A stretch of 64,000 bases of DNA, from the NCBI RefSeq assembly GCF_000172795.2, contig NZ_CP020947.1:1615001-1679000 (forward strand), given 5' to 3'. The notes under the pieces were generated by a model, which saw nothing but the letters and a program-made list of their open reading frames with translations, did no database searches and was not told where the DNA came from. Shown here piece after piece: positions 1 to 64,000 of this stretch. The DNA is from Rhizobium sp. CIAT894. GTDB taxonomy: Bacteria; Pseudomonadota; Alphaproteobacteria; Rhizobiales; Rhizobiaceae. The position numbers and the translations under genes are program-made. Each line of letters starts with the position of its first letter. The stretch's first letter is position 1.

Positions 1-169
1 CGGCGAAATCGGTGCCGCCGAGATAGCTGTCGAGATAGCGCCAGTCGCCGCTCTCATAACCGATATCATGGGAACCCGGCCGGCAGGGGGCATGCGGCAC
101 GCCGCCGCCGACATAGGTCGCAGCCTTCGCCTCCACGATGAATTCATCCAGCTTCACAATGTCGAGCAT
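1..169 (-). CDS. DUF5680 domain protein, 5' part only
   Basis: The first 56 codons of a minus-strand gene that runs off the window start. The start is the ATG at 169, preceded by GAGGAGAATGAG, a good ribosome binding site. The visible protein begins MLDIVKLDEFIVEAKAATYV and contains HAPCRPGSHDIGY and DWRYLDSYLGGTDFA, which I recognise as the N-terminus of DUF5680 proteins. This is a small domain of unknown function, found alone or fused to XRE-type DNA-binding domains. No catalytic role is known to me. A LexA-type box (219-233) lies 50 bp upstream, so SOS control is possible. The family call rests on memory of the sequence pattern; the rest of the gene cannot be seen. Confidence 0.75.
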   Translation of the reverse strand, partial: MLDIVKLDEFIVEAKAATYVGGGVPHAPCRPGSHDIGYESGDWRYLDSYLGGTDFA

Positions 170-218
170 CTCATTCTCCTCTCGGCCGGATGCTGGCAAA
201 TATGCTGGGGTATGTAAA

Positions 219-233
219 GAACATAAAGAGAAC
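219..233. promoter_or_regulatory. LexA (SOS) box 1, GAAC-N7-GAAC
   Basis: The sequence GAACATAAAGAGAAC is an exact GAAC-N7-GAAC, the alphaproteobacterial LexA operator. It lies 50 bp upstream of the DUF5680 start (minus strand) and 225 bp upstream of the small ORF at 458. I could not fit a convincing -35/-10 pair around it, so which gene it controls is inferred from distance. Confidence 0.65.
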
Positions 234-400
234 ATACGCCGGAATTCAGAAGACGATTTGGGCGGTGGCCTATCTGAACGGAATGGCGGATCCGTCGAAG
301 ATGGGTGGCTGCTGCCTATCGGATCGAGCGCAGGCCCCATGCGAATCGCCAAGCCCTTCCCGAGATTCTGCGAACACAAGAAAGGAGGAAAAGATTCCTG

Positions 401-429
401 TTGACAACAGAACATACATCGAACAAATT
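401..429 (+). promoter_or_regulatory. Candidate promoter of the 28-aa SOS peptide gene
   Basis: TTGACA (401-406) and CAAATT (424-429) are separated by 17 bp. The -35 is perfect and the -10 weak, as expected for a repressed promoter. The second LexA box occupies the spacer, and the start codon of the small gene is 28 bp further on. Confidence 0.6.
410..424. promoter_or_regulatory. LexA (SOS) box 2, GAAC-N7-GAAC, in promoter spacer
   Basis: GAACATACATCGAAC is a second exact GAAC-N7-GAAC site. It sits between the -35 and -10 elements of the promoter at 401-429, so bound LexA would block RNA polymerase. This makes the small gene at 458 a probable SOS gene. Confidence 0.75.
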
Positions 430-457
430 GAAAACATAACGAGTAAAGGAGAGCCAA

Positions 458-544
458 ATGACTGACATGATCCGTGATATCGCAGCATTCACCTCCATCG
501 CAATGTTCGTTGCCAGCTTCTCGCTGATCGTCATGGCGATCTAA
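458..544 (+). CDS. 28-aa putative SOS-induced membrane peptide
   Basis: The short frame opens with ATG at 458 after AAGGAG (7 nt spacing) and reads MTDMIRDIAAFTSIAMFVAS followed by FSLIVMAI, then TAA. An N-terminal charged stretch (Asp, Arg, Asp) precedes about 20 hydrophobic residues, enough for one membrane span. It has its own promoter with a LexA box in the spacer and is followed at once by a stem-loop (555-579), so it looks like a complete single-gene transcription unit. SOS-induced membrane peptides of this size are known: SidA (29 aa, Caulobacter, blocks division) and TisB (29 aa, E. coli, membrane depolarisation). Similarity here is in size, topology and regulation; I make no claim of sequence homology. 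Function is unknown. Confidence 0.7.
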   Translation: MTDMIRDIAAFTSIAMFVASFSLIVMAI

Positions 545-554
545 AGTTTTCAGG

Positions 555-579
555 GGACCGCATGGCTGTCATGCGGTCC
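555..579 (+). terminator. Stem-loop after the SOS peptide gene
   Basis: A perfect 10-bp inverted repeat, GGACCGCATG and CATGCGGTCC, with a 5-nt loop starts 10 bp after the stop codon. No T-run follows, so it may be a factor-assisted terminator or an mRNA-stabilising 3' end. Confidence 0.5.
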
Positions 580-661
580 GGACGAGGGACTTCTTCTGGA
601 CATCATCGCCTTCTATGCCGACAATGCGTCCGATTCATTCGGGTGATTGGGAAGGCATGCC

Positions 662-3600
662 ATGGCGGATACGGCAAAGGGTTCTACGGCTGAGGTGACC
701 GGCGGCACGCCGGGCTTCATCCACCTGAGGGTCCATTCCGCCTATTCGCTTCTCGAGGGCGCACTGCCGCTGAAGAAGATCCTCTACAAGGCGACCGGCG
801 ACAGCCAGCCGGCCATCGCCATTGCCGACACCAACAACCTGTTCATCGCCCTGGAATTTTCCCAGAAGGCGATGGACGAGGGCCTGCAGCCGATCATCGG
901 CTGCCAGGTCTCGATCGACATGGAAGACGGGTTGGAGACGGAAAAGCGCGGCGGCCAGCAGGCTCTGGTCAAGCTGCCGTCGATCGTTCTTCTAGCTGCC
1001 ACGGATGGCGGTTACGAACGGCTGGTCGATCTCGTCAGCCGCGCCTATCTCGGCGGTGAAAGCAACCAGGCCATTCATGTCAAAGCTTCCTGGCTGGCCG
1101 AGGCCGGCACGGAAGGGTTGATCGCCTTGACCGGCGCTCTGACCGGGCCGGTCGATGCGGCGATCAGGGACGGTCATACCGCCCAGGCGGAGGCCCGGCT
1201 GCTGATGTTGAAGCGTCTCTTCGGCGACCGGCTCTATGTCGAACTGCAGCGGCATGGCGCCTATGATAAGCGCCACGAGCAGAAGATCGTCGGGCTCGCC
1301 TATACCAATGATCTGCCGCTGGTTGCGACCAATGAGGCCTTCTTCCCGACAAGGGACGATTACGACGCCCATGATGCGCTGATGGCGGTCGCCCACAACG
1401 CCATCGTCTCCGACGACAGTCGTTTTCGCCTGACGCCGGACCATTATCTGAAGAGCCGGGCCGAGATGGCCAAGCTCTTCGCCGACCTGCCGGAAGCGCT
1501 GGAGAATACGATCGAGATCGCCAGGCGCTGCTCCTTCGTGCTGAAGACGCGCAAGCCGATCCTGCCGCGCTTCACCGGGGCGACCGACGATGCCGAGGAG
1601 GCCGAACGCGCCGAGGCGAGCGAATTGCGCCGCCAGGCGGTCGAAGGGCTCGACATGCGGCTTGCAACGCTCGGCATGTCGCCGGGTTACGAGGAAAAGG
1701 AATATCGCGAGCGGCTGGATTTCGAGCTCAGCGTCATCGAGCGCATGCGTTTTCCCGGCTACTTTCTGATCGTTGCCGACTTCATCAAATGGGCCAAACA
1801 GCATGACATTCCGGTCGGTCCGGGTCGCGGTTCGGGCGCAGGCTCGCTGGTCGCCTACGCCTTGACGATCACCGACGTCGATCCGCTGCGGTTTTCGCTG
1901 CTGTTCGAACGCTTCCTCAATCCCGAACGCGTCTCGATGCCGGACTTCGACATCGACTTCTGCCAGGACCGCCGCGAAGAGGTGATCCGCTACGTCCAGG
2001 CCAAATATGGTCGCGAGCAGGTGGCGCAGATCATCACCTTCGGTTCGCTGCAGGCGCGCGCAGCCCTTCGCGACGTCGGCCGCGTGCTGGAGATGCCCTA
2101 CGGTCAGGTCGACAAGATCTGCAAACTCGTGCCGAACAACCCGGCCAATCCGACGCCGCTCTCCAAAGCGATCGAGGAGGAGCCGAAGCTGCAGGAAGAG
2201 GCGGCCAAGGAACCGGTCGTTGCGCGCCTGCTCGACATCGCCCAGAAGATCGAGGGGCTTTACCGCCATGCCTCGACGCATGCCGCCGGCATCGTCATCG
2301 GCGACCGTCCGCTCTCCAAGCTCGTGCCGATGTATCGCGATCCGCGCTCCGACATGCCGGTCACCCAGTTCAACATGAAATGGGTGGAGCAGGCCGGCCT
2401 CGTCAAATTCGACTTCCTCGGCCTGAAGACACTGACGGTGCTGAAGGTCGCGGTCGATTTCGTCGCCAAGCGCGGCATCAATGTCGATCTCGCCGCCATT
2501 CCTCTCGACGACAAACCCACCTACGAGATGCTGTCGCGCGGCGAAACGGTCGGCGTGTTCCAGGTGGAAAGCGCCGGCATGCGCAAGGCGCTGATCGGCA
2601 TGAAGCCGGACTGCATCGAGGACATCATCGCGCTGGTGGCGCTCTATCGCCCAGGCCCGATGGAGAACATCCCGACCTACAATGCCCGCAAGCACGGTGA
2701 CGAGGAGCTGGAATCGATCCATCCGATGATCGACCATCTGCTCAAGGAAACCCAGGGCGTTATCGTCTATCAGGAACAGGTGATGCAGATCGCCCAGGTC
2801 CTGTCCGGCTATTCACTTGGTGAAGCCGACCTTCTGCGCCGCGCCATGGGCAAGAAGATCAAGGCCGAGATGGACCAGCAGCGCGAACGCTTCGTCGTCG
2901 GCGCCGTCAAGAACGGCGTCTCGAAGCCGCAGGCCGACAACATCTTCGAACTGCTGGCGAAGTTCGCCAATTACGGCTTCAACAAGTCGCATGCCGCCGC
3001 CTACGCCATCGTCTCCTACCAGACGGCCTATATGAAGGCGCATTATCCGGTCGAATTCCTCGCCGCCTCGATGACGCTCGACATGTCCAACACCGAAAAG
3101 GTCAATGATTTCCGCCAGGATGCCAAGCGCTTGGGCATCGAGGTGATCGCACCCTCGGTGCAGACCTCCTTCCGCCATTTCCAGACCGGCGACAACCGCA
3201 TCTACTACGCGCTCGCCGCCCTCAAAGGGGTGGGCGAATCCGCCGTCGACCACATCGTCGAGGTGCGTGGCGACAAGCCGTTTGCCGGCATCGAGGATTT
3301 CTGCCTGCGTATCGATCCGCGCCAGGTCAATCGCCGCGTGCTCGAAAGCCTGATCTTTGCCGGCGCCTTCGATTGTTTCGACATGGACCGCGCCCAGCTT
3401 GCCGCCGGTCTCGACCGCATTCTCGGTTATGCCCAGCGCGCCCAGGAGAACAAGCTGAGCGGCCAGTCGGACATTTTCGGCAGCACCCTGACGTCGGGGC
3501 CCGAAAAAATCTCCCTGCCGCCGTTTTCGCCCTGGCTCCCTTCGGAGCGGCTGCTCAAGGAATTCCAGGTGCTGGGCTTCTATCTCACCGCTCACCCGCT

Positions 3601-4159
3601 CGATTCCTACAACAACATCCTGCAGAAGATGCGGGTGCAGACATTTGCCGAGTTTTCCCAGGCGATCAAACAGGGTGCGGCCAATGCGCGCCTTGCCGGC
3701 ACCGTCATCTCCAAGCAGGAGCGCAAGACCCGCACCGGCAACAAGATGGGTATCATCGTCTTTTCGGATTCGTCCGGCCAGTTCGAAGCGGTGCTGTTTT
3801 CGGAAATGCTGAACCAGTATCGCGACATTCTGGAGTCGGGAAAATCCTTCGTGCTGACGGCGACCGGGGAGGAGCGGCCGGAAGGCATCGGCCTGCGTAT
3901 CCAGACGATCCAGTCGCTGGAGGAAAAGTCACTGCAGATGCAGAAGGCGCTACGCGTCTATATCAGAGATTCCGGGCCGCTGAAGATGGTCGCCGGCCAT
4001 CTGAACGCCAAGGGCGACGGCCTCGTTTCCTTCATCGTCATCAAGGAGGACGGCAAACGCGAGGTGGAAGTGGCGCTGTCGGAGAAATACCGCATCACCC
4101 CGGAGATTGCCGCTGCCCTTCGCGCCGCCCCCGGCGTCGTCGACGTCGAGCTTGTCTGA
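662..4159 (+). CDS. dnaE: DNA polymerase III subunit alpha
   Basis: The catalytic subunit of the replicative polymerase, 1165 residues from ATG 662. This start has GGAAGG upstream and is preferred to an in-frame TTG at 647. The order is an N-terminal PHP domain (HLRVHSAYSLLEGA near residue 24), the C-family polymerase palm and fingers, a helix-hairpin-helix region, and a C-terminal OB fold. The catalytic aspartate motif PDFDIDF is at about residues 427-433, and KFDFLGLKTL supplies the third acidic residue. The length matches DnaE1 (about 1160), the replicative form, better than the error-prone DnaE2, which is shorter and usually sits with imuA-imuB, absent here. The upstream SOS boxes belong to other genes; no LexA box adjoins dnaE. 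Confidence 0.97.
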   Translation: MADTAKGSTAEVTGGTPGFIHLRVHSAYSLLEGALPLKKILYKATGDSQPAIAIADTNNLFIALEFSQKAMDEGLQPIIGCQVSIDMEDGLETEKRGGQQALVKLPSIVLLAATDGGYERLVDLVSRAYLGGESNQAIHVKASWLAEAGTEGLIALTGALTGPVDAAIRDGHTAQAEARLLMLKRLFGDRLYVELQRHGAYDKRHEQKIVGLAYTNDLPLVATNEAFFPTRDDYDAHDALMAVAHNAIVSDDSRFRLTPDHYLKSRAEMAKLFADLPEALENTIEIARRCSFVLKTRKPILPRFTGATDDAEEAERAEASELRRQAVEGLDMRLATLGMSPGYEEKEYRERLDFELSVIERMRFPGYFLIVADFIKWAKQHDIPVGPGRGSGAGSLVAYALTITDVDPLRFSLLFERFLNPERVSMPDFDIDFCQDRREEVIRYVQAKYGREQVAQIITFGSLQARAALRDVGRVLEMPYGQVDKICKLVPNNPANPTPLSKAIEEEPKLQEEAAKEPVVARLLDIAQKIEGLYRHASTHAAGIVIGDRPLSKLVPMYRDPRSDMPVTQFNMKWVEQAGLVKFDFLGLKTLTVLKVAVDFVAKRGINVDLAAIPLDDKPTYEMLSRGETVGVFQVESAGMRKALIGMKPDCIEDIIALVALYRPGPMENIPTYNARKHGDEELESIHPMIDHLLKETQGVIVYQEQVMQIAQVLSGYSLGEADLLRRAMGKKIKAEMDQQRERFVVGAVKNGVSKPQADNIFELLAKFANYGFNKSHAAAYAIVSYQTAYMKAHYPVEFLAASMTLDMSNTEKVNDFRQDAKRLGIEVIAPSVQTSFRHFQTGDNRIYYALAALKGVGESAVDHIVEVRGDKPFAGIEDFCLRIDPRQVNRRVLESLIFAGAFDCFDMDRAQLAAGLDRILGYAQRAQENKLSGQSDIFGSTLTSGPEKISLPPFSPWLPSERLLKEFQVLGFYLTAHPLDSYNNILQKMRVQTFAEFSQAIKQGAANARLAGTVISKQERKTRTGNKMGIIVFSDSSGQFEAVLFSEMLNQYRDILESGKSFVLTATGEERPEGIGLRIQTIQSLEEKSLQMQKALRVYIRDSGPLKMVAGHLNAKGDGLVSFIVIKEDGKREVEVALSEKYRITPEIAAALRAAPGVVDVELV

Positions 4160-4197
4160 TAATTCGGGTTGATCGTGATCAGCCCAGGTGATCGTGA

Positions 4198-5454
4198 TCA
4201 CCCCCGGGTAATGGTGATGAAATCCGTGCCTTCGCCGGTTTCGCGGCCAAGGCCCGTATCGGAGATCGTCAGCGTCGAGCCGGGCGCGATCAGCGCGTCG
4301 ATCCTGCGGCGTGTTTCGTCGGGGATGGTGATGCGGCTGAGCGAACGGGCGATCGGCCTGCCCGTGACGATCGAGCTTTCCTGATTGCCGATCCCGAGCC
4401 GCTTCATCGTCTCGCGGGAGAGATTGTTCTCGAGCGTGATGCCGAGCCAGTCCGCCGTGCCGGCCTTTTCGTCGACGGCATGCAGCGTGAAGAAATGCGT
4501 GCCGAGTGCCAGGCCCGGATCGGCGATCGTTACCGGGGCTTCGAAGATCGGCTTGAAGGCCTGGCGCACCATGATGACGCCGTTCGGCGGCTCCCCCTTG
4601 CCGGTTGCGGCATAGACAGCCTTGAGCAGCGCGTCGGAAACCAGGCTCCTGTCGCCGGCAAATTCTGCCGGCCGCAGCGTCTTGAAAGCCTTGATCGCCT
4701 GCACGGTCGACGGCCCGAGCAATCCATCCGGATCGCCGGCGGAAAAGCCGAGCTGGTTGAGCAGGGCCTGGATGTCGATCACCGTCTCGCGCAGCGTGCG
4801 GCGGGTGATCAGCATGCTGATCGGCTCGGACGGCGGCTCGGCTTCGGGCGCTGCAATCGACGGATTTGCCGGCATCGGCATCGCCGCGGTATCGTTCATC
4901 GCCACCTGCACCGGTGTCCCGGCGCTGTCGGGCATCGAGGGCCGCAGCTCGACATCCGAAAGCAGCAGCATGGCTGCCGGCGCCTCGGGATGGAAAAGGG
5001 TCGGATGGTCGATCGGCTGCGGCACCACTTCGCCGTCGCTGATGATGACGGGGATGCCGGGCTCGGTCATCCCGTAGAGCATTTTTGCGAATGCGCCCGG
5101 CATGCGCACGCAGCCGTGCGAGGCCGGATAACGCGGCACGGAATTGGATTCGTGCAGCGCAATGCCCGACCAGGTCAGCCTCTGCATGAATGGCATCGGG
5201 GCGGCCGAATAGAGATTGGATTCGTGGTATTTCTGCTTTTCGAGCACCGAGAAGATGCCGCTCGGCGTCGTGTGCCCGTCCTTGCCGGTCGAGACCTTCG
5301 AGGTCGCGACGACCTCGGTGCCGTCATAGACCGCAAGCGACTGCTTGTCCTTCGAGACGATGATCTGCAGCGTGCGTGCATCCGCGGCGAGAGCAGGGTG
5401 CACGAGTGCGGTGGCCGACAGCAAGCCGAGGCCGAAGACAAGACGCGAGAACAT
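4198..5454 (-). CDS. L,D-transpeptidase (YkuD) with peptidoglycan-binding domain
   Basis: A 418-residue exported cell-wall enzyme. The start chosen is ATG 5454, giving a clean signal peptide (MFSRLVFGLGLLSATALVHP, Ala-x-Ala cleavage soon after); an in-frame GTG at 5487 would add 11 residues before it. The YkuD domain covers roughly residues 30-150 and carries the active-site pattern: LHESNSVPR followed by ASHGCVRM, with His, Ser-His-Gly-Cys and Arg in place. A peptidoglycan-binding repeat follows (IQALLNQLGFSAGDPDGLLG, near residue 230). The C-terminal third contains FFTLHAVDEKAGTADWLG and a segment predicted to pack on the catalytic fold. Such enzymes make 3-3 crosslinks or attach proteins to peptidoglycan. 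It converges with dnaE across 38 bp. Confidence 0.9.
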   Translation of the reverse strand: MFSRLVFGLGLLSATALVHPALAADARTLQIIVSKDKQSLAVYDGTEVVATSKVSTGKDGHTTPSGIFSVLEKQKYHESNLYSAAPMPFMQRLTWSGIALHESNSVPRYPASHGCVRMPGAFAKMLYGMTEPGIPVIISDGEVVPQPIDHPTLFHPEAPAAMLLLSDVELRPSMPDSAGTPVQVAMNDTAAMPMPANPSIAAPEAEPPSEPISMLITRRTLRETVIDIQALLNQLGFSAGDPDGLLGPSTVQAIKAFKTLRPAEFAGDRSLVSDALLKAVYAATGKGEPPNGVIMVRQAFKPIFEAPVTIADPGLALGTHFFTLHAVDEKAGTADWLGITLENNLSRETMKRLGIGNQESSIVTGRPIARSLSRITIPDETRRRIDALIAPGSTLTISDTGLGRETGEGTDFITITRG

Positions 5455-5546
5455 GATACCCAACCATACGCAATACTGGTCCGGCACATTATGGGACGAA
5501 GTTTAAGGAAGATTTTAAAGGCCGGGCGGCAGCTCGGGCTCACGCT

Positions 5547-6842
5547 TTAGTGATCGCGCTTGCCGCTGCCGAAGGTGTAGCCGGTTTCGACCGTGTTCTT
5601 GCCGAACTTGTCGCGCAGCTTGTCCATTGCCGCTTCGGCCGCCGCCCGCCGGCCGGATTGTCGGTCGATGAGATCGGGCGGATCGGCGCGTCCGGCATCG
5701 CCGAGATCGGTCACGCCGATGCCGAGCAGGCGGAATTTGGTGCCGTCGGTCTCTTTTTCGAGAAGATCCAGCCCGGTGCGGAAGATCTTGTCGGCAAGCT
5801 GGGTCGGGTCTTCGAGCTTGCGGTTGCGCGTGCGCAGCTTGAAGTCGGCGGTTTTCATCTTCAGGACCACGGTGTGGCCGGCGATATCGTTTTTCTTCAG
5901 CCGCCAGGAGACCTTTTCGGAGAGGTTCCGCAGGATCGGCACCAGATCATCATACCGCGAGATGTCGTCGAAAAAGGTCGTCTCGGCCGACACGCTCTTG
6001 GCCGCATCGTTGAGATGCACTTCACGGTCGTCGATCCCGCGCGACAGCCGGGCGAGCCGCTGGCCGATGCTGCCGTAGCGGCGCATCAGGTCGTTTTCCT
6101 CCATCTGCTGCAATTGGCCGATGGTGCGGATGCCGTCCGCCTCGAGCGTCGCCGCGAACGCCTTGCCGACGCCCCAGATCGTGGTGACCGGACGCGGCGC
6201 CAGGAACTCCACCGCTTCCTCACGGCCGATGACCGAGAAACCGCGGGGCTTCTGCAGGTCGGAGGCAACCTTGGCGAGGAACTTGCAATAGGAAAGTCCG
6301 ACCGAGACGCTGATACCGATCTCTTTTTCGATGCGGCGGACGAATTTGGCAAGCGTGCGCGCCGGCGGATCGTGATGCAGCCTCTCGGTGCCGCCGAGTT
6401 CCAGGAAGGCTTCGTCGATCGACAGCGGCTGCACCAGCGGCGTCAGTTCCTGCATCAAGGCCCGCACCTGCCGCCCGACCCGGACATATTTCTCCATGTC
6501 GGGGCGGATGACGATCGCCTGCGGGCACGCCTCCAGCGCCTTAAACATCGGCATCGCCGAACGCACACCGTGGATGCGGGCGATATAGCAGGCGGTGGAG
6601 ACGACGCCGCGTTTGCCGCCGCCAATGATCACAGGCTTGTCGGCGAGTTCCGGATTGTCGCGTTTTTCCACAGCCGCGTAAAAGGCGTCGCAATCGATAT
6701 GCGCAAGCGTCAATGCGTAAAGTTCGCGATGGCGCACAAGGCGGGGGCTGCCGCAGGAAATGCAACGGCGCGCTTCGCCCTTCTGCTCGGCAAGGCAGTC
6801 GCGACAGAAGCCGGGTGTCTTGTCGGGCGCGGGTGTCATCAT
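5547..6842 (-). CDS. dinB: DNA polymerase IV (Y family) with N-terminal zinc-ribbon extension
   Basis: Translesion polymerase, 431 residues from ATG 6842. A longer frame from 6869 would place the LexA box and -10 element inside the coding sequence, so it is rejected. The Y-family core starts near residue 53: [13 protein letters not shown] (first metal Asp), AMPMFKA, and [11 protein letters not shown] (second catalytic Asp-Glu), then the thumb and little finger. The C-terminus is FGSGKRDH; no clear clamp-binding motif is visible there. The first 50 residues are an unusual extension with FCRDC and CISCG, two Cys-x2-Cys knuckles that should bind zinc. A promoter with a LexA box across its start site lies immediately upstream, making this an SOS gene. 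It diverges from a GNAT gene. Confidence 0.95.
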
Positions 6843-6844
6843 GA

Positions 6845-6859
6845 GAACAAAGATTGAAC
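6845..6859 (-). promoter_or_regulatory. LexA box of dinB
   Basis: GAACAAAGATTGAAC (plus strand) is an exact GAAC-N7-GAAC. It begins 3 bp upstream of the dinB ATG and lies just downstream of the -10 hexamer, so it covers the predicted transcription start. Confidence 0.8.
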
Positions 6860-6865
6860 GCCGGG

Positions 6866-6894
6866 ACATTACGCCTTAAGCTTGCGAGTCTCAA
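6866..6894 (-). promoter_or_regulatory. dinB promoter
   Basis: On the minus strand, TTGAGA (6894-6889) and TAATGT (6871-6866) are 17 bp apart, close to the sigma-70 consensus. The start site would fall around 6859, giving a leader of under 20 nt with no clear Shine-Dalgarno sequence. Confidence 0.65.
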
Positions 6895-6914
6895 GAGAGG
6901 GCGGGAGCTTTGCC

Positions 6915-7502
6915 TTGGATAACGATCTTCGTTTCGAGCCGGTGACGGCAGAACGCTGGAGCGACTTCGAAACCCTGTTCGGCCCGCAGGGGGCTTTCTA
7001 TAATTGCTGGTGTGTGGCCCTGCGCCTGCCGCATGCAATAAGGACCGGGATGGCGGCCGACGAGCGCAAGACGCATATGCGGGATCGGATCAAGGCAGGC
7101 CCGCCGCCGGGCATTCTCTGTTATGCCGGCGGCGCGCCGGTCGCCTGGGTGCAAGTCGGGCCGCGCCACGACATACCGCAGTTCAATTCGCCGCGCACCG
7201 TCTCGCCGCCGCTGGAGGAGGGCGACGCGCATGATCCCTCCATCTGGGCCGTCAGCTGTTTTTTCCTGCTGCCCGGACTGCGCGGCAAGGGAATGAGCCA
7301 TCGCCTGCTTTCCCTGGCGATCGACTATGCGCGGCGCCAGGGCGCGCGGCGGCTCGAAGCCTGTCCGATCGATCATGTGAAGCAGTCGAAATCCGTGACG
7401 CTCTGCATCGGCTCGACGGCGATATTCGATGCGGCCGGTTTCGAAACGGTGGCGCGGCGCAAGGATGGCCGCCCGCTCATGCGGCTGGAACTGTGCGACT
7501 GA
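6915..7502 (+). CDS. GNAT family N-acetyltransferase
   Basis: A 195-residue protein, most likely starting at TTG 6915, which has GGGAG 7 nt upstream; an in-frame TTG at 6882 has no such signal. The acetyl-CoA loop is visible as PGLRGKGMSHRLL (Arg/Gln-x-x-Gly-x-Gly/Ala type) near residue 120, preceded by the beta-strand WAVSCFFL and followed by AIDYARRQGARRLEACPID, a typical GNAT helix and strand. The N-terminal half (FYNCWCVALRLP) resembles a subgroup of small acetyltransferases of unknown substrate. It diverges from dinB and its last 26 bp overlap the end of the convergent HAD gene. Confidence 0.85.
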   Translation: MDNDLRFEPVTAERWSDFETLFGPQGAFYNCWCVALRLPHAIRTGMAADERKTHMRDRIKAGPPPGILCYAGGAPVAWVQVGPRHDIPQFNSPRTVSPPLEEGDAHDPSIWAVSCFFLLPGLRGKGMSHRLLSLAIDYARRQGARRLEACPIDHVKQSKSVTLCIGSTAIFDAAGFETVARRKDGRPLMRLELCD

Positions 7503-8151
7503 ACGGGCCGGACAGAAAATGCGCCTGGATGAGTTCTGCCGCATGCGCCCAGTCGGTGGCGCGGGTGATGTCGGCGGCGGCCGCCGGCGCGAAACGATGG
7601 ACGGGCGAGTTCGGCATCAGGTGAATGAGCAGGCAATCGGCGACGTGATCCCTGACGGAATGCAGATTGCGCGCCATATCGTCGATGAAGACAATGGGAA
7701 GGGAGCGGCTGGCATGCAAGGCGTGGACGATCGGCCCCTTGGGTTCTTCGCTGGCAAGCAGTGGAAAGAGCAGGCCCATCCTGTCGAGCAGGCGACGGCG
7801 CTGCTCCTGGAACCGCGGCTGCATGGCCGTCAGAAACAGGACATCTGCCTCTTGCGACAGGCGGTCGAGGGTTTCGACGACCTGGTCGAGCGGCGTCTGC
7901 CACAACTCCTGCGCCTCGAAGAATTCCTCGATCAGCCGGCTGACCTGCTGGTCGCCGATCTCCGTACCATCCGCCTGCGAGATGATGTTGCCGTGAAGCT
8001 TGAACGAGCGCGGCAGAAACGCGTGCCCCTGGCTCTGAAGGAAAAGCTGGAAGGGGCCGATGAACTGCAGCACGACATCGTCGACGTCGCAGACGATCAG
8101 CGGCCTTTCGCCGAGATGGATATGGGAGATATCGAATTCCCCGCCGCTCAC
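7477..8151 (-). CDS. HAD-like hydrolase
   Basis: A 224-residue protein with the haloacid dehalogenase arrangement. VCDVDDVVLQF (about residues 20-30) carries the Asp-x-Asp nucleophile pair, LFLTAMQ supplies the motif II Thr, and VFIDDMARNL near residue 150 the C-terminal Asp-Asp. The substrate cannot be read from sequence. It lies 2 bp after the DUF3572 gene and is presumably co-transcribed with it. Its 3' end overlaps the GNAT gene by 26 bp on the opposite strand. The start at ATG 8151 is the only well-placed Met before the first motif. Confidence 0.75.
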   Translation of the reverse strand: MSGGEFDISHIHLGERPLIVCDVDDVVLQFIGPFQLFLQSQGHAFLPRSFKLHGNIISQADGTEIGDQQVSRLIEEFFEAQELWQTPLDQVVETLDRLSQEADVLFLTAMQPRFQEQRRRLLDRMGLLFPLLASEEPKGPIVHALHASRSLPIVFIDDMARNLHSVRDHVADCLLIHLMPNSPVHRFAPAAAADITRATDWAHAAELIQAHFLSGPFSRTVPAA

Positions 8152-8153
8152 CG

Positions 8154-8462
8154 TCAGTATTCCCCGGAATCGAGGCCGGGCGAGGAGAAATGCCGCCAGG
8201 CGGCGGTGACCGTCTCCGGGCTTATGCCGCTCGCCGCGCAGAAAGCCATCGCCGTCGGTTCATGGTTCATCAGGAAATCCATCATGCCGGCGAGGAAGCC
8301 TGGATCGTTGACGGCGCTGCGCACCTGGCCGGGCGCAACACCGGTGAGCGCAAGGAATCGGCCGAACATGTCGGGATCGTCGGCAAGCCAGCCGAGCACG
8401 GCGATCGCGGTTGCGTGCGGGTCGGCGGCCTGTTGTTTCGAAGTCTTGAAGTTGCTTTGCAT
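8154..8462 (-). CDS. DUF3572 domain protein
   Basis: A 102-residue, mainly helical small protein. The stretch HATAIAVLGWLADDPDMFGR and the segment FLALTGVAPGQVRSAVNDPGFL match the alphaproteobacterial DUF3572 family as I remember it; the function is unknown. It is the first gene of a two-gene minus-strand unit with the HAD-like gene 2 bp downstream, and it diverges from divK with 132 bp between. This adjacency to divK-pleD is seen in other rhizobia as far as I recall. No signal peptide or membrane span is present, so it should be cytoplasmic. Confidence 0.75.
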   Translation of the reverse strand: MQSNFKTSKQQAADPHATAIAVLGWLADDPDMFGRFLALTGVAPGQVRSAVNDPGFLAGMMDFLMNHEPTAMAFCAASGISPETVTAAWRHFSSPGLDSGEY

Positions 8463-8594
8463 TTCGAGGGGTAAGTTACCTTTTCTTCAACCAAATACCG
8501 CTAGCGTGCGCTATCGGTTTCACGGAGCTATTGTCCGCATGGGCCTTCCTCATGGGACGAACCGCTGCGCGAACGGACGTAGGGACAGCTTGCC

Positions 8595-8966
8595 ATGCCC
8601 AAACAGGTGATGATTGTAGAAGATAACGAGCTCAACATGAAGCTCTTTCGCGACCTCATCGAGGCGTCCGGTTATACGACGATCCAGACCAGAAACGGCA
8701 TGGAGGCGCTCGATCTGGCGCGCAAGTATCGCCCCGACCTCATCCTGATGGATATCCAGCTTCCCGAGGTCTCCGGCCTCGAAGTCACGAAATGGCTGAA
8801 GGAGGACGACGAGCTGCACGTGATCCCCGTCATTGCCGTCACGGCTTTCGCGATGAAGGGCGACGAGGAACGGATCCGCCAGGGCGGTTGTGAGGCCTAT
8901 GTTTCCAAGCCGATCTCGGTTCCAAAATTCATCGAGACGATCAAGACCTATCTGGGCGATGCCTGA
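8595..8966 (+). CDS. divK: Cell-cycle response regulator DivK
   Basis: A single-domain CheY-like receiver of 123 residues with no output domain. The acidic pocket (VEDNE near residue 9), phosphoacceptor Asp53 in LILMDIQLP, Thr in AVTAFAM and Lys in YVSKPI are all present. The sequence is the DivK type rather than a generic receiver: it opens [20 protein letters not shown]. In alphaproteobacteria DivK is phosphorylated by PleC/DivJ kinases and controls the CckA-CtrA pathway and so division asymmetry. pleD follows after 18 bp, the conserved divK-pleD operon. Confidence 0.95.
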
Positions 8967-8984
8967 CGCATCGGAAAGACACCT

Positions 8985-10358
8985 ATGACTGCGCGAATAC
9001 TGGTGGTTGACGATATTCCGGCCAACGTGAAGCTGCTCGAAGCGCGGCTGCTTGCCGAATATTTCGACGTGATGACCGCGGCCGACGGCTACACGGCGCT
9101 GGCGATCTGCGAGCGCAACCAGGTCGATCTCATTCTGCTCGACATCATGATGCCTGGCATAGACGGTTTCGAGGTCTGCGAGCGGCTGAAGGCCAGCCAG
9201 AAGACCGCGCATATCCCGGTCGTCATGGTCACCGCGCTCGACCAGCCGGCCGATCGCGTGCGCGGTCTGAAGGCCGGCGCCGACGATTTCCTCACCAAGC
9301 CGGTCAACGATCTGCAGCTGATCTCGCGGGTGAAGAGCCTGCTGCGGTTGAAGACGCTGAGCGATGAGCTGCGCATCCGCGCCGACACCGCCCATACGAT
9401 GGGCATCGACGACCTCGCGCGCTCAGGCGAGGGCCGTGCCGACGAGACCGCTCAGGTGCTGCTCGTCGACGGCCGCGCCAATTCACAGGAGCGTCTCATC
9501 AAGGCGCTGAAGCCCGTCGCCGACGTGCTTGCCCTCTCCGATCCGCAGGCCGCTCTGTTCGAGGCGGCCGAAAGCGCGTTCGATCTCGTCATCGTCAACG
9601 CCAATTTCGACGATTACGATCCGCTTCGCCTCTGCTCGCAGCTGCGCTCGCTGGAGCGCACGCGCTTTCTGCCGATCCTGATCATCACCGAGCAGGGCGC
9701 CGACGAGATGGTCGTGCGCGCGCTCGATCTCGGCGTCAACGATTACATCATCCGCCCGGTCGATCCCAACGAACTGGTTGCCCGCAGCCTGACGCAGATC
9801 CGCCGCAAGCGCTACAACGACCGCCTGCGAGCCAGCGTCAAGCAGACGATCGAGCTTGCCGTCACCGATCCGCTGACCGGCCTCTACAACAGGCGCTATC
9901 TCGACAATCACCTGAACGTGCTGTTCAACCGTTCGATGGCGCGGGGCCGGCCGCTTTCGGTGCTGATCACCGATATCGACCGCTTCAAGCAGGTGAACGA
10001 CACCTTTGGCCATGATGGCGGCGACGAAGTGCTGCGGGAATTTGCAAGCCGCGTCCGTTCGACCATTCGTGGCGCCGACCTCGCCTGCCGCTATGGCGGG
10101 GAAGAATTCGTGGTCGTGATGCCCGACACCTCGCCGGAGATCGCCGCCACTGTCGCCGAGCGCTTGCGCGCGGCGGTGGAAAGCACGCCCTTCATGCTGA
10201 AACGCGCCGGTGAGGCGCTGAACGTTACCGCGTCCTTCGGCATCGCCTCGCGCATCGCAGCGGTGCTGACGCCGGATCAGCTGATGAAGCAGGCGGATCT
10301 CGCCCTTTACGAGGCCAAGAACACCGGCCGCAACCGCGTGGTCGCCGCAGCCGCCTGA
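8985..10358 (+). CDS. pleD: Diguanylate cyclase response regulator PleD
   Basis: A 457-residue protein with two receiver domains and a GGDEF output domain. Receiver 1 has phosphoacceptor Asp53 (LILLDIMMPG). Receiver 2 (about residues 155-270) is an adaptor lacking the normal acidic pocket. The GGDEF domain has the active site GGEEF at residues 371-375 and the product-inhibition site RGAD at 362-365, the Arg-x-x-Asp arrangement of Caulobacter PleD. It makes cyclic di-GMP on phosphorylation and dimerisation, and acts in the swarmer-to-stalk or equivalent transition. It is co-transcribed with divK (18-bp gap) and followed by a hairpin at 10431. Confidence 0.95.
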   Translation: MTARILVVDDIPANVKLLEARLLAEYFDVMTAADGYTALAICERNQVDLILLDIMMPGIDGFEVCERLKASQKTAHIPVVMVTALDQPADRVRGLKAGADDFLTKPVNDLQLISRVKSLLRLKTLSDELRIRADTAHTMGIDDLARSGEGRADETAQVLLVDGRANSQERLIKALKPVADVLALSDPQAALFEAAESAFDLVIVNANFDDYDPLRLCSQLRSLERTRFLPILIITEQGADEMVVRALDLGVNDYIIRPVDPNELVARSLTQIRRKRYNDRLRASVKQTIELAVTDPLTGLYNRRYLDNHLNVLFNRSMARGRPLSVLITDIDRFKQVNDTFGHDGGDEVLREFASRVRSTIRGADLACRYGGEEFVVVMPDTSPEIAATVAERLRAAVESTPFMLKRAGEALNVTASFGIASRIAAVLTPDQLMKQADLALYEAKNTGRNRVVAAAA

Positions 10359-10430
10359 CGAATCATTTGCCGGCATACCCGCCATTTGCAAGTTATCCAC
10401 CGCGGTAAGTGAAGTGTTACCGATTTTTAA

Positions 10431-10460
10431 TTTCGCCTCTGCGATGCGAGGCGAAAATTT
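10431..10460 (+). terminator. Terminator candidate after divK-pleD
   Basis: TTTCGCCTC and GAGGCGAAA form a 9-bp stem with an 8-nt loop, 72 bp after the pleD stop. It is followed by ATTTTAG, a short T-rich run. Confidence 0.55.
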
Positions 10461-10819
10461 TAGAACTCTATAGCCCAAAAATGGACTTTCGGCTTTGTTG
10501 GGGATATGTCGCCGCGCGATAGTGTTGGGGGTGTCGAAGCCTTCGCGCCGGATGAAATGAAGACTATAAAAAATGCCGGCCGCCTGCAGGCTCAAATAGA
10601 GTGCGGCGATGTCAACTCACGTAAGGGGAGGGGAGGCGTAAGTTATTAAGTTATATTGTCGATTTTCTTGGCGCGATCCGACATTAGGCTTCAGCTCAAA
10701 GCAGAGCCGATAAATCTTTGTATGTCCCAAAATCGGACTTTTAACCATAGAATCAAGCTAAGAAATTTCACCATTAAGAATTTGTTGATTTTCTTTCATT
10801 TTTGCGCAAATTATCGGCT

Positions 10820-11008
10820 CATAAGAGAAGCGCTCCCGATGAGGAGTTGTCGATACCCCATGATGCTCAGGTCCGCCGCATCTCCTGGGTCGTGGGGTCG
10901 GTCGGCTGGTACGCAAATTATAGCGGTTCCTCGTGCCGTTTTGCATGCTGGTCGACCCCCTTACACGAAAACGCCGCCACTTCCCGAAGATGGAAGGGCG
11001 GCGTTTTT
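10820..11008 (+). ncRNA. Candidate structured small RNA between pleD and rpmG
   Basis: No credible reading frame covers this stretch, but it folds strongly. Hairpin 1 (10855-10898) pairs ACCCCATGA with TCGTGGGGT and, inside that, CTCAGG with CCTGGG. Hairpin 2 (10900-10957) pairs GGTCGGCTG with TGGTCGACC and GCAAA with TTTGC. It ends in an intrinsic terminator (10968-11008). A plausible promoter lies upstream: TTGATT (10785-10790), 17 bp, AAATTA (10808-10813), predicting a start near 10820 and an RNA of about 190 nt. I do not recognise the family. The 5' end is uncertain by tens of bases, and part could instead be a long 3' element. Confidence 0.6.
10968..11008 (+). terminator. Intrinsic terminator of the candidate small RNA
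   Basis: AAAACGCCGCC pairs with GGCGGCGTTTT, and an inner CTTCC pairs with GGAAG, followed by TTTTTCTGTTT. It cannot serve pleD well because it lies 600 bp from that gene, beyond another hairpin. Confidence 0.8.
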
Positions 11009-11051
11009 CTGTTTGCGCTATCATCTTCCTGTGATGATCAATTCGGGCAAC

Positions 11052-11085
11052 AAAAAACGCGCAACCCGAAGGCGCGCGCTTTTTA
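11052..11085 (-). terminator. Terminator of rpmG
   Basis: An A-run, then GC-rich arms (CGCGC with GCGCG, and CC with GG around CGAA), then a T-run. Read on the minus strand it ends in GCGCGTTTTTT, 20 bp after the rpmG stop. A T-run on the other strand makes it potentially bidirectional. Confidence 0.7.
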
Positions 11086-11105
11086 AAAGCCCAGAGATCA
11101 AGGGA

Positions 11106-11273
11106 TTACTTGATCTTGGTTTCCTTGAACTCGACATGCTTCTTTGCAATCGGGTCGTACTTCGTCTTCGTCATCTTGTCCGTCATCGTACGGCTGTTCT
11201 TCGTCGTGACGTAGAAGAAACCGGTGTCGGCTGTCGACAGCAGCTTGATCTTGATTGTTGTAGCCTTGGCCAT
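11106..11273 (-). CDS. rpmG: 50S ribosomal protein L33
   Basis: A 55-residue ribosomal protein starting [20 protein letters not shown]. The start is ATG 11273 with AGGA upstream; the longer open frame has no coding character. It lacks the paired cysteines of zinc-binding L33 and is therefore the zinc-free form usual in proteobacteria. L33 sits near the exit site of the large subunit. It is a single-gene unit with its own terminator at 11052-11085, and the MFS gene upstream on the same strand ends 92 bp before its start. Confidence 0.95.
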
Positions 11274-11365
11274 AGTCGTCCTGCCTTTAAGAAAATGAAA
11301 GCCGTGGAAGCCGGATGGGCTCCACGGCAAATTCTGGCGCGAAACTACGAATCTTGCCCGAAAAG

Positions 11366-12550
11366 TCAAGTCCGTTTTCGAATGAACATCAGTCTGATGC
11401 CGGAAAGTAGGGCGTAAAGGCCGAAGAAGGCGGCAATCGCCCAGGCAAACCCGTTATTTCCAGCGACATCGATCGCCGCGCCGATCGCCTGCGGGCCGGC
11501 CACCGTTCCCATTGCATAACAGAAGACGAAGGCGGCATTGGCGGCGGCAAGGTCGGAGCCCGTCAGCCGCGAGCCGAGATGGCTGAGGCCGACCGTGTAG
11601 AGGCCGGACACACAGCCGCCCCAGAAGAGCAGCAGCCCGGCCATCAGCAGCCAGTTGTCGAGCAGCAAGGGCAGCATCATCGAGCCGATGAATCCCATCA
11701 GCGCCATGCCGGCCAGAAGCGGCCGCTTGTCGGAGATGCGGTCGGAAAGCAGGCCGAGCGGGATCTGGAAGATGACGTTGCCGACGCCCATCATGGTCAG
11801 CAGAAGGGCTGCCTGCGATTCGGTGAAATGCGCGCGCACGGCAAAGACCGGGAAAAGCGAAAGGCCGCCCGCTTCGACCGCGCCGAAGATGAAGACCGCC
11901 GCCGTTGCCGTCGGCACCAGGAAAACGTAGCGCATGAAATGCAGCTCCGGTTTTTCCTCGAGTATCGGGCTTTCGTCGCGGGCGATGAAGATCGGAATGG
12001 CGGCAAGCAGGATGGCGCCGGCGCCGATCAGGAAGGGAAAGATGCCGTCGCTGCCGAGGATCGAAAACAGCAGCGGCCCGGCCGCAAAGCCGAGCGACAG
12101 CACGGTCGCATAGATGCCGAGCACGAAGCCGCGTTTGGAAGGCGGCGAAGCGGCGTTGATCCAGAATTCCGAGAGGATGAACAGCGTCGTCGTCGCGCCA
12201 TGGAAGGCGAAACGCAGCGGAAACCACATCCAGAAATCCTCGGCATAATAAAAACCGAGTGCACTCAGCGCCGAAATCAGCACGGCCCAGAGCATTGTCG
12301 GGGCAACGCCGTATTTATGGGCGAGCTTGGTGGTGATCGGGGCGGCAGCCATTGCCGCGACCCCGGCCATCGCCGTGTTGAGCCCGATCAGAGTGGACGA
12401 GATGCCGCGTTTTTCGAGGATGATGCTGAGAAGCGGGAGCCCGAGGCCGATTGCAATGCCGACGGCTGAGATCGACGAGATGGCTGCCACCAGAGAAGGC
12501 CAATGGATTTCCTCGACATCGCCTGGTGTGCCGTTTCTCGGCTGAGACAT
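11366..12550 (-). CDS. MFS transporter (YcaD-like)
   Basis: A 394-residue polytopic inner-membrane protein with about 12 hydrophobic spans. It has two halves of six around a short cytoplasmic loop ([16 protein letters not shown] near residue 195). The first inter-helix loops carry KLAHKYGV and, in the second half, [14 protein letters not shown], the major-facilitator A-motif (Gly-x-x-x-Asp-Arg...). The overall pattern, including FRFAFHG-like [14 protein letters not shown] and SEFWIN, resembles the YcaD/YfkF-type permeases. The substrate cannot be inferred. It is not obviously in an operon; rpmG follows 92 bp downstream with its own ribosome binding site. Confidence 0.85.
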
Positions 12551-12804
12551 TTATCCATCCTTAGAAAAGCTACGCGAACGAATCGGCCGGCCACCTCACA
12601 CAGAAAGACACAGGCGTGCCAGATCCGGGTGACGGGCGGCGTTTCGCAGTATTTCCGATGTGAGTGACCACCTGCGGAATGTAAAGCCTGTTCAGACAAG
12701 AAAAGCTTCATGTCAAGTCGTTGAGCATCGTCGGCTGCCGCGTTCGGGTGGTGATCGGTGGAGCGCTGCCACTACACGTCAAATATGTCTGGAAGGTGAA
12801 GGCG

Positions 12805-13257
12805 CTACTCCGATCGGCCCGGGATGTCGTAATCGTCGGGATCGTCACTTTCTCCACCGAAACCGTGCATGCGCAACGCCCATTGCAGGCCGATGACACC
12901 GCCTTTGATCGGCTGGATCGAGGCAAGCGCCGTCACGACGGTGATCGGCGCCCAGATGGCAAGATGCACCCATACCGGCAGTATGAAAGTCATGTCGGTC
13001 AGCATATAGCCGCCGACCACGACGTGGCCGAGAACAAGGATGACGATATAGGGCGGCAGGTCGTCGGCGCGTTGGTGATGCATCGCCTCGCCGCATGCCG
13101 CGCAATGATCGACCGGCTTCAGGAAGGCGCGGAAGAGCTTGCCGTTGCCGCAGGCCGGGCAGCGGTTCATCAGCCCGCGCATGATGGAGCGCCCGACCGG
13201 GCGCTCGACCTCGGGCCCATCCCCGTAGCGGACAGCCGGATCGGTCGGTGTGCTCAT
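12805..13257 (-). CDS. DUF983 family membrane protein
   Basis: A 150-residue protein with an N-terminal zinc-ribbon-like motif (RCPACGNGKLF and HCAACGEAM, two Cys-x2-Cys knuckles) followed by two membrane spans (IVILVLGHVVVGGYML and VHLAIWAPITVVTALASI). This is the pattern of DUF983, a family of unknown function sometimes found beside cytochrome oxidase genes. The acidic tail SDDPDDYDI is probably cytoplasmic. It lies between the MFS gene and rnr on the same strand, with 144 bp to the rnr stop. The 254 bp on its other side hold no gene that I can support. Confidence 0.85.
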   Translation of the reverse strand: MSTPTDPAVRYGDGPEVERPVGRSIMRGLMNRCPACGNGKLFRAFLKPVDHCAACGEAMHHQRADDLPPYIVILVLGHVVVGGYMLTDMTFILPVWVHLAIWAPITVVTALASIQPIKGGVIGLQWALRMHGFGGESDDPDDYDIPGRSE

Positions 13258-13302
13258 CGTATGTTCCTCTTCGGCGCTTCCGTGAAAACCTGATCCGCTT
13301 TA

Positions 13303-13350
13303 ATGCATGCCGCCTGGAAATGGCGGCGTTTCCGCGACAACGGCATGCAT
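13303..13350. repeat. Interrupted inverted repeat downstream of rnr
   Basis: ATGCATGCCG and CGGCATGCAT form a perfect 10-bp inverted repeat separated by 28 bp, within which GGAAA can pair with TTTCC. It lies 52 bp after the rnr stop codon on the minus strand. There is no T-run on the distal side, so its use as a terminator is uncertain. Confidence 0.5.
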
Positions 13351-13401
13351 AAAAATAAGAGCTGAGCCGCGTCGCATGAAGCAAATTTGACGCGACACGC
13401 T

Positions 13402-15774
13402 TCAGCGCCGCCCGCGCGGCGGCCTCGTTCCCGGCTTCTTGCGGACCTGACCCTTGTCGCGGCGGCCGGCTTTGTGGAAGGAGCGCACCGCCGTCGGCAT
13501 CTGGCGCCCTTCGCTGATCATCTCGAAACGCAGCGCGCCGGCAAGCGGGATTGCCTCGGCGAGCTTCACCGTCACATTGTCGCCAAGGCGATAGCCGAGC
13601 CCTGTCCGTTCGCCCGAGAGCGCCTGATGCGCCTCGTCATAGATGAAATAATCGCTGCCAAGCGTTGATATGGGGACGAAACCATCGGCGCCATAGTCCG
13701 GCAGGGCGACAAAAAGCCCGGATTTCGTCACACCCGAGACCCGTCCTGCAAATTCTTCGCCGACTCGGCCGGCAAGGTGATGGGCGATCAGCCGGTCGAC
13801 CGTCTCGCGCTCGGCTGCCATGGCCCGGCGCTCGAAGGTCGAGATTTCGGCGGCGATATCGTCGAGCGTGGCTTCTTCCTCGGAGGTGATGCCGCCTTCG
13901 CCGAAGCCGAGCGAGCCGACGAGGGCGCGATGCACGATGAGATCGGCGTAACGGCGGATCGGCGAGGTGAAATGCGCGTATTTCATCAGGTTGAGGCCAA
14001 AATGGCCGATATTCTCCGGGCCGTAGATTGCCTGGCTCTGCGAGCGCAACACCATCTCGTTGACCATGGTCTGGTGCGGCGTGCCGTCCGCCTTCGCCAG
14101 GATGCCGTTGAAATTGTTGGCGCGCATATTGCCGCCCTTGGCGAGCGGGATGCCGAGCGTTGCCAGGAACTCGCGCAGGATTTCCTGCTTGGCGAGCGTC
14201 GGGCCGTCATGGATGCGGTAGATCAGCGGCTGGCGTTTCTTTTCCAGCGTCTCGGCGGCCGAGACGTTCGCCTGGATCATCATCTCTTCGATCAGCTTGT
14301 GCGCATCGAGCCGCGGCGGCACGACGACGCGGTCGACCGTGCCGTCGGGTTTCAGCAGGATCTTGCGCTCCGGCATGTCGAGTTCCAGCGGCTGGCGCCG
14401 GTCGCGTCCGCGCTTCATCACCTCATAGGCGTGCCAGAGCGGCTTCAGGATCGGCTCGAGCATCGGCCCGGTCCGATCGTCCGGCTGACCGTCGATCGCT
14501 GCCTGCGCCTGCTGGTAGGAGAGTTTGGCCGCGCTCTTCATCATGATGCGATGAAACGTGTGGCCGATCTTGCGGCCTTCGCCGGAGAAGCTCATGCGCA
14601 CGGCAAGCGCCGGGCGGTCGACGCCTTCCTTCAGCGAGCAGAGATCGTTGGAGATGCGCTCCGGCAGCATCGGGACGACGCGATCCGGGAAATAGACGGA
14701 GTTGCCGCGTTTCAGCGCCTCGCGGTCGAGCGGCGACTTGGGGCGGACATACCAGGAGACGTCGGCGATCGCCACCGTGACGACGACGCCGCCGGGATTG
14801 TCGGGCGAGGGGTCGAGCTCGGCATAGACGGCGTCGTCATGGTCCTTGGCGTCGGCCGGATCGATGGTGATCAGCGGCACGTCGCGCCAATCCTCGCGAT
14901 GCGACATCGTCGCCGGTTTTGCATCTTCCGCCTCGGCCATGACGGCAGGCGGGAAGACATGCGGGATGCCGTGTGCATGGATGGCGATCATCGAGATCGC
15001 CTTTTCCGAGCCGACAGAGCCGACGACGGAGAGCACCTTGGCACGCGGCAGGCCGAAACGGCCGAGGCGGGCGATTTCGACTTCGACCAGATCGCCGTCC
15101 GCGGCACCGCCGGTGAAGTCTGGATCGATTACCATCTCCTCGCCGCGCCGCTCGATCGGCAGCAGCCGGCCGCCGCCGCCGGGCGCGGTGCGGAAAACGC
15201 CCATCGAGGCGCCGCGGCGCTTGTCGATTACTTTGATGATCCGCGCCGTATAGGCCGGCCCGCCGCGATCGACGGCCGAGAAGATCTTTGCGAGGATCCG
15301 GTCGCCGAGGCCGGCGACGGGTGCCTTGCCCTTGCCCTGGCGGCCCGCCGGCGATTGCTGGCGGATGGCGACGGCAGGCGCGACACCCTGGTCCTCAGGC
15401 CATTCCGCCGGCCGGCCGATCAGATCGCCGTCCTTGTCGCGCGTAGTGATATCGAGAACGGTGACGGGCGGCAGTGCGCCGGGACGAATGAGCGACTTGC
15501 GGCTCTTCTGCAGCATGCCTTCCTGCTCGAGTTCCTGCAGCATATGCTTGAGCTCGACGCGGTTGTCGCCCTTCAGGCCGAAAGCCTTGGCGAGTTCGCG
15601 TTTGGAGGCTTTCTGCGGATGATCGGCGATGAAGCGCAGGATCACCTCGCGCGACGGCAGGGCGCCGTGCACGATGTTCAGCGGCTCGACGGCGGGAGCA
15701 TCCTTGCCGGCGCGGCCGATCTTGCCCGGACGCTTGCCCGCAGGGTTCGTTCTGTCGCGCGGTATTCTGCTCAC
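13402..15774 (-). CDS. rnr: Ribonuclease R
   Basis: A 790-residue 3'-to-5' exoribonuclease of the RNB family. The order is an N-terminal helix-turn-helix-like region (about 40-110), cold-shock/OB domains, the RNB catalytic domain, and an S1 domain near residue 680 (GRVSGVTKSGLFVALPDYGA). The RNB motif TIDPADAKDHDDAVYAE (near residue 305) gives the metal-binding aspartates. The C-terminus is a basic tail (GQVRKKPGTRPPRGRR) typical of RNase R. It degrades structured RNA in quality control. The start codon lies 1 bp after the topA stop, so the two are surely co-transcribed. Confidence 0.96.
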   Translation of the reverse strand: MSRIPRDRTNPAGKRPGKIGRAGKDAPAVEPLNIVHGALPSREVILRFIADHPQKASKRELAKAFGLKGDNRVELKHMLQELEQEGMLQKSRKSLIRPGALPPVTVLDITTRDKDGDLIGRPAEWPEDQGVAPAVAIRQQSPAGRQGKGKAPVAGLGDRILAKIFSAVDRGGPAYTARIIKVIDKRRGASMGVFRTAPGGGGRLLPIERRGEEMVIDPDFTGGAADGDLVEVEIARLGRFGLPRAKVLSVVGSVGSEKAISMIAIHAHGIPHVFPPAVMAEAEDAKPATMSHREDWRDVPLITIDPADAKDHDDAVYAELDPSPDNPGGVVVTVAIADVSWYVRPKSPLDREALKRGNSVYFPDRVVPMLPERISNDLCSLKEGVDRPALAVRMSFSGEGRKIGHTFHRIMMKSAAKLSYQQAQAAIDGQPDDRTGPMLEPILKPLWHAYEVMKRGRDRRQPLELDMPERKILLKPDGTVDRVVVPPRLDAHKLIEEMMIQANVSAAETLEKKRQPLIYRIHDGPTLAKQEILREFLATLGIPLAKGGNMRANNFNGILAKADGTPHQTMVNEMVLRSQSQAIYGPENIGHFGLNLMKYAHFTSPIRRYADLIVHRALVGSLGFGEGGITSEEEATLDDIAAEISTFERRAMAAERETVDRLIAHHLAGRVGEEFAGRVSGVTKSGLFVALPDYGADGFVPISTLGSDYFIYDEAHQALSGERTGLGYRLGDNVTVKLAEAIPLAGALRFEMISEGRQMPTAVRSFHKAGRRDKGQVRKKPGTRPPRGRR

Positions 15775-15775
15775 G

Positions 15776-18430
15776 TCAGCTCTTTTTCGATTTCGCGGGC
15801 GCTTTCGCCTTCGTTGTCTTCGGCTTGGCCGCCGTCTTGGTGGTCTTCGTTTCGGCGGCCGCCGCCTTCGGCTTGGCTTTCGCCTTGGCCGGTTTTCCAG
15901 CAGGCGCCTTGCCGGCCTTCTCCGTGATCAGCGCAAGCGCCTCCTCGACGGTGATCGCCTGCGGATCCTTGCCCTTCGGCAGGGTGGCGTTGACCTTGCC
16001 CCAGTTGACGTAAGGGCCGTACTTGCCGTCGCGAACGGTGATGGCGCCGCCGTCGGGATGATCGCCGAGCGTCTTCAACGCCGCCGGCGTGCCGCGGGCA
16101 CCCCGGCCCGGCGCCTTGTTCGCCTTTTCGGCAATGACAGTCACGGCGCGGTTGAGGCCGACCGAGAACACGTCCTCGACGGTTTCCAGATTGGCATAGG
16201 AACCGTCATGCAGAAGGAACGGCCCGTAGCGGCCGATGCCTGACGAGATCATCTTGCCGGATTCCGGATGTTTGCCGATATCGCGCGGCAGCGAAATCAA
16301 AGCCATCGCCTTTTCATAGTCGATATCCTCGGGCTTCCAGCCCTTCGGCAGCGAAGCGCGCTTGGCCTCCTTGCCATCGCCGCGCTGGATATAGGGGCCG
16401 AAGCGGCCGGAACGCAGCGTCAGTTCCTCGCCGGTCGTCGGATCGGTGCCGAGGTTCTTCGGCTCGTTGAGAGCGACACCTTCCGCTTCGCCGCCGTTTT
16501 CGGAGGAAAGCTGGCGGGTATAATTGCATTCCGGATAGTTCGAGCAGCCAACGAAGGCGCCGTATTTGCCGAGCTTCAGCGACAGGTTGCCGGTGCCGCA
16601 AACCTGACAGATCCGGGGATCGCTGCCGTCCTCCCGCTTCGGGAAGACCAGCGGCGCCAGCGCCTCGTTCAGCGAATCCAGCACATTGGTGACGCGCAGT
16701 TCCTTGGTGTCTTCGATCTGGGCGAAGAAATCCTTCCAGAAGTCGCGCAGCACCTGCTTCCAGTTCAGCTCGCCGGCCGAAATCCGGTCGAGCTTTTCCT
16801 CCAGAGCGGCGGTGAAGTCGTATTCGACATATTTGGTGAAGAAGCTTTCGAGGAAAGCCGTCACCAGCCGGCCCTTGGCCTGCGGGATCAGCTTGCGCTT
16901 GTCGATCGTCACATAGTCGCGGTCGCGCAGTGTGGCCAGCGTCGCGGCATAGGTGGAGGGACGGCCGATGCCGAGCTCTTCCATTTTCTTGATCAGCGAG
17001 GCTTCCGAATAGCGCGGCGGCGGTTCGGTGAAATGCTGCGTCGAATTGATCTTCTGCTTGGCGAGCGTCTCGCGCGCGTTGATCTCCGGCAGGCGGCCAT
17101 CCTCGTCGCCGTCGTCGCTCTGCTCGCCGTCTTCCTTCTGATCGGTATAGGCGGCGATGAAGCCGTCGAAACGGATGACCGAACCGACGGCGCGCAGGCC
17201 GGCCTTCTCGCCCTTATTGTCGGCGGTAATTTCAGCCGTGGTGCGCTCGATTTCGGCCGAGGCCATCTGGCTGGCGATGCCGCGCTTCCAGATCAGGTCG
17301 TAGAGCCGGATCTGGTCGGCATCGAGGAATTTGCGCACGCGGTCGGGCGAGCGGTAGAAATCGGTCGGACGGATCGCCTCGTGCGCCTCCTGGGCGTTCT
17401 TGGCTTTGGTGGAATAGAAGCGTGCCTTCTCAGGCAGATAGCGGTCGCCGAACTGGTCGACGATGGCGCTGCGCGCAGCATCGATCGCCTCCGGCGCCAT
17501 CTGCACGCCGTCGGTTCGCATATAGGTGATGAGACCGACGGTTTCGCCGCCGATATCGACGCCTTCATAAAGCTTCTGGGCGATCTGCATGGTGCGCGAG
17601 GCGGAGAAGCCGAGATTGGAGGAGGCGGCCTGCTGCAGCGTCGAGGTAGTAAAGGGCGGTCCCGGATTGCGCTTGACCGGTTTGGCCTCGACCGTGTCGA
17701 CGACATAGCTTGCACCGTCGAGCAAAGCCTTCAACCGGCCCGCATCCTCACCGTTGCCGATCGCCCGCGGCTGCAGCCGTTTGCCGTTGGCCGAAACCAG
17801 TCGTGCCTCGAACTCGTCGCCACGTGGCGTCTTCAGAAGCGCCGAGATGTTCCAGTATTCTTCCGAAATGAAGCGCTCGATCTCGGACTCACGGTCGCAG
17901 ACCAGGCGAAGCGCGACCGATTGGACACGGCCGGCCGAACGTGCGCCGGGCAATTTGCGCCAAAGGACCGGAGAAAGATTGAAGCCGACGAGATAGTCGA
18001 GGGCGCGGCGCGCCAGATAGGCGTCGACCAGCGGCACGTCGATGTCGCGCGGATCGGCCATGGCGTCGAGCACCGCCTTCTTGGTGATCGCATTGAAGAC
18101 GACGCGCTTGACCGGCTTGCCGTTCAGCACCCGCTTCTTGTTCAGCATGTCGAGAACGTGCCAGGAAATCGCTTCGCCTTCGCGATCCGGGTCGGTCGCG
18201 AGAAACAGGCCGTCGGAGGATTTCACCGCGTCGGCAATGTCCTTCATCCGCTTGGCCGAGGCGCCATCCACCTCCCAAAGCATTTCGAAATCCTGATCGG
18301 GGAGGACCGAGCCGTCCTTGGCAGGCAGATCGCGCACATGGCCGAAGGAGGCGAGCACCTTGTATCCCGAACCCAGATACTTGTTGATCGTCTTGGCCTT
18401 GGCAGGCGATTCCACCACTACAACATTCAT
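15776..18430 (-). CDS. topA: DNA topoisomerase I
   Basis: A type IA topoisomerase of 884 residues that relaxes negative supercoils. The Toprim domain opens the protein (MNVVVVESPAKAKTINKYLG, with ATDPDREGEAISWH near residue 83). The catalytic tyrosine is in GLITYMRTDG at about residue 303. Only one tetracysteine zinc motif is visible (ICQVCGTGNL and VGCSNYPECNY, around residues 605-635). Beyond it are topoisomerase C-terminal repeats (GRFGPYIQ, GRYGPFLLHD, GKYGPYVNWG), and a Lys/Ala-rich tail of about 50 residues. rnr follows after 1 bp. The 246 bp upstream contain its promoter region and the end of dprA but no other gene. Confidence 0.97.
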   Translation of the reverse strand: MNVVVVESPAKAKTINKYLGSGYKVLASFGHVRDLPAKDGSVLPDQDFEMLWEVDGASAKRMKDIADAVKSSDGLFLATDPDREGEAISWHVLDMLNKKRVLNGKPVKRVVFNAITKKAVLDAMADPRDIDVPLVDAYLARRALDYLVGFNLSPVLWRKLPGARSAGRVQSVALRLVCDRESEIERFISEEYWNISALLKTPRGDEFEARLVSANGKRLQPRAIGNGEDAGRLKALLDGASYVVDTVEAKPVKRNPGPPFTTSTLQQAASSNLGFSASRTMQIAQKLYEGVDIGGETVGLITYMRTDGVQMAPEAIDAARSAIVDQFGDRYLPEKARFYSTKAKNAQEAHEAIRPTDFYRSPDRVRKFLDADQIRLYDLIWKRGIASQMASAEIERTTAEITADNKGEKAGLRAVGSVIRFDGFIAAYTDQKEDGEQSDDGDEDGRLPEINARETLAKQKINSTQHFTEPPPRYSEASLIKKMEELGIGRPSTYAATLATLRDRDYVTIDKRKLIPQAKGRLVTAFLESFFTKYVEYDFTAALEEKLDRISAGELNWKQVLRDFWKDFFAQIEDTKELRVTNVLDSLNEALAPLVFPKREDGSDPRICQVCGTGNLSLKLGKYGAFVGCSNYPECNYTRQLSSENGGEAEGVALNEPKNLGTDPTTGEELTLRSGRFGPYIQRGDGKEAKRASLPKGWKPEDIDYEKAMALISLPRDIGKHPESGKMISSGIGRYGPFLLHDGSYANLETVEDVFSVGLNRAVTVIAEKANKAPGRGARGTPAALKTLGDHPDGGAITVRDGKYGPYVNWGKVNATLPKGKDPQAITVEEALALITEKAGKAPAGKPAKAKAKPKAAAAETKTTKTAAKPKTTKAKAPAKSKKS

Positions 18431-18676
18431 GATGATTCTCTAAAAAGGAAACGACGCCAGCGTTTAAGCCAGCGCAACACACACCGCAACATGGATGCCG
18501 GCCCTCCGACATGGACAGGGAAATCGCTGCGGTCAAGGGGTTTGCTACAATTTTACCTCTTGCATCCGCTGCATCCAAAGCAGGAATTCAAGAAAAATAC
18601 AATTTTAGATGGGTTTCCCATCACTTTCGGCACGGTTCCGCGGTTTTCGACGCCGCGCCCGGATATCGCGTAGAGT

Positions 18677-19819
18677 TCAATCGGAAAGCGAGACGAGGCC
18701 GCCCTGATGCCGATGCAGCCTGCCCGATATATCGAGCTCCAGGAGGATGAGATAGACCGCGGATGCCGACAGGCCGGTATGGCGGATGACGTCGTCGACC
18801 TCGACCGGGGTCGGCCCGAGCGCATCGATGATGCGGGCCCGGTCTGAATCGCCCGGCGGCATCGCCATCGCCTTGCGGTCATCTGCCGGTTGCTCCGCCA
18901 GCGATGACGGAAAGAGCTCGAATTGCGTCAGCGGCGCCAAAGCCTCGATGACATCGGCGGGTGTGGTGACGATCGAAGCCCCGTCCTTCAGCAGGCCGTT
19001 GGTGCCGTGGCAGCGCGGGTCGAGCGGTGAGCCGGGCACGGCAAACACCAGCCGGCCGAACTCGCCGGCAAGCCGCGCGGTGATCAGCGATCCCGAGCGC
19101 GTTGCCGCTTCGATGACCACCAGGCCGAGCGCGATGCCGGCGATCAGCCGGTTCCGGCGCGGAAAATCGCGGGCGCGGGGCTCCCAGCCGAAGGGCATTT
19201 CACTCACCGCCAGGCCGTTGCCGCCGGTTATTTCCTGGAGCAGGCCGATATTCTCAGGCGGATAGGGCTGGTCGAGGCCGCCGGCGAGTGCTGCGATCGT
19301 GCCTGTCTCGAGGCTTGCCCGATGCGCTGAGGTATCGATGCCGCGCGCCAGGCCCGAGACCACGGTATAGCCGGCCCGGCCGCAGTCGCGCGCCACCATC
19401 GCCGCGAATTTGGCGCCGGCGACGGAGGCGTTGCGTGAACCGACGATGCCGACGGCCGGTCGTTTGGCGGCGGCAAGCGTGCCCCTGACGGCCAAGAGCG
19501 GCGGCGCGCCGTCGATCTGCTTCAGAGCCTGCGGATAGTCCGGCTCGCCGATACCGACGAAGCGGGCGCCGAAGCGATGCGCCGCTTCGAGTTCCCGATG
19601 GGCCTCGGCCTCGCTGGCGATGCGGATGGCCCGCGTCGCCCCGCCGCGCGCCGAAAGCTCCGGCAGTGCTGCGAGTGCGGCCTCGGCCGAACCGAAATGA
19701 TTGATGAGATCGCGAAAGGTCGCTGGGCCGATATTGTCGGAACGGATGAGGCGCAGCCAGGCAATTCTCTGCCGTTCGCTCAGCACCACGCCTTTTGGTC
19801 CGGCGCTCAGCGCATCCAT
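18677..19819 (-). CDS. dprA: DNA-processing protein DprA
   Basis: A 380-residue single-strand DNA binding and RecA-loading protein (Smf/DprA). The N-terminal SAM-like helices ([20 protein letters not shown]) precede the Rossmann-like core with [31 protein letters not shown] and [20 protein letters not shown]. The C-terminal 65 residues form a winged helix ([20 protein letters not shown]). It binds incoming DNA in transformation and is widespread even in bacteria not known to be competent. Its ATG overlaps the last base of the plsY stop (TAATG), so translation is probably coupled. Confidence 0.95.
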
Positions 19820-20439
19820 TATCCCTTCGCCCCGATCTTGCTTTCCGTCCCGCTCATCAGGCGCGAAATATTCGCCTTGTGTTTCCAGTAGGAAATCAGC
19901 GTCATGATCGCCATGACAGCCGCAACCTTTTCATTACCGAGGATCCACAGCGCGACGGGAGTGACGAGCATGGCGACCAGCGCCGACAGCGAGGAATAGC
20001 GGGTGGTGAAGGCGACCGCCAGCCAGACGGCGGCAAAGAGCACGACCATGATCGGCGCGACGCCGAGCAGGGTGCCGATATAGGTGGCGACACCCTTGCC
20101 GCCCTTGAAGCCGATCCAGACCGGGAAGAGATGGCCGATGAAGGCGAAGAAGCCGGCGATGATCGCCGCTTCCTCACCGAGGAAATAACCGACGACCCAG
20201 GCCGCCGCCGATGCCTTCAGCGCATCGAGCAGCAGCGTCGCTGCCGCAAGCTTCCGGTTTCCGGTTCTGAGCACATTGGTGGCGCCGATATTGCCGGAGC
20301 CGATGCTGCGCACATCGCCGAGGCCGGCCGCGCGCGTAAGAATGAGGCCGAAAGGAATGGAGCCGAAGAGATAGCCGATGACGGCGGCGGCAAGCGCGAT
20401 CGGCAGCGTGATCTGCCATGACATGAGATTGGATAACAT
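19819..20439 (-). CDS. plsY: Glycerol-3-phosphate acyltransferase PlsY
   Basis: A 206-residue integral membrane enzyme that transfers acyl groups from acyl-phosphate to glycerol 3-phosphate, the first step of phospholipid synthesis. The three family motifs are visible: [20 protein letters not shown] (near residue 47) and [21 protein letters not shown] (near residue 102). Five or six hydrophobic spans fit the known topology. It precedes dprA with a one-base stop/start overlap and follows pyrC by 46 bp, giving the rhizobial order pyrB-pyrC-plsY-dprA on one strand. Confidence 0.96.
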
Positions 20440-20485
20440 ATGCCCCCTCGGCCCTCCGATGGCCTGTCCTCAGTCCAGCCGGTCC

Positions 20486-21775
20486 CTAAAGTGCGTGGAC
20501 AAGCTTTCCCGAGACGTATGTCGCGACCGCCCGCCCGCTGAAGCGCGCATCCTCGAACGGCGTGTTCTTCGAGCGGGAGAGAAGCATGTCTTTGGCGACA
20601 AGCCAAGGCTCATCGAGATCGATCAGCGTGATGTCGGCTGGGGCTCCCGGCTTCAGCGTGCCGGCATCCAGGCCGAATATCTCAGCCGGGCGTGTAGACA
20701 TGGCGTCGATCAGGCGCATCAGGCTGACCTTGCCGCCATGGTGGAGCCTGAGGGCCGCCGCCAGCATAGTTTCAAGGCCGACCGCGCCGTCCGCCGCCTC
20801 GCCGAAGGGCAGGCGCTTCGTATCGACGTCCTGCGGGTCATGCGCGGATACAATGATGTCGATGGCGCCGCGCGCAAGCGCGTCGACCATGGCGACCCGG
20901 TCGTCCTCCGGGCGCAGCGGCGGATAGAGCTTGAAGAAGGTGCGGTATTCGCCGATGTCGTTCTCGTTGAGCGCCAGATTGTTGATCGAGATGCCCGAGG
21001 TCACCTTGGCGCCGCGGCTGCGGGCAAGCTCGATCGCCTCAACCGATTGCGGCACGGAAATCATCGCGGCGTGATAACGTCCCCGCGTCAGCGCTGCGAT
21101 CCTGAGGTCGCGTTCGAGCGGGATGAGCTCGGCTTCTCTCGGAATGCCGGAGAGCCCGAGCCAGCTGGCGAAAAGCCCCTCATGCATGACGCCATTGGCG
21201 CCGAGGTATTTGTCGCGTGTTTCGCAGCTGATGACGGCGCCGAATTCACGTGCATAGGTCATGATCCGGCGCAGCACCTGCGTGTCGTGGACGCTGGAAT
21301 GGGCATCGGTGAAGGCGACGGCGCCCGCCTGCATCAACAGGCCGATCTCGGTCATCTCCTCGCCGGCAAGACCCTTGGTGATGGCGGCGGCCGGATAGAC
21401 GTTGACGGAGGCCGTATCGCGGGCCGTCTTCTTGACGAATTCGACGAGCGCGATGTCGTCGATGACGGGGTCGGTGTCCGGCATAACGATGATCGAGGTG
21501 ACGCCGCCGGCCGCCGCTGCCCGGCTTGCCGAGGCGATCGTCTCGCGGTGTTCGCCGCCGGGTTCGCCGATATGGACGCGCGCGTCGACGAGGCCGGGAG
21601 TGGCCACGAGACCGGCGCAATCGCGCACGACGGCGCCGTCCGGCGCGCCCTGGTTCTGCGCTGCGCTGCCGGCGGCAAGAATGACGCCGTTTTCGGCGAT
21701 GATCGTGCCCACCTCGTCGAGATTGCGCGAGGGATCGACGATGCGGACGTTCTTGAGGACGATCGGGTTGCTCAT
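20486..21775 (-). CDS. pyrC: Dihydroorotase homologue, probably catalytically inactive (PyrC')
   Basis: A 429-residue amidohydrolase-fold protein aligned end to end with class I dihydroorotase, but missing most metal ligands. The usual Asp-x-His-x-His is [13 protein letters not shown] here, so the first His is Arg. The position of the AHCED motif reads ISCET. The His of the CHxS strand is absent ([10 protein letters not shown]), and the ATDHAPH motif reads VSAHDPQD. Four of six expected ligands are gone. In Pseudomonas an inactive PyrC' is needed to hold aspartate transcarbamoylase together; the 4-base overlap (ATGA) with pyrB suggests the same role here. A genuine dihydroorotase should lie elsewhere in the genome. 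The start ATG 21775 is fixed by this overlap. Confidence 0.9.
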
Positions 21776-22728
21776 GCCTTCATTCCGTCGGTTCGGGGAC
21801 CCTGGTTCTGCGAGACGAGCAGCGTCTCCATGACGGCCATGCGCACCGCGACCCCCATTTCCACCTGTTCGGCAATCACGCTCTGCGGGCCGTCTGCGAC
21901 CTCGGAGGCGATCTCGACGCCGCGGTTCATCGGGCCGGGATGCATGACCAGCGCATCCTCCTTCGCCGCCTTCAGCGTTTCGGCGTCGAGCCCGTAGAAG
22001 TGATAATATTCGCGCACCGACGGCACGAAGGCGCCCGACATGCGCTCGCGCTGCAGCCGCAGCATCATCACCACGTCGGCGTCCTTCAATCCTTCCTTCA
22101 TCGAATGGAAGACCTCGACGCCCATCTCGGCAATGCCGGAGGGCAGCAGGGTGGCGGGTGCGACGACGCGCACGCGCGCCCCCATCGCATTGAGCAGCAG
22201 GATATTGGAGCGCGCCACCCGCGAATGCAGCACGTCGCCGCAGATTGCCACGATGATGCGCGACAGCTTGCCCTTGGCGCGGCGGATCGTCAGCGCGTCG
22301 AGCAGCGCCTGGGTCGGATGTTCGTGCTGCCCGTCGCCGGCATTGACGACCGAGCAGGAGACCTTTTGGGCAAGAAGGGCGGCCGCTCCCGCGCTCGAAT
22401 GGCGGATGACCAGCACGTCCGGGCGCATAGCATTCAGCGTCATCGCCGTATCGATCAGCGTTTCGCCCTTCTTCACCGAGGAGTTGCCGACCGACATGTT
22501 CATGACGTCGGCGCCGAGCCGCTTGCCGGCAAGCTCGAAGGAGGCCTGCGTGCGGGTCGATGCCTCGAAGAAGAGATTGATCTGCGTCAGCCCGCGCAGC
22601 GTAGACGTTTTCTTCTCTCGCTGGCGGCTGATCTTGACGGCTTCGTCGGCCTTGTCGAGCAGATAGGTGATATCCTGCTCGGTGAGGCCCTTGATGCCGA
22701 TGAGGTGGCGGTGGGGGAAAAAGACCAT
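21772..22728 (-). CDS. pyrB: Aspartate carbamoyltransferase catalytic subunit
   Basis: A 318-residue enzyme joining carbamoyl phosphate and aspartate, the second step of pyrimidine synthesis. The start is ATG 22728 ([15 protein letters not shown]), with AGGCAGGG upstream; an upstream in-frame start would add 19 residues with no family support. The carbamoyl-phosphate site [20 protein letters not shown] (near residue 50) and [14 protein letters not shown] (near residue 135) are intact, as is [13 protein letters not shown]. The inactive dihydroorotase homologue overlaps its stop codon and probably forms a dodecameric complex with it. No pyrI regulatory subunit is nearby. Confidence 0.96.
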
Positions 22729-22907
22729 GACCCTGCCTCTTGCTGTCTCTGCCGGGTCTATAAAGAGTGCGGCCCGCCGGGGCAAGCATGCGCTGTGGGC
22801 AAAGGCTTATGTCCCCATGCATTTTCGCCAGAATTCCGATAGAGCAGAATGAACCGAATCATAACTTCCGGTTTCCCTTTGCCGGGTTCTTACACTAGAA
22901 GCGAATT

Positions 22908-24566
22908 ATGACCTCCGCCAACCGGACTGACGACAAACTCGCAGAACTCAACCAGCCGAGCCTGTGGTCCGGCATCAACGCCTATCGATCAGATCCGCTG
23001 ATCGTCGATCTGACGGCAGCCCTGCCGCGCGGCATCCGCGAGGACCTGGAAAACATGGGCCGCTACGTCACCTCGCCGGAGGCGCAGGAACTGGCGCGCA
23101 TGGCAAACCAGGGAGCGCCGCAACTGCGCACCCATGGTCCGCGCGGCGAGCGCCTCGATGTCGTCGAATTCCATCCCGCCTGGCATGCGCTGATGCGCCG
23201 CTCCATGTCGGTCGGCCTGCATTCTTCCGTCTGGGACCCGCAGGCCGATACGGAAGCCAAGGACGAGGCCCACAAGGTTCGCGCCGCCCGCTTCTATCTG
23301 ACGTCGCAGCTGGAATCCGGTCATCTCTGCCCGCTGACGATGACCAGCGCTTCCGTTGCCGCGCTTTCGGCGTCGCCGGCGGTACAGAAGGACTGGGCAC
23401 CGAAGATCCTGTCGCGCAAATATGATTCGTCGAACAAGCCGGCCATGCAGAAATCCGCCGTGACGATTGGCATGGGCATGACGGAAAAGCAGGGCGGAAC
23501 GGATGTGCGCGCCAACCGCAGCGCGGCCGAAAAGGTCAGCGAAGGCATCTACCGGCTCTCCGGCCACAAATGGTTCATGTCCGCTCCGATGAGCGATGCC
23601 TTCATCATGCTGGCGCAGACGAAGGAGGGCATGGGCTGCTTCCTCGTGCCGCGCCTGCTGGAAGATGGCTCCGCCAACGGCCTGCAGTTCCAGCGGCTGA
23701 AGGACAAGGTCGGCAATCGCTCCAACGCCTCTGCCGAAGTGGAATTTTCAGACACCTTCGGCTTCTTGCTCGGCGGCTCGGATGCCGGCATCCGCACCAT
23801 TCTCGACATGGTGACGCTGACGCGGCTCGACTGCGCATTGGCCTCCTCAGGCATGATGCGCGCCTCGCTGGCCGAGGCCGTGCACCACACCCGCGGCCGC
23901 AGCGTCTTCGGCAAGATGCTCGTCAACCAGCCGATCATGACGCGCGTACTGGCCGACATGGCGCTCGATGTCGCCGCCGCCACCGCACTGTCCTTCCGTC
24001 TGGCCGACGCCTTCGACAAGGCGCGCGGCAATGCCGAGCAGGCGGCCTATGCCCGCGTCATGACGCCGGTCGCCAAATACTGGTGCTGCAAGATCGCGCC
24101 GGCGCTGATCTATGAGGCGATGGAATGCATCGGCGGCAACGGCTATATCGAAGAACGCCCGATCGCCCGCCATTACCGCGAAGCGCCCGTCAACGCCATC
24201 TGGGAAGGTTCCGGCAACGTCATGGCGCTCGACGTGCTGCGCGTGCTCAACCGTGGCAAGGATCTGTTCGAAACGGTCTTTGCGGGCCTTGCCCGTGATC
24301 TCGGCCCGGCCGGCAAGAAGACCATCGACGTGCTGCGCGCCGCAATCGCGCTGTGCGAACAGGATGAGGGCGCCGCGCGCCTGCTCGTCGAGCAGCTGGC
24401 GCTCGCCGCAGGTGCTGCCGAACTCTATCGGCTGGGCGCTGGGCGCATCGCCGACGCCTTCATCGAGACGCGCCTTGCCGGCGGCTGGCGCTCCACTTAC
24501 GGCATGCTCGATTCCCGTTTCGACGCCAGCTACATCGTCGATCTGCTTTATCCGCCGGCGGCCTGA
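22908..24566 (+). CDS. aidB: AidB-type acyl-CoA dehydrogenase family protein
   Basis: A 552-residue flavoprotein closely resembling E. coli AidB in length and in landmarks: NQPSLWSGINAYRSDPL near the start, LDVVEFHPAWHALM, IGMGMTEKQGGTDVRAN, RLKDKVGNRSNASAEVEF, MECIGGNGYIEE and IWEGSGNVMALDVLRVLN. The family has an acyl-CoA dehydrogenase fold with bound FAD plus a C-terminal DNA-binding segment. In E. coli it is part of the Ada response to alkylation, though its exact reaction is unsettled. No ada or alkB gene is in view and no LexA box precedes it. It diverges from pyrB with 179 bp between. Confidence 0.85.
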   Translation: MTSANRTDDKLAELNQPSLWSGINAYRSDPLIVDLTAALPRGIREDLENMGRYVTSPEAQELARMANQGAPQLRTHGPRGERLDVVEFHPAWHALMRRSMSVGLHSSVWDPQADTEAKDEAHKVRAARFYLTSQLESGHLCPLTMTSASVAALSASPAVQKDWAPKILSRKYDSSNKPAMQKSAVTIGMGMTEKQGGTDVRANRSAAEKVSEGIYRLSGHKWFMSAPMSDAFIMLAQTKEGMGCFLVPRLLEDGSANGLQFQRLKDKVGNRSNASAEVEFSDTFGFLLGGSDAGIRTILDMVTLTRLDCALASSGMMRASLAEAVHHTRGRSVFGKMLVNQPIMTRVLADMALDVAAATALSFRLADAFDKARGNAEQAAYARVMTPVAKYWCCKIAPALIYEAMECIGGNGYIEERPIARHYREAPVNAIWEGSGNVMALDVLRVLNRGKDLFETVFAGLARDLGPAGKKTIDVLRAAIALCEQDEGAARLLVEQLALAAGAAELYRLGAGRIADAFIETRLAGGWRSTYGMLDSRFDASYIVDLLYPPAA

Positions 24567-24640
24567 CCGCAGGCGGGTTATTGTGCTCGTCGCCTCGTTG
24601 ATCCAAGCGATAGCGAAGCGCTGCGCAGTGGCTGCCCCTC

Positions 24641-24651
24641 ACCCTAACCCT
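24641..24651 (+). repeat. Target-site duplication, left copy
   Basis: ACCCTAACCCT occurs directly before the left end of the insertion sequence and again at 26002-26012 directly after its right end. Eleven bases fits the IS4 family. Confidence 0.85.
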
Positions 24652-26001
24652 CATATGCGCTAGGTTTAGCTCTGGACATGATGAATCTGCTTATGATTCA
24701 AGCTTGGGATGAAGATTCGTCCTGAGATTTTGGATCATTGGCCGGAAGTGAGCGCGCGGCTTCCGGCTGGTTTTGACTTGGAAGCAACGGCGCGGTTGCG
24801 CGGTGCCTTCACGCGGGTGCGGGAAATCAAGAACGCCGAGACGCTGTTGCGGCTGGCGCTTGCCTATGGCGGCCTTGGCATGTCGTTGCGCGAGACCTGT
24901 GCATGGGCCGAGGCGAGCGGGATCGCGCGGCTGTCCGACCCGTCGCTGCTTGAGCGGCTGTGCAAAGCAGCCCCTTGGCTTGGCGACATCGTGGCCGCGC
25001 TGATTGCCGAACAGACCAAAGTGCCGGCGGGGCGTTGGGCGGGATATCGCTTGCGTGCGCTCGACGGAACGTCGATCTGTCACCCAGGTGCCGACCGCAC
25101 GTCATGGCGGCTGCATGTCGGCTACGACCTGGCAACGGCTCAGGTCGATCAGCTTGAGTTGACCGACATTCACGGTGCCGAAAACCTCCAGCGCCTGACC
25201 TACGCACCCGGTGATATCGTGCTGGCCGATCGCTACTATGCAAGGCCGCGCGACCTGCGGCCCGTGATCGATGCCGGTGCAGACTTCATCGTGCGGACCG
25301 GCTGGAACTCGTTGCGGCTGCTGCATACGAACGGCGAGCCCTTTGATCTGTTTGCCGCGCTCGCCGCTCAGCAGGAGCAGGAAAGTGAACTGACGGTCCG
25401 TATCCACGAAGGCGTGAGGGTGACGGCGCCACTGCTTCTGCGCCTCGTTGTCCGGCGCAAGGATCCGCAACAGGTGGAAGCCGAGCAGCAGCGCCTGCTC
25501 AAGGCCGCCAGCAAGCGCGGCAAACAACCCGATCCGCGCAGTCTGGAGGCGGCGAAATACATTCTGCTGCTGACCTCGCTGCCGATCACCACCTTTCCGC
25601 CAGCCGATATTCTCACCCTCTATCGTTTCCGCTGGCAGATCGAGTTGGCGTTCAAACGGTTCAAGAGCTTGGCCGGCCTCGACAATCTGCCGGCCAAGAA
25701 ACCGGAACTGGCGCGGGCATGGATCTGCGCCAGACTGATCGTTGCCATCATCGCTGAACAGATTGCCGGGCAGGTCCCGGACTCTTCCCCCTCTGGACAC
25801 GCCAATCCCAAAGGCAAGCCCGTCGCGCTGGCGTCTCATGAAGATGGCCCTGAGTACCGTCTACGACGCCATCCGCGGACCACTGCTGTGGCAGGCTGTC
25901 TGTAATGTCTTCACCCGAAGTCGGCGTAACTTTTGTGAGTCGTCACGCCGACGCCGAAAACAATGCGACGATCTAAATGCCCGCCTAACCTAGCGCATAT
26001 G
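24652..26001 (+). mobile_element. IS4-family insertion sequence, 1350 bp
   Basis: The left end reads CATATGCGCTAGGTTTAG; the right end, complemented, reads CATATGCGCTAGGTTAGG. Fifteen terminal bases match perfectly. An 11-bp direct repeat flanks the element. It carries one transposase gene with DDE residues but with its reading frame broken near the 3' end. It inserted into a palindromic intergenic repeat between aidB and the vapB remnant, so no host gene was cut. Both ends and the target duplication are intact, so the insertion looks recent. Confidence 0.92.
24709..25993 (+). pseudogene. IS4-family transposase, frameshifted near the C-terminus
   Basis: A DDE transposase of about 428 residues in its original form. 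LRALDGTSI (first Asp) and DIVLADRYYARP (second Asp) precede the signature YRFRWQIELAFKRFKSLAGL, the IS4 Tyr-x2-Arg-x3-Glu-x6-Lys motif with the catalytic Glu. From about 25785-25800 the frame changes: the open frame runs on only to 25905 as an unlikely proline-rich tail. The next frame instead continues with SPSRWRLMKMALSTVYDAI and a basic end terminating at TAG 25993 inside the right inverted repeat, the proper family ending. One extra base in the C-rich run near 25790 would explain it. A programmed shift is possible but no slippery signal is evident. Confidence 0.8.
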
Positions 26002-26012
26002 ACCCTAACCCT
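26002..26012 (+). repeat. Target-site duplication, right copy
   Basis: Second copy of ACCCTAACCCT, directly after the right inverted repeat of the IS4-family element. Confidence 0.85.
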
Positions 26013-26174
26013 CTCCCCGTGAAGAACGGGGAGAGGGGACGTGCCCTGCGAGGCGTTAGCGGGGAACGGAGAGGTTGCGGCATATCCCCTTCGCCCCGCA
26101 AGCGGGGGTCCGAAGGACGGGTTGATACCCGTGGCTCGACCCCGGTGGTGCCGGCAGGCGGATGAGGGGCGGGC
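26009..26174. repeat. Palindromic rhizobial intergenic repeat (RIME-like), right part
   Basis: CCCTCTCCCCGT pairs with ACGGGGAGAGGG (12 bp, GAAGA loop, 26009-26037), followed by CGCCCCGCAAGCGGGG and a distal GAGGGGC. The last is complementary to GCCCCTC just left of the IS (24634-24640), so the insertion split one repeat unit. The style matches the RIME-type mosaic elements described in rhizobia; I assign it by look only. Confidence 0.6.
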
Positions 26175-26205
26175 ATCGGCGACATCTGACCGCACCTGAC
26201 CGCAC

Positions 26206-26256
26206 TTATCCCGCGCAGATGCACGGATCCAAATCCGAACTGTGGACGACGATCAC
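26206..26256 (-). pseudogene. vapC toxin remnant, first 16 codons
   Basis: A GTG at 26256 overlaps the stop of the antitoxin gene by four bases (GTGA), the usual vapBC coupling. The frame reads VIVVHSSDLDPCICAG and then TAA. The beginning matches the MIVVDSSVWID opening of PIN-domain toxins, with the first catalytic Asp already His. Everything after about ten residues is lost into the palindromic repeat region. It cannot make a toxin. Confidence 0.6.
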
Positions 26257-26462
26257 CGTCTGTCGGCCGGCTGGTTGCAACGTCTCTCTTCCAGGTCGCC
26301 TTCCCAGCCTATCCCCGCGAGATCTGCGATCGCATTTTTCCGGCGGTGCCTCTCGATGAGGATTCGTAAAGCCTGTTCGACGGCGGCCTCTTTTGTCGCC
26401 AATCCCGTGACGATCATTGCTGCGTCGAGCAAGCCATCATCGATATCGATCGTCGTCGGCAT
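26253..26462 (-). CDS. vapB: VapB-type antitoxin without its toxin
   Basis: A 69-residue protein starting at ATG 26462, which has GAGGTGG 4-5 nt upstream. The sequence MPTTIDIDDGLLDAAMIVTG then ATKEAAVEQALRILIERHRR is the ribbon-helix-helix-like N-terminus of the VapB/DUF2191 antitoxins: a beta-strand, then a helix with Thr-Lys-Glu. The tail (AIADLAGIGWEGDLEERRC) is the toxin-neutralising part in intact pairs. The downstream vapC is reduced to about 16 codons, so this is an orphan antitoxin. It may still bind its own promoter or neutralise a related toxin elsewhere. It diverges from no gene; rne lies upstream on the same strand. Confidence 0.75.
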   Translation of the reverse strand: MPTTIDIDDGLLDAAMIVTGLATKEAAVEQALRILIERHRRKNAIADLAGIGWEGDLEERRCNQPADRR

Positions 26463-26543
26463 GTCCACCTCGAGTGTACCACTATCGTGAACGTACACGC
26501 CCAGCCCCTAGGGTTCAACTTTGCTAAAGAAGCTCGCCACAAA

Positions 26544-26575
26544 CGAAAATCCGGCCGCGTCGCCGCGGCCGGATT
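26544..26575 (-). terminator. Intrinsic terminator of rne
   Basis: On the minus strand, AATCCGGCCGCG and CGCGGCCGGATT form a perfect 12-bp stem with a GCGA loop, ending in TTTTCG. It lies 27 bp after the rne stop. Confidence 0.85.
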
Positions 26576-26601
26576 GATCATTTACGTCCAAAAATCAGCG
26601 T

Positions 26602-29478
26602 TCAAAAGAAGCCGCGGCGCTGCCACCAGCCGGCTTTCTTCGGCTTGCCGTCGTCGCTTTCGCCATTTTCGCTGCGGGTGGATTTCACCGTCGGCTCGGA
26701 GGAGGTGATGTTGGATTCGCGGTTGGCGCGAACCGGCTTTGCCTCTTCCTGGGCGGGCGTTTCGAGATCGGCGGAGGCCTCGACCAGCTCCGGCTCGGCT
26801 TCGGCGACAGGGGCCGCTTCTACCACGGGCTCCTCGACCGGCGCTGCTGCTACTTTGCGGCGGCCGCGGCCACGGGCGGGCTTCACATCCTCGGTGACGA
26901 CGGCCACAGCCTCGACAGCGGCGGCTGCGGCCTGGCTTTCGCCAGCCTGCTCGGCGACCGCTTCGACAGTTTCGGCTTCCCCGGGAGCGCCTTCGTTCGA
27001 AACGTCGCCTTCGCCGTCTTCAGCGCCATTGTCTTCACCGGCTTCGCCGGCCGTCAGTTCGGAACCATCCTCGGCGCGGTTGCGGCGACCGCCGCGCTTG
27101 CCGCGACGGCGGCGCTTGCGGCGCTGCGATTCTTCGGTTTCAGCCTGTGTCTCAGGCGTGCCTTCGGCGTTTTCATCGCCTTCGCCGCCCTCGTCGTCAC
27201 CGTCCTCATCCTCCTCGCCGGCCTCACCAGCAGCCGATACCGGCTGCTCGGCATTGCCGTTGCGGCCGCGGCGGCGCCTGCGGCGCTTGCGCTTGCGGTT
27301 GCCGTCACCTTCGCCTTCCGAACGTGCAGCGACGGGTCGCTCGGCAGCGGCAGGCTTTTCCTCGAGTTCCTCGTCTTCGTCCTCATCCGCCTCGATGACG
27401 ATATCGTCGTCGTCATCCTCGGGAATGGCTGCGAAGTTGAAGAGCGTTTCGATCTTGACGGGGTTTTCGACAGCCTCGCCGCGATCGATCGCGAAATGCT
27501 GTGCGCCGACCGAACCGTCCGCATCAATGATGATCGCAACGCCGAAGCGGTTCTCGTAATCGATGATCGTCTGGCGCTTGTGGTTGAGCAGGTAGAGCGC
27601 GATGTCAGGCGTCGTGCGCACGGTGATGTTGTGCGTGGTGTTCTTCAGCAGATATTCCTCGATGCCGCGCAGCACATGCAGCGCGACCGAGGACTGCGAA
27701 CGCACATGGCCGCTGCCGCCGCAATGCGAGCAGACCTGCGTGGTCGATTCGAGAACCGATGCACGGATACGCTGGCGCGACATTTCAAGCAGGCCGAAAT
27801 GCGAGATCCGGCCGACCTGGATGCGGGCGCGGTCGTTCTTCAGGCACTCCTTCAGCTTCTTCTCGACGGCGCGGTTGTTGCGCTTCTCTTCCATGTCGAT
27901 GAAGTCGATGACGATCAGGCCGGCAAGGTCGCGCAGGCGAAGCTGGCGGGCGATTTCTTCCGCGGCTTCGAGGTTGGTCTGCAACGCGGTGTCCTCGATC
28001 GAGTGCTCGCGCGTCGAGCGGCCGGAGTTGACGTCTATCGAAACCAGCGCTTCCGTCTGGTTCATGATCAGGTAGCCGCCGGAACGCAGGGTCACCTGCG
28101 GTTGCAGCATGCGGTCGAGCTGGGCTTCGATGCCCGAGCGCGAGAAGATCGGGTGGATGTCGCGATAGGGCTGAACCACCTTGGCATGGCTCGGCATCAG
28201 CATCTTCATGAAGTCTTTCGCTTCACGATAGCCTTCTTCGCCGGCAACGATGATTTCGCCGATATCCTTGTTGTAGAGATCACGGATCGAGCGCTTGATC
28301 AGCGAGCCTTCCTCATAGACGAGGCAGGGCGCGGTGGAGGCGAGCGTCAGCGTGCGTACGTTTTCCCACAGGCGCATCAGATATTCGAAGTCGCGCTTGA
28401 CCTCGACCTTGGTGCGGTTGGCGCCGGCGGTGCGAAGAATGACGCCCATGCCCTGCGGCACTTCGAGCATGCGCGCGATTTCCTTCAGGCGCTTGCGGTC
28501 GGCAGGGTTGGTGATCTTGCGGGAAATGCCGCCGCCGCGCGCCGTGTTCGGCATCAGCACGGAATAACGGCCGGCGAGCGAGAGATAGGTGGTAAGGGCT
28601 GCACCCTTGTTGCCGCGTTCTTCCTTGGCGACCTGCACGAGCAGAATCTGGCGGCGCTTGATGACTTCCTGGATGCGGTACTGCTTGCGCGGCTTGCGCT
28701 GCACGCGGTCCGGCACCTCTTCCATGGCGTCTTCGGCGCCGACCGATTCGATCACTTCCTCTTCGCCGTGGTCGTCATCGTCGTCGTCATCGTCGTGGCG
28801 ACGCTTGTTGGTGTCGATGTCCTCGGAGATTTCGTCTGTTTCCACCATTGCGGCCATCGTGCCGCCGGTCGAACCGTCATCTTCGTTGTCGACGCTGGAA
28901 GCGCCTTCGGCTTCGACATCAGTGGGAACGGCGTCCTCGGTCGCGGTCGTCTCAGGCGCCGGCTCGGCTGCCTTCTTGCGGCTGCGGCGCGGTCTGGCCT
29001 TCTTGGCCGGTGCTTCCTCGGCGGCCTCGGGCGATGCGGCTGCCTCTACCGCAGCGGCTGCCGGCTCTTCCGCTACATCTGCCGTTTCCGGCACTTCTGC
29101 CGGCACGATACCGACATCCGGCTGATCCTGCTTGGACAGGTCGACCATCGGCGCGGTTTCGACATGCTCGACATCGTCGTCGCGGCGATGCTCCTCGGCT
29201 TCGGCCCGAAGCAGCGCCTGACGGTCGGCGAGCGGTATCTGATAATAGTCGGGATGGATTTCGGCGAAGGCCAGGAAGCCGTGCCGGTTGCCGCCGTAAT
29301 CGACGAAGGCGGCCTGCAGCGAGGGCTCGACCCTCGTTACCTTTGCAAGATAGATGTTGCCGCGGATCTGCTTCTTGTGCTGGGACTCGAAGTCAAATTC
29401 TTCTATGCGGTTCCCGCGAACGACAACGACGCGCGTCTCTTCCTCGTGAGACGCATCGATAAGCATTTTGTCTGCCAT
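26602..29478 (-). CDS. rne: Ribonuclease E
   Basis: A 958-residue endonuclease, the core of the RNA degradosome. The S1 domain begins near residue 35 (IRGNIYLAKVTRVEPSLQAAFVDYG) but is interrupted by about 190 acidic, Ala/Pro/Glu-rich residues with a run of eight Asp (about residues 95-270). It resumes at KRRQILLVQVAKEERGNKGA. The DNase I-like catalytic domain carries VSIDVNSGRS and IVIDFIDMEEKRNN, and the zinc-link is CSHCGGSG. The C-terminal 300 residues are disordered with Arg-rich (RKRKRRRRRRGRNG) and Glu-rich blocks, as expected for RNA and partner binding. RNase E autoregulates through its 5' leader in other bacteria. Confidence 0.96.
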   Translation of the reverse strand: MADKMLIDASHEEETRVVVVRGNRIEEFDFESQHKKQIRGNIYLAKVTRVEPSLQAAFVDYGGNRHGFLAFAEIHPDYYQIPLADRQALLRAEAEEHRRDDDVEHVETAPMVDLSKQDQPDVGIVPAEVPETADVAEEPAAAAVEAAASPEAAEEAPAKKARPRRSRKKAAEPAPETTATEDAVPTDVEAEGASSVDNEDDGSTGGTMAAMVETDEISEDIDTNKRRHDDDDDDDDHGEEEVIESVGAEDAMEEVPDRVQRKPRKQYRIQEVIKRRQILLVQVAKEERGNKGAALTTYLSLAGRYSVLMPNTARGGGISRKITNPADRKRLKEIARMLEVPQGMGVILRTAGANRTKVEVKRDFEYLMRLWENVRTLTLASTAPCLVYEEGSLIKRSIRDLYNKDIGEIIVAGEEGYREAKDFMKMLMPSHAKVVQPYRDIHPIFSRSGIEAQLDRMLQPQVTLRSGGYLIMNQTEALVSIDVNSGRSTREHSIEDTALQTNLEAAEEIARQLRLRDLAGLIVIDFIDMEEKRNNRAVEKKLKECLKNDRARIQVGRISHFGLLEMSRQRIRASVLESTTQVCSHCGGSGHVRSQSSVALHVLRGIEEYLLKNTTHNITVRTTPDIALYLLNHKRQTIIDYENRFGVAIIIDADGSVGAQHFAIDRGEAVENPVKIETLFNFAAIPEDDDDDIVIEADEDEDEELEEKPAAAERPVAARSEGEGDGNRKRKRRRRRRGRNGNAEQPVSAAGEAGEEDEDGDDEGGEGDENAEGTPETQAETEESQRRKRRRRGKRGGRRNRAEDGSELTAGEAGEDNGAEDGEGDVSNEGAPGEAETVEAVAEQAGESQAAAAAVEAVAVVTEDVKPARGRGRRKVAAAPVEEPVVEAAPVAEAEPELVEASADLETPAQEEAKPVRANRESNITSSEPTVKSTRSENGESDDGKPKKAGWWQRRGFF

Positions 29479-30030
29479 GTAAGCTGTGCTCCTCGGCGTG
29501 GCCGCGAGAGCGCATTTCCGACTGCTGTTGAAACAGAAGGAATGCGGTCCACTGTAGCCGCGCCGGATAATGAAAGTCGCGCCTGATGCGAGGGGGAGGG
29601 CAGCAGCCAGACCGCAGCCGGAACCATGTCGGTCCGGGGCCTGTACACTTCAGATAAAACCTGCTGCGAAACCATCAACAACCAAGCGTGATCGACAAAT
29701 ACGAAGACCCGTTCGGGTCCGATGAGTTTGCTCCCTGAGAGCGTGGTGGCTGATCCACCAATGAATTCCGACAATAAGCCGGAAAATCAGGATCCAGTTC
29801 TAGGGATGAAGCGCATGAGACGGCGGACGATGACCGGTGTGGCGCCAGGTCCTGATCTGGCTGGCAGCCTTTGCGGCGACTCTATCCCGTCAACACTTTA
29901 CCCTAAAATTCGTTGTATGTTTTCTGTGTCACAATAGCAAGGGAAAAGCCAAATGTGCCATAATATTGATGGATTTCAGAACGCATAGAAGCTGGGGATA
30001 AAGTGATCGCGATTCGGCAGGCCGCAACCG
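29479..30030. other. Intergenic region between rne and the amidase gene
   Basis: 552 bp between divergent genes. The part next to rne would be its long 5' leader, commonly used for autoregulation, but I see no single dominant hairpin. No open frame here has a ribosome binding site or family resemblance. Promoters for both genes must lie inside; I could not fix them. Confidence 0.6.
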
Positions 30031-31359
30031 GTGTTTCGTCACGGCGACGTTCGCCGCGGCCGTGTCGGCTCCATCGCAGTACAGATAGGGTGTGGCGGTT
30101 TATTGTTTAAGAGGGCTCGGAACACGGCGAAATCCGCGGGTTGGCGATCGACATTCGCAAGGCGGGTTCTGACGGCGCTTCTGGCGATTGTTCTCCTGCC
30201 GGCCGTCGCTGCTTCCGTCGAAGCCGGCGATCCGCTGCTTGCTTATGGCGCGCGCATCGTCGGCGACGATGCAAGGACGCGCATCGTCATCGATTTCGAT
30301 CGCGAGCCGCGCTTCTCCGTCCACTATATCGCCAATCCGGAACGCATCGTCATCGACCTGCCGGCGACTGCCTTCGGTTTTCCGGCCAAGGATCTCGCCG
30401 CCCGCGGCCTGTTCAAGGATATCCGTTACGGCAAGATGGACGAGGAAAGCGCCCGCATCGTGCTGACGACGGCAGGCCCGGTGAAGCTGGCGCTCGCCAA
30501 GGTGCAGGCCGACGAGGCCGGCAAGGGGCATCGTCTCGTGCTCGATGCCGAGATGATCGACAAGCAGGCCTTTACCGAGCTGGTCAGGACCCAATCCTGG
30601 AGCGACCGGACCGAGGCGGCCCAGACGACCAGTGCCATTCCGGCGCCCGAGAAGACTGCTCCCGGCGATTTCGTCATCGCCGTCGACGCCGGCCATGGCG
30701 GCATCGATACCGGCGCGATCGGCGTCGACACCAAGACCGAGGAAAAGCAGGTGACGCTCGCCTTCGCCAAGGCCTTGACCGACCGGCTGAACAAGGAGCC
30801 GGGCATCAAGGCTTTCCTGACGCGCGAAGATGACGAGTTCCTGTCGCTTTCGCAGCGCGTGCTGATCGCCCGCCAGAACCATGCCGGGCTGTTCATTTCG
30901 CTGCATGCCGACACGCTGAAGCAGAAGGATATCCGCGGCGCCACCGTCTATACGATCTCCGACAAGGCATCCGACAAGCTCGCCGCCGACCTTGCTGAAC
31001 GTGAAAACCTTTCCGACCAGATCGCCGGCAAGGAGACCGTCGCCGAGCCGCCCGAGGTCGCCGATATCCTGCTCGATCTGACGCGGCGCGAGACCCAGGC
31101 CTTCTCGATCTCACTGGCCGAGAGCGTGCTGAATTCCTTCAAGGATCAGGTCGGCACCATCAACAATCCGCACCGTCATGCCGGCTTCCGCGTGCTGCAG
31201 GCCCCCGACGTGCCGTCGATCCTTCTCGAACTTGGGTTCCTTTCGAATGCCGAGGACGAAAAACTGCTGCTCGACGAGACCTGGCGCGGCAAGACCGTCG
31301 GTCTTTTGACCGAGGCGGTGAAGCGATACCGTGCCGCCGTCATGGCGAATGGCGGCTGA
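30031..31359 (+). CDS. amiC: N-acetylmuramoyl-L-alanine amidase with AMIN domain
   Basis: A 442-residue periplasmic amidase that cleaves peptide from glycan during septum splitting. The start is uncertain (GTG 30031, or TTG 30103, closer to the signal segment). A basic N-terminus leads into the hydrophobic span VLTALLAIVLLPAVAASVEA. The AMIN targeting domain follows (about 65-180: RTRIVIDFDREPRFSVHYI). The Amidase_3 catalytic domain (about 215-435) has zinc ligands in VIAVDAGHGGIDTG, the His of FISLHADT, and the catalytic Glu in SILLELGFLSNAED. In other bacteria an EnvC- or NlpD-type activator is needed. It is followed by mrcA on the same strand. Confidence 0.92.
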   Translation: MFRHGDVRRGRVGSIAVQIGCGGLLFKRARNTAKSAGWRSTFARRVLTALLAIVLLPAVAASVEAGDPLLAYGARIVGDDARTRIVIDFDREPRFSVHYIANPERIVIDLPATAFGFPAKDLAARGLFKDIRYGKMDEESARIVLTTAGPVKLALAKVQADEAGKGHRLVLDAEMIDKQAFTELVRTQSWSDRTEAAQTTSAIPAPEKTAPGDFVIAVDAGHGGIDTGAIGVDTKTEEKQVTLAFAKALTDRLNKEPGIKAFLTREDDEFLSLSQRVLIARQNHAGLFISLHADTLKQKDIRGATVYTISDKASDKLAADLAERENLSDQIAGKETVAEPPEVADILLDLTRRETQAFSISLAESVLNSFKDQVGTINNPHRHAGFRVLQAPDVPSILLELGFLSNAEDEKLLLDETWRGKTVGLLTEAVKRYRAAVMANGG

Positions 31360-31722
31360 CGCATTTTGTCCGGAACTCCAGTCGCGGTCGCGGGCGGCGG
31401 CATCCATGAAAACAAAGACTTAAAGTGCATCGCATGAATCGAATTCTGAAGCGGACGCTTTAAGATTGGCGGTGCGGACGGGCGTTGCTTGGATGTGACA
31501 GTCCCTGGGAAACGCCGAGTTGGCGGTGAATGCGACGGACAGAGCCCTATTTTCCTCACAATCGCGCCGTTACTCCGGCTTATGTTTCCTAAGCCTTGAG
31601 CGCGGAATCGGCTTGTGGCGGTAGCGCTCATGGAGTAAGCCGCGCAACGTGCAAATTGCCTTGATCTATGCAATCGTTGCGTCCGCGCCGATTGAAGATC
31701 GAAGAGACCGGTAGCTGAAAAT
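31360..31722. other. Intergenic region between the amidase gene and mrcA
   Basis: 363 bp with no credible gene. It includes an AT-rich segment with GAATCGAATTC (about 31436-31446) and a short run of Cys/Gly-poor sequence before mrcA. The mrcA promoter is expected here but no convincing hexamers stood out. Confidence 0.5.
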
Positions 31723-34182
31723 ATGGTTAGACTTTTTGGATATTTCTTCGGAATGGCCTGCGTCCTGTTTCTGGTCGCGGCGGCGGGTGTTGCCATCTAT
31801 CTCGCCAACGTCGCGAAGGATCTCCCGGACTATGCCGTTCTGAACAGCTACGCGCCGCCGGTAACCACCCGCGTCCACGCCGGCAACGGCGCTCTGATGG
31901 CCGAATATGCCAAGGAAAAGCGTCTCTTCCTGCCGATCCAGGCCATCCCCGACCGCGTGAAGGCCGCTTTCCTTTCGGCTGAAGACAAGAACTTCTACAA
32001 TCATCCGGGCGTCGATCTTACCGGTCTCGGCCGCGCAATCCTCGTCAACCTGCAGAATTTCGGTTCCGGCCGCCGCCCGGTCGGCGCCTCGACGATCACC
32101 CAGCAGGTGGCCAAGAACTTCCTTTTGAGTTCCGACCAGACGATCGACCGCAAGATCAAGGAAGCGATCCTCTCCTTCCGTATCGAGCAGGCCTACAGCA
32201 AGGACAAGATCCTCGAGCTCTATCTGAACGAGATCTTCTTCGGCATGAATTCCTACGGCATCGCCGGCGCCGCACTCACCTATTTCAACAAATCCGTGAC
32301 CGAACTGACCGTCGCCGAGGCCGCCTATCTCGCCTCCTTGCCGAAGGGGCCTGCCAATTACCATCCTTTCCGCCACCCGGAAGCAGCGCTTGAGCGCCGT
32401 AACTGGGTGATCGACCGCATGGTCGAGAACGGCTACGTCAGCCAGAGCGACGGCGAGGAAGCCAAGAAGCAGCCGCTCGGCGTCACGGCCCGCTCGACCG
32501 GCCCGTCGCTTTTCGCTTCGGATTATTTCGCCGAAGCGGTGCGCCGCCAGCTGATCGACCAATACGGCGAGAAGGTCCTCTATGAGGGCGGCCTTTCGGT
32601 GCGCACGTCGCTCGATCCGCAGATGCAGCTGGCTGCCCGCAAGGCGCTGCAGGACGGCCTTGTCACCTATGACGAGCGCCGCGGTTTCCACGGCCCGATC
32701 AAGCAGATCGATGCAAGCGGTGACTGGGGCAAGGCGCTTGCCGATATTCCGGCACTTGCCGACGTGCCGGAATGGCAGCTTGCCGTCGTGCTCGCCGTGT
32801 CCGACGCCAACGTCGACATCGGCCTGCAGCCGGCCAAGGATGCAAGCGGCAAGGTTTCCGCCGACCGTCAACGCGGCACGATCGAGGCCAAGAACATGCA
32901 ATGGGCTTTCCGTTCGTCCGACGGCGCCCGCAAGACCACGAAATCGCCGGTCGGCGCCGTCGCCCCGGGTGACGTTGTCTATGTCGCCAAGCTCGGCGGC
33001 GACGCCTCGACCTCCTATCGCCTGCAGCAGCCGCCGAAGGTGCAGGGCGGCCTGGTCGCCATGGACCCGAAGACCGGGCGCGTGCTCGCCATGGTCGGCG
33101 GCTTCTCCTATTCGCAGTCCGAATTCAACCGCGCCACCCAGGCGATGCGCCAGCCGGGCTCCTCGTTCAAGCCCTTCGTCTACGCTGCGGCGATGGACAA
33201 TGGCTATACGCCGGCTTCCGTCATCATGGATGCGCCGATCGAGATCGTCTCCGGCGGCCAGGTCTGGAAGCCGGAAAACTACGGCGGCGAAGTCGGCGGC
33301 CCGTCGACGCTGCGCTCGGGCATCGAGCATTCGCGCAACCTGATGACGGTGCGCCTTGCAAACGATCTCGGCATGAACATCGTCGCCGAATATGCCGAGC
33401 GCTTCGGCATCTACGATCACATGCTGCCGGTTCTCTCCATGTCGCTCGGCGCGGGCGACACGACGGTGCTGCGCATGGTCTCGGCCTATTCGGTCATCGC
33501 CAATGGCGGCAAGCAGATCAAGCCGACCTTGATCGACCGCATTCAGGACCGCTACGGCAAGACGATCTTCAAGCATGAGGAGCGTCTCTGCGAGGGCTGC
33601 AATGCCGGCGACTGGCAAAACCAGGAAGAGCCCAACGTCGTCGACAACCGCGAAACCGTTCTCGACCCGATGACCGCCTATCAGATCACCTCGATGATGC
33701 AGGGCGTCATCCAGCGCGGCACCGCCGCCGGCAAGGTCGATCTCGGCGGCCGCGATGTCGCCGGCAAGACCGGCACCACCAACGACGAGAAGGACGCCTG
33801 GTTCGTCGGCTTCACGCCGGATCTGGTCGCCGGCCTCTATATGGGCTTCGATACGCCGGCCCCGCTCGGCCGCGGCGGCACCGGCGGCGGTCTTTCCGCC
33901 CCGATCTTCAACGAATTCATGCAGGCTGCCGTCAAGGATACGCCGGAATCAAAATTCGTCATCCCGGCGGGCATGAACCTGATTTCGATCGACCGCAAGA
34001 CCGGCATGGCCGCCGCCGACGGCGATCCGAACACCATCATCGAGGCCTTCAAGCCCGGCACCGGTCCGGCCGACAGCTTCTCCGTCATCGGCATGGACGG
34101 CACCATGGCGCCGGAGGAGATCCTGAAGACCTCGCCGCAGGCCAACCAGGCCGTCCAGACCGGTACGCCCGGCCTGTTCTGA
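31723..34182 (+). CDS. mrcA: Penicillin-binding protein 1A (bifunctional)
   Basis: An 819-residue class A PBP that both polymerises and crosslinks peptidoglycan. It has an N-terminal membrane anchor (about residues 5-28). The GT51 glycosyltransferase domain (about 55-235) has the catalytic Glu in LSAEDKNFYNHPGVD and GASTITQQVAKNFLLS. The transpeptidase domain has all three motifs: SSFK with the nucleophile Ser480 (QPGSSFKPFVYAAAMD), SRN in EHSRNLMTVRLA, and KTGTT in AGKTGTTNDEKDAWF. The inserted domain between GT and TP (about 300-440) is the OB-like region of the proteobacterial PBP1A. It has its own terminator at 34199. Confidence 0.96.
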   Translation: MVRLFGYFFGMACVLFLVAAAGVAIYLANVAKDLPDYAVLNSYAPPVTTRVHAGNGALMAEYAKEKRLFLPIQAIPDRVKAAFLSAEDKNFYNHPGVDLTGLGRAILVNLQNFGSGRRPVGASTITQQVAKNFLLSSDQTIDRKIKEAILSFRIEQAYSKDKILELYLNEIFFGMNSYGIAGAALTYFNKSVTELTVAEAAYLASLPKGPANYHPFRHPEAALERRNWVIDRMVENGYVSQSDGEEAKKQPLGVTARSTGPSLFASDYFAEAVRRQLIDQYGEKVLYEGGLSVRTSLDPQMQLAARKALQDGLVTYDERRGFHGPIKQIDASGDWGKALADIPALADVPEWQLAVVLAVSDANVDIGLQPAKDASGKVSADRQRGTIEAKNMQWAFRSSDGARKTTKSPVGAVAPGDVVYVAKLGGDASTSYRLQQPPKVQGGLVAMDPKTGRVLAMVGGFSYSQSEFNRATQAMRQPGSSFKPFVYAAAMDNGYTPASVIMDAPIEIVSGGQVWKPENYGGEVGGPSTLRSGIEHSRNLMTVRLANDLGMNIVAEYAERFGIYDHMLPVLSMSLGAGDTTVLRMVSAYSVIANGGKQIKPTLIDRIQDRYGKTIFKHEERLCEGCNAGDWQNQEEPNVVDNRETVLDPMTAYQITSMMQGVIQRGTAAGKVDLGGRDVAGKTGTTNDEKDAWFVGFTPDLVAGLYMGFDTPAPLGRGGTGGGLSAPIFNEFMQAAVKDTPESKFVIPAGMNLISIDRKTGMAAADGDPNTIIEAFKPGTGPADSFSVIGMDGTMAPEEILKTSPQANQAVQTGTPGLF

Positions 34183-34198
34183 CCGCCGAATTTTTGAA

Positions 34199-34240
34199 CG
34201 CCCGCTGCGGCCTTTACATCCGCTGCGGGCGTCTTTATTC
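34199..34240 (+). terminator. Terminator of mrcA
   Basis: CGCCCGCTGCGG and CCGCTGCGGGCG pair over 12 bp with one T-T mismatch around a 9-nt loop, followed by TCTTTATT. It starts 17 bp after the stop codon. Confidence 0.8.
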
Positions 34241-34279
34241 ACCGGAATTCGAAGAAGACCGTTACAGAGAAGCAGGAAA

Positions 34280-35411
34280 ATGCGAGCCGAAATCGAAAAT
34301 GTGGTCGATGAAACCAAGCAGGCTATCACCCTGCTGAGGAGGCATCTTTGACTGGGACCAGGCGATAAGACGACTGGACTGGTTGAACAACAAGGCAGAG
34401 GATCCGAACCTCTGGAACGACGCTTCCGAAGCGCAGAAGCTGATGCGCGAGCGCCAGCAGCTGGATGACGGCATCAACGGCGTCAGGCAGCTCGAACAAC
34501 AGCTGAACGATAATATCGAGCTGATCGAGCTCGGCGAGGAAGAGGGCGATCAGAGCGTCGTCAAGGAGGCCGAGGACGCGCTGAAGGCCCTGAAGGCCGA
34601 GGCCGCTCGCCGCCAGGTGGAGGCGATGCTCTCCGGTGAGGCCGACAGCAACGACACCTATCTCGAAGTTCATTCCGGCGCCGGCGGCACCGAAAGCCAG
34701 GACTGGGCGAACATGCTGCTGCGCATGTACACCCGTTGGGCAGAGCGCCAGCGTTTCAAGGTCGAGCTTCTCGAGGTCCACGACGGCGAAGAGGCGGGCA
34801 TCAAATCCGCAACCCTGCTCGTCAAGGGCCACAATGCCTACGGCTGGCTCAAGACGGAATCGGGCGTGCACCGGCTGGTGCGCATCTCGCCCTACGACAG
34901 CAACGCGCGCCGCCACACCTCGTTCTCGTCGATCTGGGTCTATCCCGTCGTCGACGACTCGATCCAGATCGAGATCAACGAAAGCGACTGCCGCATCGAT
35001 ACCTATCGTTCGTCGGGCGCCGGCGGCCAGCACGTCAACACGACGGACTCGGCCGTGCGCATCACTCATATGCCGACCGGTATCGTCGTGCAGTGCCAGC
35101 AGGAGCGTTCGCAGCACAAGAACCGCGCCAAGGCCTGGGACATGCTGCGTGCCCGCATGTACGAAGCGGAGCTGAAGAAGCGTGAGGACGCCGCCAACGC
35201 CGAAGCCGCCTCCAAGACGGATATCGGCTGGGGCCATCAGATCCGCTCCTACGTGCTGCAGCCCTACCAGCTGGTCAAGGACCTACGCACCGGCGTTGCC
35301 AGCACCGCGCCTGATGATGTGCTCGACGGCGATCTGAATGAGTTCATGGAAGCAGCCCTTGCCCACCGCATCAGCGGCGCCGCCGACGCGGTCGTCGAGG
35401 ATGTCGACTGA
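34280..35411 (+). CDS. prfB: Peptide chain release factor 2, needs programmed +1 frameshift
   Basis: RF2 of 376 residues that ends translation at UGA and UAA. The first frame starts at ATG 34280 ([20 protein letters not shown]) and stops at TGA 34349. Decoding continues one base on, at GAC 34350, to give [20 protein letters not shown]. The GGQ peptidyl-hydrolysis motif is in [19 protein letters not shown]. The codon-reading tripeptide, Ser-Pro-Phe in E. coli, is Ser-Pro-Tyr here ([16 protein letters not shown]). The upstream region of helices and the coiled-coil ([18 protein letters not shown]) fit the family. Frameshift efficiency depends on RF2 level, so the protein controls its own synthesis. 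Confidence 0.97.
34337..34352 (+). promoter_or_regulatory. Programmed +1 frameshift site of prfB
   Basis: AGGAGG (34337-34342), a 3-nt gap, then CTT TGA C: an internal Shine-Dalgarno sequence at the E. coli spacing, the CTT slip codon, the in-frame TGA at 34349-34351 and a C after the stop codon. All elements of the classical RF2 autoregulatory signal are present. Confidence 0.96.
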
Positions 35412-35433
35412 CGGGTAAAAGCAGGATCGAGAC

Positions 35434-35458
35434 AAAAAGCCCCGGAAACGGGGCTTTT
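35434..35458 (+). terminator. Terminator of prfB
   Basis: AAAAGCCCCG and CGGGGCTTTT pair around GAAA, with a preceding A-run, 23 bp after the stop. The convergent hydrolase gene ends at 35466, so it may work in both directions. Confidence 0.85.
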
Positions 35459-35465
35459 CCTTTAT

Positions 35466-36488
35466 TCAGGCCATTGCGCCGATGTTTTGAAACAGCGCCG
35501 CCGACAGATCGGCAATCTCGTCATGAACGGCCGCGCGCTCGATCCCCGGGGGATCGGTGAAGAGTTCTGCGGCGAAGGCAAAGCCCAGCCCCGAGCCCTC
35601 CGGCACGAAGACATAATGTCCAAGCCCGCCGCCGAAGATTTTGAGGGCGCTGCGCGAAAGCCGTGCATGCAGCCATGACGAACATTCCTCAGCCGGCGCC
35701 GCCCTGTCGGCATCACCGACCAGGATAAGGGCGGGCGCCTCCACGGCCTTCAGGCTTTCCTCGCTGAAAGCGAGAACCGATCGGCCCGGCGCGCAAAGGA
35801 GCGCGGCCTTGATTCTCTCATCGCGGTACGGTTTCGACAAACGCGACCATGAATCGCGAAATACGGCGCTGCTGCGAAGCAATGCCGGGATATGATCGGC
35901 AAGGTCGGGAAATTCTCTCGGTCCGCGCATGCCGCCCGGCTTCATTCTCGATGGTTCGAACTGTGAAAACTGGGCGACGGCGCCAAGAAGCAGCATCACG
36001 CTGTAGGCGCCGGCCGAAAATCCGGCCGCGAAAACACGGAATGTATCGATATGGCTGGAGAGATCGCCTAGCCAGTCGTCACGCCGGTCGAGCATGACGC
36101 TCAGATCCGGCGCCCGTTCCCAAAGGCAGGCGAAGCCTTCGGCACGATAGGGCTCGATGCCGGTATTGCCGTGATGGCTGACGCCGAGCGCTGCAAATCC
36201 GCGATCGACCAGGCGTCGGGCCAGCCACTCCAGTCCGGCCGCCGATCCGCCGGTGCCATGCGACAACAACACGAGGGGGTAGGGCCGGGCAGCCGGCCGG
36301 GCAGGTGCGTTGCGGGCGACCGCCGCCTTCCGGAACCAGCTTCTTTCCGCCGTATCGCTTTCCCGCGCGTCGTCGGCCGCGCGGTACCACAGCGACCAGC
36401 GGATAGGCCTGGGGCCGTCTGCGTCCCAGTTCGACCTGTTCTCGTCGTAAAGCACGCCGTCGCGAAAACCGAGTTTCATCGTTTGCAT
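35466..36488 (-). CDS. Alpha/beta hydrolase (dienelactone hydrolase-like)
   Basis: A 340-residue cytoplasmic protein of the alpha/beta hydrolase fold. The oxyanion region is PLVLLSHGTGGSAAG (near residue 72). The nucleophile elbow is VFAAGFSAGAYSVM, a Gly-x-Ser-x-Gly motif (near residue 150). The acid is probably in LILVGDADRAAP (about 255), and the His in GGGLGHYVFVPEG (about 290). The N-terminus (MQTMKLGFRDGVLYDENRSN) resembles the platelet-activating-factor acetylhydrolase/dienelactone hydrolase-like group. No signal peptide is obvious. The substrate is unknown. It lies downstream of nadK on the same strand, with a secreted hypothetical protein between. Confidence 0.75.
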   Translation of the reverse strand: MQTMKLGFRDGVLYDENRSNWDADGPRPIRWSLWYRAADDARESDTAERSWFRKAAVARNAPARPAARPYPLVLLSHGTGGSAAGLEWLARRLVDRGFAALGVSHHGNTGIEPYRAEGFACLWERAPDLSVMLDRRDDWLGDLSSHIDTFRVFAAGFSAGAYSVMLLLGAVAQFSQFEPSRMKPGGMRGPREFPDLADHIPALLRSSAVFRDSWSRLSKPYRDERIKAALLCAPGRSVLAFSEESLKAVEAPALILVGDADRAAPAEECSSWLHARLSRSALKIFGGGLGHYVFVPEGSGLGFAFAAELFTDPPGIERAAVHDEIADLSAALFQNIGAMA

Positions 36489-36513
36489 GCCTTTCCGAGC
36501 AGATCCCGGCTGT

Positions 36514-37023
36514 TCAATTCGTCGCCTTCTCCACGGTGATTTCGCCGAATTCGTCGATCAGCACGGTCCAGCTATCCGGCTCGGCGGCGGGGTCGGTCTT
36601 CAGATAGATCGTGGCAAACAGCCCCGGCTGCTTGATGATGCCGTTCGAATTCTCGGGGCGTATATCGGTCACGTAAGGCTTCAGGTCGCTGATCTCCTGC
36701 AGCTCGACGGTCGAGGCGATCGCCGGGCCGGTCTCGGTCTGGGCAATCTGCTGCAGATAGACCTTCGAGGTTCGGTCGGCCTGGCGGACGGCAAAGAGCT
36801 TGTAATAGCCGTGGCGCTGCGCGGCCTTTTCCTCGGGGTTGGCAACGCTCTCGGCGCTCTTGGGCGCCCGCTCGACATCAGGTGCGTTACCGTCATCCTG
36901 CCAGTAGCCGGTGCTGGTTGCGAAAATCACCGAGGCCGGCAGGATGGCATCCTGTGCCGGCAAGGCTGCGGCCGACCACCCGATGAGGAAAACGGTGGTC
37001 ATCAATGTCAGACGCATTGCCAT
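36514..37023 (-). CDS. Hypothetical exported protein
   Basis: A 169-residue protein I do not recognise. A signal peptide is evident (MAMRLTLMTTVFLIGWSAAA, predicted cleavage near Ala-Leu-Pro-Ala), so it should be periplasmic. The mature part is rich in Glu/Ser/Asp early (ERAPKSAESVANPEEKAAQRH). It then forms an alternating-strand pattern, with an acidic end (SWTVLIDEFGEITVEKATN). It starts 3 bp after the nadK stop and is probably translated from the same message. Its function is not inferable. Confidence 0.7.
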   Translation of the reverse strand: MAMRLTLMTTVFLIGWSAAALPAQDAILPASVIFATSTGYWQDDGNAPDVERAPKSAESVANPEEKAAQRHGYYKLFAVRQADRTSKVYLQQIAQTETGPAIASTVELQEISDLKPYVTDIRPENSNGIIKQPGLFATIYLKTDPAAEPDSWTVLIDEFGEITVEKATN

Positions 37024-37026
37024 GTC

Positions 37027-37800
37027 TCAATCCTTGAACTGCTCGGCGAGAATACGGTCGGACCAGGAGCGGTCGGGATCGGAGAGGATGCGGGCGGTCA
37101 TATGCTCCGATTGGGCAATGCGGACATGCAGCACCGATTTCACCTCGGTATTGTCCGCCACCGCGTTCACCGGCCGCTTGACCGGTTCGAGGACGTCGAT
37201 ATCGACGGTCACCTTGTTGGGAAGCAATGCGCCCCTCCAGCGCCGCGGCCGGAAAGCGCTGACCGGCGTCATGGCAAGCAACGGCGCCTCGAGCGGCAGG
37301 ATCGGGCCATGGGCGGAAAGATTATAGGCCGTCGATCCGGCAGGGGTCGCTACCATCAGCCCGTCGCAGATCAGTTCCTCCAGGCGCACGCGCCCGTCCA
37401 CCGTCACCTTCAAATTGGCGGCCTGATAGGACTGGCGGAAAAGATAGACCTCGTTGATGGCGAGCGCCGTCGAATTGGTGCCGTCGGCATTGGCAGTCGT
37501 CATCTGCAATGGCCGGAAGACGTTTTCAACGGCGAGGCAGATACGCTCCTGAAGGTGCTCGATGCGATAGTCGTTCATCAGAAAGCCGACCGAACCGCGA
37601 TTCATGCCGTAAACCAGCTTGCCGGAGTTCATGGTGTGGTGCAGCGTCTGCAGCATGAAACCATCGCCGCCGAGCGCGACGATGACATCGGCATCGTCAG
37701 ACGGCACGTCGCCATAGATACGAATCAACTCCTCGCGTGCTGCGAGCGCCTCCGTCGTGGGTGAGGCGAGAAAGGAAAGCGTTTGAAATGAACGGCCCAT
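37027..37800 (-). CDS. nadK: NAD kinase
   Basis: A 257-residue ATP-dependent kinase that makes NADP from NAD. The diagnostic motif GGDG is in DVIVALGGDGFMLQTLH (near residue 40), MNRGSVGFLMN binds NAD, and the second conserved region LEELICDGLMVATPAGSTAYN contains the catalytic Gly-Ser-Thr. The start ATG 37800 (MGRSFQTLSFLASPTTEA) matches the alphaproteobacterial form, which is short at the N-terminus. It is followed after 3 bp by an exported hypothetical gene. The tRNA-Thr gene diverges 155 bp away. Confidence 0.95.
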   Translation of the reverse strand: MGRSFQTLSFLASPTTEALAAREELIRIYGDVPSDDADVIVALGGDGFMLQTLHHTMNSGKLVYGMNRGSVGFLMNDYRIEHLQERICLAVENVFRPLQMTTANADGTNSTALAINEVYLFRQSYQAANLKVTVDGRVRLEELICDGLMVATPAGSTAYNLSAHGPILPLEAPLLAMTPVSAFRPRRWRGALLPNKVTVDIDVLEPVKRPVNAVADNTEVKSVLHVRIAQSEHMTARILSDPDRSWSDRILAEQFKD

Positions 37801-37955
37801 GCAATGCCCTTTGTGAAGCTGCTCTAGCTAAAGGATAAAGGGCGGGGGCGACAAGGACGTTTTCTCCAGCGAAGCGTTTTGAACGGCAGCCACCCCCCAA
37901 ACAGGCACCGATTTTCCTTTACAGAATCATAGAATCTGCTAGTTGGGCACCTGTT

Positions 37956-38031
<76 letters not shown>

Positions 38032-38241
38032 GCCTACGCTCTGTGAGCTTCGGCTCGGCTGGCCGCTACATCTCTTTATCAAGCGATATCGCCTGCCCAC
38101 ACCGCCTCGGTTCGATGTCGCTTGTCGATCGCACCAGCGGATTTTTCCGCTTCCCTTGATGAACCTTGTCTGAAGGGCTGCTTCAGCGCCAATTCAGCCG
38201 TGCCCTCTTATCTTCGCCTCATCATCAATGAGGAAACTGCC

Positions 38242-38583
38242 ATGAGGCTCGCACATCTCTTTCTCGCCGCAACCCTTTCTGCCGGTGCGGTTTTCGCTTC
38301 CATCGCACCTGCGGCCGCCATGCCGGCCGAGCGGCCGGCGGTTTCAGTGCAGGGCGATATCATTCAAGTTCGTGATGGCTGGCGCCGCGATCGCGACCGG
38401 GACGAGAGCGACGACCGTGGCTGGCGCGATGACCGTGGCTGGCGCGATGAGCGCGATTGGCGCCGGTCCGACTGGCGCGATGATGACCGTCGCTGGCGGC
38501 GGTGGCGCGCCGAACGTTGGCAGGAACGCCACGAGTGGCGTGATCGCGATCGCTATATCCCCTTCTGGCTCTACCGCGGCTGA
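38242..38583 (+). CDS. Small exported Arg/Asp/Trp-rich repeat protein
   Basis: A 113-residue protein, starting at ATG 38242 with AGGA upstream rather than the longer open frame before it. The signal peptide (MRLAHLFLAATLSAGAVFAS, cleaved near AAAMPA) is followed by about 40 residues of ordinary sequence. The tail consists of near-tandem Asp-Arg-Gly-Trp-Arg-Asp units rich in Arg, Asp and Trp, ending YIPFWLYRG. No family is recognised; its highly charged, aromatic repeats suggest a binding or buffering role in the periplasm. A hairpin terminator follows at 38634. Confidence 0.7.
   Translation: MRLAHLFLAATLSAGAVFASIAPAAAMPAERPAVSVQGDIIQVRDGWRRDRDRDESDDRGWRDDRGWRDERDWRRSDWRDDDRRWRRWRAERWQERHEWRDRDRYIPFWLYRG
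38413..38448 (+). repeat. 18-bp direct repeat, two perfect tandem copies
   Basis: GACCGTGGCTGGCGCGAT is present twice in tandem (38413-38430, 38431-38448), coding the Asp-Arg-Gly-Trp-Arg-Asp units. A degenerate third copy follows. It is likely to vary in copy number between strains. Confidence 0.85.
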
Positions 38584-38633
38584 GACGAGCGTATCGGCAG
38601 GCTTAAACTGCGTCTGAAAAGACGGCGCTATTG

Positions 38634-38661
38634 GCGGCCCGGATCATCCGGGCCGCTTTTT
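38634..38661 (+). terminator. Terminator after the repeat-protein gene
   Basis: GCGGCCCGGAT and ATCCGGGCCGC form a perfect 11-bp inverted repeat with one base between, followed by TTTTT. It also touches the stop codon of the convergent small gene at 38661. Confidence 0.85.
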
Positions 38662-38798
38662 CAATGCGTGAGGGGTTCGTTGACGCTCGCTTCGATCCTG
38701 TCGCCATTGCCGGCCTGGCCGGCGCCGGAGGGCGACATCACGGCGATGCTGAGTACGGAGGCAACCATGAAGGCAATGACGGCGATCATTATGCGCAT
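38661..38798 (-). CDS. Small membrane or exported protein, 45 aa
   Basis: The frame starts at ATG 38798 with GAGG upstream at a rather long distance. It reads MRIMIAVIAFMVASVLSIAV, a hydrophobic segment that could be a signal peptide or a membrane span, then a short polar tail ending EASVNEPLTH. I do not recognise a family. It sits 62 bp downstream of the 52-residue gene on the same strand and may be co-transcribed with it. No homology is claimed. Confidence 0.5.
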   Translation of the reverse strand: MRIMIAVIAFMVASVLSIAVMSPSGAGQAGNGDRIEASVNEPLTH

Positions 38799-38860
38799 AG
38801 CGTTCAATCCTCGTTCAATTGCGGATTAACGCGTGATCGCCGTCGGCGTTCCTGCCGGGA

Positions 38861-39019
38861 CTATTGCACCTGTCCCGGCGTCGCCGCGCCGGGTGCTGTC
38901 GGCGACAGGGGATCGGGCTGGTGAACCGGGTGCGATTTGTCCACCCAGATCATGCTGAGGATAATCACGACGAAGACCGAGACAAAGAGGATACCGAAAA
39001 TCAGCGGTCGAATGGCCAT
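38861..39019 (-). CDS. Small single-span membrane protein, 52 aa
   Basis: The frame starts at ATG 39019, with AAGGA about 13 nt upstream. It reads MAIRPLIFGILFVSVFVVII, one clear membrane span, then LSMIWVDKSHPVHQ and a Pro/Ala-rich tail (SPTAPGAATPGQVQ) that probably lies outside the membrane. Start, span and a flexible tail are typical of real small proteins, but I do not know the family. The next gene on this strand (38798) is 62 bp downstream. Confidence 0.55.
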   Translation of the reverse strand: MAIRPLIFGILFVSVFVVIILSMIWVDKSHPVHQPDPLSPTAPGAATPGQVQ

Positions 39020-39225
39020 GATGGGGATCGTTCCTTCTTGCTTCCGACCGGTCGCGACAACCGATCATTGCCCGATCATAGTGTTCCGGAAGGTCTTTCC
39101 AAGGCAAAAGTGGATTTCTCTGGTATCGGCAGGTGCTGCGCCGCTGTTGCCGCGTCCGTTTTTCCATCTGTCGCATGACTTTGAACCATGCCAGAGATAG
39201 CGACGGAGTTGGAGGTGGAACTGTC

Positions 39226-39963
39226 ATGAAGCGGACGATCACGACATCGATTATCCTTGCGGCACTGATTGCCTGCGCCGGCGCGTCCGAAAAAACGGCC
39301 CCCTTCGACAGGCCGGTGAAAGTGGATGTCGTCGCGCTGCCGAAAGATGAATTCAATCCCGATGCAAAGCCGAAGATCACCTGCAGCCGCTATCCCGCTT
39401 TCATGGTCAAGGAGGTCGATCTCGGCGAGGTCGGCGCCGAAAAGCTGGCGCTGCTTGCCGCCGATGCACCCTGTGAACGCGCCGGCGAGCGCGAGCGTGT
39501 GATCGAAGACGATACTGCCGGTTATCTCATGGGCGTCAGCGGCGGCTTCGTGTTTTTCCGCGCGGCGGATGGATGGAACGGCGGGCTGCCCTTCGTCGTC
39601 TATGATGCGGCGACGGGCGAGCGGCTGCTCGACGATGCTCTTGAGGGTGGCGATTTTGCTGCGATCGGCAGCCGGAAGGGGGAGCTCACTCTCGATTTCC
39701 GCCGCGTCTACACGGCTTCCTGTTCGCTCTATCTCGATGCTGCCTGCGCTAAGACCATTGCCGCCGACACCGGCCTGTCGCCGAAGCAACTGCCGGATTG
39801 CGCTGCAGCCTACAAGGCGGAAATGAAGCGCAGCCCCGATCACGCCGGCGAAATCGAGAAATTGCCGAGCGTGATCGTCTACCCTGTCGAACTTGCCTAT
39901 GCGGCGGGCGATACGACGCGCCGGCCCCTGGATGGGCGAACCAGTTGCGGGACGCCCGACTGA
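39226..39963 (+). CDS. Hypothetical exported protein, possibly a lipoprotein
   Basis: A 245-residue protein starting at ATG 39226, with a strong GGAGGTGG 7 nt upstream. The N-terminus (MKRTITTSIILAALIACAGA) is an export signal, and the LIAC stretch fits a lipobox, so it may be a lipoprotein. Cysteines in TCSRYP, APCERA, ASCSLYLDAAC and LPDCAA suggest periplasmic disulfides. I recognise no domain. It converges with the Inh-like gene 17 bp away and diverges from the 52-residue membrane protein gene. Its function is not inferable. Confidence 0.75.
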   Translation: MKRTITTSIILAALIACAGASEKTAPFDRPVKVDVVALPKDEFNPDAKPKITCSRYPAFMVKEVDLGEVGAEKLALLAADAPCERAGERERVIEDDTAGYLMGVSGGFVFFRAADGWNGGLPFVVYDAATGERLLDDALEGGDFAAIGSRKGELTLDFRRVYTASCSLYLDAACAKTIAADTGLSPKQLPDCAAAYKAEMKRSPDHAGEIEKLPSVIVYPVELAYAAGDTTRRPLDGRTSCGTPD

Positions 39964-39980
39964 CCAGAGAGACTCTGAGA

Positions 39981-40676
39981 TTAGCGGCGCACGAGCGAAA
40001 GCGGCTTGCCGCCTTCCTGCTTCGATTTGTCGAAATTGCCGTCGGCGCGCATGTCGAAACCAAGCGACGAACCGTCATGGCCCATCAGCGTCAGCCCGAA
40101 ACCCTCGATATGCCAGACCGCAAGCTTGAGCTTGGCGACGTTGGCAGGGCAGTCACCGGAGAGTGACAATGGCGCATTGCCGTCCGTCCCGACGCCGCTG
40201 TCGAGCACGATGCCGCAGAGCCTTTCGCCATCCGGCCGCTGCATTGTCCATGCCCCGGCAAGGCTCCCGAAGGTCGGCAGGTGATCGACGCCGTCGGGTG
40301 CCGTGATCAGCAGCAGCGATCTCTCGTCTTCCGTCTTCATGGGAGAGCCCTCGTTTTCGACGAAACGGGCGAGCACCTTACGCGTCGGATCGATCAGGAT
40401 GAGGCCGCCATTGCCGTCGAAATTCCACGAAGCGACCTCCGCCAGTGCCGGCAACGGCTTGGCGCAGGCTTCCTGCCCCGAAAGCGAAAAGCCGCCGATC
40501 GCCATCTCGGTTTCGAGCGTCATCCGGCATCCCGTGCGCCCGTCTTCCGGCGCGATCAGATAGGTTCCGGCCTGCGCCTTGAGAATATCGGGATCGATCT
40601 CCTGCCCGTGGGCCATGCCTGAGAAAAGCAACGCGGCTGCCGGAGCCGCGAACCGAAGGACGAAACGGATCATCAC
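39981..40676 (-). CDS. Inh/AprI-type metalloprotease-inhibitor-like protein, two domains
   Basis: A 231-residue periplasmic protein with a signal peptide (MMIRFVLRFAAPAAALLFSG, cut near AHG-QEI). Two copies of an inhibitor-like beta-barrel follow. Copy 1, about residues 36-110, has AGTYLIAPEDGRTGCRMTLE, SLSGQEAC and VASWNFDGNGGLILID. Copy 2, about 140-225, has AGAWTMQRPDGERLC, LSGDCP and LAVWHIEGFGLTLM. This is the Inh (PF02974) pattern known from AprI of Pseudomonas, where it protects the periplasm from an exported metalloprotease. No protease gene is nearby. Many rhizobial proteins with this domain are annotated as inhibitors by similarity only. Confidence 0.8.
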   Translation of the reverse strand: MMIRFVLRFAAPAAALLFSGMAHGQEIDPDILKAQAGTYLIAPEDGRTGCRMTLETEMAIGGFSLSGQEACAKPLPALAEVASWNFDGNGGLILIDPTRKVLARFVENEGSPMKTEDERSLLLITAPDGVDHLPTFGSLAGAWTMQRPDGERLCGIVLDSGVGTDGNAPLSLSGDCPANVAKLKLAVWHIEGFGLTLMGHDGSSLGFDMRADGNFDKSKQEGGKPLSLVRR

Positions 40677-40712
40677 AGTTCCCCTTTTGCCGCGGCCCGT
40701 CTGTGGACCGGC

Positions 40713-41603
40713 CTATGCCTTCAAATGGAGCCGCGCCGCATAAAGCGCGATCGCCGCCGCATTCGATACGTTGAGTGATTTGATCGCGCCCGGCATGTCG
40801 AGACGGGCAAGGGCGTTGACGGTTTCCCGCGTCTTCTGCCGCAGGCCCTTGCCCTCGGAACCGAGCACCAATGCCAGTTTCTCGCCCGAAAAGGTGCCTT
40901 CGAGCGGCGCCGGCCCTTCCGAATCGAGGCCGATGGTGGAGAAGCCGAGCTTGTGCAATTCACCGAGCGCATCGGCGAGATTGGTAACCTGTATATAAGG
41001 GATCAGTTCCAGTGCGCCGGAGGCGGATTTGGCCAGCACGCCGGATTCTGTTGGGCTATGTCTCTGGGTGGTGATAACGGCGCCAGCATTGAAGGCGACG
41101 GCCGAGCGCATGATCGCGCCGACATTGTGCGGGTCGGTGACCTGGTCGAGGACGAGCAGGAGAGGGCTGTCCTTCAGCGCTTCGAGCCGGCGCACCGGCA
41201 ACGGCCGGGTTTCCAGCATGACGCCCTGATGGATCGCCTCGGGGCCGAGCACCTTGTCGATCTCCTGCGGCGAGACGATCTCGAAGGGAATGCCAAGTGT
41301 CTCGGCGTCGATTTCGAGCCGCGCCAGCGCGTTCTGCGTTACGAAGAGTTTGATCTTCTTGCGCTCGGGATTGTCGAGCGCTGCGCGCACCGTATGCAGG
41401 CCGTAGAGATGCACCTGGTCGGGCGCCAGCGCCGGCGGCTTCCAGTCGTCGCCGCCGCGCCTGCGCTTCTGCGGCGGAGGGGTCGGGATCTCGCCGCGTT
41501 CGCGCTTTGCGTCACGGTGGGCGCGCCGTAGCGTGGCGTAATGCGTATCCTTGGCCGATGGGTCTGTCGCGGCCTTGCCGCCGGATTTTTTATCTTTGCT
41601 CAT
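40713..41603 (-). CDS. rlmB: 23S rRNA 2'-O-methyltransferase (SpoU/TrmH family)
   Basis: A 296-residue AdoMet-dependent methyltransferase; the RlmB type methylates G2251 of 23S rRNA. A Lys/Arg-rich N-terminal extension (about 60 residues) precedes the substrate-binding domain (YGLHTVRAALDNPERK near residue 68). The SPOUT domain has the trefoil-knot motifs LLVLDQVTDPHNVGAIMRSA (motif 1), LVLGSEGKGLRQ (motif 2) and SLNVSNAAAIALY (motif 3), the last two forming the AdoMet site. It diverges from the tRNA-Tyr promoter at 41706. The start at ATG 41603 is the only one that includes the basic extension. Confidence 0.93.
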   Translation of the reverse strand: MSKDKKSGGKAATDPSAKDTHYATLRRAHRDAKRERGEIPTPPPQKRRRGGDDWKPPALAPDQVHLYGLHTVRAALDNPERKKIKLFVTQNALARLEIDAETLGIPFEIVSPQEIDKVLGPEAIHQGVMLETRPLPVRRLEALKDSPLLLVLDQVTDPHNVGAIMRSAVAFNAGAVITTQRHSPTESGVLAKSASGALELIPYIQVTNLADALGELHKLGFSTIGLDSEGPAPLEGTFSGEKLALVLGSEGKGLRQKTRETVNALARLDMPGAIKSLNVSNAAAIALYAARLHLKA

Positions 41604-41705
41604 GCGGCTTTATAGCCATGGCGCTCGCCGCCGCATAGGCTTTCTTTCATATGCCGGCTTTCGGCGGCGAATGAAATTTTTCGTGTTTTTTCCGTAGTCA
41701 TCGTG

Positions 41706-41734
41706 TTGACAGACTGAAATGCTCCGGTCATATA
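41706..41734 (+). promoter_or_regulatory. Promoter of tRNA-Tyr/tRNA-Gly/tuf
   Basis: TTGACA (41706-41711), 17 bp, then CATATA (41729-41734): a strong sigma-70-type promoter about 70 bp upstream of tRNA-Tyr. Confidence 0.75.
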
Positions 41735-41806
41735 CGCGGCGCAGACGACGGGCGGCAACGCTTCGAAGTCTGACAAACTTGGTCTTCTAGATCCGGACGA
41801 AAAACT

Positions 41807-41891
41807 GGAGAGATGCCCGAGTGGTTAAAGGGGACGGACTGTAAATCCGTTGGCTCAGCCTACGTTGGTTCAAATCCAACTCTCTCCACCA
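41807..41891 (+). tRNA. tRNA-Tyr (anticodon GTA)
   Basis: 85 nt with a long variable arm. The acceptor arms GGAGAGA and TCTCTCC pair. The anticodon loop CTGTAAA gives GTA. The T arm has GGTTCAAATCC, and CCA is encoded. Confidence 0.96.
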
Positions 41892-41915
41892 TTCGTCATC
41901 GGATCGGACCACCCC

Positions 41916-41989
41916 GCGGGTATAGCTCAATGGTAGAGCAGCAGCCTTCCAAGCTGAATACGCGGGTTCGATTCCCGCTACCCGCTCCA
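41916..41989 (+). tRNA. tRNA-Gly (anticodon TCC)
   Basis: 74 nt. The acceptor arms GCGGGTA and TACCCGC pair. The loop CTTCCAA gives anticodon TCC. The T arm is GGTTCGATTCC, and CCA is encoded. It lies 24 bp after tRNA-Tyr and 327 bp before tuf, like the E. coli tyrU-glyT-tufB order. Confidence 0.97.
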
Positions 41990-42316
41990 GTTCCTCCAAG
42001 CCCAATTCATGTGACCGGCACCGCGGCGATCATTCGGCATGCGGATGTTTTCCGAAGACGCTGGCGATAGCGCTCATCGACCGGCAGGCGCGGTAGCTCA
42101 TCTCCGCCCTCCCACGCGATTTTCTCCAAGGATTTCAGTGATTTTCGAGGGGGCTTCGGCGAATCACCTTGCAGGCGGCGAATTGTCCCCCATAAGCGCT
42201 GTCACACCAAGAACGGCGTCTGCAATTAAGTCTTGCGCAATTTCGCCGAAAGCCTTAAACGGCGGCACTAAACCGGTTCGCCGGGGCCCACCATTTCGTT
42301 CACAGGAAGCATTCAA
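41990..42316. other. Intergenic leader between tRNA-Gly and tuf
   Basis: 327 bp with no credible gene. A mixed hairpin from GTGATT to GAATCAC can form around 42138-42168. The tuf gene may be reached by read-through from the tRNA promoter, by a local promoter, or by both; I could not tell which. Confidence 0.5.
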
Positions 42317-43492
<1,176 letters not shown>

Positions 43493-43515
43493 TCCTGGAT
43501 TACCTTCAAATCATG

Positions 43516-43546
43516 AAAAACCCCGCTGGAAACGGCGGGGTTTTTT
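43516..43546 (+). terminator. Terminator of tuf copy 1
   Basis: AAAAACCCCGC and GCGGGGTTTTTT form a stem with a TGGAAACG loop and a T-run, 24 bp after the stop. Confidence 0.9.
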
Positions 43547-43694
43547 AGTTTTGATGCCCGTTGGTTCGATTAACAGGTGTTGTAAAAATATCGTTAAATT
43601 TGCCCGTCACAGTATTTTGTTCATCTAGCATTCAGAAACCGGTTGTGATTGCTCCATTTTAGTCCAGAATCCTCCTTGCAAAGAGGAGAGCCGG

Positions 43695-43829
43695 ATGATT
43701 CCAAAGGCCACATTCGCTGCGACGATATTCGCAATGTATGTTTTCACGATGTTTTTCATCGCTGCAATTCCGCAAGAGGTTGTTCAGGCAGCCGGAGTGC
43801 AGGTCAACGAGATAAGCGTCGTCAAGTGA
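43695..43829 (+). CDS. Small single-span membrane protein, 44 aa
   Basis: The frame starts at ATG 43695 with GGAG 7 nt upstream. It reads MIPKATFAATIFAMYVFTMF followed by FIAAIPQEVVQAAG and a polar tail VQVNEISVVK. A short basic N-terminus and about 22 hydrophobic residues make one membrane span or an uncleaved signal, then a soluble tail. I do not recognise a family. It lies between the tuf terminator and the SDR gene, and its stop codon is inside the left arm of a 12-bp inverted repeat (43820-43860). This is a prediction from a ribosome binding site and hydrophobicity only. Confidence 0.55.
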   Translation: MIPKATFAATIFAMYVFTMFFIAAIPQEVVQAAGVQVNEISVVK

Positions 43830-43860
43830 CGGCGTTGGAGGTGAGGGTCGTCACTTGACG
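43820..43860. repeat. 12-bp inverted repeat over the small gene's stop codon
   Basis: CGTCAAGTGACG (43820-43831) and CGTCACTTGACG (43849-43860) are perfect inverted copies separated by 17 bp. The left arm includes the TGA stop codon. No T-run follows; it may be an mRNA 3'-end structure or a protein site. Confidence 0.7.
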
Positions 43861-44030
43861 ATCCTTGCAGAGCATCGCAGGCTTCTGCGGTGATTGGAAA
43901 TGATCGGCCAGGGTACTCCGGATAGGATGCTCCTGGTGTTGCGGGGATGAACCCTTGCCGGACGCTCGCTTGCTCTTCGCGCCGAAGCGTCTAACTATGC
44001 CTCCGATTTCATCACGCGGAGGATATCTTC

Positions 44031-44924
44031 ATGAAGAAGCGAATTCTGTTCACGGGCGGCTCGGGCAAGGCAGGTCGCCATACCGTGCCGTGGCTCGTCG
44101 AATCAGGTTACGAGGTGCACAACCTCGATCTTGTGCCGCTGGACAGCCCAGGCGTCACCAATCTTATTGCCGACATCACCGATAGCGGTCAGGTCTTCAA
44201 CGCGCTCTCTATGCACCGCGATTTTCCCGATCTCGATGCGGGCAGGGGCGTGCAGCCCTTCGATGCCGTCGTGCACTTCGCCGCCATTCCGCGCATCCTG
44301 ATCAAGCCTGACAACGAAACCTTCCGCATCAACACGATGGGCACCTATAATGTCATCGAGGCGGCGGTGAAGCTCGGCATCAGGAAGATCATCGTCGCAT
44401 CCAGCGAGACGACCTACGGCGTCTGCTTCGCCGAAGGCCATCGCGATTTCCACCAGTTCCCGCTGGAGGAGGATTATGATGTCAACCCGATGGATTCCTA
44501 CGGGCTTTCCAAGGTGGTCAACGAAAAGACGGCCCGCGCCTTTGCTGAACGTTCGGGCTTCGACATCTATGCGTTGCGAATCGGCAACGTCATCGAGCCG
44601 CACGAATATGAGCGGTTCCCCGCCTATTTTGCCAATCCCGAGATGCGCAAGCGCATCGCCTGGAGCTATATCGACGCCCGCGATCTCGGGCAGATCTGCC
44701 ATCTCTGCATCGAAAAAGACGGTCTCGGCTATCAGGTCTTCAACGCCGCCAACGACACGGTCTCGGCCAATACGCCGTCGAAGGAGCTTGCGAAGCGATT
44801 CTTCCCGAACGTGCCCTTCACCCGCGAGATCGGCGAATATGAAGGCCTGCTCTCCAATCGCAAGATCCGCGAGGTGCTGGGGTTTAAAGAAGAGCATGAT
44901 TGGCGCAAATATGTGAAGGTCTGA
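44031..44924 (+). CDS. NAD-dependent epimerase/dehydratase (extended SDR)
   Basis: A 297-residue protein with the extended short-chain dehydrogenase fold. The coenzyme loop is ILFTGGSGKAGRHTV (a Gly-x-x-Gly-x-x-Gly variant), VVHFAAIPR follows the fourth strand, and YGLSK is the catalytic Tyr-x3-Lys with the preceding Ser in ASSET. The C-terminal part (IGNVIEPHEYERFPAYFANP, ARDLGQICHLCIEKDGLGYQ) is typical of sugar epimerases and uronate dehydrogenases. The substrate is unknown. It lies alone between the tuf terminator region and tRNA-Trp. The start ATG 44031 has GGAGGATATCTTC upstream. Confidence 0.85.
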   Translation: MKKRILFTGGSGKAGRHTVPWLVESGYEVHNLDLVPLDSPGVTNLIADITDSGQVFNALSMHRDFPDLDAGRGVQPFDAVVHFAAIPRILIKPDNETFRINTMGTYNVIEAAVKLGIRKIIVASSETTYGVCFAEGHRDFHQFPLEEDYDVNPMDSYGLSKVVNEKTARAFAERSGFDIYALRIGNVIEPHEYERFPAYFANPEMRKRIAWSYIDARDLGQICHLCIEKDGLGYQVFNAANDTVSANTPSKELAKRFFPNVPFTREIGEYEGLLSNRKIREVLGFKEEHDWRKYVKV

Positions 44925-45092
44925 ACCGAGCTTGGCGGCACGATGGAAAAGCCGATTGCTGGCATATGCGCAGAATGGTTTTGAAAATCGAAAATCGTGC
45001 TTGCCATTCCGCTGCCGTCGTCTTAAAGGGAGCGCCATGCTTTTCAGCAGCGATTTGCGGGCCTTGGCCCGGACGCTGAATGATCGGTGTGA

Positions 45093-45168
<76 letters not shown>

Positions 45169-45362
45169 TTTTCCTTGATGCGGGACAGCGCGGACATGCT
45201 CGCGGCATTCCGGCCGGGGGATTATTGGTGGTAACTAATTTCGTTAAACTTCGGTTTCCCTCTTGTGTATTCGGAAATCGGTGTTTATTTAGGGTTCAAC
45301 AGACACGCGGTGCGTGGGGCTGATAGTTTCAGCTTTACGCGCCGTAATTGCGTGGGCAGTCG

Positions 45363-45563
45363 ATGGCATCCAAATCCAATCCGTTTGCGTTTCTGCAGCA
45401 GGTTCGCTCCGAGACGTCCAAAGTTACATGGCCGTCGCGCCGCGAGACGATGATCTCGACGGTTATGGTGCTTGTGATGGTGGTTTTCGCTGCGCTGTTT
45501 TTCTTTGCCGCTGACCAGCTGATCGGCTGGGTTCTGAGCTTCGTGCTGAATACCGGCAACTGA
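45363..45563 (+). CDS. secE: Preprotein translocase subunit SecE
   Basis: A 66-residue inner-membrane protein, the small clamp of the SecYEG channel. It begins MASKSNPFAFLQQVRSETSK. The amphipathic region VTWPSRRET is the conserved SecE motif, followed by one span (MISTVMVLVMVVFAALFFFA). The start is ATG 45363; the preceding TTG has no better signal. nusG follows after 17 bp, as in nearly all bacteria, and the tRNA-Trp gene lies upstream. Confidence 0.95.
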   Translation: MASKSNPFAFLQQVRSETSKVTWPSRRETMISTVMVLVMVVFAALFFFAADQLIGWVLSFVLNTGN

Positions 45564-45580
45564 TACGGGTGGAGATGAAA

Positions 45581-46111
45581 ATGGCGGCACGTTGGTACAT
45601 CGTCCACGCATATTCCAATTTTGAGAAGAAGGTCGCTGAAGACATCGAGAACAAGGCTCGCCAGAAGGGGCTTGAGCACCTGTTCGAGAAGATCCTCGTG
45701 CCGACCGAAAAGGTGGTGGAAGTGCGTCGCGGCCGCAAGGTCGACAGCGAGCGCAAATTCTTCCCTGGTTATGTCATGGTGCGCGCCAACCTGACGGATG
45801 AAGCCTACCACCTGATCAAGAATACGCCGAAGGTCACAGGTTTCCTCGGCTCCGACAATAAGCCCGTTCCGATTCCGGATTATGAAGCCGAGCGCATTCT
45901 CGGCCAGGTCCAGGAAGGTGTCGAGCGGCCGAAGGCCTCCATCACCTTCGAGATCGGCGAGCAGGTTCGCGTTTCCGACGGTCCGTTCGCTTCGTTCAAT
46001 GGCACGGTTCAGGATGTGGACGAAGAGCGTTCGCGCCTGAAGGTTGAAGTGTCGATCTTTGGTCGCGCAACGCCGGTCGAGTTGGAATACGCTCAGGTCG
46101 AGAAGGTCTGA
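45581..46111 (+). CDS. nusG: Transcription termination/antitermination factor NusG
   Basis: A 176-residue factor that binds RNA polymerase, raises processivity and links it to Rho and to the ribosome. The start is ATG 45581 (MAARWYIVHAYSNFEKKVAE) with GGAG upstream. The NGN domain has KFFPGYVMVRANL and the C-terminal KOW motif is IGEQVRVSDGPFASFNGTV near residue 125. It overlaps nothing and is followed by a 176-bp leader before rplK, in which no gene is seen. Confidence 0.97.
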   Translation: MAARWYIVHAYSNFEKKVAEDIENKARQKGLEHLFEKILVPTEKVVEVRRGRKVDSERKFFPGYVMVRANLTDEAYHLIKNTPKVTGFLGSDNKPVPIPDYEAERILGQVQEGVERPKASITFEIGEQVRVSDGPFASFNGTVQDVDEERSRLKVEVSIFGRATPVELEYAQVEKV

Positions 46112-46287
46112 TCGCTGGAAATTGGAAGCTGGCCTTGTGGCCTGTTTCCCGCGGACCTGGTCCGCACCCGCGTGGAAGGTGAGGGGTCTTAGCCGGACCC
46201 TAATGATCCGCACCACGCAACCGCAGCCGCCGGAGAGATCCGGCATCACGGGCCGGGCGACCGGCCGTTCATGAAAGGCAGAGAGAT

Positions 46288-46719
46288 ATGGCTAAGAAAG
46301 TTGCAGGCCAGCTCAAGCTTCAGGTCAAGGCAGGATCGGCAAACCCGTCCCCGCCGATTGGTCCGGCGCTTGGTCAGCGTGGCATTAACATCATGGAATT
46401 CTGCAAGGCGTTCAATGCCGCCACGCAGGAAATGGAAAAGGGTATGCCGATCCCGGTCGTCATCACCTATTACCAGGACAAGTCCTTCACCTTCGCGATG
46501 AAGCAGCCTCCGGTCAGCTACTGGCTGAAGAAGGAAGCGAAGATCACGTCCGGTTCCAAGACGCCCGGCAAGGGCGCCAAGGCCGGCTCCCTCACCAAGG
46601 CTCAGATCAAGACGATCGCAGAAGCCAAGATGAAGGATCTGAACGCAGCGGATATCGAAGGTGCAATGGCGATGATCGAGGGCTCTGCCCGCGCCATGGG
46701 CCTGGAAGTGGTGGGTTAA
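46288..46719 (+). CDS. rplK: 50S ribosomal protein L11
   Basis: A 143-residue protein of the GTPase-associated centre. It has the N-terminal domain [20 protein letters not shown] with the conserved [20 protein letters not shown], and the C-terminal RNA-binding domain ([20 protein letters not shown]). rplA follows 4 bp later, giving the L11 operon. In E. coli L1 binds the leader of this operon and represses it; the 176-bp nusG-rplK gap could hold that site, but I did not find a clear copy of the target. Confidence 0.98.
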
Positions 46720-46723
46720 GATC

Positions 46724-47425
46724 ATGGCTGGTAAGCGCACGCAGAAGATCAACGAAGGTGTTGATCCCACCAAGCTCTATGCTCTCTCCCTGGCCATCGG
46801 CATGGTCAAGGAACGGGCTGTCGCCAAGTTCGACGAAACCATCGAAGTCTCGATGAACCTCGGCGTCGACCCGCGCCATGCGGACCAGATGGTTCGCGGC
46901 GTCGTCAATCTGCCGAATGGCACCGGCCGTACGGTTCGTGTCGCCGTCTTCGCTCGCGGCGCCAAGGCTGATGAAGCCAAGGCTGCCGGCGCCGATGTCG
47001 TCGGTGCTGAAGACCTCGTCGAAATCGTCCAGGGCGGCAAGATCGAATTCGATCGCTGCATTGCCACCCCCGACATGATGCCGCTCGTCGGTCGTCTCGG
47101 TAAGGTTCTCGGCCCTCGCGGCATGATGCCGAACCCGAAGGTCGGCACCGTCACCATGGATGTCGCTGGAGCCGTCAAGGCTTCCAAGGGCGGCGCTGTC
47201 GAGTTCCGCGTCGAGAAGGCTGGTATCGTCCACGCCGGCATCGGCAAGGCCTCCTTCGACGCCAAGGCTCTGGAAGAAAACATCCGCGCTTTTGCCGACG
47301 CCGTCATCAAGGCGAAGCCGGCTGGCGCCAAGGGCAACTACGTCAAGCGCGTGGCGATTTCTTCGACCATGGGTCCGGGCGTCAAGATCGAAGTCGGCTC
47401 GGTCACCGCAGCTCCGACTGCATAA
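46724..47425 (+). CDS. rplA: 50S ribosomal protein L1
   Basis: A 233-residue protein of the L1 stalk near the E site. It begins [20 protein letters not shown]; the conserved RNA-binding loops [20 protein letters not shown] and [15 protein letters not shown] are present, as is the C-terminal [20 protein letters not shown]. It is the second gene of the rplK-rplA pair. A 329-bp region with stable hairpins separates it from rplJ. Confidence 0.98.
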
Positions 47426-47754
47426 GTTGATTGCCGGACCTCGGTCCGGTCACTGAAATTCCGGCCTCGCGAGGGGCCGGAATATTCCGGAGAAATCCGG
47501 AATCCTGTCCGAGATTGCAGGTGGTTTTCCCTTAATCACTTCGCCTGCATGAGACGGGTAAGACCCGAATTGCATGAAGTTCGCTTCTCGTAACTCGGTT
47601 CGAGCCTTGGATGCCTTGTGCCTCTTTAGCCTTGATTGGCGCGGGAGCGCGGGGGGACAGGATCCTCAAGCGTCGCTTGGGATCTCGCATGATCCCAGGA
47701 GGCAAAAGGCAACCCGGCGGGCCCGTTTTCGGTCCCGTCAACTGGAGATAGGCA
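47426..47754. other. rplA-rplJ intergenic region with tandem hairpins (likely L10 leader)
   Basis: Two perfect hairpins lie back to back. In the first (47458-47483) ATTCCGGCC pairs with GGCCGGAAT; in the second (47484-47503) ATTCCGGA and TCCGGAAT flank a GAAA loop. The rest is a long leader to the GTG of rplJ. In many bacteria L10 (with L7/L12) binds such a leader to repress rplJL. The hairpins could equally be a weak terminator between the operons. Confidence 0.6.
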
Positions 47755-48273
47755 GTGGAAAGAGCGGAAAAACGCGAATTCGTCACGGAACTGAACGAAG
47801 TCTTCAAGGCTTCGGGCTCAGTCGTCGTGGCCCACTATGCTGGTGCTACAGTCGCGCAGATGAACGATTTTCGTTCGAAGATGCGTGCAGCTGGCGGTAC
47901 CGTCAAAGTCGCGAAGAACCGCCTGGCCAAAATTGCCCTTCAGGGTACGGAAGCGGAAGGGATCACCAATCTCTTCAAGGGTCAGACGCTGATTGCATAC
48001 AGCACCGATCCGATCACCGCTCCGAAGGTCGTCATGGATTTCGCCAAGACCAACGACAAGATCGTTGTTCTGGGCGGCGCCATGGGTACAACCACGCTCA
48101 ACGCCGAAGCAGTCAAGTCGCTTGCGACCCTGCCTTCGCTCGACGAGCTGCGTGCGAAGCTGCTGGGCATGATCCAGACGCCGGCTACCCGCATCGCTGG
48201 GGTTGTTGCAGCACCGGCAAGCCAGCTTGCCCGCGTGTTTGCGGCCTACGCCAAGAAGGACGAAGCCGCTTAA
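47755..48273 (+). CDS. rplJ: 50S ribosomal protein L10
   Basis: A 172-residue base of the ribosomal stalk, anchoring L7/L12 dimers. It starts at GTG 47755 after GGAGATAGGCA. The N-terminal rRNA-binding domain contains [20 protein letters not shown], then [20 protein letters not shown]. The C-terminal helix ([15 protein letters not shown]) binds L7/L12. rplL follows 58 bp later. L10 is the usual autogenous repressor of this operon. Confidence 0.97.
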
Positions 48274-48331
48274 GGCGGTTTTTCGCTGTTTATAATCAAC
48301 CGGTTCGAACCGAACAAAAGGAACTAGTAAA

Positions 48332-48712
<381 letters not shown>

Positions 48713-48727
48713 GCTTGAACTGCTTTT

Positions 48728-48765
48728 GGGAGGCGGCAATTGCTGCCTCCCATTTGCCGTTTTTC
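48728..48765 (+). terminator. First hairpin after rplL, terminator or attenuator
   Basis: GGGAGGCGGC and GCTGCCTCCC pair over 10 bp (one G-U) with an AATT loop, and TTTTT follows 8 bp later. It lies 15 bp after the rplL stop and probably ends part of the transcripts, as at the E. coli rplL-rpoB attenuator. Confidence 0.75.
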
Positions 48766-48773
48766 TGAACGAA

Positions 48774-48809
48774 TTACCCAAAAGCCGCGTCAAACCGGCT
48801 TTTGGGTAA
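48774..48809 (+). promoter_or_regulatory. Second hairpin in the rplL-rpoB gap
   Basis: TTACCCAAAAGCCG and CGGCTTTTGGGTAA form a perfect 14-bp stem with an 8-nt loop. No T-run follows. In E. coli an RNase III site sits in this gap; a long perfect stem is suitable for that, but this is inference. Confidence 0.7.
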
Positions 48810-48973
48810 TGGGTTCTTCAAAAGGATAGTCTCGCGCCGAGGGCAGCACAGCAATCCGAGCTGAGCGTTTTCGGGAGTCGGACGAGATTGAACGACCCAT
48901 TGATTGACGGGATCGACTGGCCATCGGTTCCCGTCCGTTGCAGGCCCGGGTGCAAGATTTTGAAGGAGCGACG

Positions 48974-53113
<4,140 letters not shown>

Positions 53114-53303
53114 GCACTTGATAGGGCGTGCGCTGCCAATGCGGCGCACGCCGGTCCCGCCGGGCGCCGTATCCGTGTCGGCCCGGAAGGGAAGTTTCGC
53201 CGCAGCTTGCGGTTATTCTCGTTTAAGCGAGGGAGGCGGCTCCCGGGAAATTGCCGCCGACCATCGCATTTTGAGGGCGCTTTAGCCCATGAAGGAGACA
53301 GGC

Positions 53304-57512
<4,209 letters not shown>

Positions 57513-57536
57513 TCCGCGGCTGATGCCGATGAATTG

Positions 57537-57568
57537 AAAAACCGCCCGGAGCGATCCGGGCGGTTTTT
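57537..57568 (+). terminator. Terminator of the rpoBC operon
   Basis: AAAAACCGCCCGGA and TCCGGGCGGTTTTT form a perfect 14-bp stem with a GCGA loop. It starts 25 bp after the rpoC stop. Confidence 0.95.
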
Positions 57569-57652
57569 GTTTTTGGTCTGCTTTGATTGCTGGGGGAGGG
57601 AAGGTGTTGCTTGCGCCTATGCTGCTTTAGCGACCGGCAGCGTCAACTCCCT

Positions 57653-57946
57653 TCAGTTGAAGCGGATGATCGCGACCTCGCCATCGACGGCGCCCTGATA
57701 GGCAGAGGCGTGCGGCTCTTCGGCGGGCACCTCGGTCAGCATGCCGATCTGGTCGAGATCGGCCTCGATGAAGCCCTCCTCGGCAAGCGCGTTCAGCGCC
57801 TCGCGTACAGCAGTGTCGTCGTCGGGCGCCTTGAGCATGATGTGCAGGTCGATGCCCTCGCTGGCGTCGGACTCGTAGCCCTTGCCGATGATGATGAAGA
57901 TCATCGGCCCGTCGAAATTATTGTCGTTGTCAGGTGTCGTAATCAT
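57653..57946 (-). CDS. Hypothetical small cytoplasmic protein
   Basis: A 97-residue protein from ATG 57946 with GAAGGAC upstream, chosen over an earlier in-frame start at 58012 for which there is no signal. It begins MITTPDNDNNFDGPMIFIII and continues GKGYESDASEGIDLHIMLKA, then DDDTAVREALNALAEEGF. The end is EVAIIRFN. It is acidic, with an alternating strand-helix-strand character and no signal peptide. I do not recognise the family. It runs against the flanking RNA polymerase and ribosomal operons, unusual within this block. Confidence 0.65.
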   Translation of the reverse strand: MITTPDNDNNFDGPMIFIIIGKGYESDASEGIDLHIMLKAPDDDTAVREALNALAEEGFIEADLDQIGMLTEVPAEEPHASAYQGAVDGEVAIIRFN

Positions 57947-58443
57947 CGTCTGTCCTTCGGCTCTTTGACGATTCGGTCGCTCGAATCCTGCTGTGAGGGC
58001 CGTACGCCGCAATTGCTGATTCCTTAACTGCTTTTACCGCAATGCCCAAGTTTTTATCTTGGCGCACGGCCGCCATTTCGTCTAGAAGGGTGAAATCAGG
58101 GCGTCAGGCCCTGAGATCAAGGCGATACGGCGAGTTTATTTCTTAACCGGCCTTGACGAGACAGGTGGAAACCAGTAGTACCCCGGCCATCAGATCCCAT
58201 GTGAGGCTTGGCTTTTCGGGGCGACGCGCCCTGAAGTTCACCTCAAACAAGGTTCTAAACGCACGTTGAAGTCATGATGCTGCACGCATGACGCATATTT
58301 TATGCGTCCTCTGCTCCTTGTGGTCCATCTGCGGAAGCGGATCGGGCCATATTTTGCGCATTGACGGAAAGCGTGCGTCACTGCCGGAGACGGCGCGAGT
58401 TCAAGCCCGCAAGGGTACTGAGATAAACGTAAGGGATGGTTGA
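57947..58443. other. Region upstream of rpsL, with a palindrome
   Basis: 497 bp with no supported gene. It should contain the promoter of the str operon and that of the small minus-strand gene. GACGCATA and TATGCGTC form a perfect 8-bp palindrome with a TTT centre (58290-58308), possibly an operator. A TTGACG lies near 58360 but I found no matching -10. Confidence 0.5.
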
Positions 58444-58815
58444 ATGCCTACCGTAAACCAGCTGATCCGCAAGCCTCGCCAGGCGAACGTAAAGCGTAAT
58501 AAGGTTCCCGCACTCCAGGAGAACCCGCAGAAGCGCGGCGTTTGCACGCGCGTTTACACGACCACGCCGAAGAAGCCGAACTCGGCTCTGCGTAAGGTCG
58601 CAAAGATCCGCCTGACCAACGGCTTCGAAGTCATTGGTTACATCCCCGGCGAAGGTCACAACCTTCAGGAACACTCTGTCGTCATGATCCGTGGCGGCCG
58701 CGTCAAGGACCTTCCGGGTGTCCGTTATCACATCATCCGCGGCGTTCTCGATACCCAGGGTGTCAAGAACCGCAAGCAGCGTCGCTCCAAGTATGGCGCG
58801 AAGCGTCCGAAGTAA
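58444..58815 (+). CDS. rpsL: 30S ribosomal protein S12
   Basis: A 123-residue decoding-centre protein. It begins [20 protein letters not shown], with the conserved [20 protein letters not shown] and [17 protein letters not shown]; the Lys residues at the positions known to affect streptomycin binding are wild type. It is the first gene of the str operon: rpsL, rpsG, fusA, tuf. Confidence 0.98.
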
Positions 58816-58893
58816 TTCGGTTTTGAATAATTCGGCGCTGCGCGAGGTCCTCCGCGTGATGAAGCGCCTTTAACGGTTGAAGAGACGAAAACT

Positions 58894-59364
58894 ATGTCCA
58901 GACGTCATAAAGCAGAAAAGCGCGAGATCAATCCGGATCCGAAGTTCGGCGATCTCATCGTCACCAAGTTCATGAATGCCATCATGCTCGACGGCAAGAA
59001 GTCCGTTGCTGAAAGCATCGTCTATGGCGCGTTCGACGTCGTCCAGGGCAAGTCCAAGCAGGAGCCGCTGACGGTTTTCCATTCCGCGCTCGACAACATC
59101 GCCCCGCACGTTGAAGTTCGCTCGCGCCGCGTCGGTGGTGCGACCTATCAGGTACCGGTCGACGTTCGTCCGGAGCGCCGCCAGGCTCTCGCCATTCGCT
59201 GGCTGATTGCTGCCGCCCGCAAGCGCAATGAAACCACCATGATCGATCGCCTGTCCGGTGAACTGCTCGATGCGTCCAACAACCGCGGCTCCGCCGTCAA
59301 GAAGCGCGAAGACACGCACAAGATGGCTGATGCCAACCGTGCGTTCTCGCACTATCGCTGGTAA
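58894..59364 (+). CDS. rpsG: 30S ribosomal protein S7
   Basis: A 156-residue protein that nucleates assembly of the 30S head. It begins [20 protein letters not shown]. The conserved [20 protein letters not shown], and the C-terminal [20 protein letters not shown] are present. S7 is the autogenous repressor of the str operon in E. coli, acting at the rpsL-rpsG gap. Here that gap is 78 bp. fusA follows after 29 bp. Confidence 0.98.
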
Positions 59365-59393
59365 TTCCGAACGGTATCGAAAGGCAGTCCACA

Positions 59394-61493
59394 ATGGCTC
59401 GCGAATATAAGATCGAAGACTACCGTAATTTCGGTATCATGGCGCACATCGACGCCGGCAAGACCACGACCACCGAGCGTATTCTTTATTACACCGGCAA
59501 GTCGCACAAGATCGGCGAAGTCCACGACGGCGCAGCCACCATGGACTGGATGGAGCAGGAGCAGGAGCGTGGCATCACGATCACCTCTGCTGCCACCACG
59601 ACCTTCTGGAAGGGCCGTGACGGCAAGATGCGCCGCTTCAATATCATCGACACCCCCGGCCACGTCGACTTCACCATCGAAGTCGAGCGTTCGCTGCGCG
59701 TTCTCGACGGCGCTATCGCGCTGCTCGACGCCAACGCCGGTGTTGAGCCGCAGACGGAAACCGTCTGGCGCCAGGCCGAGAAGTACAATGTCCCGCGGAT
59801 GATCTTCTGCAACAAGATGGACAAGACCGGCGCTGACTTCTACCGCTCCGTCGAGATGATCAAGACCCGTCTCGGCGCCACGGCCGTCGTCATGCAGCTG
59901 CCGATCGGCGCTGAAAGCGACTTCAAGGGCGTTATCGACCTGATCGAGATGAACGCTCTCATCTGGCGCGACGAATCGCTCGGCGCTCAGTGGGATGTCG
60001 TCGAGATCCCCGAGGACATGAAGGCCAAGGCCGAGGAATATCGCGAAAAGCTGATCGAGACGGTCGTCGACATCGACGAAGCCGCGATGGAAGCGTATCT
60101 CGAAGGCGTTCTGCCCGACAACGACAAGATCCGCGAACTCGTTCGCCGCGGCACGATTGACGTCAAGTTCCACCCGATGTTCTGCGGCACCGCCTTCAAG
60201 AACAAGGGCGTACAGCCGCTGCTCGACGCCGTTGTCGACTACCTGCCGTCTCCGATGGACATCCCGGCGATCAAGGGCATCGACTTCAAGACGGAAGCCG
60301 ACATCGAGCGTCATGCCGACGACAACGAGCCGCTGTCCATGCTCGCCTTCAAGATCATGAACGACCCCTTCGTCGGTTCGCTGACCTTCGCCCGCATCTA
60401 CTCCGGCAAGCTCGAGAAGGGCGCGTCGGTCATGAACACGGTCAAGGACAAGCGCGAGCGCGTCGGCCGCATGCTGCAGATGCACTCCAACTCGCGTGAA
60501 GACATCGAAGAAGCCTTCGCAGGCGACATCGTCGCTCTTGCCGGCCTCAAGGAAACCACGACGGGCGACACGCTCTGCGATCCGCTGAAGCCGGTTATCC
60601 TCGAGCGCATGGAATTCCCCGAGCCGGTCATCCAGATCGCCATCGAGCCGAAGACCAAGGGCGACCAGGAAAAGATGGGCCTCGCGCTCAACCGCCTGGC
60701 TGCAGAAGATCCGTCCTTCCGCGTCAAGACCGATCAGGAATCCGGCCAGACCATCATCGCCGGCATGGGCGAACTGCATCTCGATATCATCGTCGACCGC
60801 ATGCGTCGTGAATTCAAGGTCGAAGCAACCGTCGGCGCGCCGCAGGTTGCCTACCGCGAAACCATTACGCGTCAGCACGAAGAAGACTACACGCACAAGA
60901 AGCAGTCCGGTGGTACCGGCCAGTTCGCGCGCGTCAAGATCATCTTCGAACCGAACCCGGATGGCGACGACTTCAAGTTCGAATCCAAGATCGTCGGCGG
61001 TGCTGTTCCGAAGGAATACGTCCCCGGCGTCCAGAAGGGCATCGAAAGCGTTCTGTCTTCGGGTCCGCTCGCGGGCTTCCCGATGCTTGGCGTCAAGGCG
61101 ACGCTCATCGACGGCGCCTTCCACGACGTCGACTCCTCGGTTCTCGCCTTCGAAATCGCCTCGCGTGCCTGCTTCCGTGAAGCAGCCAAGAAGGCCGGCG
61201 CTCAGCTGCTGGAGCCGATGATGAAGGTCGAAGTCGTGACCCCGGAAGATTATGTCGGCGACGTCATCGGCGACCTGAACTCCCGTCGCGGTCAGATCCA
61301 GGGCCAGGAAAGCCGTGGTATCGCCGTCGTCATCAACGCGAACGTCCCGCTCGCGAACATGTTCAAGTACGTCGACAACCTGCGCTCCATGTCCCAGGGC
61401 CGCGCCCAGTACACGATGACCTTCGATCACTATTCGCCGGTCCCGTCGAACGTCGCAACTGAAATCCAGGCAAAGTATTCCGGTCAGAAGTGA
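59394..61493 (+). CDS. fusA: Elongation factor G
   Basis: A 699-residue translocase GTPase. It has the P-loop [15 protein letters not shown], switch [15 protein letters not shown], and NKMDKTG. The five-domain length is standard: the G domain with its G' insert, beta-barrel domain II, then alpha/beta domains III-V ([13 protein letters not shown] [14 protein letters not shown], then [20 protein letters not shown]). tuf follows 68 bp later. Confidence 0.99.
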
Positions 61494-61561
61494 CCGGAAT
61501 ACCAATTGACCGATAACAAGAATTAGATCCCCTCGGGGACTAGCAAAACGGAGAGCCGAAA

Positions 61562-62737
<1,176 letters not shown>

Positions 62738-63041
62738 TTCATTCGGCCGCTCCGGTGGGGCGGCTGATTCGATGACATTATTATGATGCAGGCGGCGCAA
62801 GCCGCTTGCTTATTACACAGAAATGTAGCAAATGGCGCGCGAGCGCGATTTGCGCACTGCTTTGGATGACAAAGCGGCGAGTAAACAAGCAATAAGGTGG
62901 GCTAGAAGGCCCTGAAGACTGGATAGGGTTCCGCTATCGGCGCCCTCTCGATCTTTGAAACCGGTGGTCCGCCTTAGGAAGAAAGAACAACCCGTGTCTT
63001 GTCCAGAGATACGTGGAAAACAAACACAAGGATAACGTCGA
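62738..63041. other. tuf-rpsJ intergenic region (S10 operon leader)
   Basis: 304 bp with no supported gene. A short hairpin from GGCCGC to GCGGCT starts 8 bp after the tuf stop. GGCGGCGCAAGCCGC (62792-62806) forms another. In E. coli L4 represses this operon through a leader; whether the same applies here cannot be told. Confidence 0.5.
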
Positions 63042-63350
63042 ATGAACGGCCAAAATATCCGCATTCGCCTGAAGGCGTTCGATCACCGGATTCTCGATGC
63101 TTCTACGCGCGAGATCGTGTCGACGGCGAAGCGCACCGGTGCAAGCGTCCGGGGCCCCGTTCCGCTTCCGACCCGCATCGAGAAGTTTACGGTCAACCGG
63201 TCCCCGCACATCGACAAGAAGAGCCGCGAACAGTTCGAGATGCGCACGCATAAGCGCCTTCTCGACATCGTAGACCCGACCCCGCAGACGGTGGACGCGC
63301 TGATGAAGCTCGATCTCGCCGCCGGTGTCGATGTTGAGATCAAGCTCTGA
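63042..63350 (+). CDS. rpsJ: 30S ribosomal protein S10
   Basis: A 102-residue protein of the 30S head, also the NusB partner in antitermination (NusE). It begins [20 protein letters not shown]. The conserved [14 protein letters not shown] [20 protein letters not shown], and [20 protein letters not shown] are present. It is the first gene of the S10 operon; rplC follows after 33 bp. Confidence 0.98.
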
Positions 63351-63383
63351 GCTTGCTCGAGCTGAGTTGGAAGGATTGAACCG

Positions 63384-64000
63384 ATGCGTTCAGGTGTGAT
63401 TGCACAGAAGGTGGGAATGACCCGCGTCTATAACGACGCCGGCGAGCATGTCCCGGTAACGGTATTGCGCATGGAGGCCGTCCAGGTCGTTGCCACGCGT
63501 ACTGTCGAAAAGAATGGCTATACCGCAGTTCAGCTCGGTGCCGGCCAGGCGAAGGTGAAGAACACGTCGAAGGCGATGCGCGGCAACTTTGCTGTTGCCA
63601 ACGTCGAGCCGAAGGCGAAGCTTCAGGAATTCCGTGTCTCGGAAGACAATCTTCTCGAGATCGGCACGGAGCTTAAAGCCGGTCACTTTGCCGCCGGTCA
63701 GCTCGTCGACGTGACGGGCACGACGATCGGTAAGGGTTTTGCCGGCGCCATGAAGCGCCACGGTTTCGGCGGTCTCCGCGCCACGCACGGTGTGTCGGTT
63801 TCGCACCGCTCGCACGGTTCGACCGGCTCGCGCCAGGATCCGGGCAAGGTTTTCAAGAACAAGAAGATGGCTGGTCACATGGGCCAGACGCGCGTAACGA
63901 CTCAGAACCTGGAAGTGGTTTCGACCGATGAAGATCGCGGTCTGATCCTGATCAAGGGTGCAGTACCCGGTTCCAAGGGTGCCTGGATCATCGTGCGCGA
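63384..64000 (+). CDS. rplC: 50S ribosomal protein L3, 3' end beyond window
   Basis: The first 205 codons or so of L3, starting ATG 63384 ([20 protein letters not shown]) with GGAAGG upstream at a longer distance. The [20 protein letters not shown] segment and [20 protein letters not shown], including the loop near the peptidyl transferase centre, are conserved. L3 is an early assembly protein of the large subunit. The end is cut by the window. Confidence 0.98.

What the first reader, a model, noticed from the sequence alone, without database searches (positions are those of the whole stretch)
401..579. Unannotated 28-residue SOS-controlled membrane peptide with promoter, LexA box and stem-loop
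A gene too short for most pipelines has its own promoter (TTGACA, 17-bp spacer), a perfect GAAC-N7-GAAC LexA box in the spacer, a strong ribosome binding site, a hydrophobic 28-residue product and an immediate 10-bp stem-loop. By size, topology and regulation it parallels Caulobacter SidA (division inhibitor) and E. coli TisB (membrane toxin), but no sequence homology is claimed. It may be an unrecorded SOS effector in rhizobia.
Basis: partly seen in the sequence, partly recalled or inferred. Interest (0 to 1): 0.8.

Follow-up and report, generated by a model that had tools for sequence, protein, structure and literature searches.

The report
Rhizobial SidA-like SOS division inhibitor
A 28-residue membrane peptide gene just upstream of the replicative DNA polymerase gene in rhizobia appears to be a relative of Caulobacter's DNA-damage cell-division inhibitor SidA, which suggests that this tiny checkpoint gene is widespread in alphaproteobacteria and not peculiar to Caulobacter.

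Summary
ORF 458-544 (28 aa, hydrophobic) has a ribosome binding site, a TTGACA -35 box, a perfect GAAC-N7-GAAC LexA box at 410-424 and a 10-bp hairpin. It ends 117 bases before dnaE1. It is a real gene: found in 60 of 60 same-genus genomes, under purifying selection (pN/pS 0.17), LexA box intact in 61 of 62 genus loci. In Caulobacter the 29-aa peptide that I identify as SidA also sits directly upstream of dnaE1 behind a LexA box. The same arrangement (box, about 50 nt, SD, 29-38 aa hydrophobic ORF, dnaE1) occurs in 24 of 48 other families of the order sampled; shuffled sequence gives 0. The peptides share an N-terminal [R/K][D/E]..A..S...F pattern (profile probability 97% to others of the order, 68% direct to Caulobacter). 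Most likely it is a LexA-repressed, FtsW-directed division inhibitor. Function is untested. Prior traces exist: an S. meliloti Ribo-seq study lists a translated 'sORF25' in the dnaE1 5'-UTR, and earlier work reports dnaE as LexA-regulated. No listing or passage I saw makes the SidA link.

The parts
401..406 (+). -35 hexamer TTGACA; the 17-bp spaced -10 is CAAATT (424-429), weak
   Evidence: TTGA[CAT] at this place in 57 of 57 Rhizobiaceae loci examined; not found by consensus scan
410..424 (+). LexA box GAACATACATCGAAC in the promoter spacer
   Evidence: perfect box in 61 of 62 genus loci and 52 of 57 loci of the mixed first set; same motif before own lexA
445..453 (+). ribosome binding site AAAGGAGAG
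   Evidence: RBS in 56 of 57 loci
458..544 (+). 28-aa single-segment hydrophobic peptide gene, SidA-like
555..579 (+). 10-bp stem, 5-nt loop hairpin after the stop codon, no T-run; kept in part of the genus only
662..4159 (+). dnaE1, replicative DNA polymerase III alpha subunit, the usual downstream neighbour (ATG at 662; the ORF list starts at TTG 647)
   Evidence: synteny

Best explanation
The 28-codon gene is the rhizobial member of the SidA family. LexA bound to 410-424 blocks the promoter (inferred from the operator). After DNA damage RecA-driven LexA cleavage frees it, the peptide is made and inserts as one helix in the inner membrane (inferred from composition), where it holds the FtsW/FtsI/FtsN complex inactive so that septation stops until LexA returns (inferred from Caulobacter SidA). 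Being directly upstream of dnaE1, and probably partly cotranscribed with it (inferred), it links division arrest to supply of the replicative polymerase. Shown here: the frame, its selection, the conserved operator, the synteny and the sequence pattern. Not shown: expression, localisation, target and phenotype.
For: Frame under purifying selection: genus pN/pS 0.167, pN<pS in 1069 of 1081 pairs, all 62 genus loci held; other Rhizobiaceae 0.298, 300 of 300 pairs, 25 best-scoring loci. A whole-genome search blind to place puts 49 of 56 printed best hits in other Rhizobiaceae genomes just upstream of dnaE1, median gap 183 nt. Upstream of dnaE1, LexA box + SD + hydrophobic small ORF in 24 of 48 other families of the order (one genome each), 7 of 13 further loci of the order and 6 of 68 families of other orders, with 0 in 50 dinucleotide shuffles of each set. 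Caulobacter vibrioides (G911, recognised by a 100% match to recalled PopZ) has [29 protein letters not shown], 29 aa, behind GAACATCTTGTGAAC and 35 nt before dnaE1. Published SidA is a 29-aa inner membrane protein, induced by LexA cleavage, that interacts with FtsW (PMC4211646, passages); dnaE1 is CC1926 and sidA is CCNA_02004. Rhizobiaceae against Caulobacter-group columns peak at offset 0: 2 of 20000 column permutations score as high, 36 of 20000 when N-terminus and helix are shuffled apart; hhalign 68% direct, 97% to other families of the order, 84% from those to Caulobacter.
Against: The window peptide alone shares only 6 of 28 residues with the C. vibrioides peptide (292 of 20000 shuffles as good), and the Rhizobiaceae profile finds nothing convincing elsewhere by sequence alone (best E 0.0045 apart from the own genome, 385 genomes). 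Rhizobiaceae lack the tryptophan that 20 of 24 peptides of the other families carry in their second half. By the strict rule 24 of 48 order families, 62 of 68 other families, all 3 Mesorhizobium and both Brevundimonas loci lack the arrangement. The SidA sequence itself was not seen in print. No functional data in any rhizobium.
Confidence: 0.72

Rival explanations
1. It is an upstream ORF or leader: translation of the short frame, with the hairpin after it, tunes expression of dnaE1, and the peptide itself does nothing.
For: The S. meliloti authors suggest that sORFs in 5'-UTRs, sORF25 before dnaE1 among them, could be uORFs (PMC10117765, passage). It lies in the dnaE1 leader, with a stable hairpin between in the window. 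dnaE was reported as LexA-regulated in Caulobacter (PMC3323433, section 8).
Against: Amino acids, not just the frame, are conserved. The gap to dnaE1 varies from 95 to 690 nt. The hairpin is kept in only 30 of 62 genus loci. Hydrophobic composition and N-terminal pattern recur across families.
Confidence: 0.12
2. It is an SOS-induced membrane peptide toxin like TisB or DinQ that depolarises the membrane to give persisters.
For: Size, single hydrophobic segment and LexA control are alike; TisB features are recalled, DinQ's are from a search listing (PMC3567139).
Against: No Rfam family in window 1-5000 at gathering threshold. Fixed place in 60 of 60 same-genus genomes and SidA-like pattern fit a housekeeping checkpoint better.
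Confidence: 0.1
3. The peptide is a SidA-position gene but targets another membrane partner (for instance the polar growth machinery of this order) rather than FtsW.
For: The C-terminal half is not conserved between Rhizobiaceae and Caulobacter, and the order grows from the pole (start of abstract of PMC7327166).
Against: The shared N-terminal half, place and regulation argue for the same partner; no direct test.
Confidence: 0.2

Closest known systems
SidA of Caulobacter crescentus/vibrioides
   Same: 29 against 28 aa, one hydrophobic segment, LexA box starting 64 against 48 nt before ATG, directly upstream of dnaE1, shared R6-[D/E]7, A10, S13, F17 in ungapped register
   Different: Rhizobiaceae lack W19 and the MMC segment; gap to dnaE1 117 nt with a hairpin instead of 35 nt; no functional data. 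Identification of the Caulobacter peptide as SidA is mine (size, operator, neighbour)
S. meliloti sORF25 (Ribo-seq, PMC10117765, passages)
   Same: Translated unannotated sORF in the 5'-UTR of dnaE1 of a Rhizobiaceae member; very probably the same gene
   Different: Its sequence was not seen (supplement not open to me); the paper suggests a uORF and has 0 occurrences of SOS, LexA or SidA in its main text
LexA-regulated dnaE of Alphaproteobacteria (PMC3323433, passages and section 8)
   Same: LexA control reported for dnaE in Caulobacter
   Different: Credits the control to dnaE; no small gene mentioned in what I read
DidA of Caulobacter
   Same: Small damage-induced membrane inhibitor acting on the FtsW/I/N step
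   Different: 71 aa, SOS-independent, induced by DriD (PMC4211646)
TisB of E. coli
   Same: SOS-induced small membrane peptide (recalled)
   Different: Toxin with antisense RNA control (recalled); no link in place

Membership tests
SidA | about 29 aa, single hydrophobic segment | tested here: met
   28 aa, maximum 15-residue hydropathy 2.59; membrane location itself not tested
SidA | LexA operator in the promoter | tested here: met
   perfect box 410-424, kept in 61 of 62 genus loci; own lexA carries the same motif; binding not tested
SidA | directly upstream of dnaE1 | tested here: met
   window; 49 of 56 other Rhizobiaceae genomes; C. vibrioides L335
SidA | sequence similarity to SidA | tested here: met
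   modest: permutation 2 of 20000 and 36 of 20000; hhalign 68% direct, 97% and 84% through other families; single pair 6 of 28 identical, weak
SidA | conserved W and C-terminal half | tested here: not met
   column 19 is W in 6 of 6 Caulobacter-group peptides, A/G/S/T in 24 of 24 Rhizobiaceae ones. Not known to me to be needed for SidA function, so not taken as defining
SidA | SOS-induced, blocks division through FtsW/FtsN | not testable with these tools
   no expression or phenotype data
TisB/DinQ-type toxin | antisense or regulatory RNA antitoxin | tested here: inconclusive
   no Rfam family in window 1-5000; an undescribed RNA is not excluded
uORF of dnaE1 | function through translation, peptide sequence free to drift | tested here: not met
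   pN/pS 0.167 in the genus, 0.298 in other Rhizobiaceae

The most novel reading that the evidence does not exclude
SidA is not a Caulobacter speciality but an ancestral alphaproteobacterial checkpoint built into one SOS unit with the replicative polymerase gene, sidA-dnaE1: a single LexA promoter stops division through FtsW and supports resynthesis of the replicase. The LexA control credited to dnaE, and the S. meliloti 'uORF' sORF25, are both this gene.
Probability: 0.5. Interest if true: 0.75.

Novelty: new member of a known kind. Interest (0 to 1): 0.64.

Why it matters
In the papers I saw, nothing says how rhizobia and their relatives stop dividing after DNA damage; a single gene with a fixed address upstream of dnaE1 makes that testable by one deletion. 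It would spread SidA from one genus to much of a class, reassign LexA control credited to dnaE, and give a function to a Ribo-seq sORF. It also shows that synteny plus operator can recover families of genes too short for sequence search.

Tried and rejected
Profile search of 385 class genomes with the Rhizobiaceae alignment found nothing convincing outside the family; looking upstream of dnaE1 did. Pfam and NCBIfam gave 0 families for 16 members. The terminator reading of the hairpin was dropped, and my first impression that it is conserved throughout the genus was wrong: one search aligned 21 chosen rows, while one search finds a perfect stem in 30 of 62. Searches of papers for the Caulobacter peptide, its DNA and its LexA box found 0 papers. 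For a SidA link in other orders, searches gave none among the listed papers (20 of 354, 20 of 39, 15 of 241 and 5 of 5 listed). PMC2245857 and PMC4167512 (passages) gave nothing relevant. The original SidA paper and the Caulobacter SOS regulon paper are not held.

Limits and choices. One search's strict rule misses real members: C. hibisci, Caulobacter sp. D5 and AP07 have the peptide but GAAT in the second half-site (L300, L298, L325), so they count as absent; BK020 also counts as absent and its box was not inspected. L381 and L385 have the peptide without a perfect box. Of the 48 order families, 9 had several loci in hand and I chose the representative after a first pass; the alternates are among the 13 extra. 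Of 110 class genomes with a DnaE match I looked at 68 outside the order: the best-scoring loci plus larger genomes, not all; one (L079) had only 144 nt upstream. The 28 Rhizobiaceae loci are those with the best dnaE match. The first pN/pS used best-scoring loci, which biases it low, so I fetched all other genus hits and redid it. The 25 other Rhizobiaceae loci remain best-scoring ones.

Full report
What is there. Between a divergent DUF5680 gene (start 169, minus strand) and dnaE1 (ATG 662) lies a 28-codon frame at 458-544, with TTGACA 401-406, LexA box 410-424, RBS 445-453 and a hairpin 555-579. The -10 is weak (CAAATT) and a consensus scan does not call the promoter.

Is it a gene. The peptide was found in 60 of 60 same-genus genomes and in 1 of 40 genomes from other families of the order, and in 166 of 297 genomes of the family at E<=10, 65 of 109 genera (the weak tail needs context). 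Over all 62 genus loci held (47 distinct) pooled pN/pS is 0.167, with pN<pS in 1069 of 1081 pairs, and 61 of 62 have a perfect LexA box within 80 nt. Over 25 best-scoring loci of other Rhizobiaceae pN/pS is 0.298, 300 of 300 pairs. In the first mixed set of 57 loci the box is perfect in 52, TTGA[CAT] stands at the -35 place in 57, an RBS in 56, and the -35-to-box offset is 9 nt in 48 of 52. The genome's lexA has the same operator starting 61 nt before its start codon. The hairpin is less general: a perfect stem of 7 or more pairs in 30 of 62 genus loci and 2 of 25 others.

Context is more constant than sequence. For 56 genomes of other Rhizobiaceae whose best whole-genome hit was printed (E up to about 0.2), 49 hits lie on the same strand just upstream of dnaE1 (gap 95-690 nt, median 183), though the search knew nothing of place; 7 lie elsewhere. 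So even weak matches are mostly true.

Beyond the family. I took the region upstream of dnaE1 and asked for a GAACN7GAAC box 25-80 nt before the ATG of a 24-60 aa ORF with a hydrophobic segment and an SD, without any sequence motif. Results: 24 of 48 other families of the order, one genome each; 7 of 13 further loci of the order; 6 of 68 families of other orders; 24 of 28 Rhizobiaceae loci; 17 of 33 named or recognised genomes. Fifty dinucleotide shuffles of each set gave 0. Examples: MSMLIRDLAALAALASFVAMITLWSELIAHVV (L160), MTFFARDVAAFGSLVIFVATIAVWGEVLFAVH (L177), Devosia MLSFIKDFAAFVTLGAFTIGSLTWFDILSRLA (L283). The pattern [R/K][D/E]..A..S...F, usually with a later W (20 of 24), recurs although it was not selected for. 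The Rhizobiaceae peptides are the 28-aa, W-less form (W in 0 of 24). Mesorhizobium (3 of 3 loci) and Brevundimonas (2 of 2) had none by this rule.

Caulobacter. Four named Caulobacter genomes and relatives were reached through a CtrA scan and a DnaE search. All four carry a 29-aa peptide beginning MVRIARESLALVSV upstream of dnaE1, and 60 of 61 sampled genomes of that genus hold it. G911, which matches recalled C. vibrioides PopZ at 100%, has [29 protein letters not shown], its ATG 64 nt after the start of GAACATCTTGTGAAC and its stop 35 nt before the dnaE1 ATG. In print SidA is a 29-aa inner membrane protein, induced by LexA cleavage, that inhibits division through FtsW (PMC4211646, passages); sidA is CCNA_02004 (PMC10769358, passage) and dnaE1 is CC1926 (PMC1839093, passage). 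That the neighbouring tag CC1927 belongs to sidA is recalled.

Sequence test. The column-by-column BLOSUM62 score of 24 Rhizobiaceae against 6 Caulobacter/Phenylobacterium peptides peaks at offset 0. Permuting columns reaches it in 2 of 20000 trials, or 36 of 20000 when the N-terminus and the helix are shuffled apart; allowing every offset, 1 of 2000. hhalign gives 68% direct, 97% Rhizobiaceae to the other families and 84% from those to Caulobacter. The single pair (6 of 28 identities, 292 of 20000 shuffles) would not suffice alone, and a profile search by sequence alone does not reach Caulobacter. Homology rests on place, operator, size and profile together.

Mechanism. LexA repression, damage-induced synthesis, insertion in the inner membrane and arrest of the FtsW/I/N step, as for SidA, is the best-supported account; operator, frame and family are shown, the rest is inferred. 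Rivals are a dnaE1 uORF (suggested for S. meliloti sORF25, PMC10117765, passages), a TisB-like toxin and a different membrane partner. Selection on the amino acids and the variable distance to dnaE1 speak against the uORF.

Prior art. PMC3323433 (passages and section 8) notes that dnaE was reported as LexA-regulated in Caulobacter; what I read does not mention a small gene. PMC10117765 reports sORF25. PMC4117421 (passages) uses sidA overexpression as a positive control in an assay for motility and division defects. PMC12700426, PMC13384398 and PMC9578287 (passages) treat SidA in Caulobacter only. Searches listed no paper whose title, abstract start or passages read link SidA to rhizobia or to a dnaE1-linked family; the lists are capped and the library lacks the original SidA paper.

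Verdict. Function remains to be tested.

Noticed in passing
219-233: A second LexA-like box (GAACATAAAGAGAAC) lies before the divergent DUF5680 gene (start 169, minus strand). A perfect box occurs between -330 and -100 from the peptide ATG in 22 of 32 genus loci examined, so this DUF5680 protein may be another SOS gene.
   Followed up: partly
5547-6869, box 6845-6859: A DinB/Pol IV-like gene on the minus strand has a GAACAAAGATTGAAC box inside the N-terminus of its longest listed ORF; a later methionine pair just after the box may be the true start. The DinB name is from reading the protein, not from a search.
   Followed up: no
L033, L034, L036, L037, L042, L049, L050, L053, L056 upstream of the peptide: These Rhizobiaceae loci have three GAAC half-sites spaced 11 nt apart, that is two overlapping LexA boxes, which may mean cooperative or tighter repression.
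   Followed up: no
L271, L272, L275 (Mesorhizobium), L293, L294 (Brevundimonas): No SidA-like ORF passes the rule upstream of dnaE1. B. poindexterae (L294) still has two LexA boxes there, so its small ORF may be divergent or lost.
   Followed up: no
L279, L280, L285, L286 (Methylobacterium, Methylorubrum): These peptides have a different N-terminus without the R-D motif (for example MLKRMILTGAVEFMAFGLL in L280), but the same box, spacing and W.
   Followed up: no
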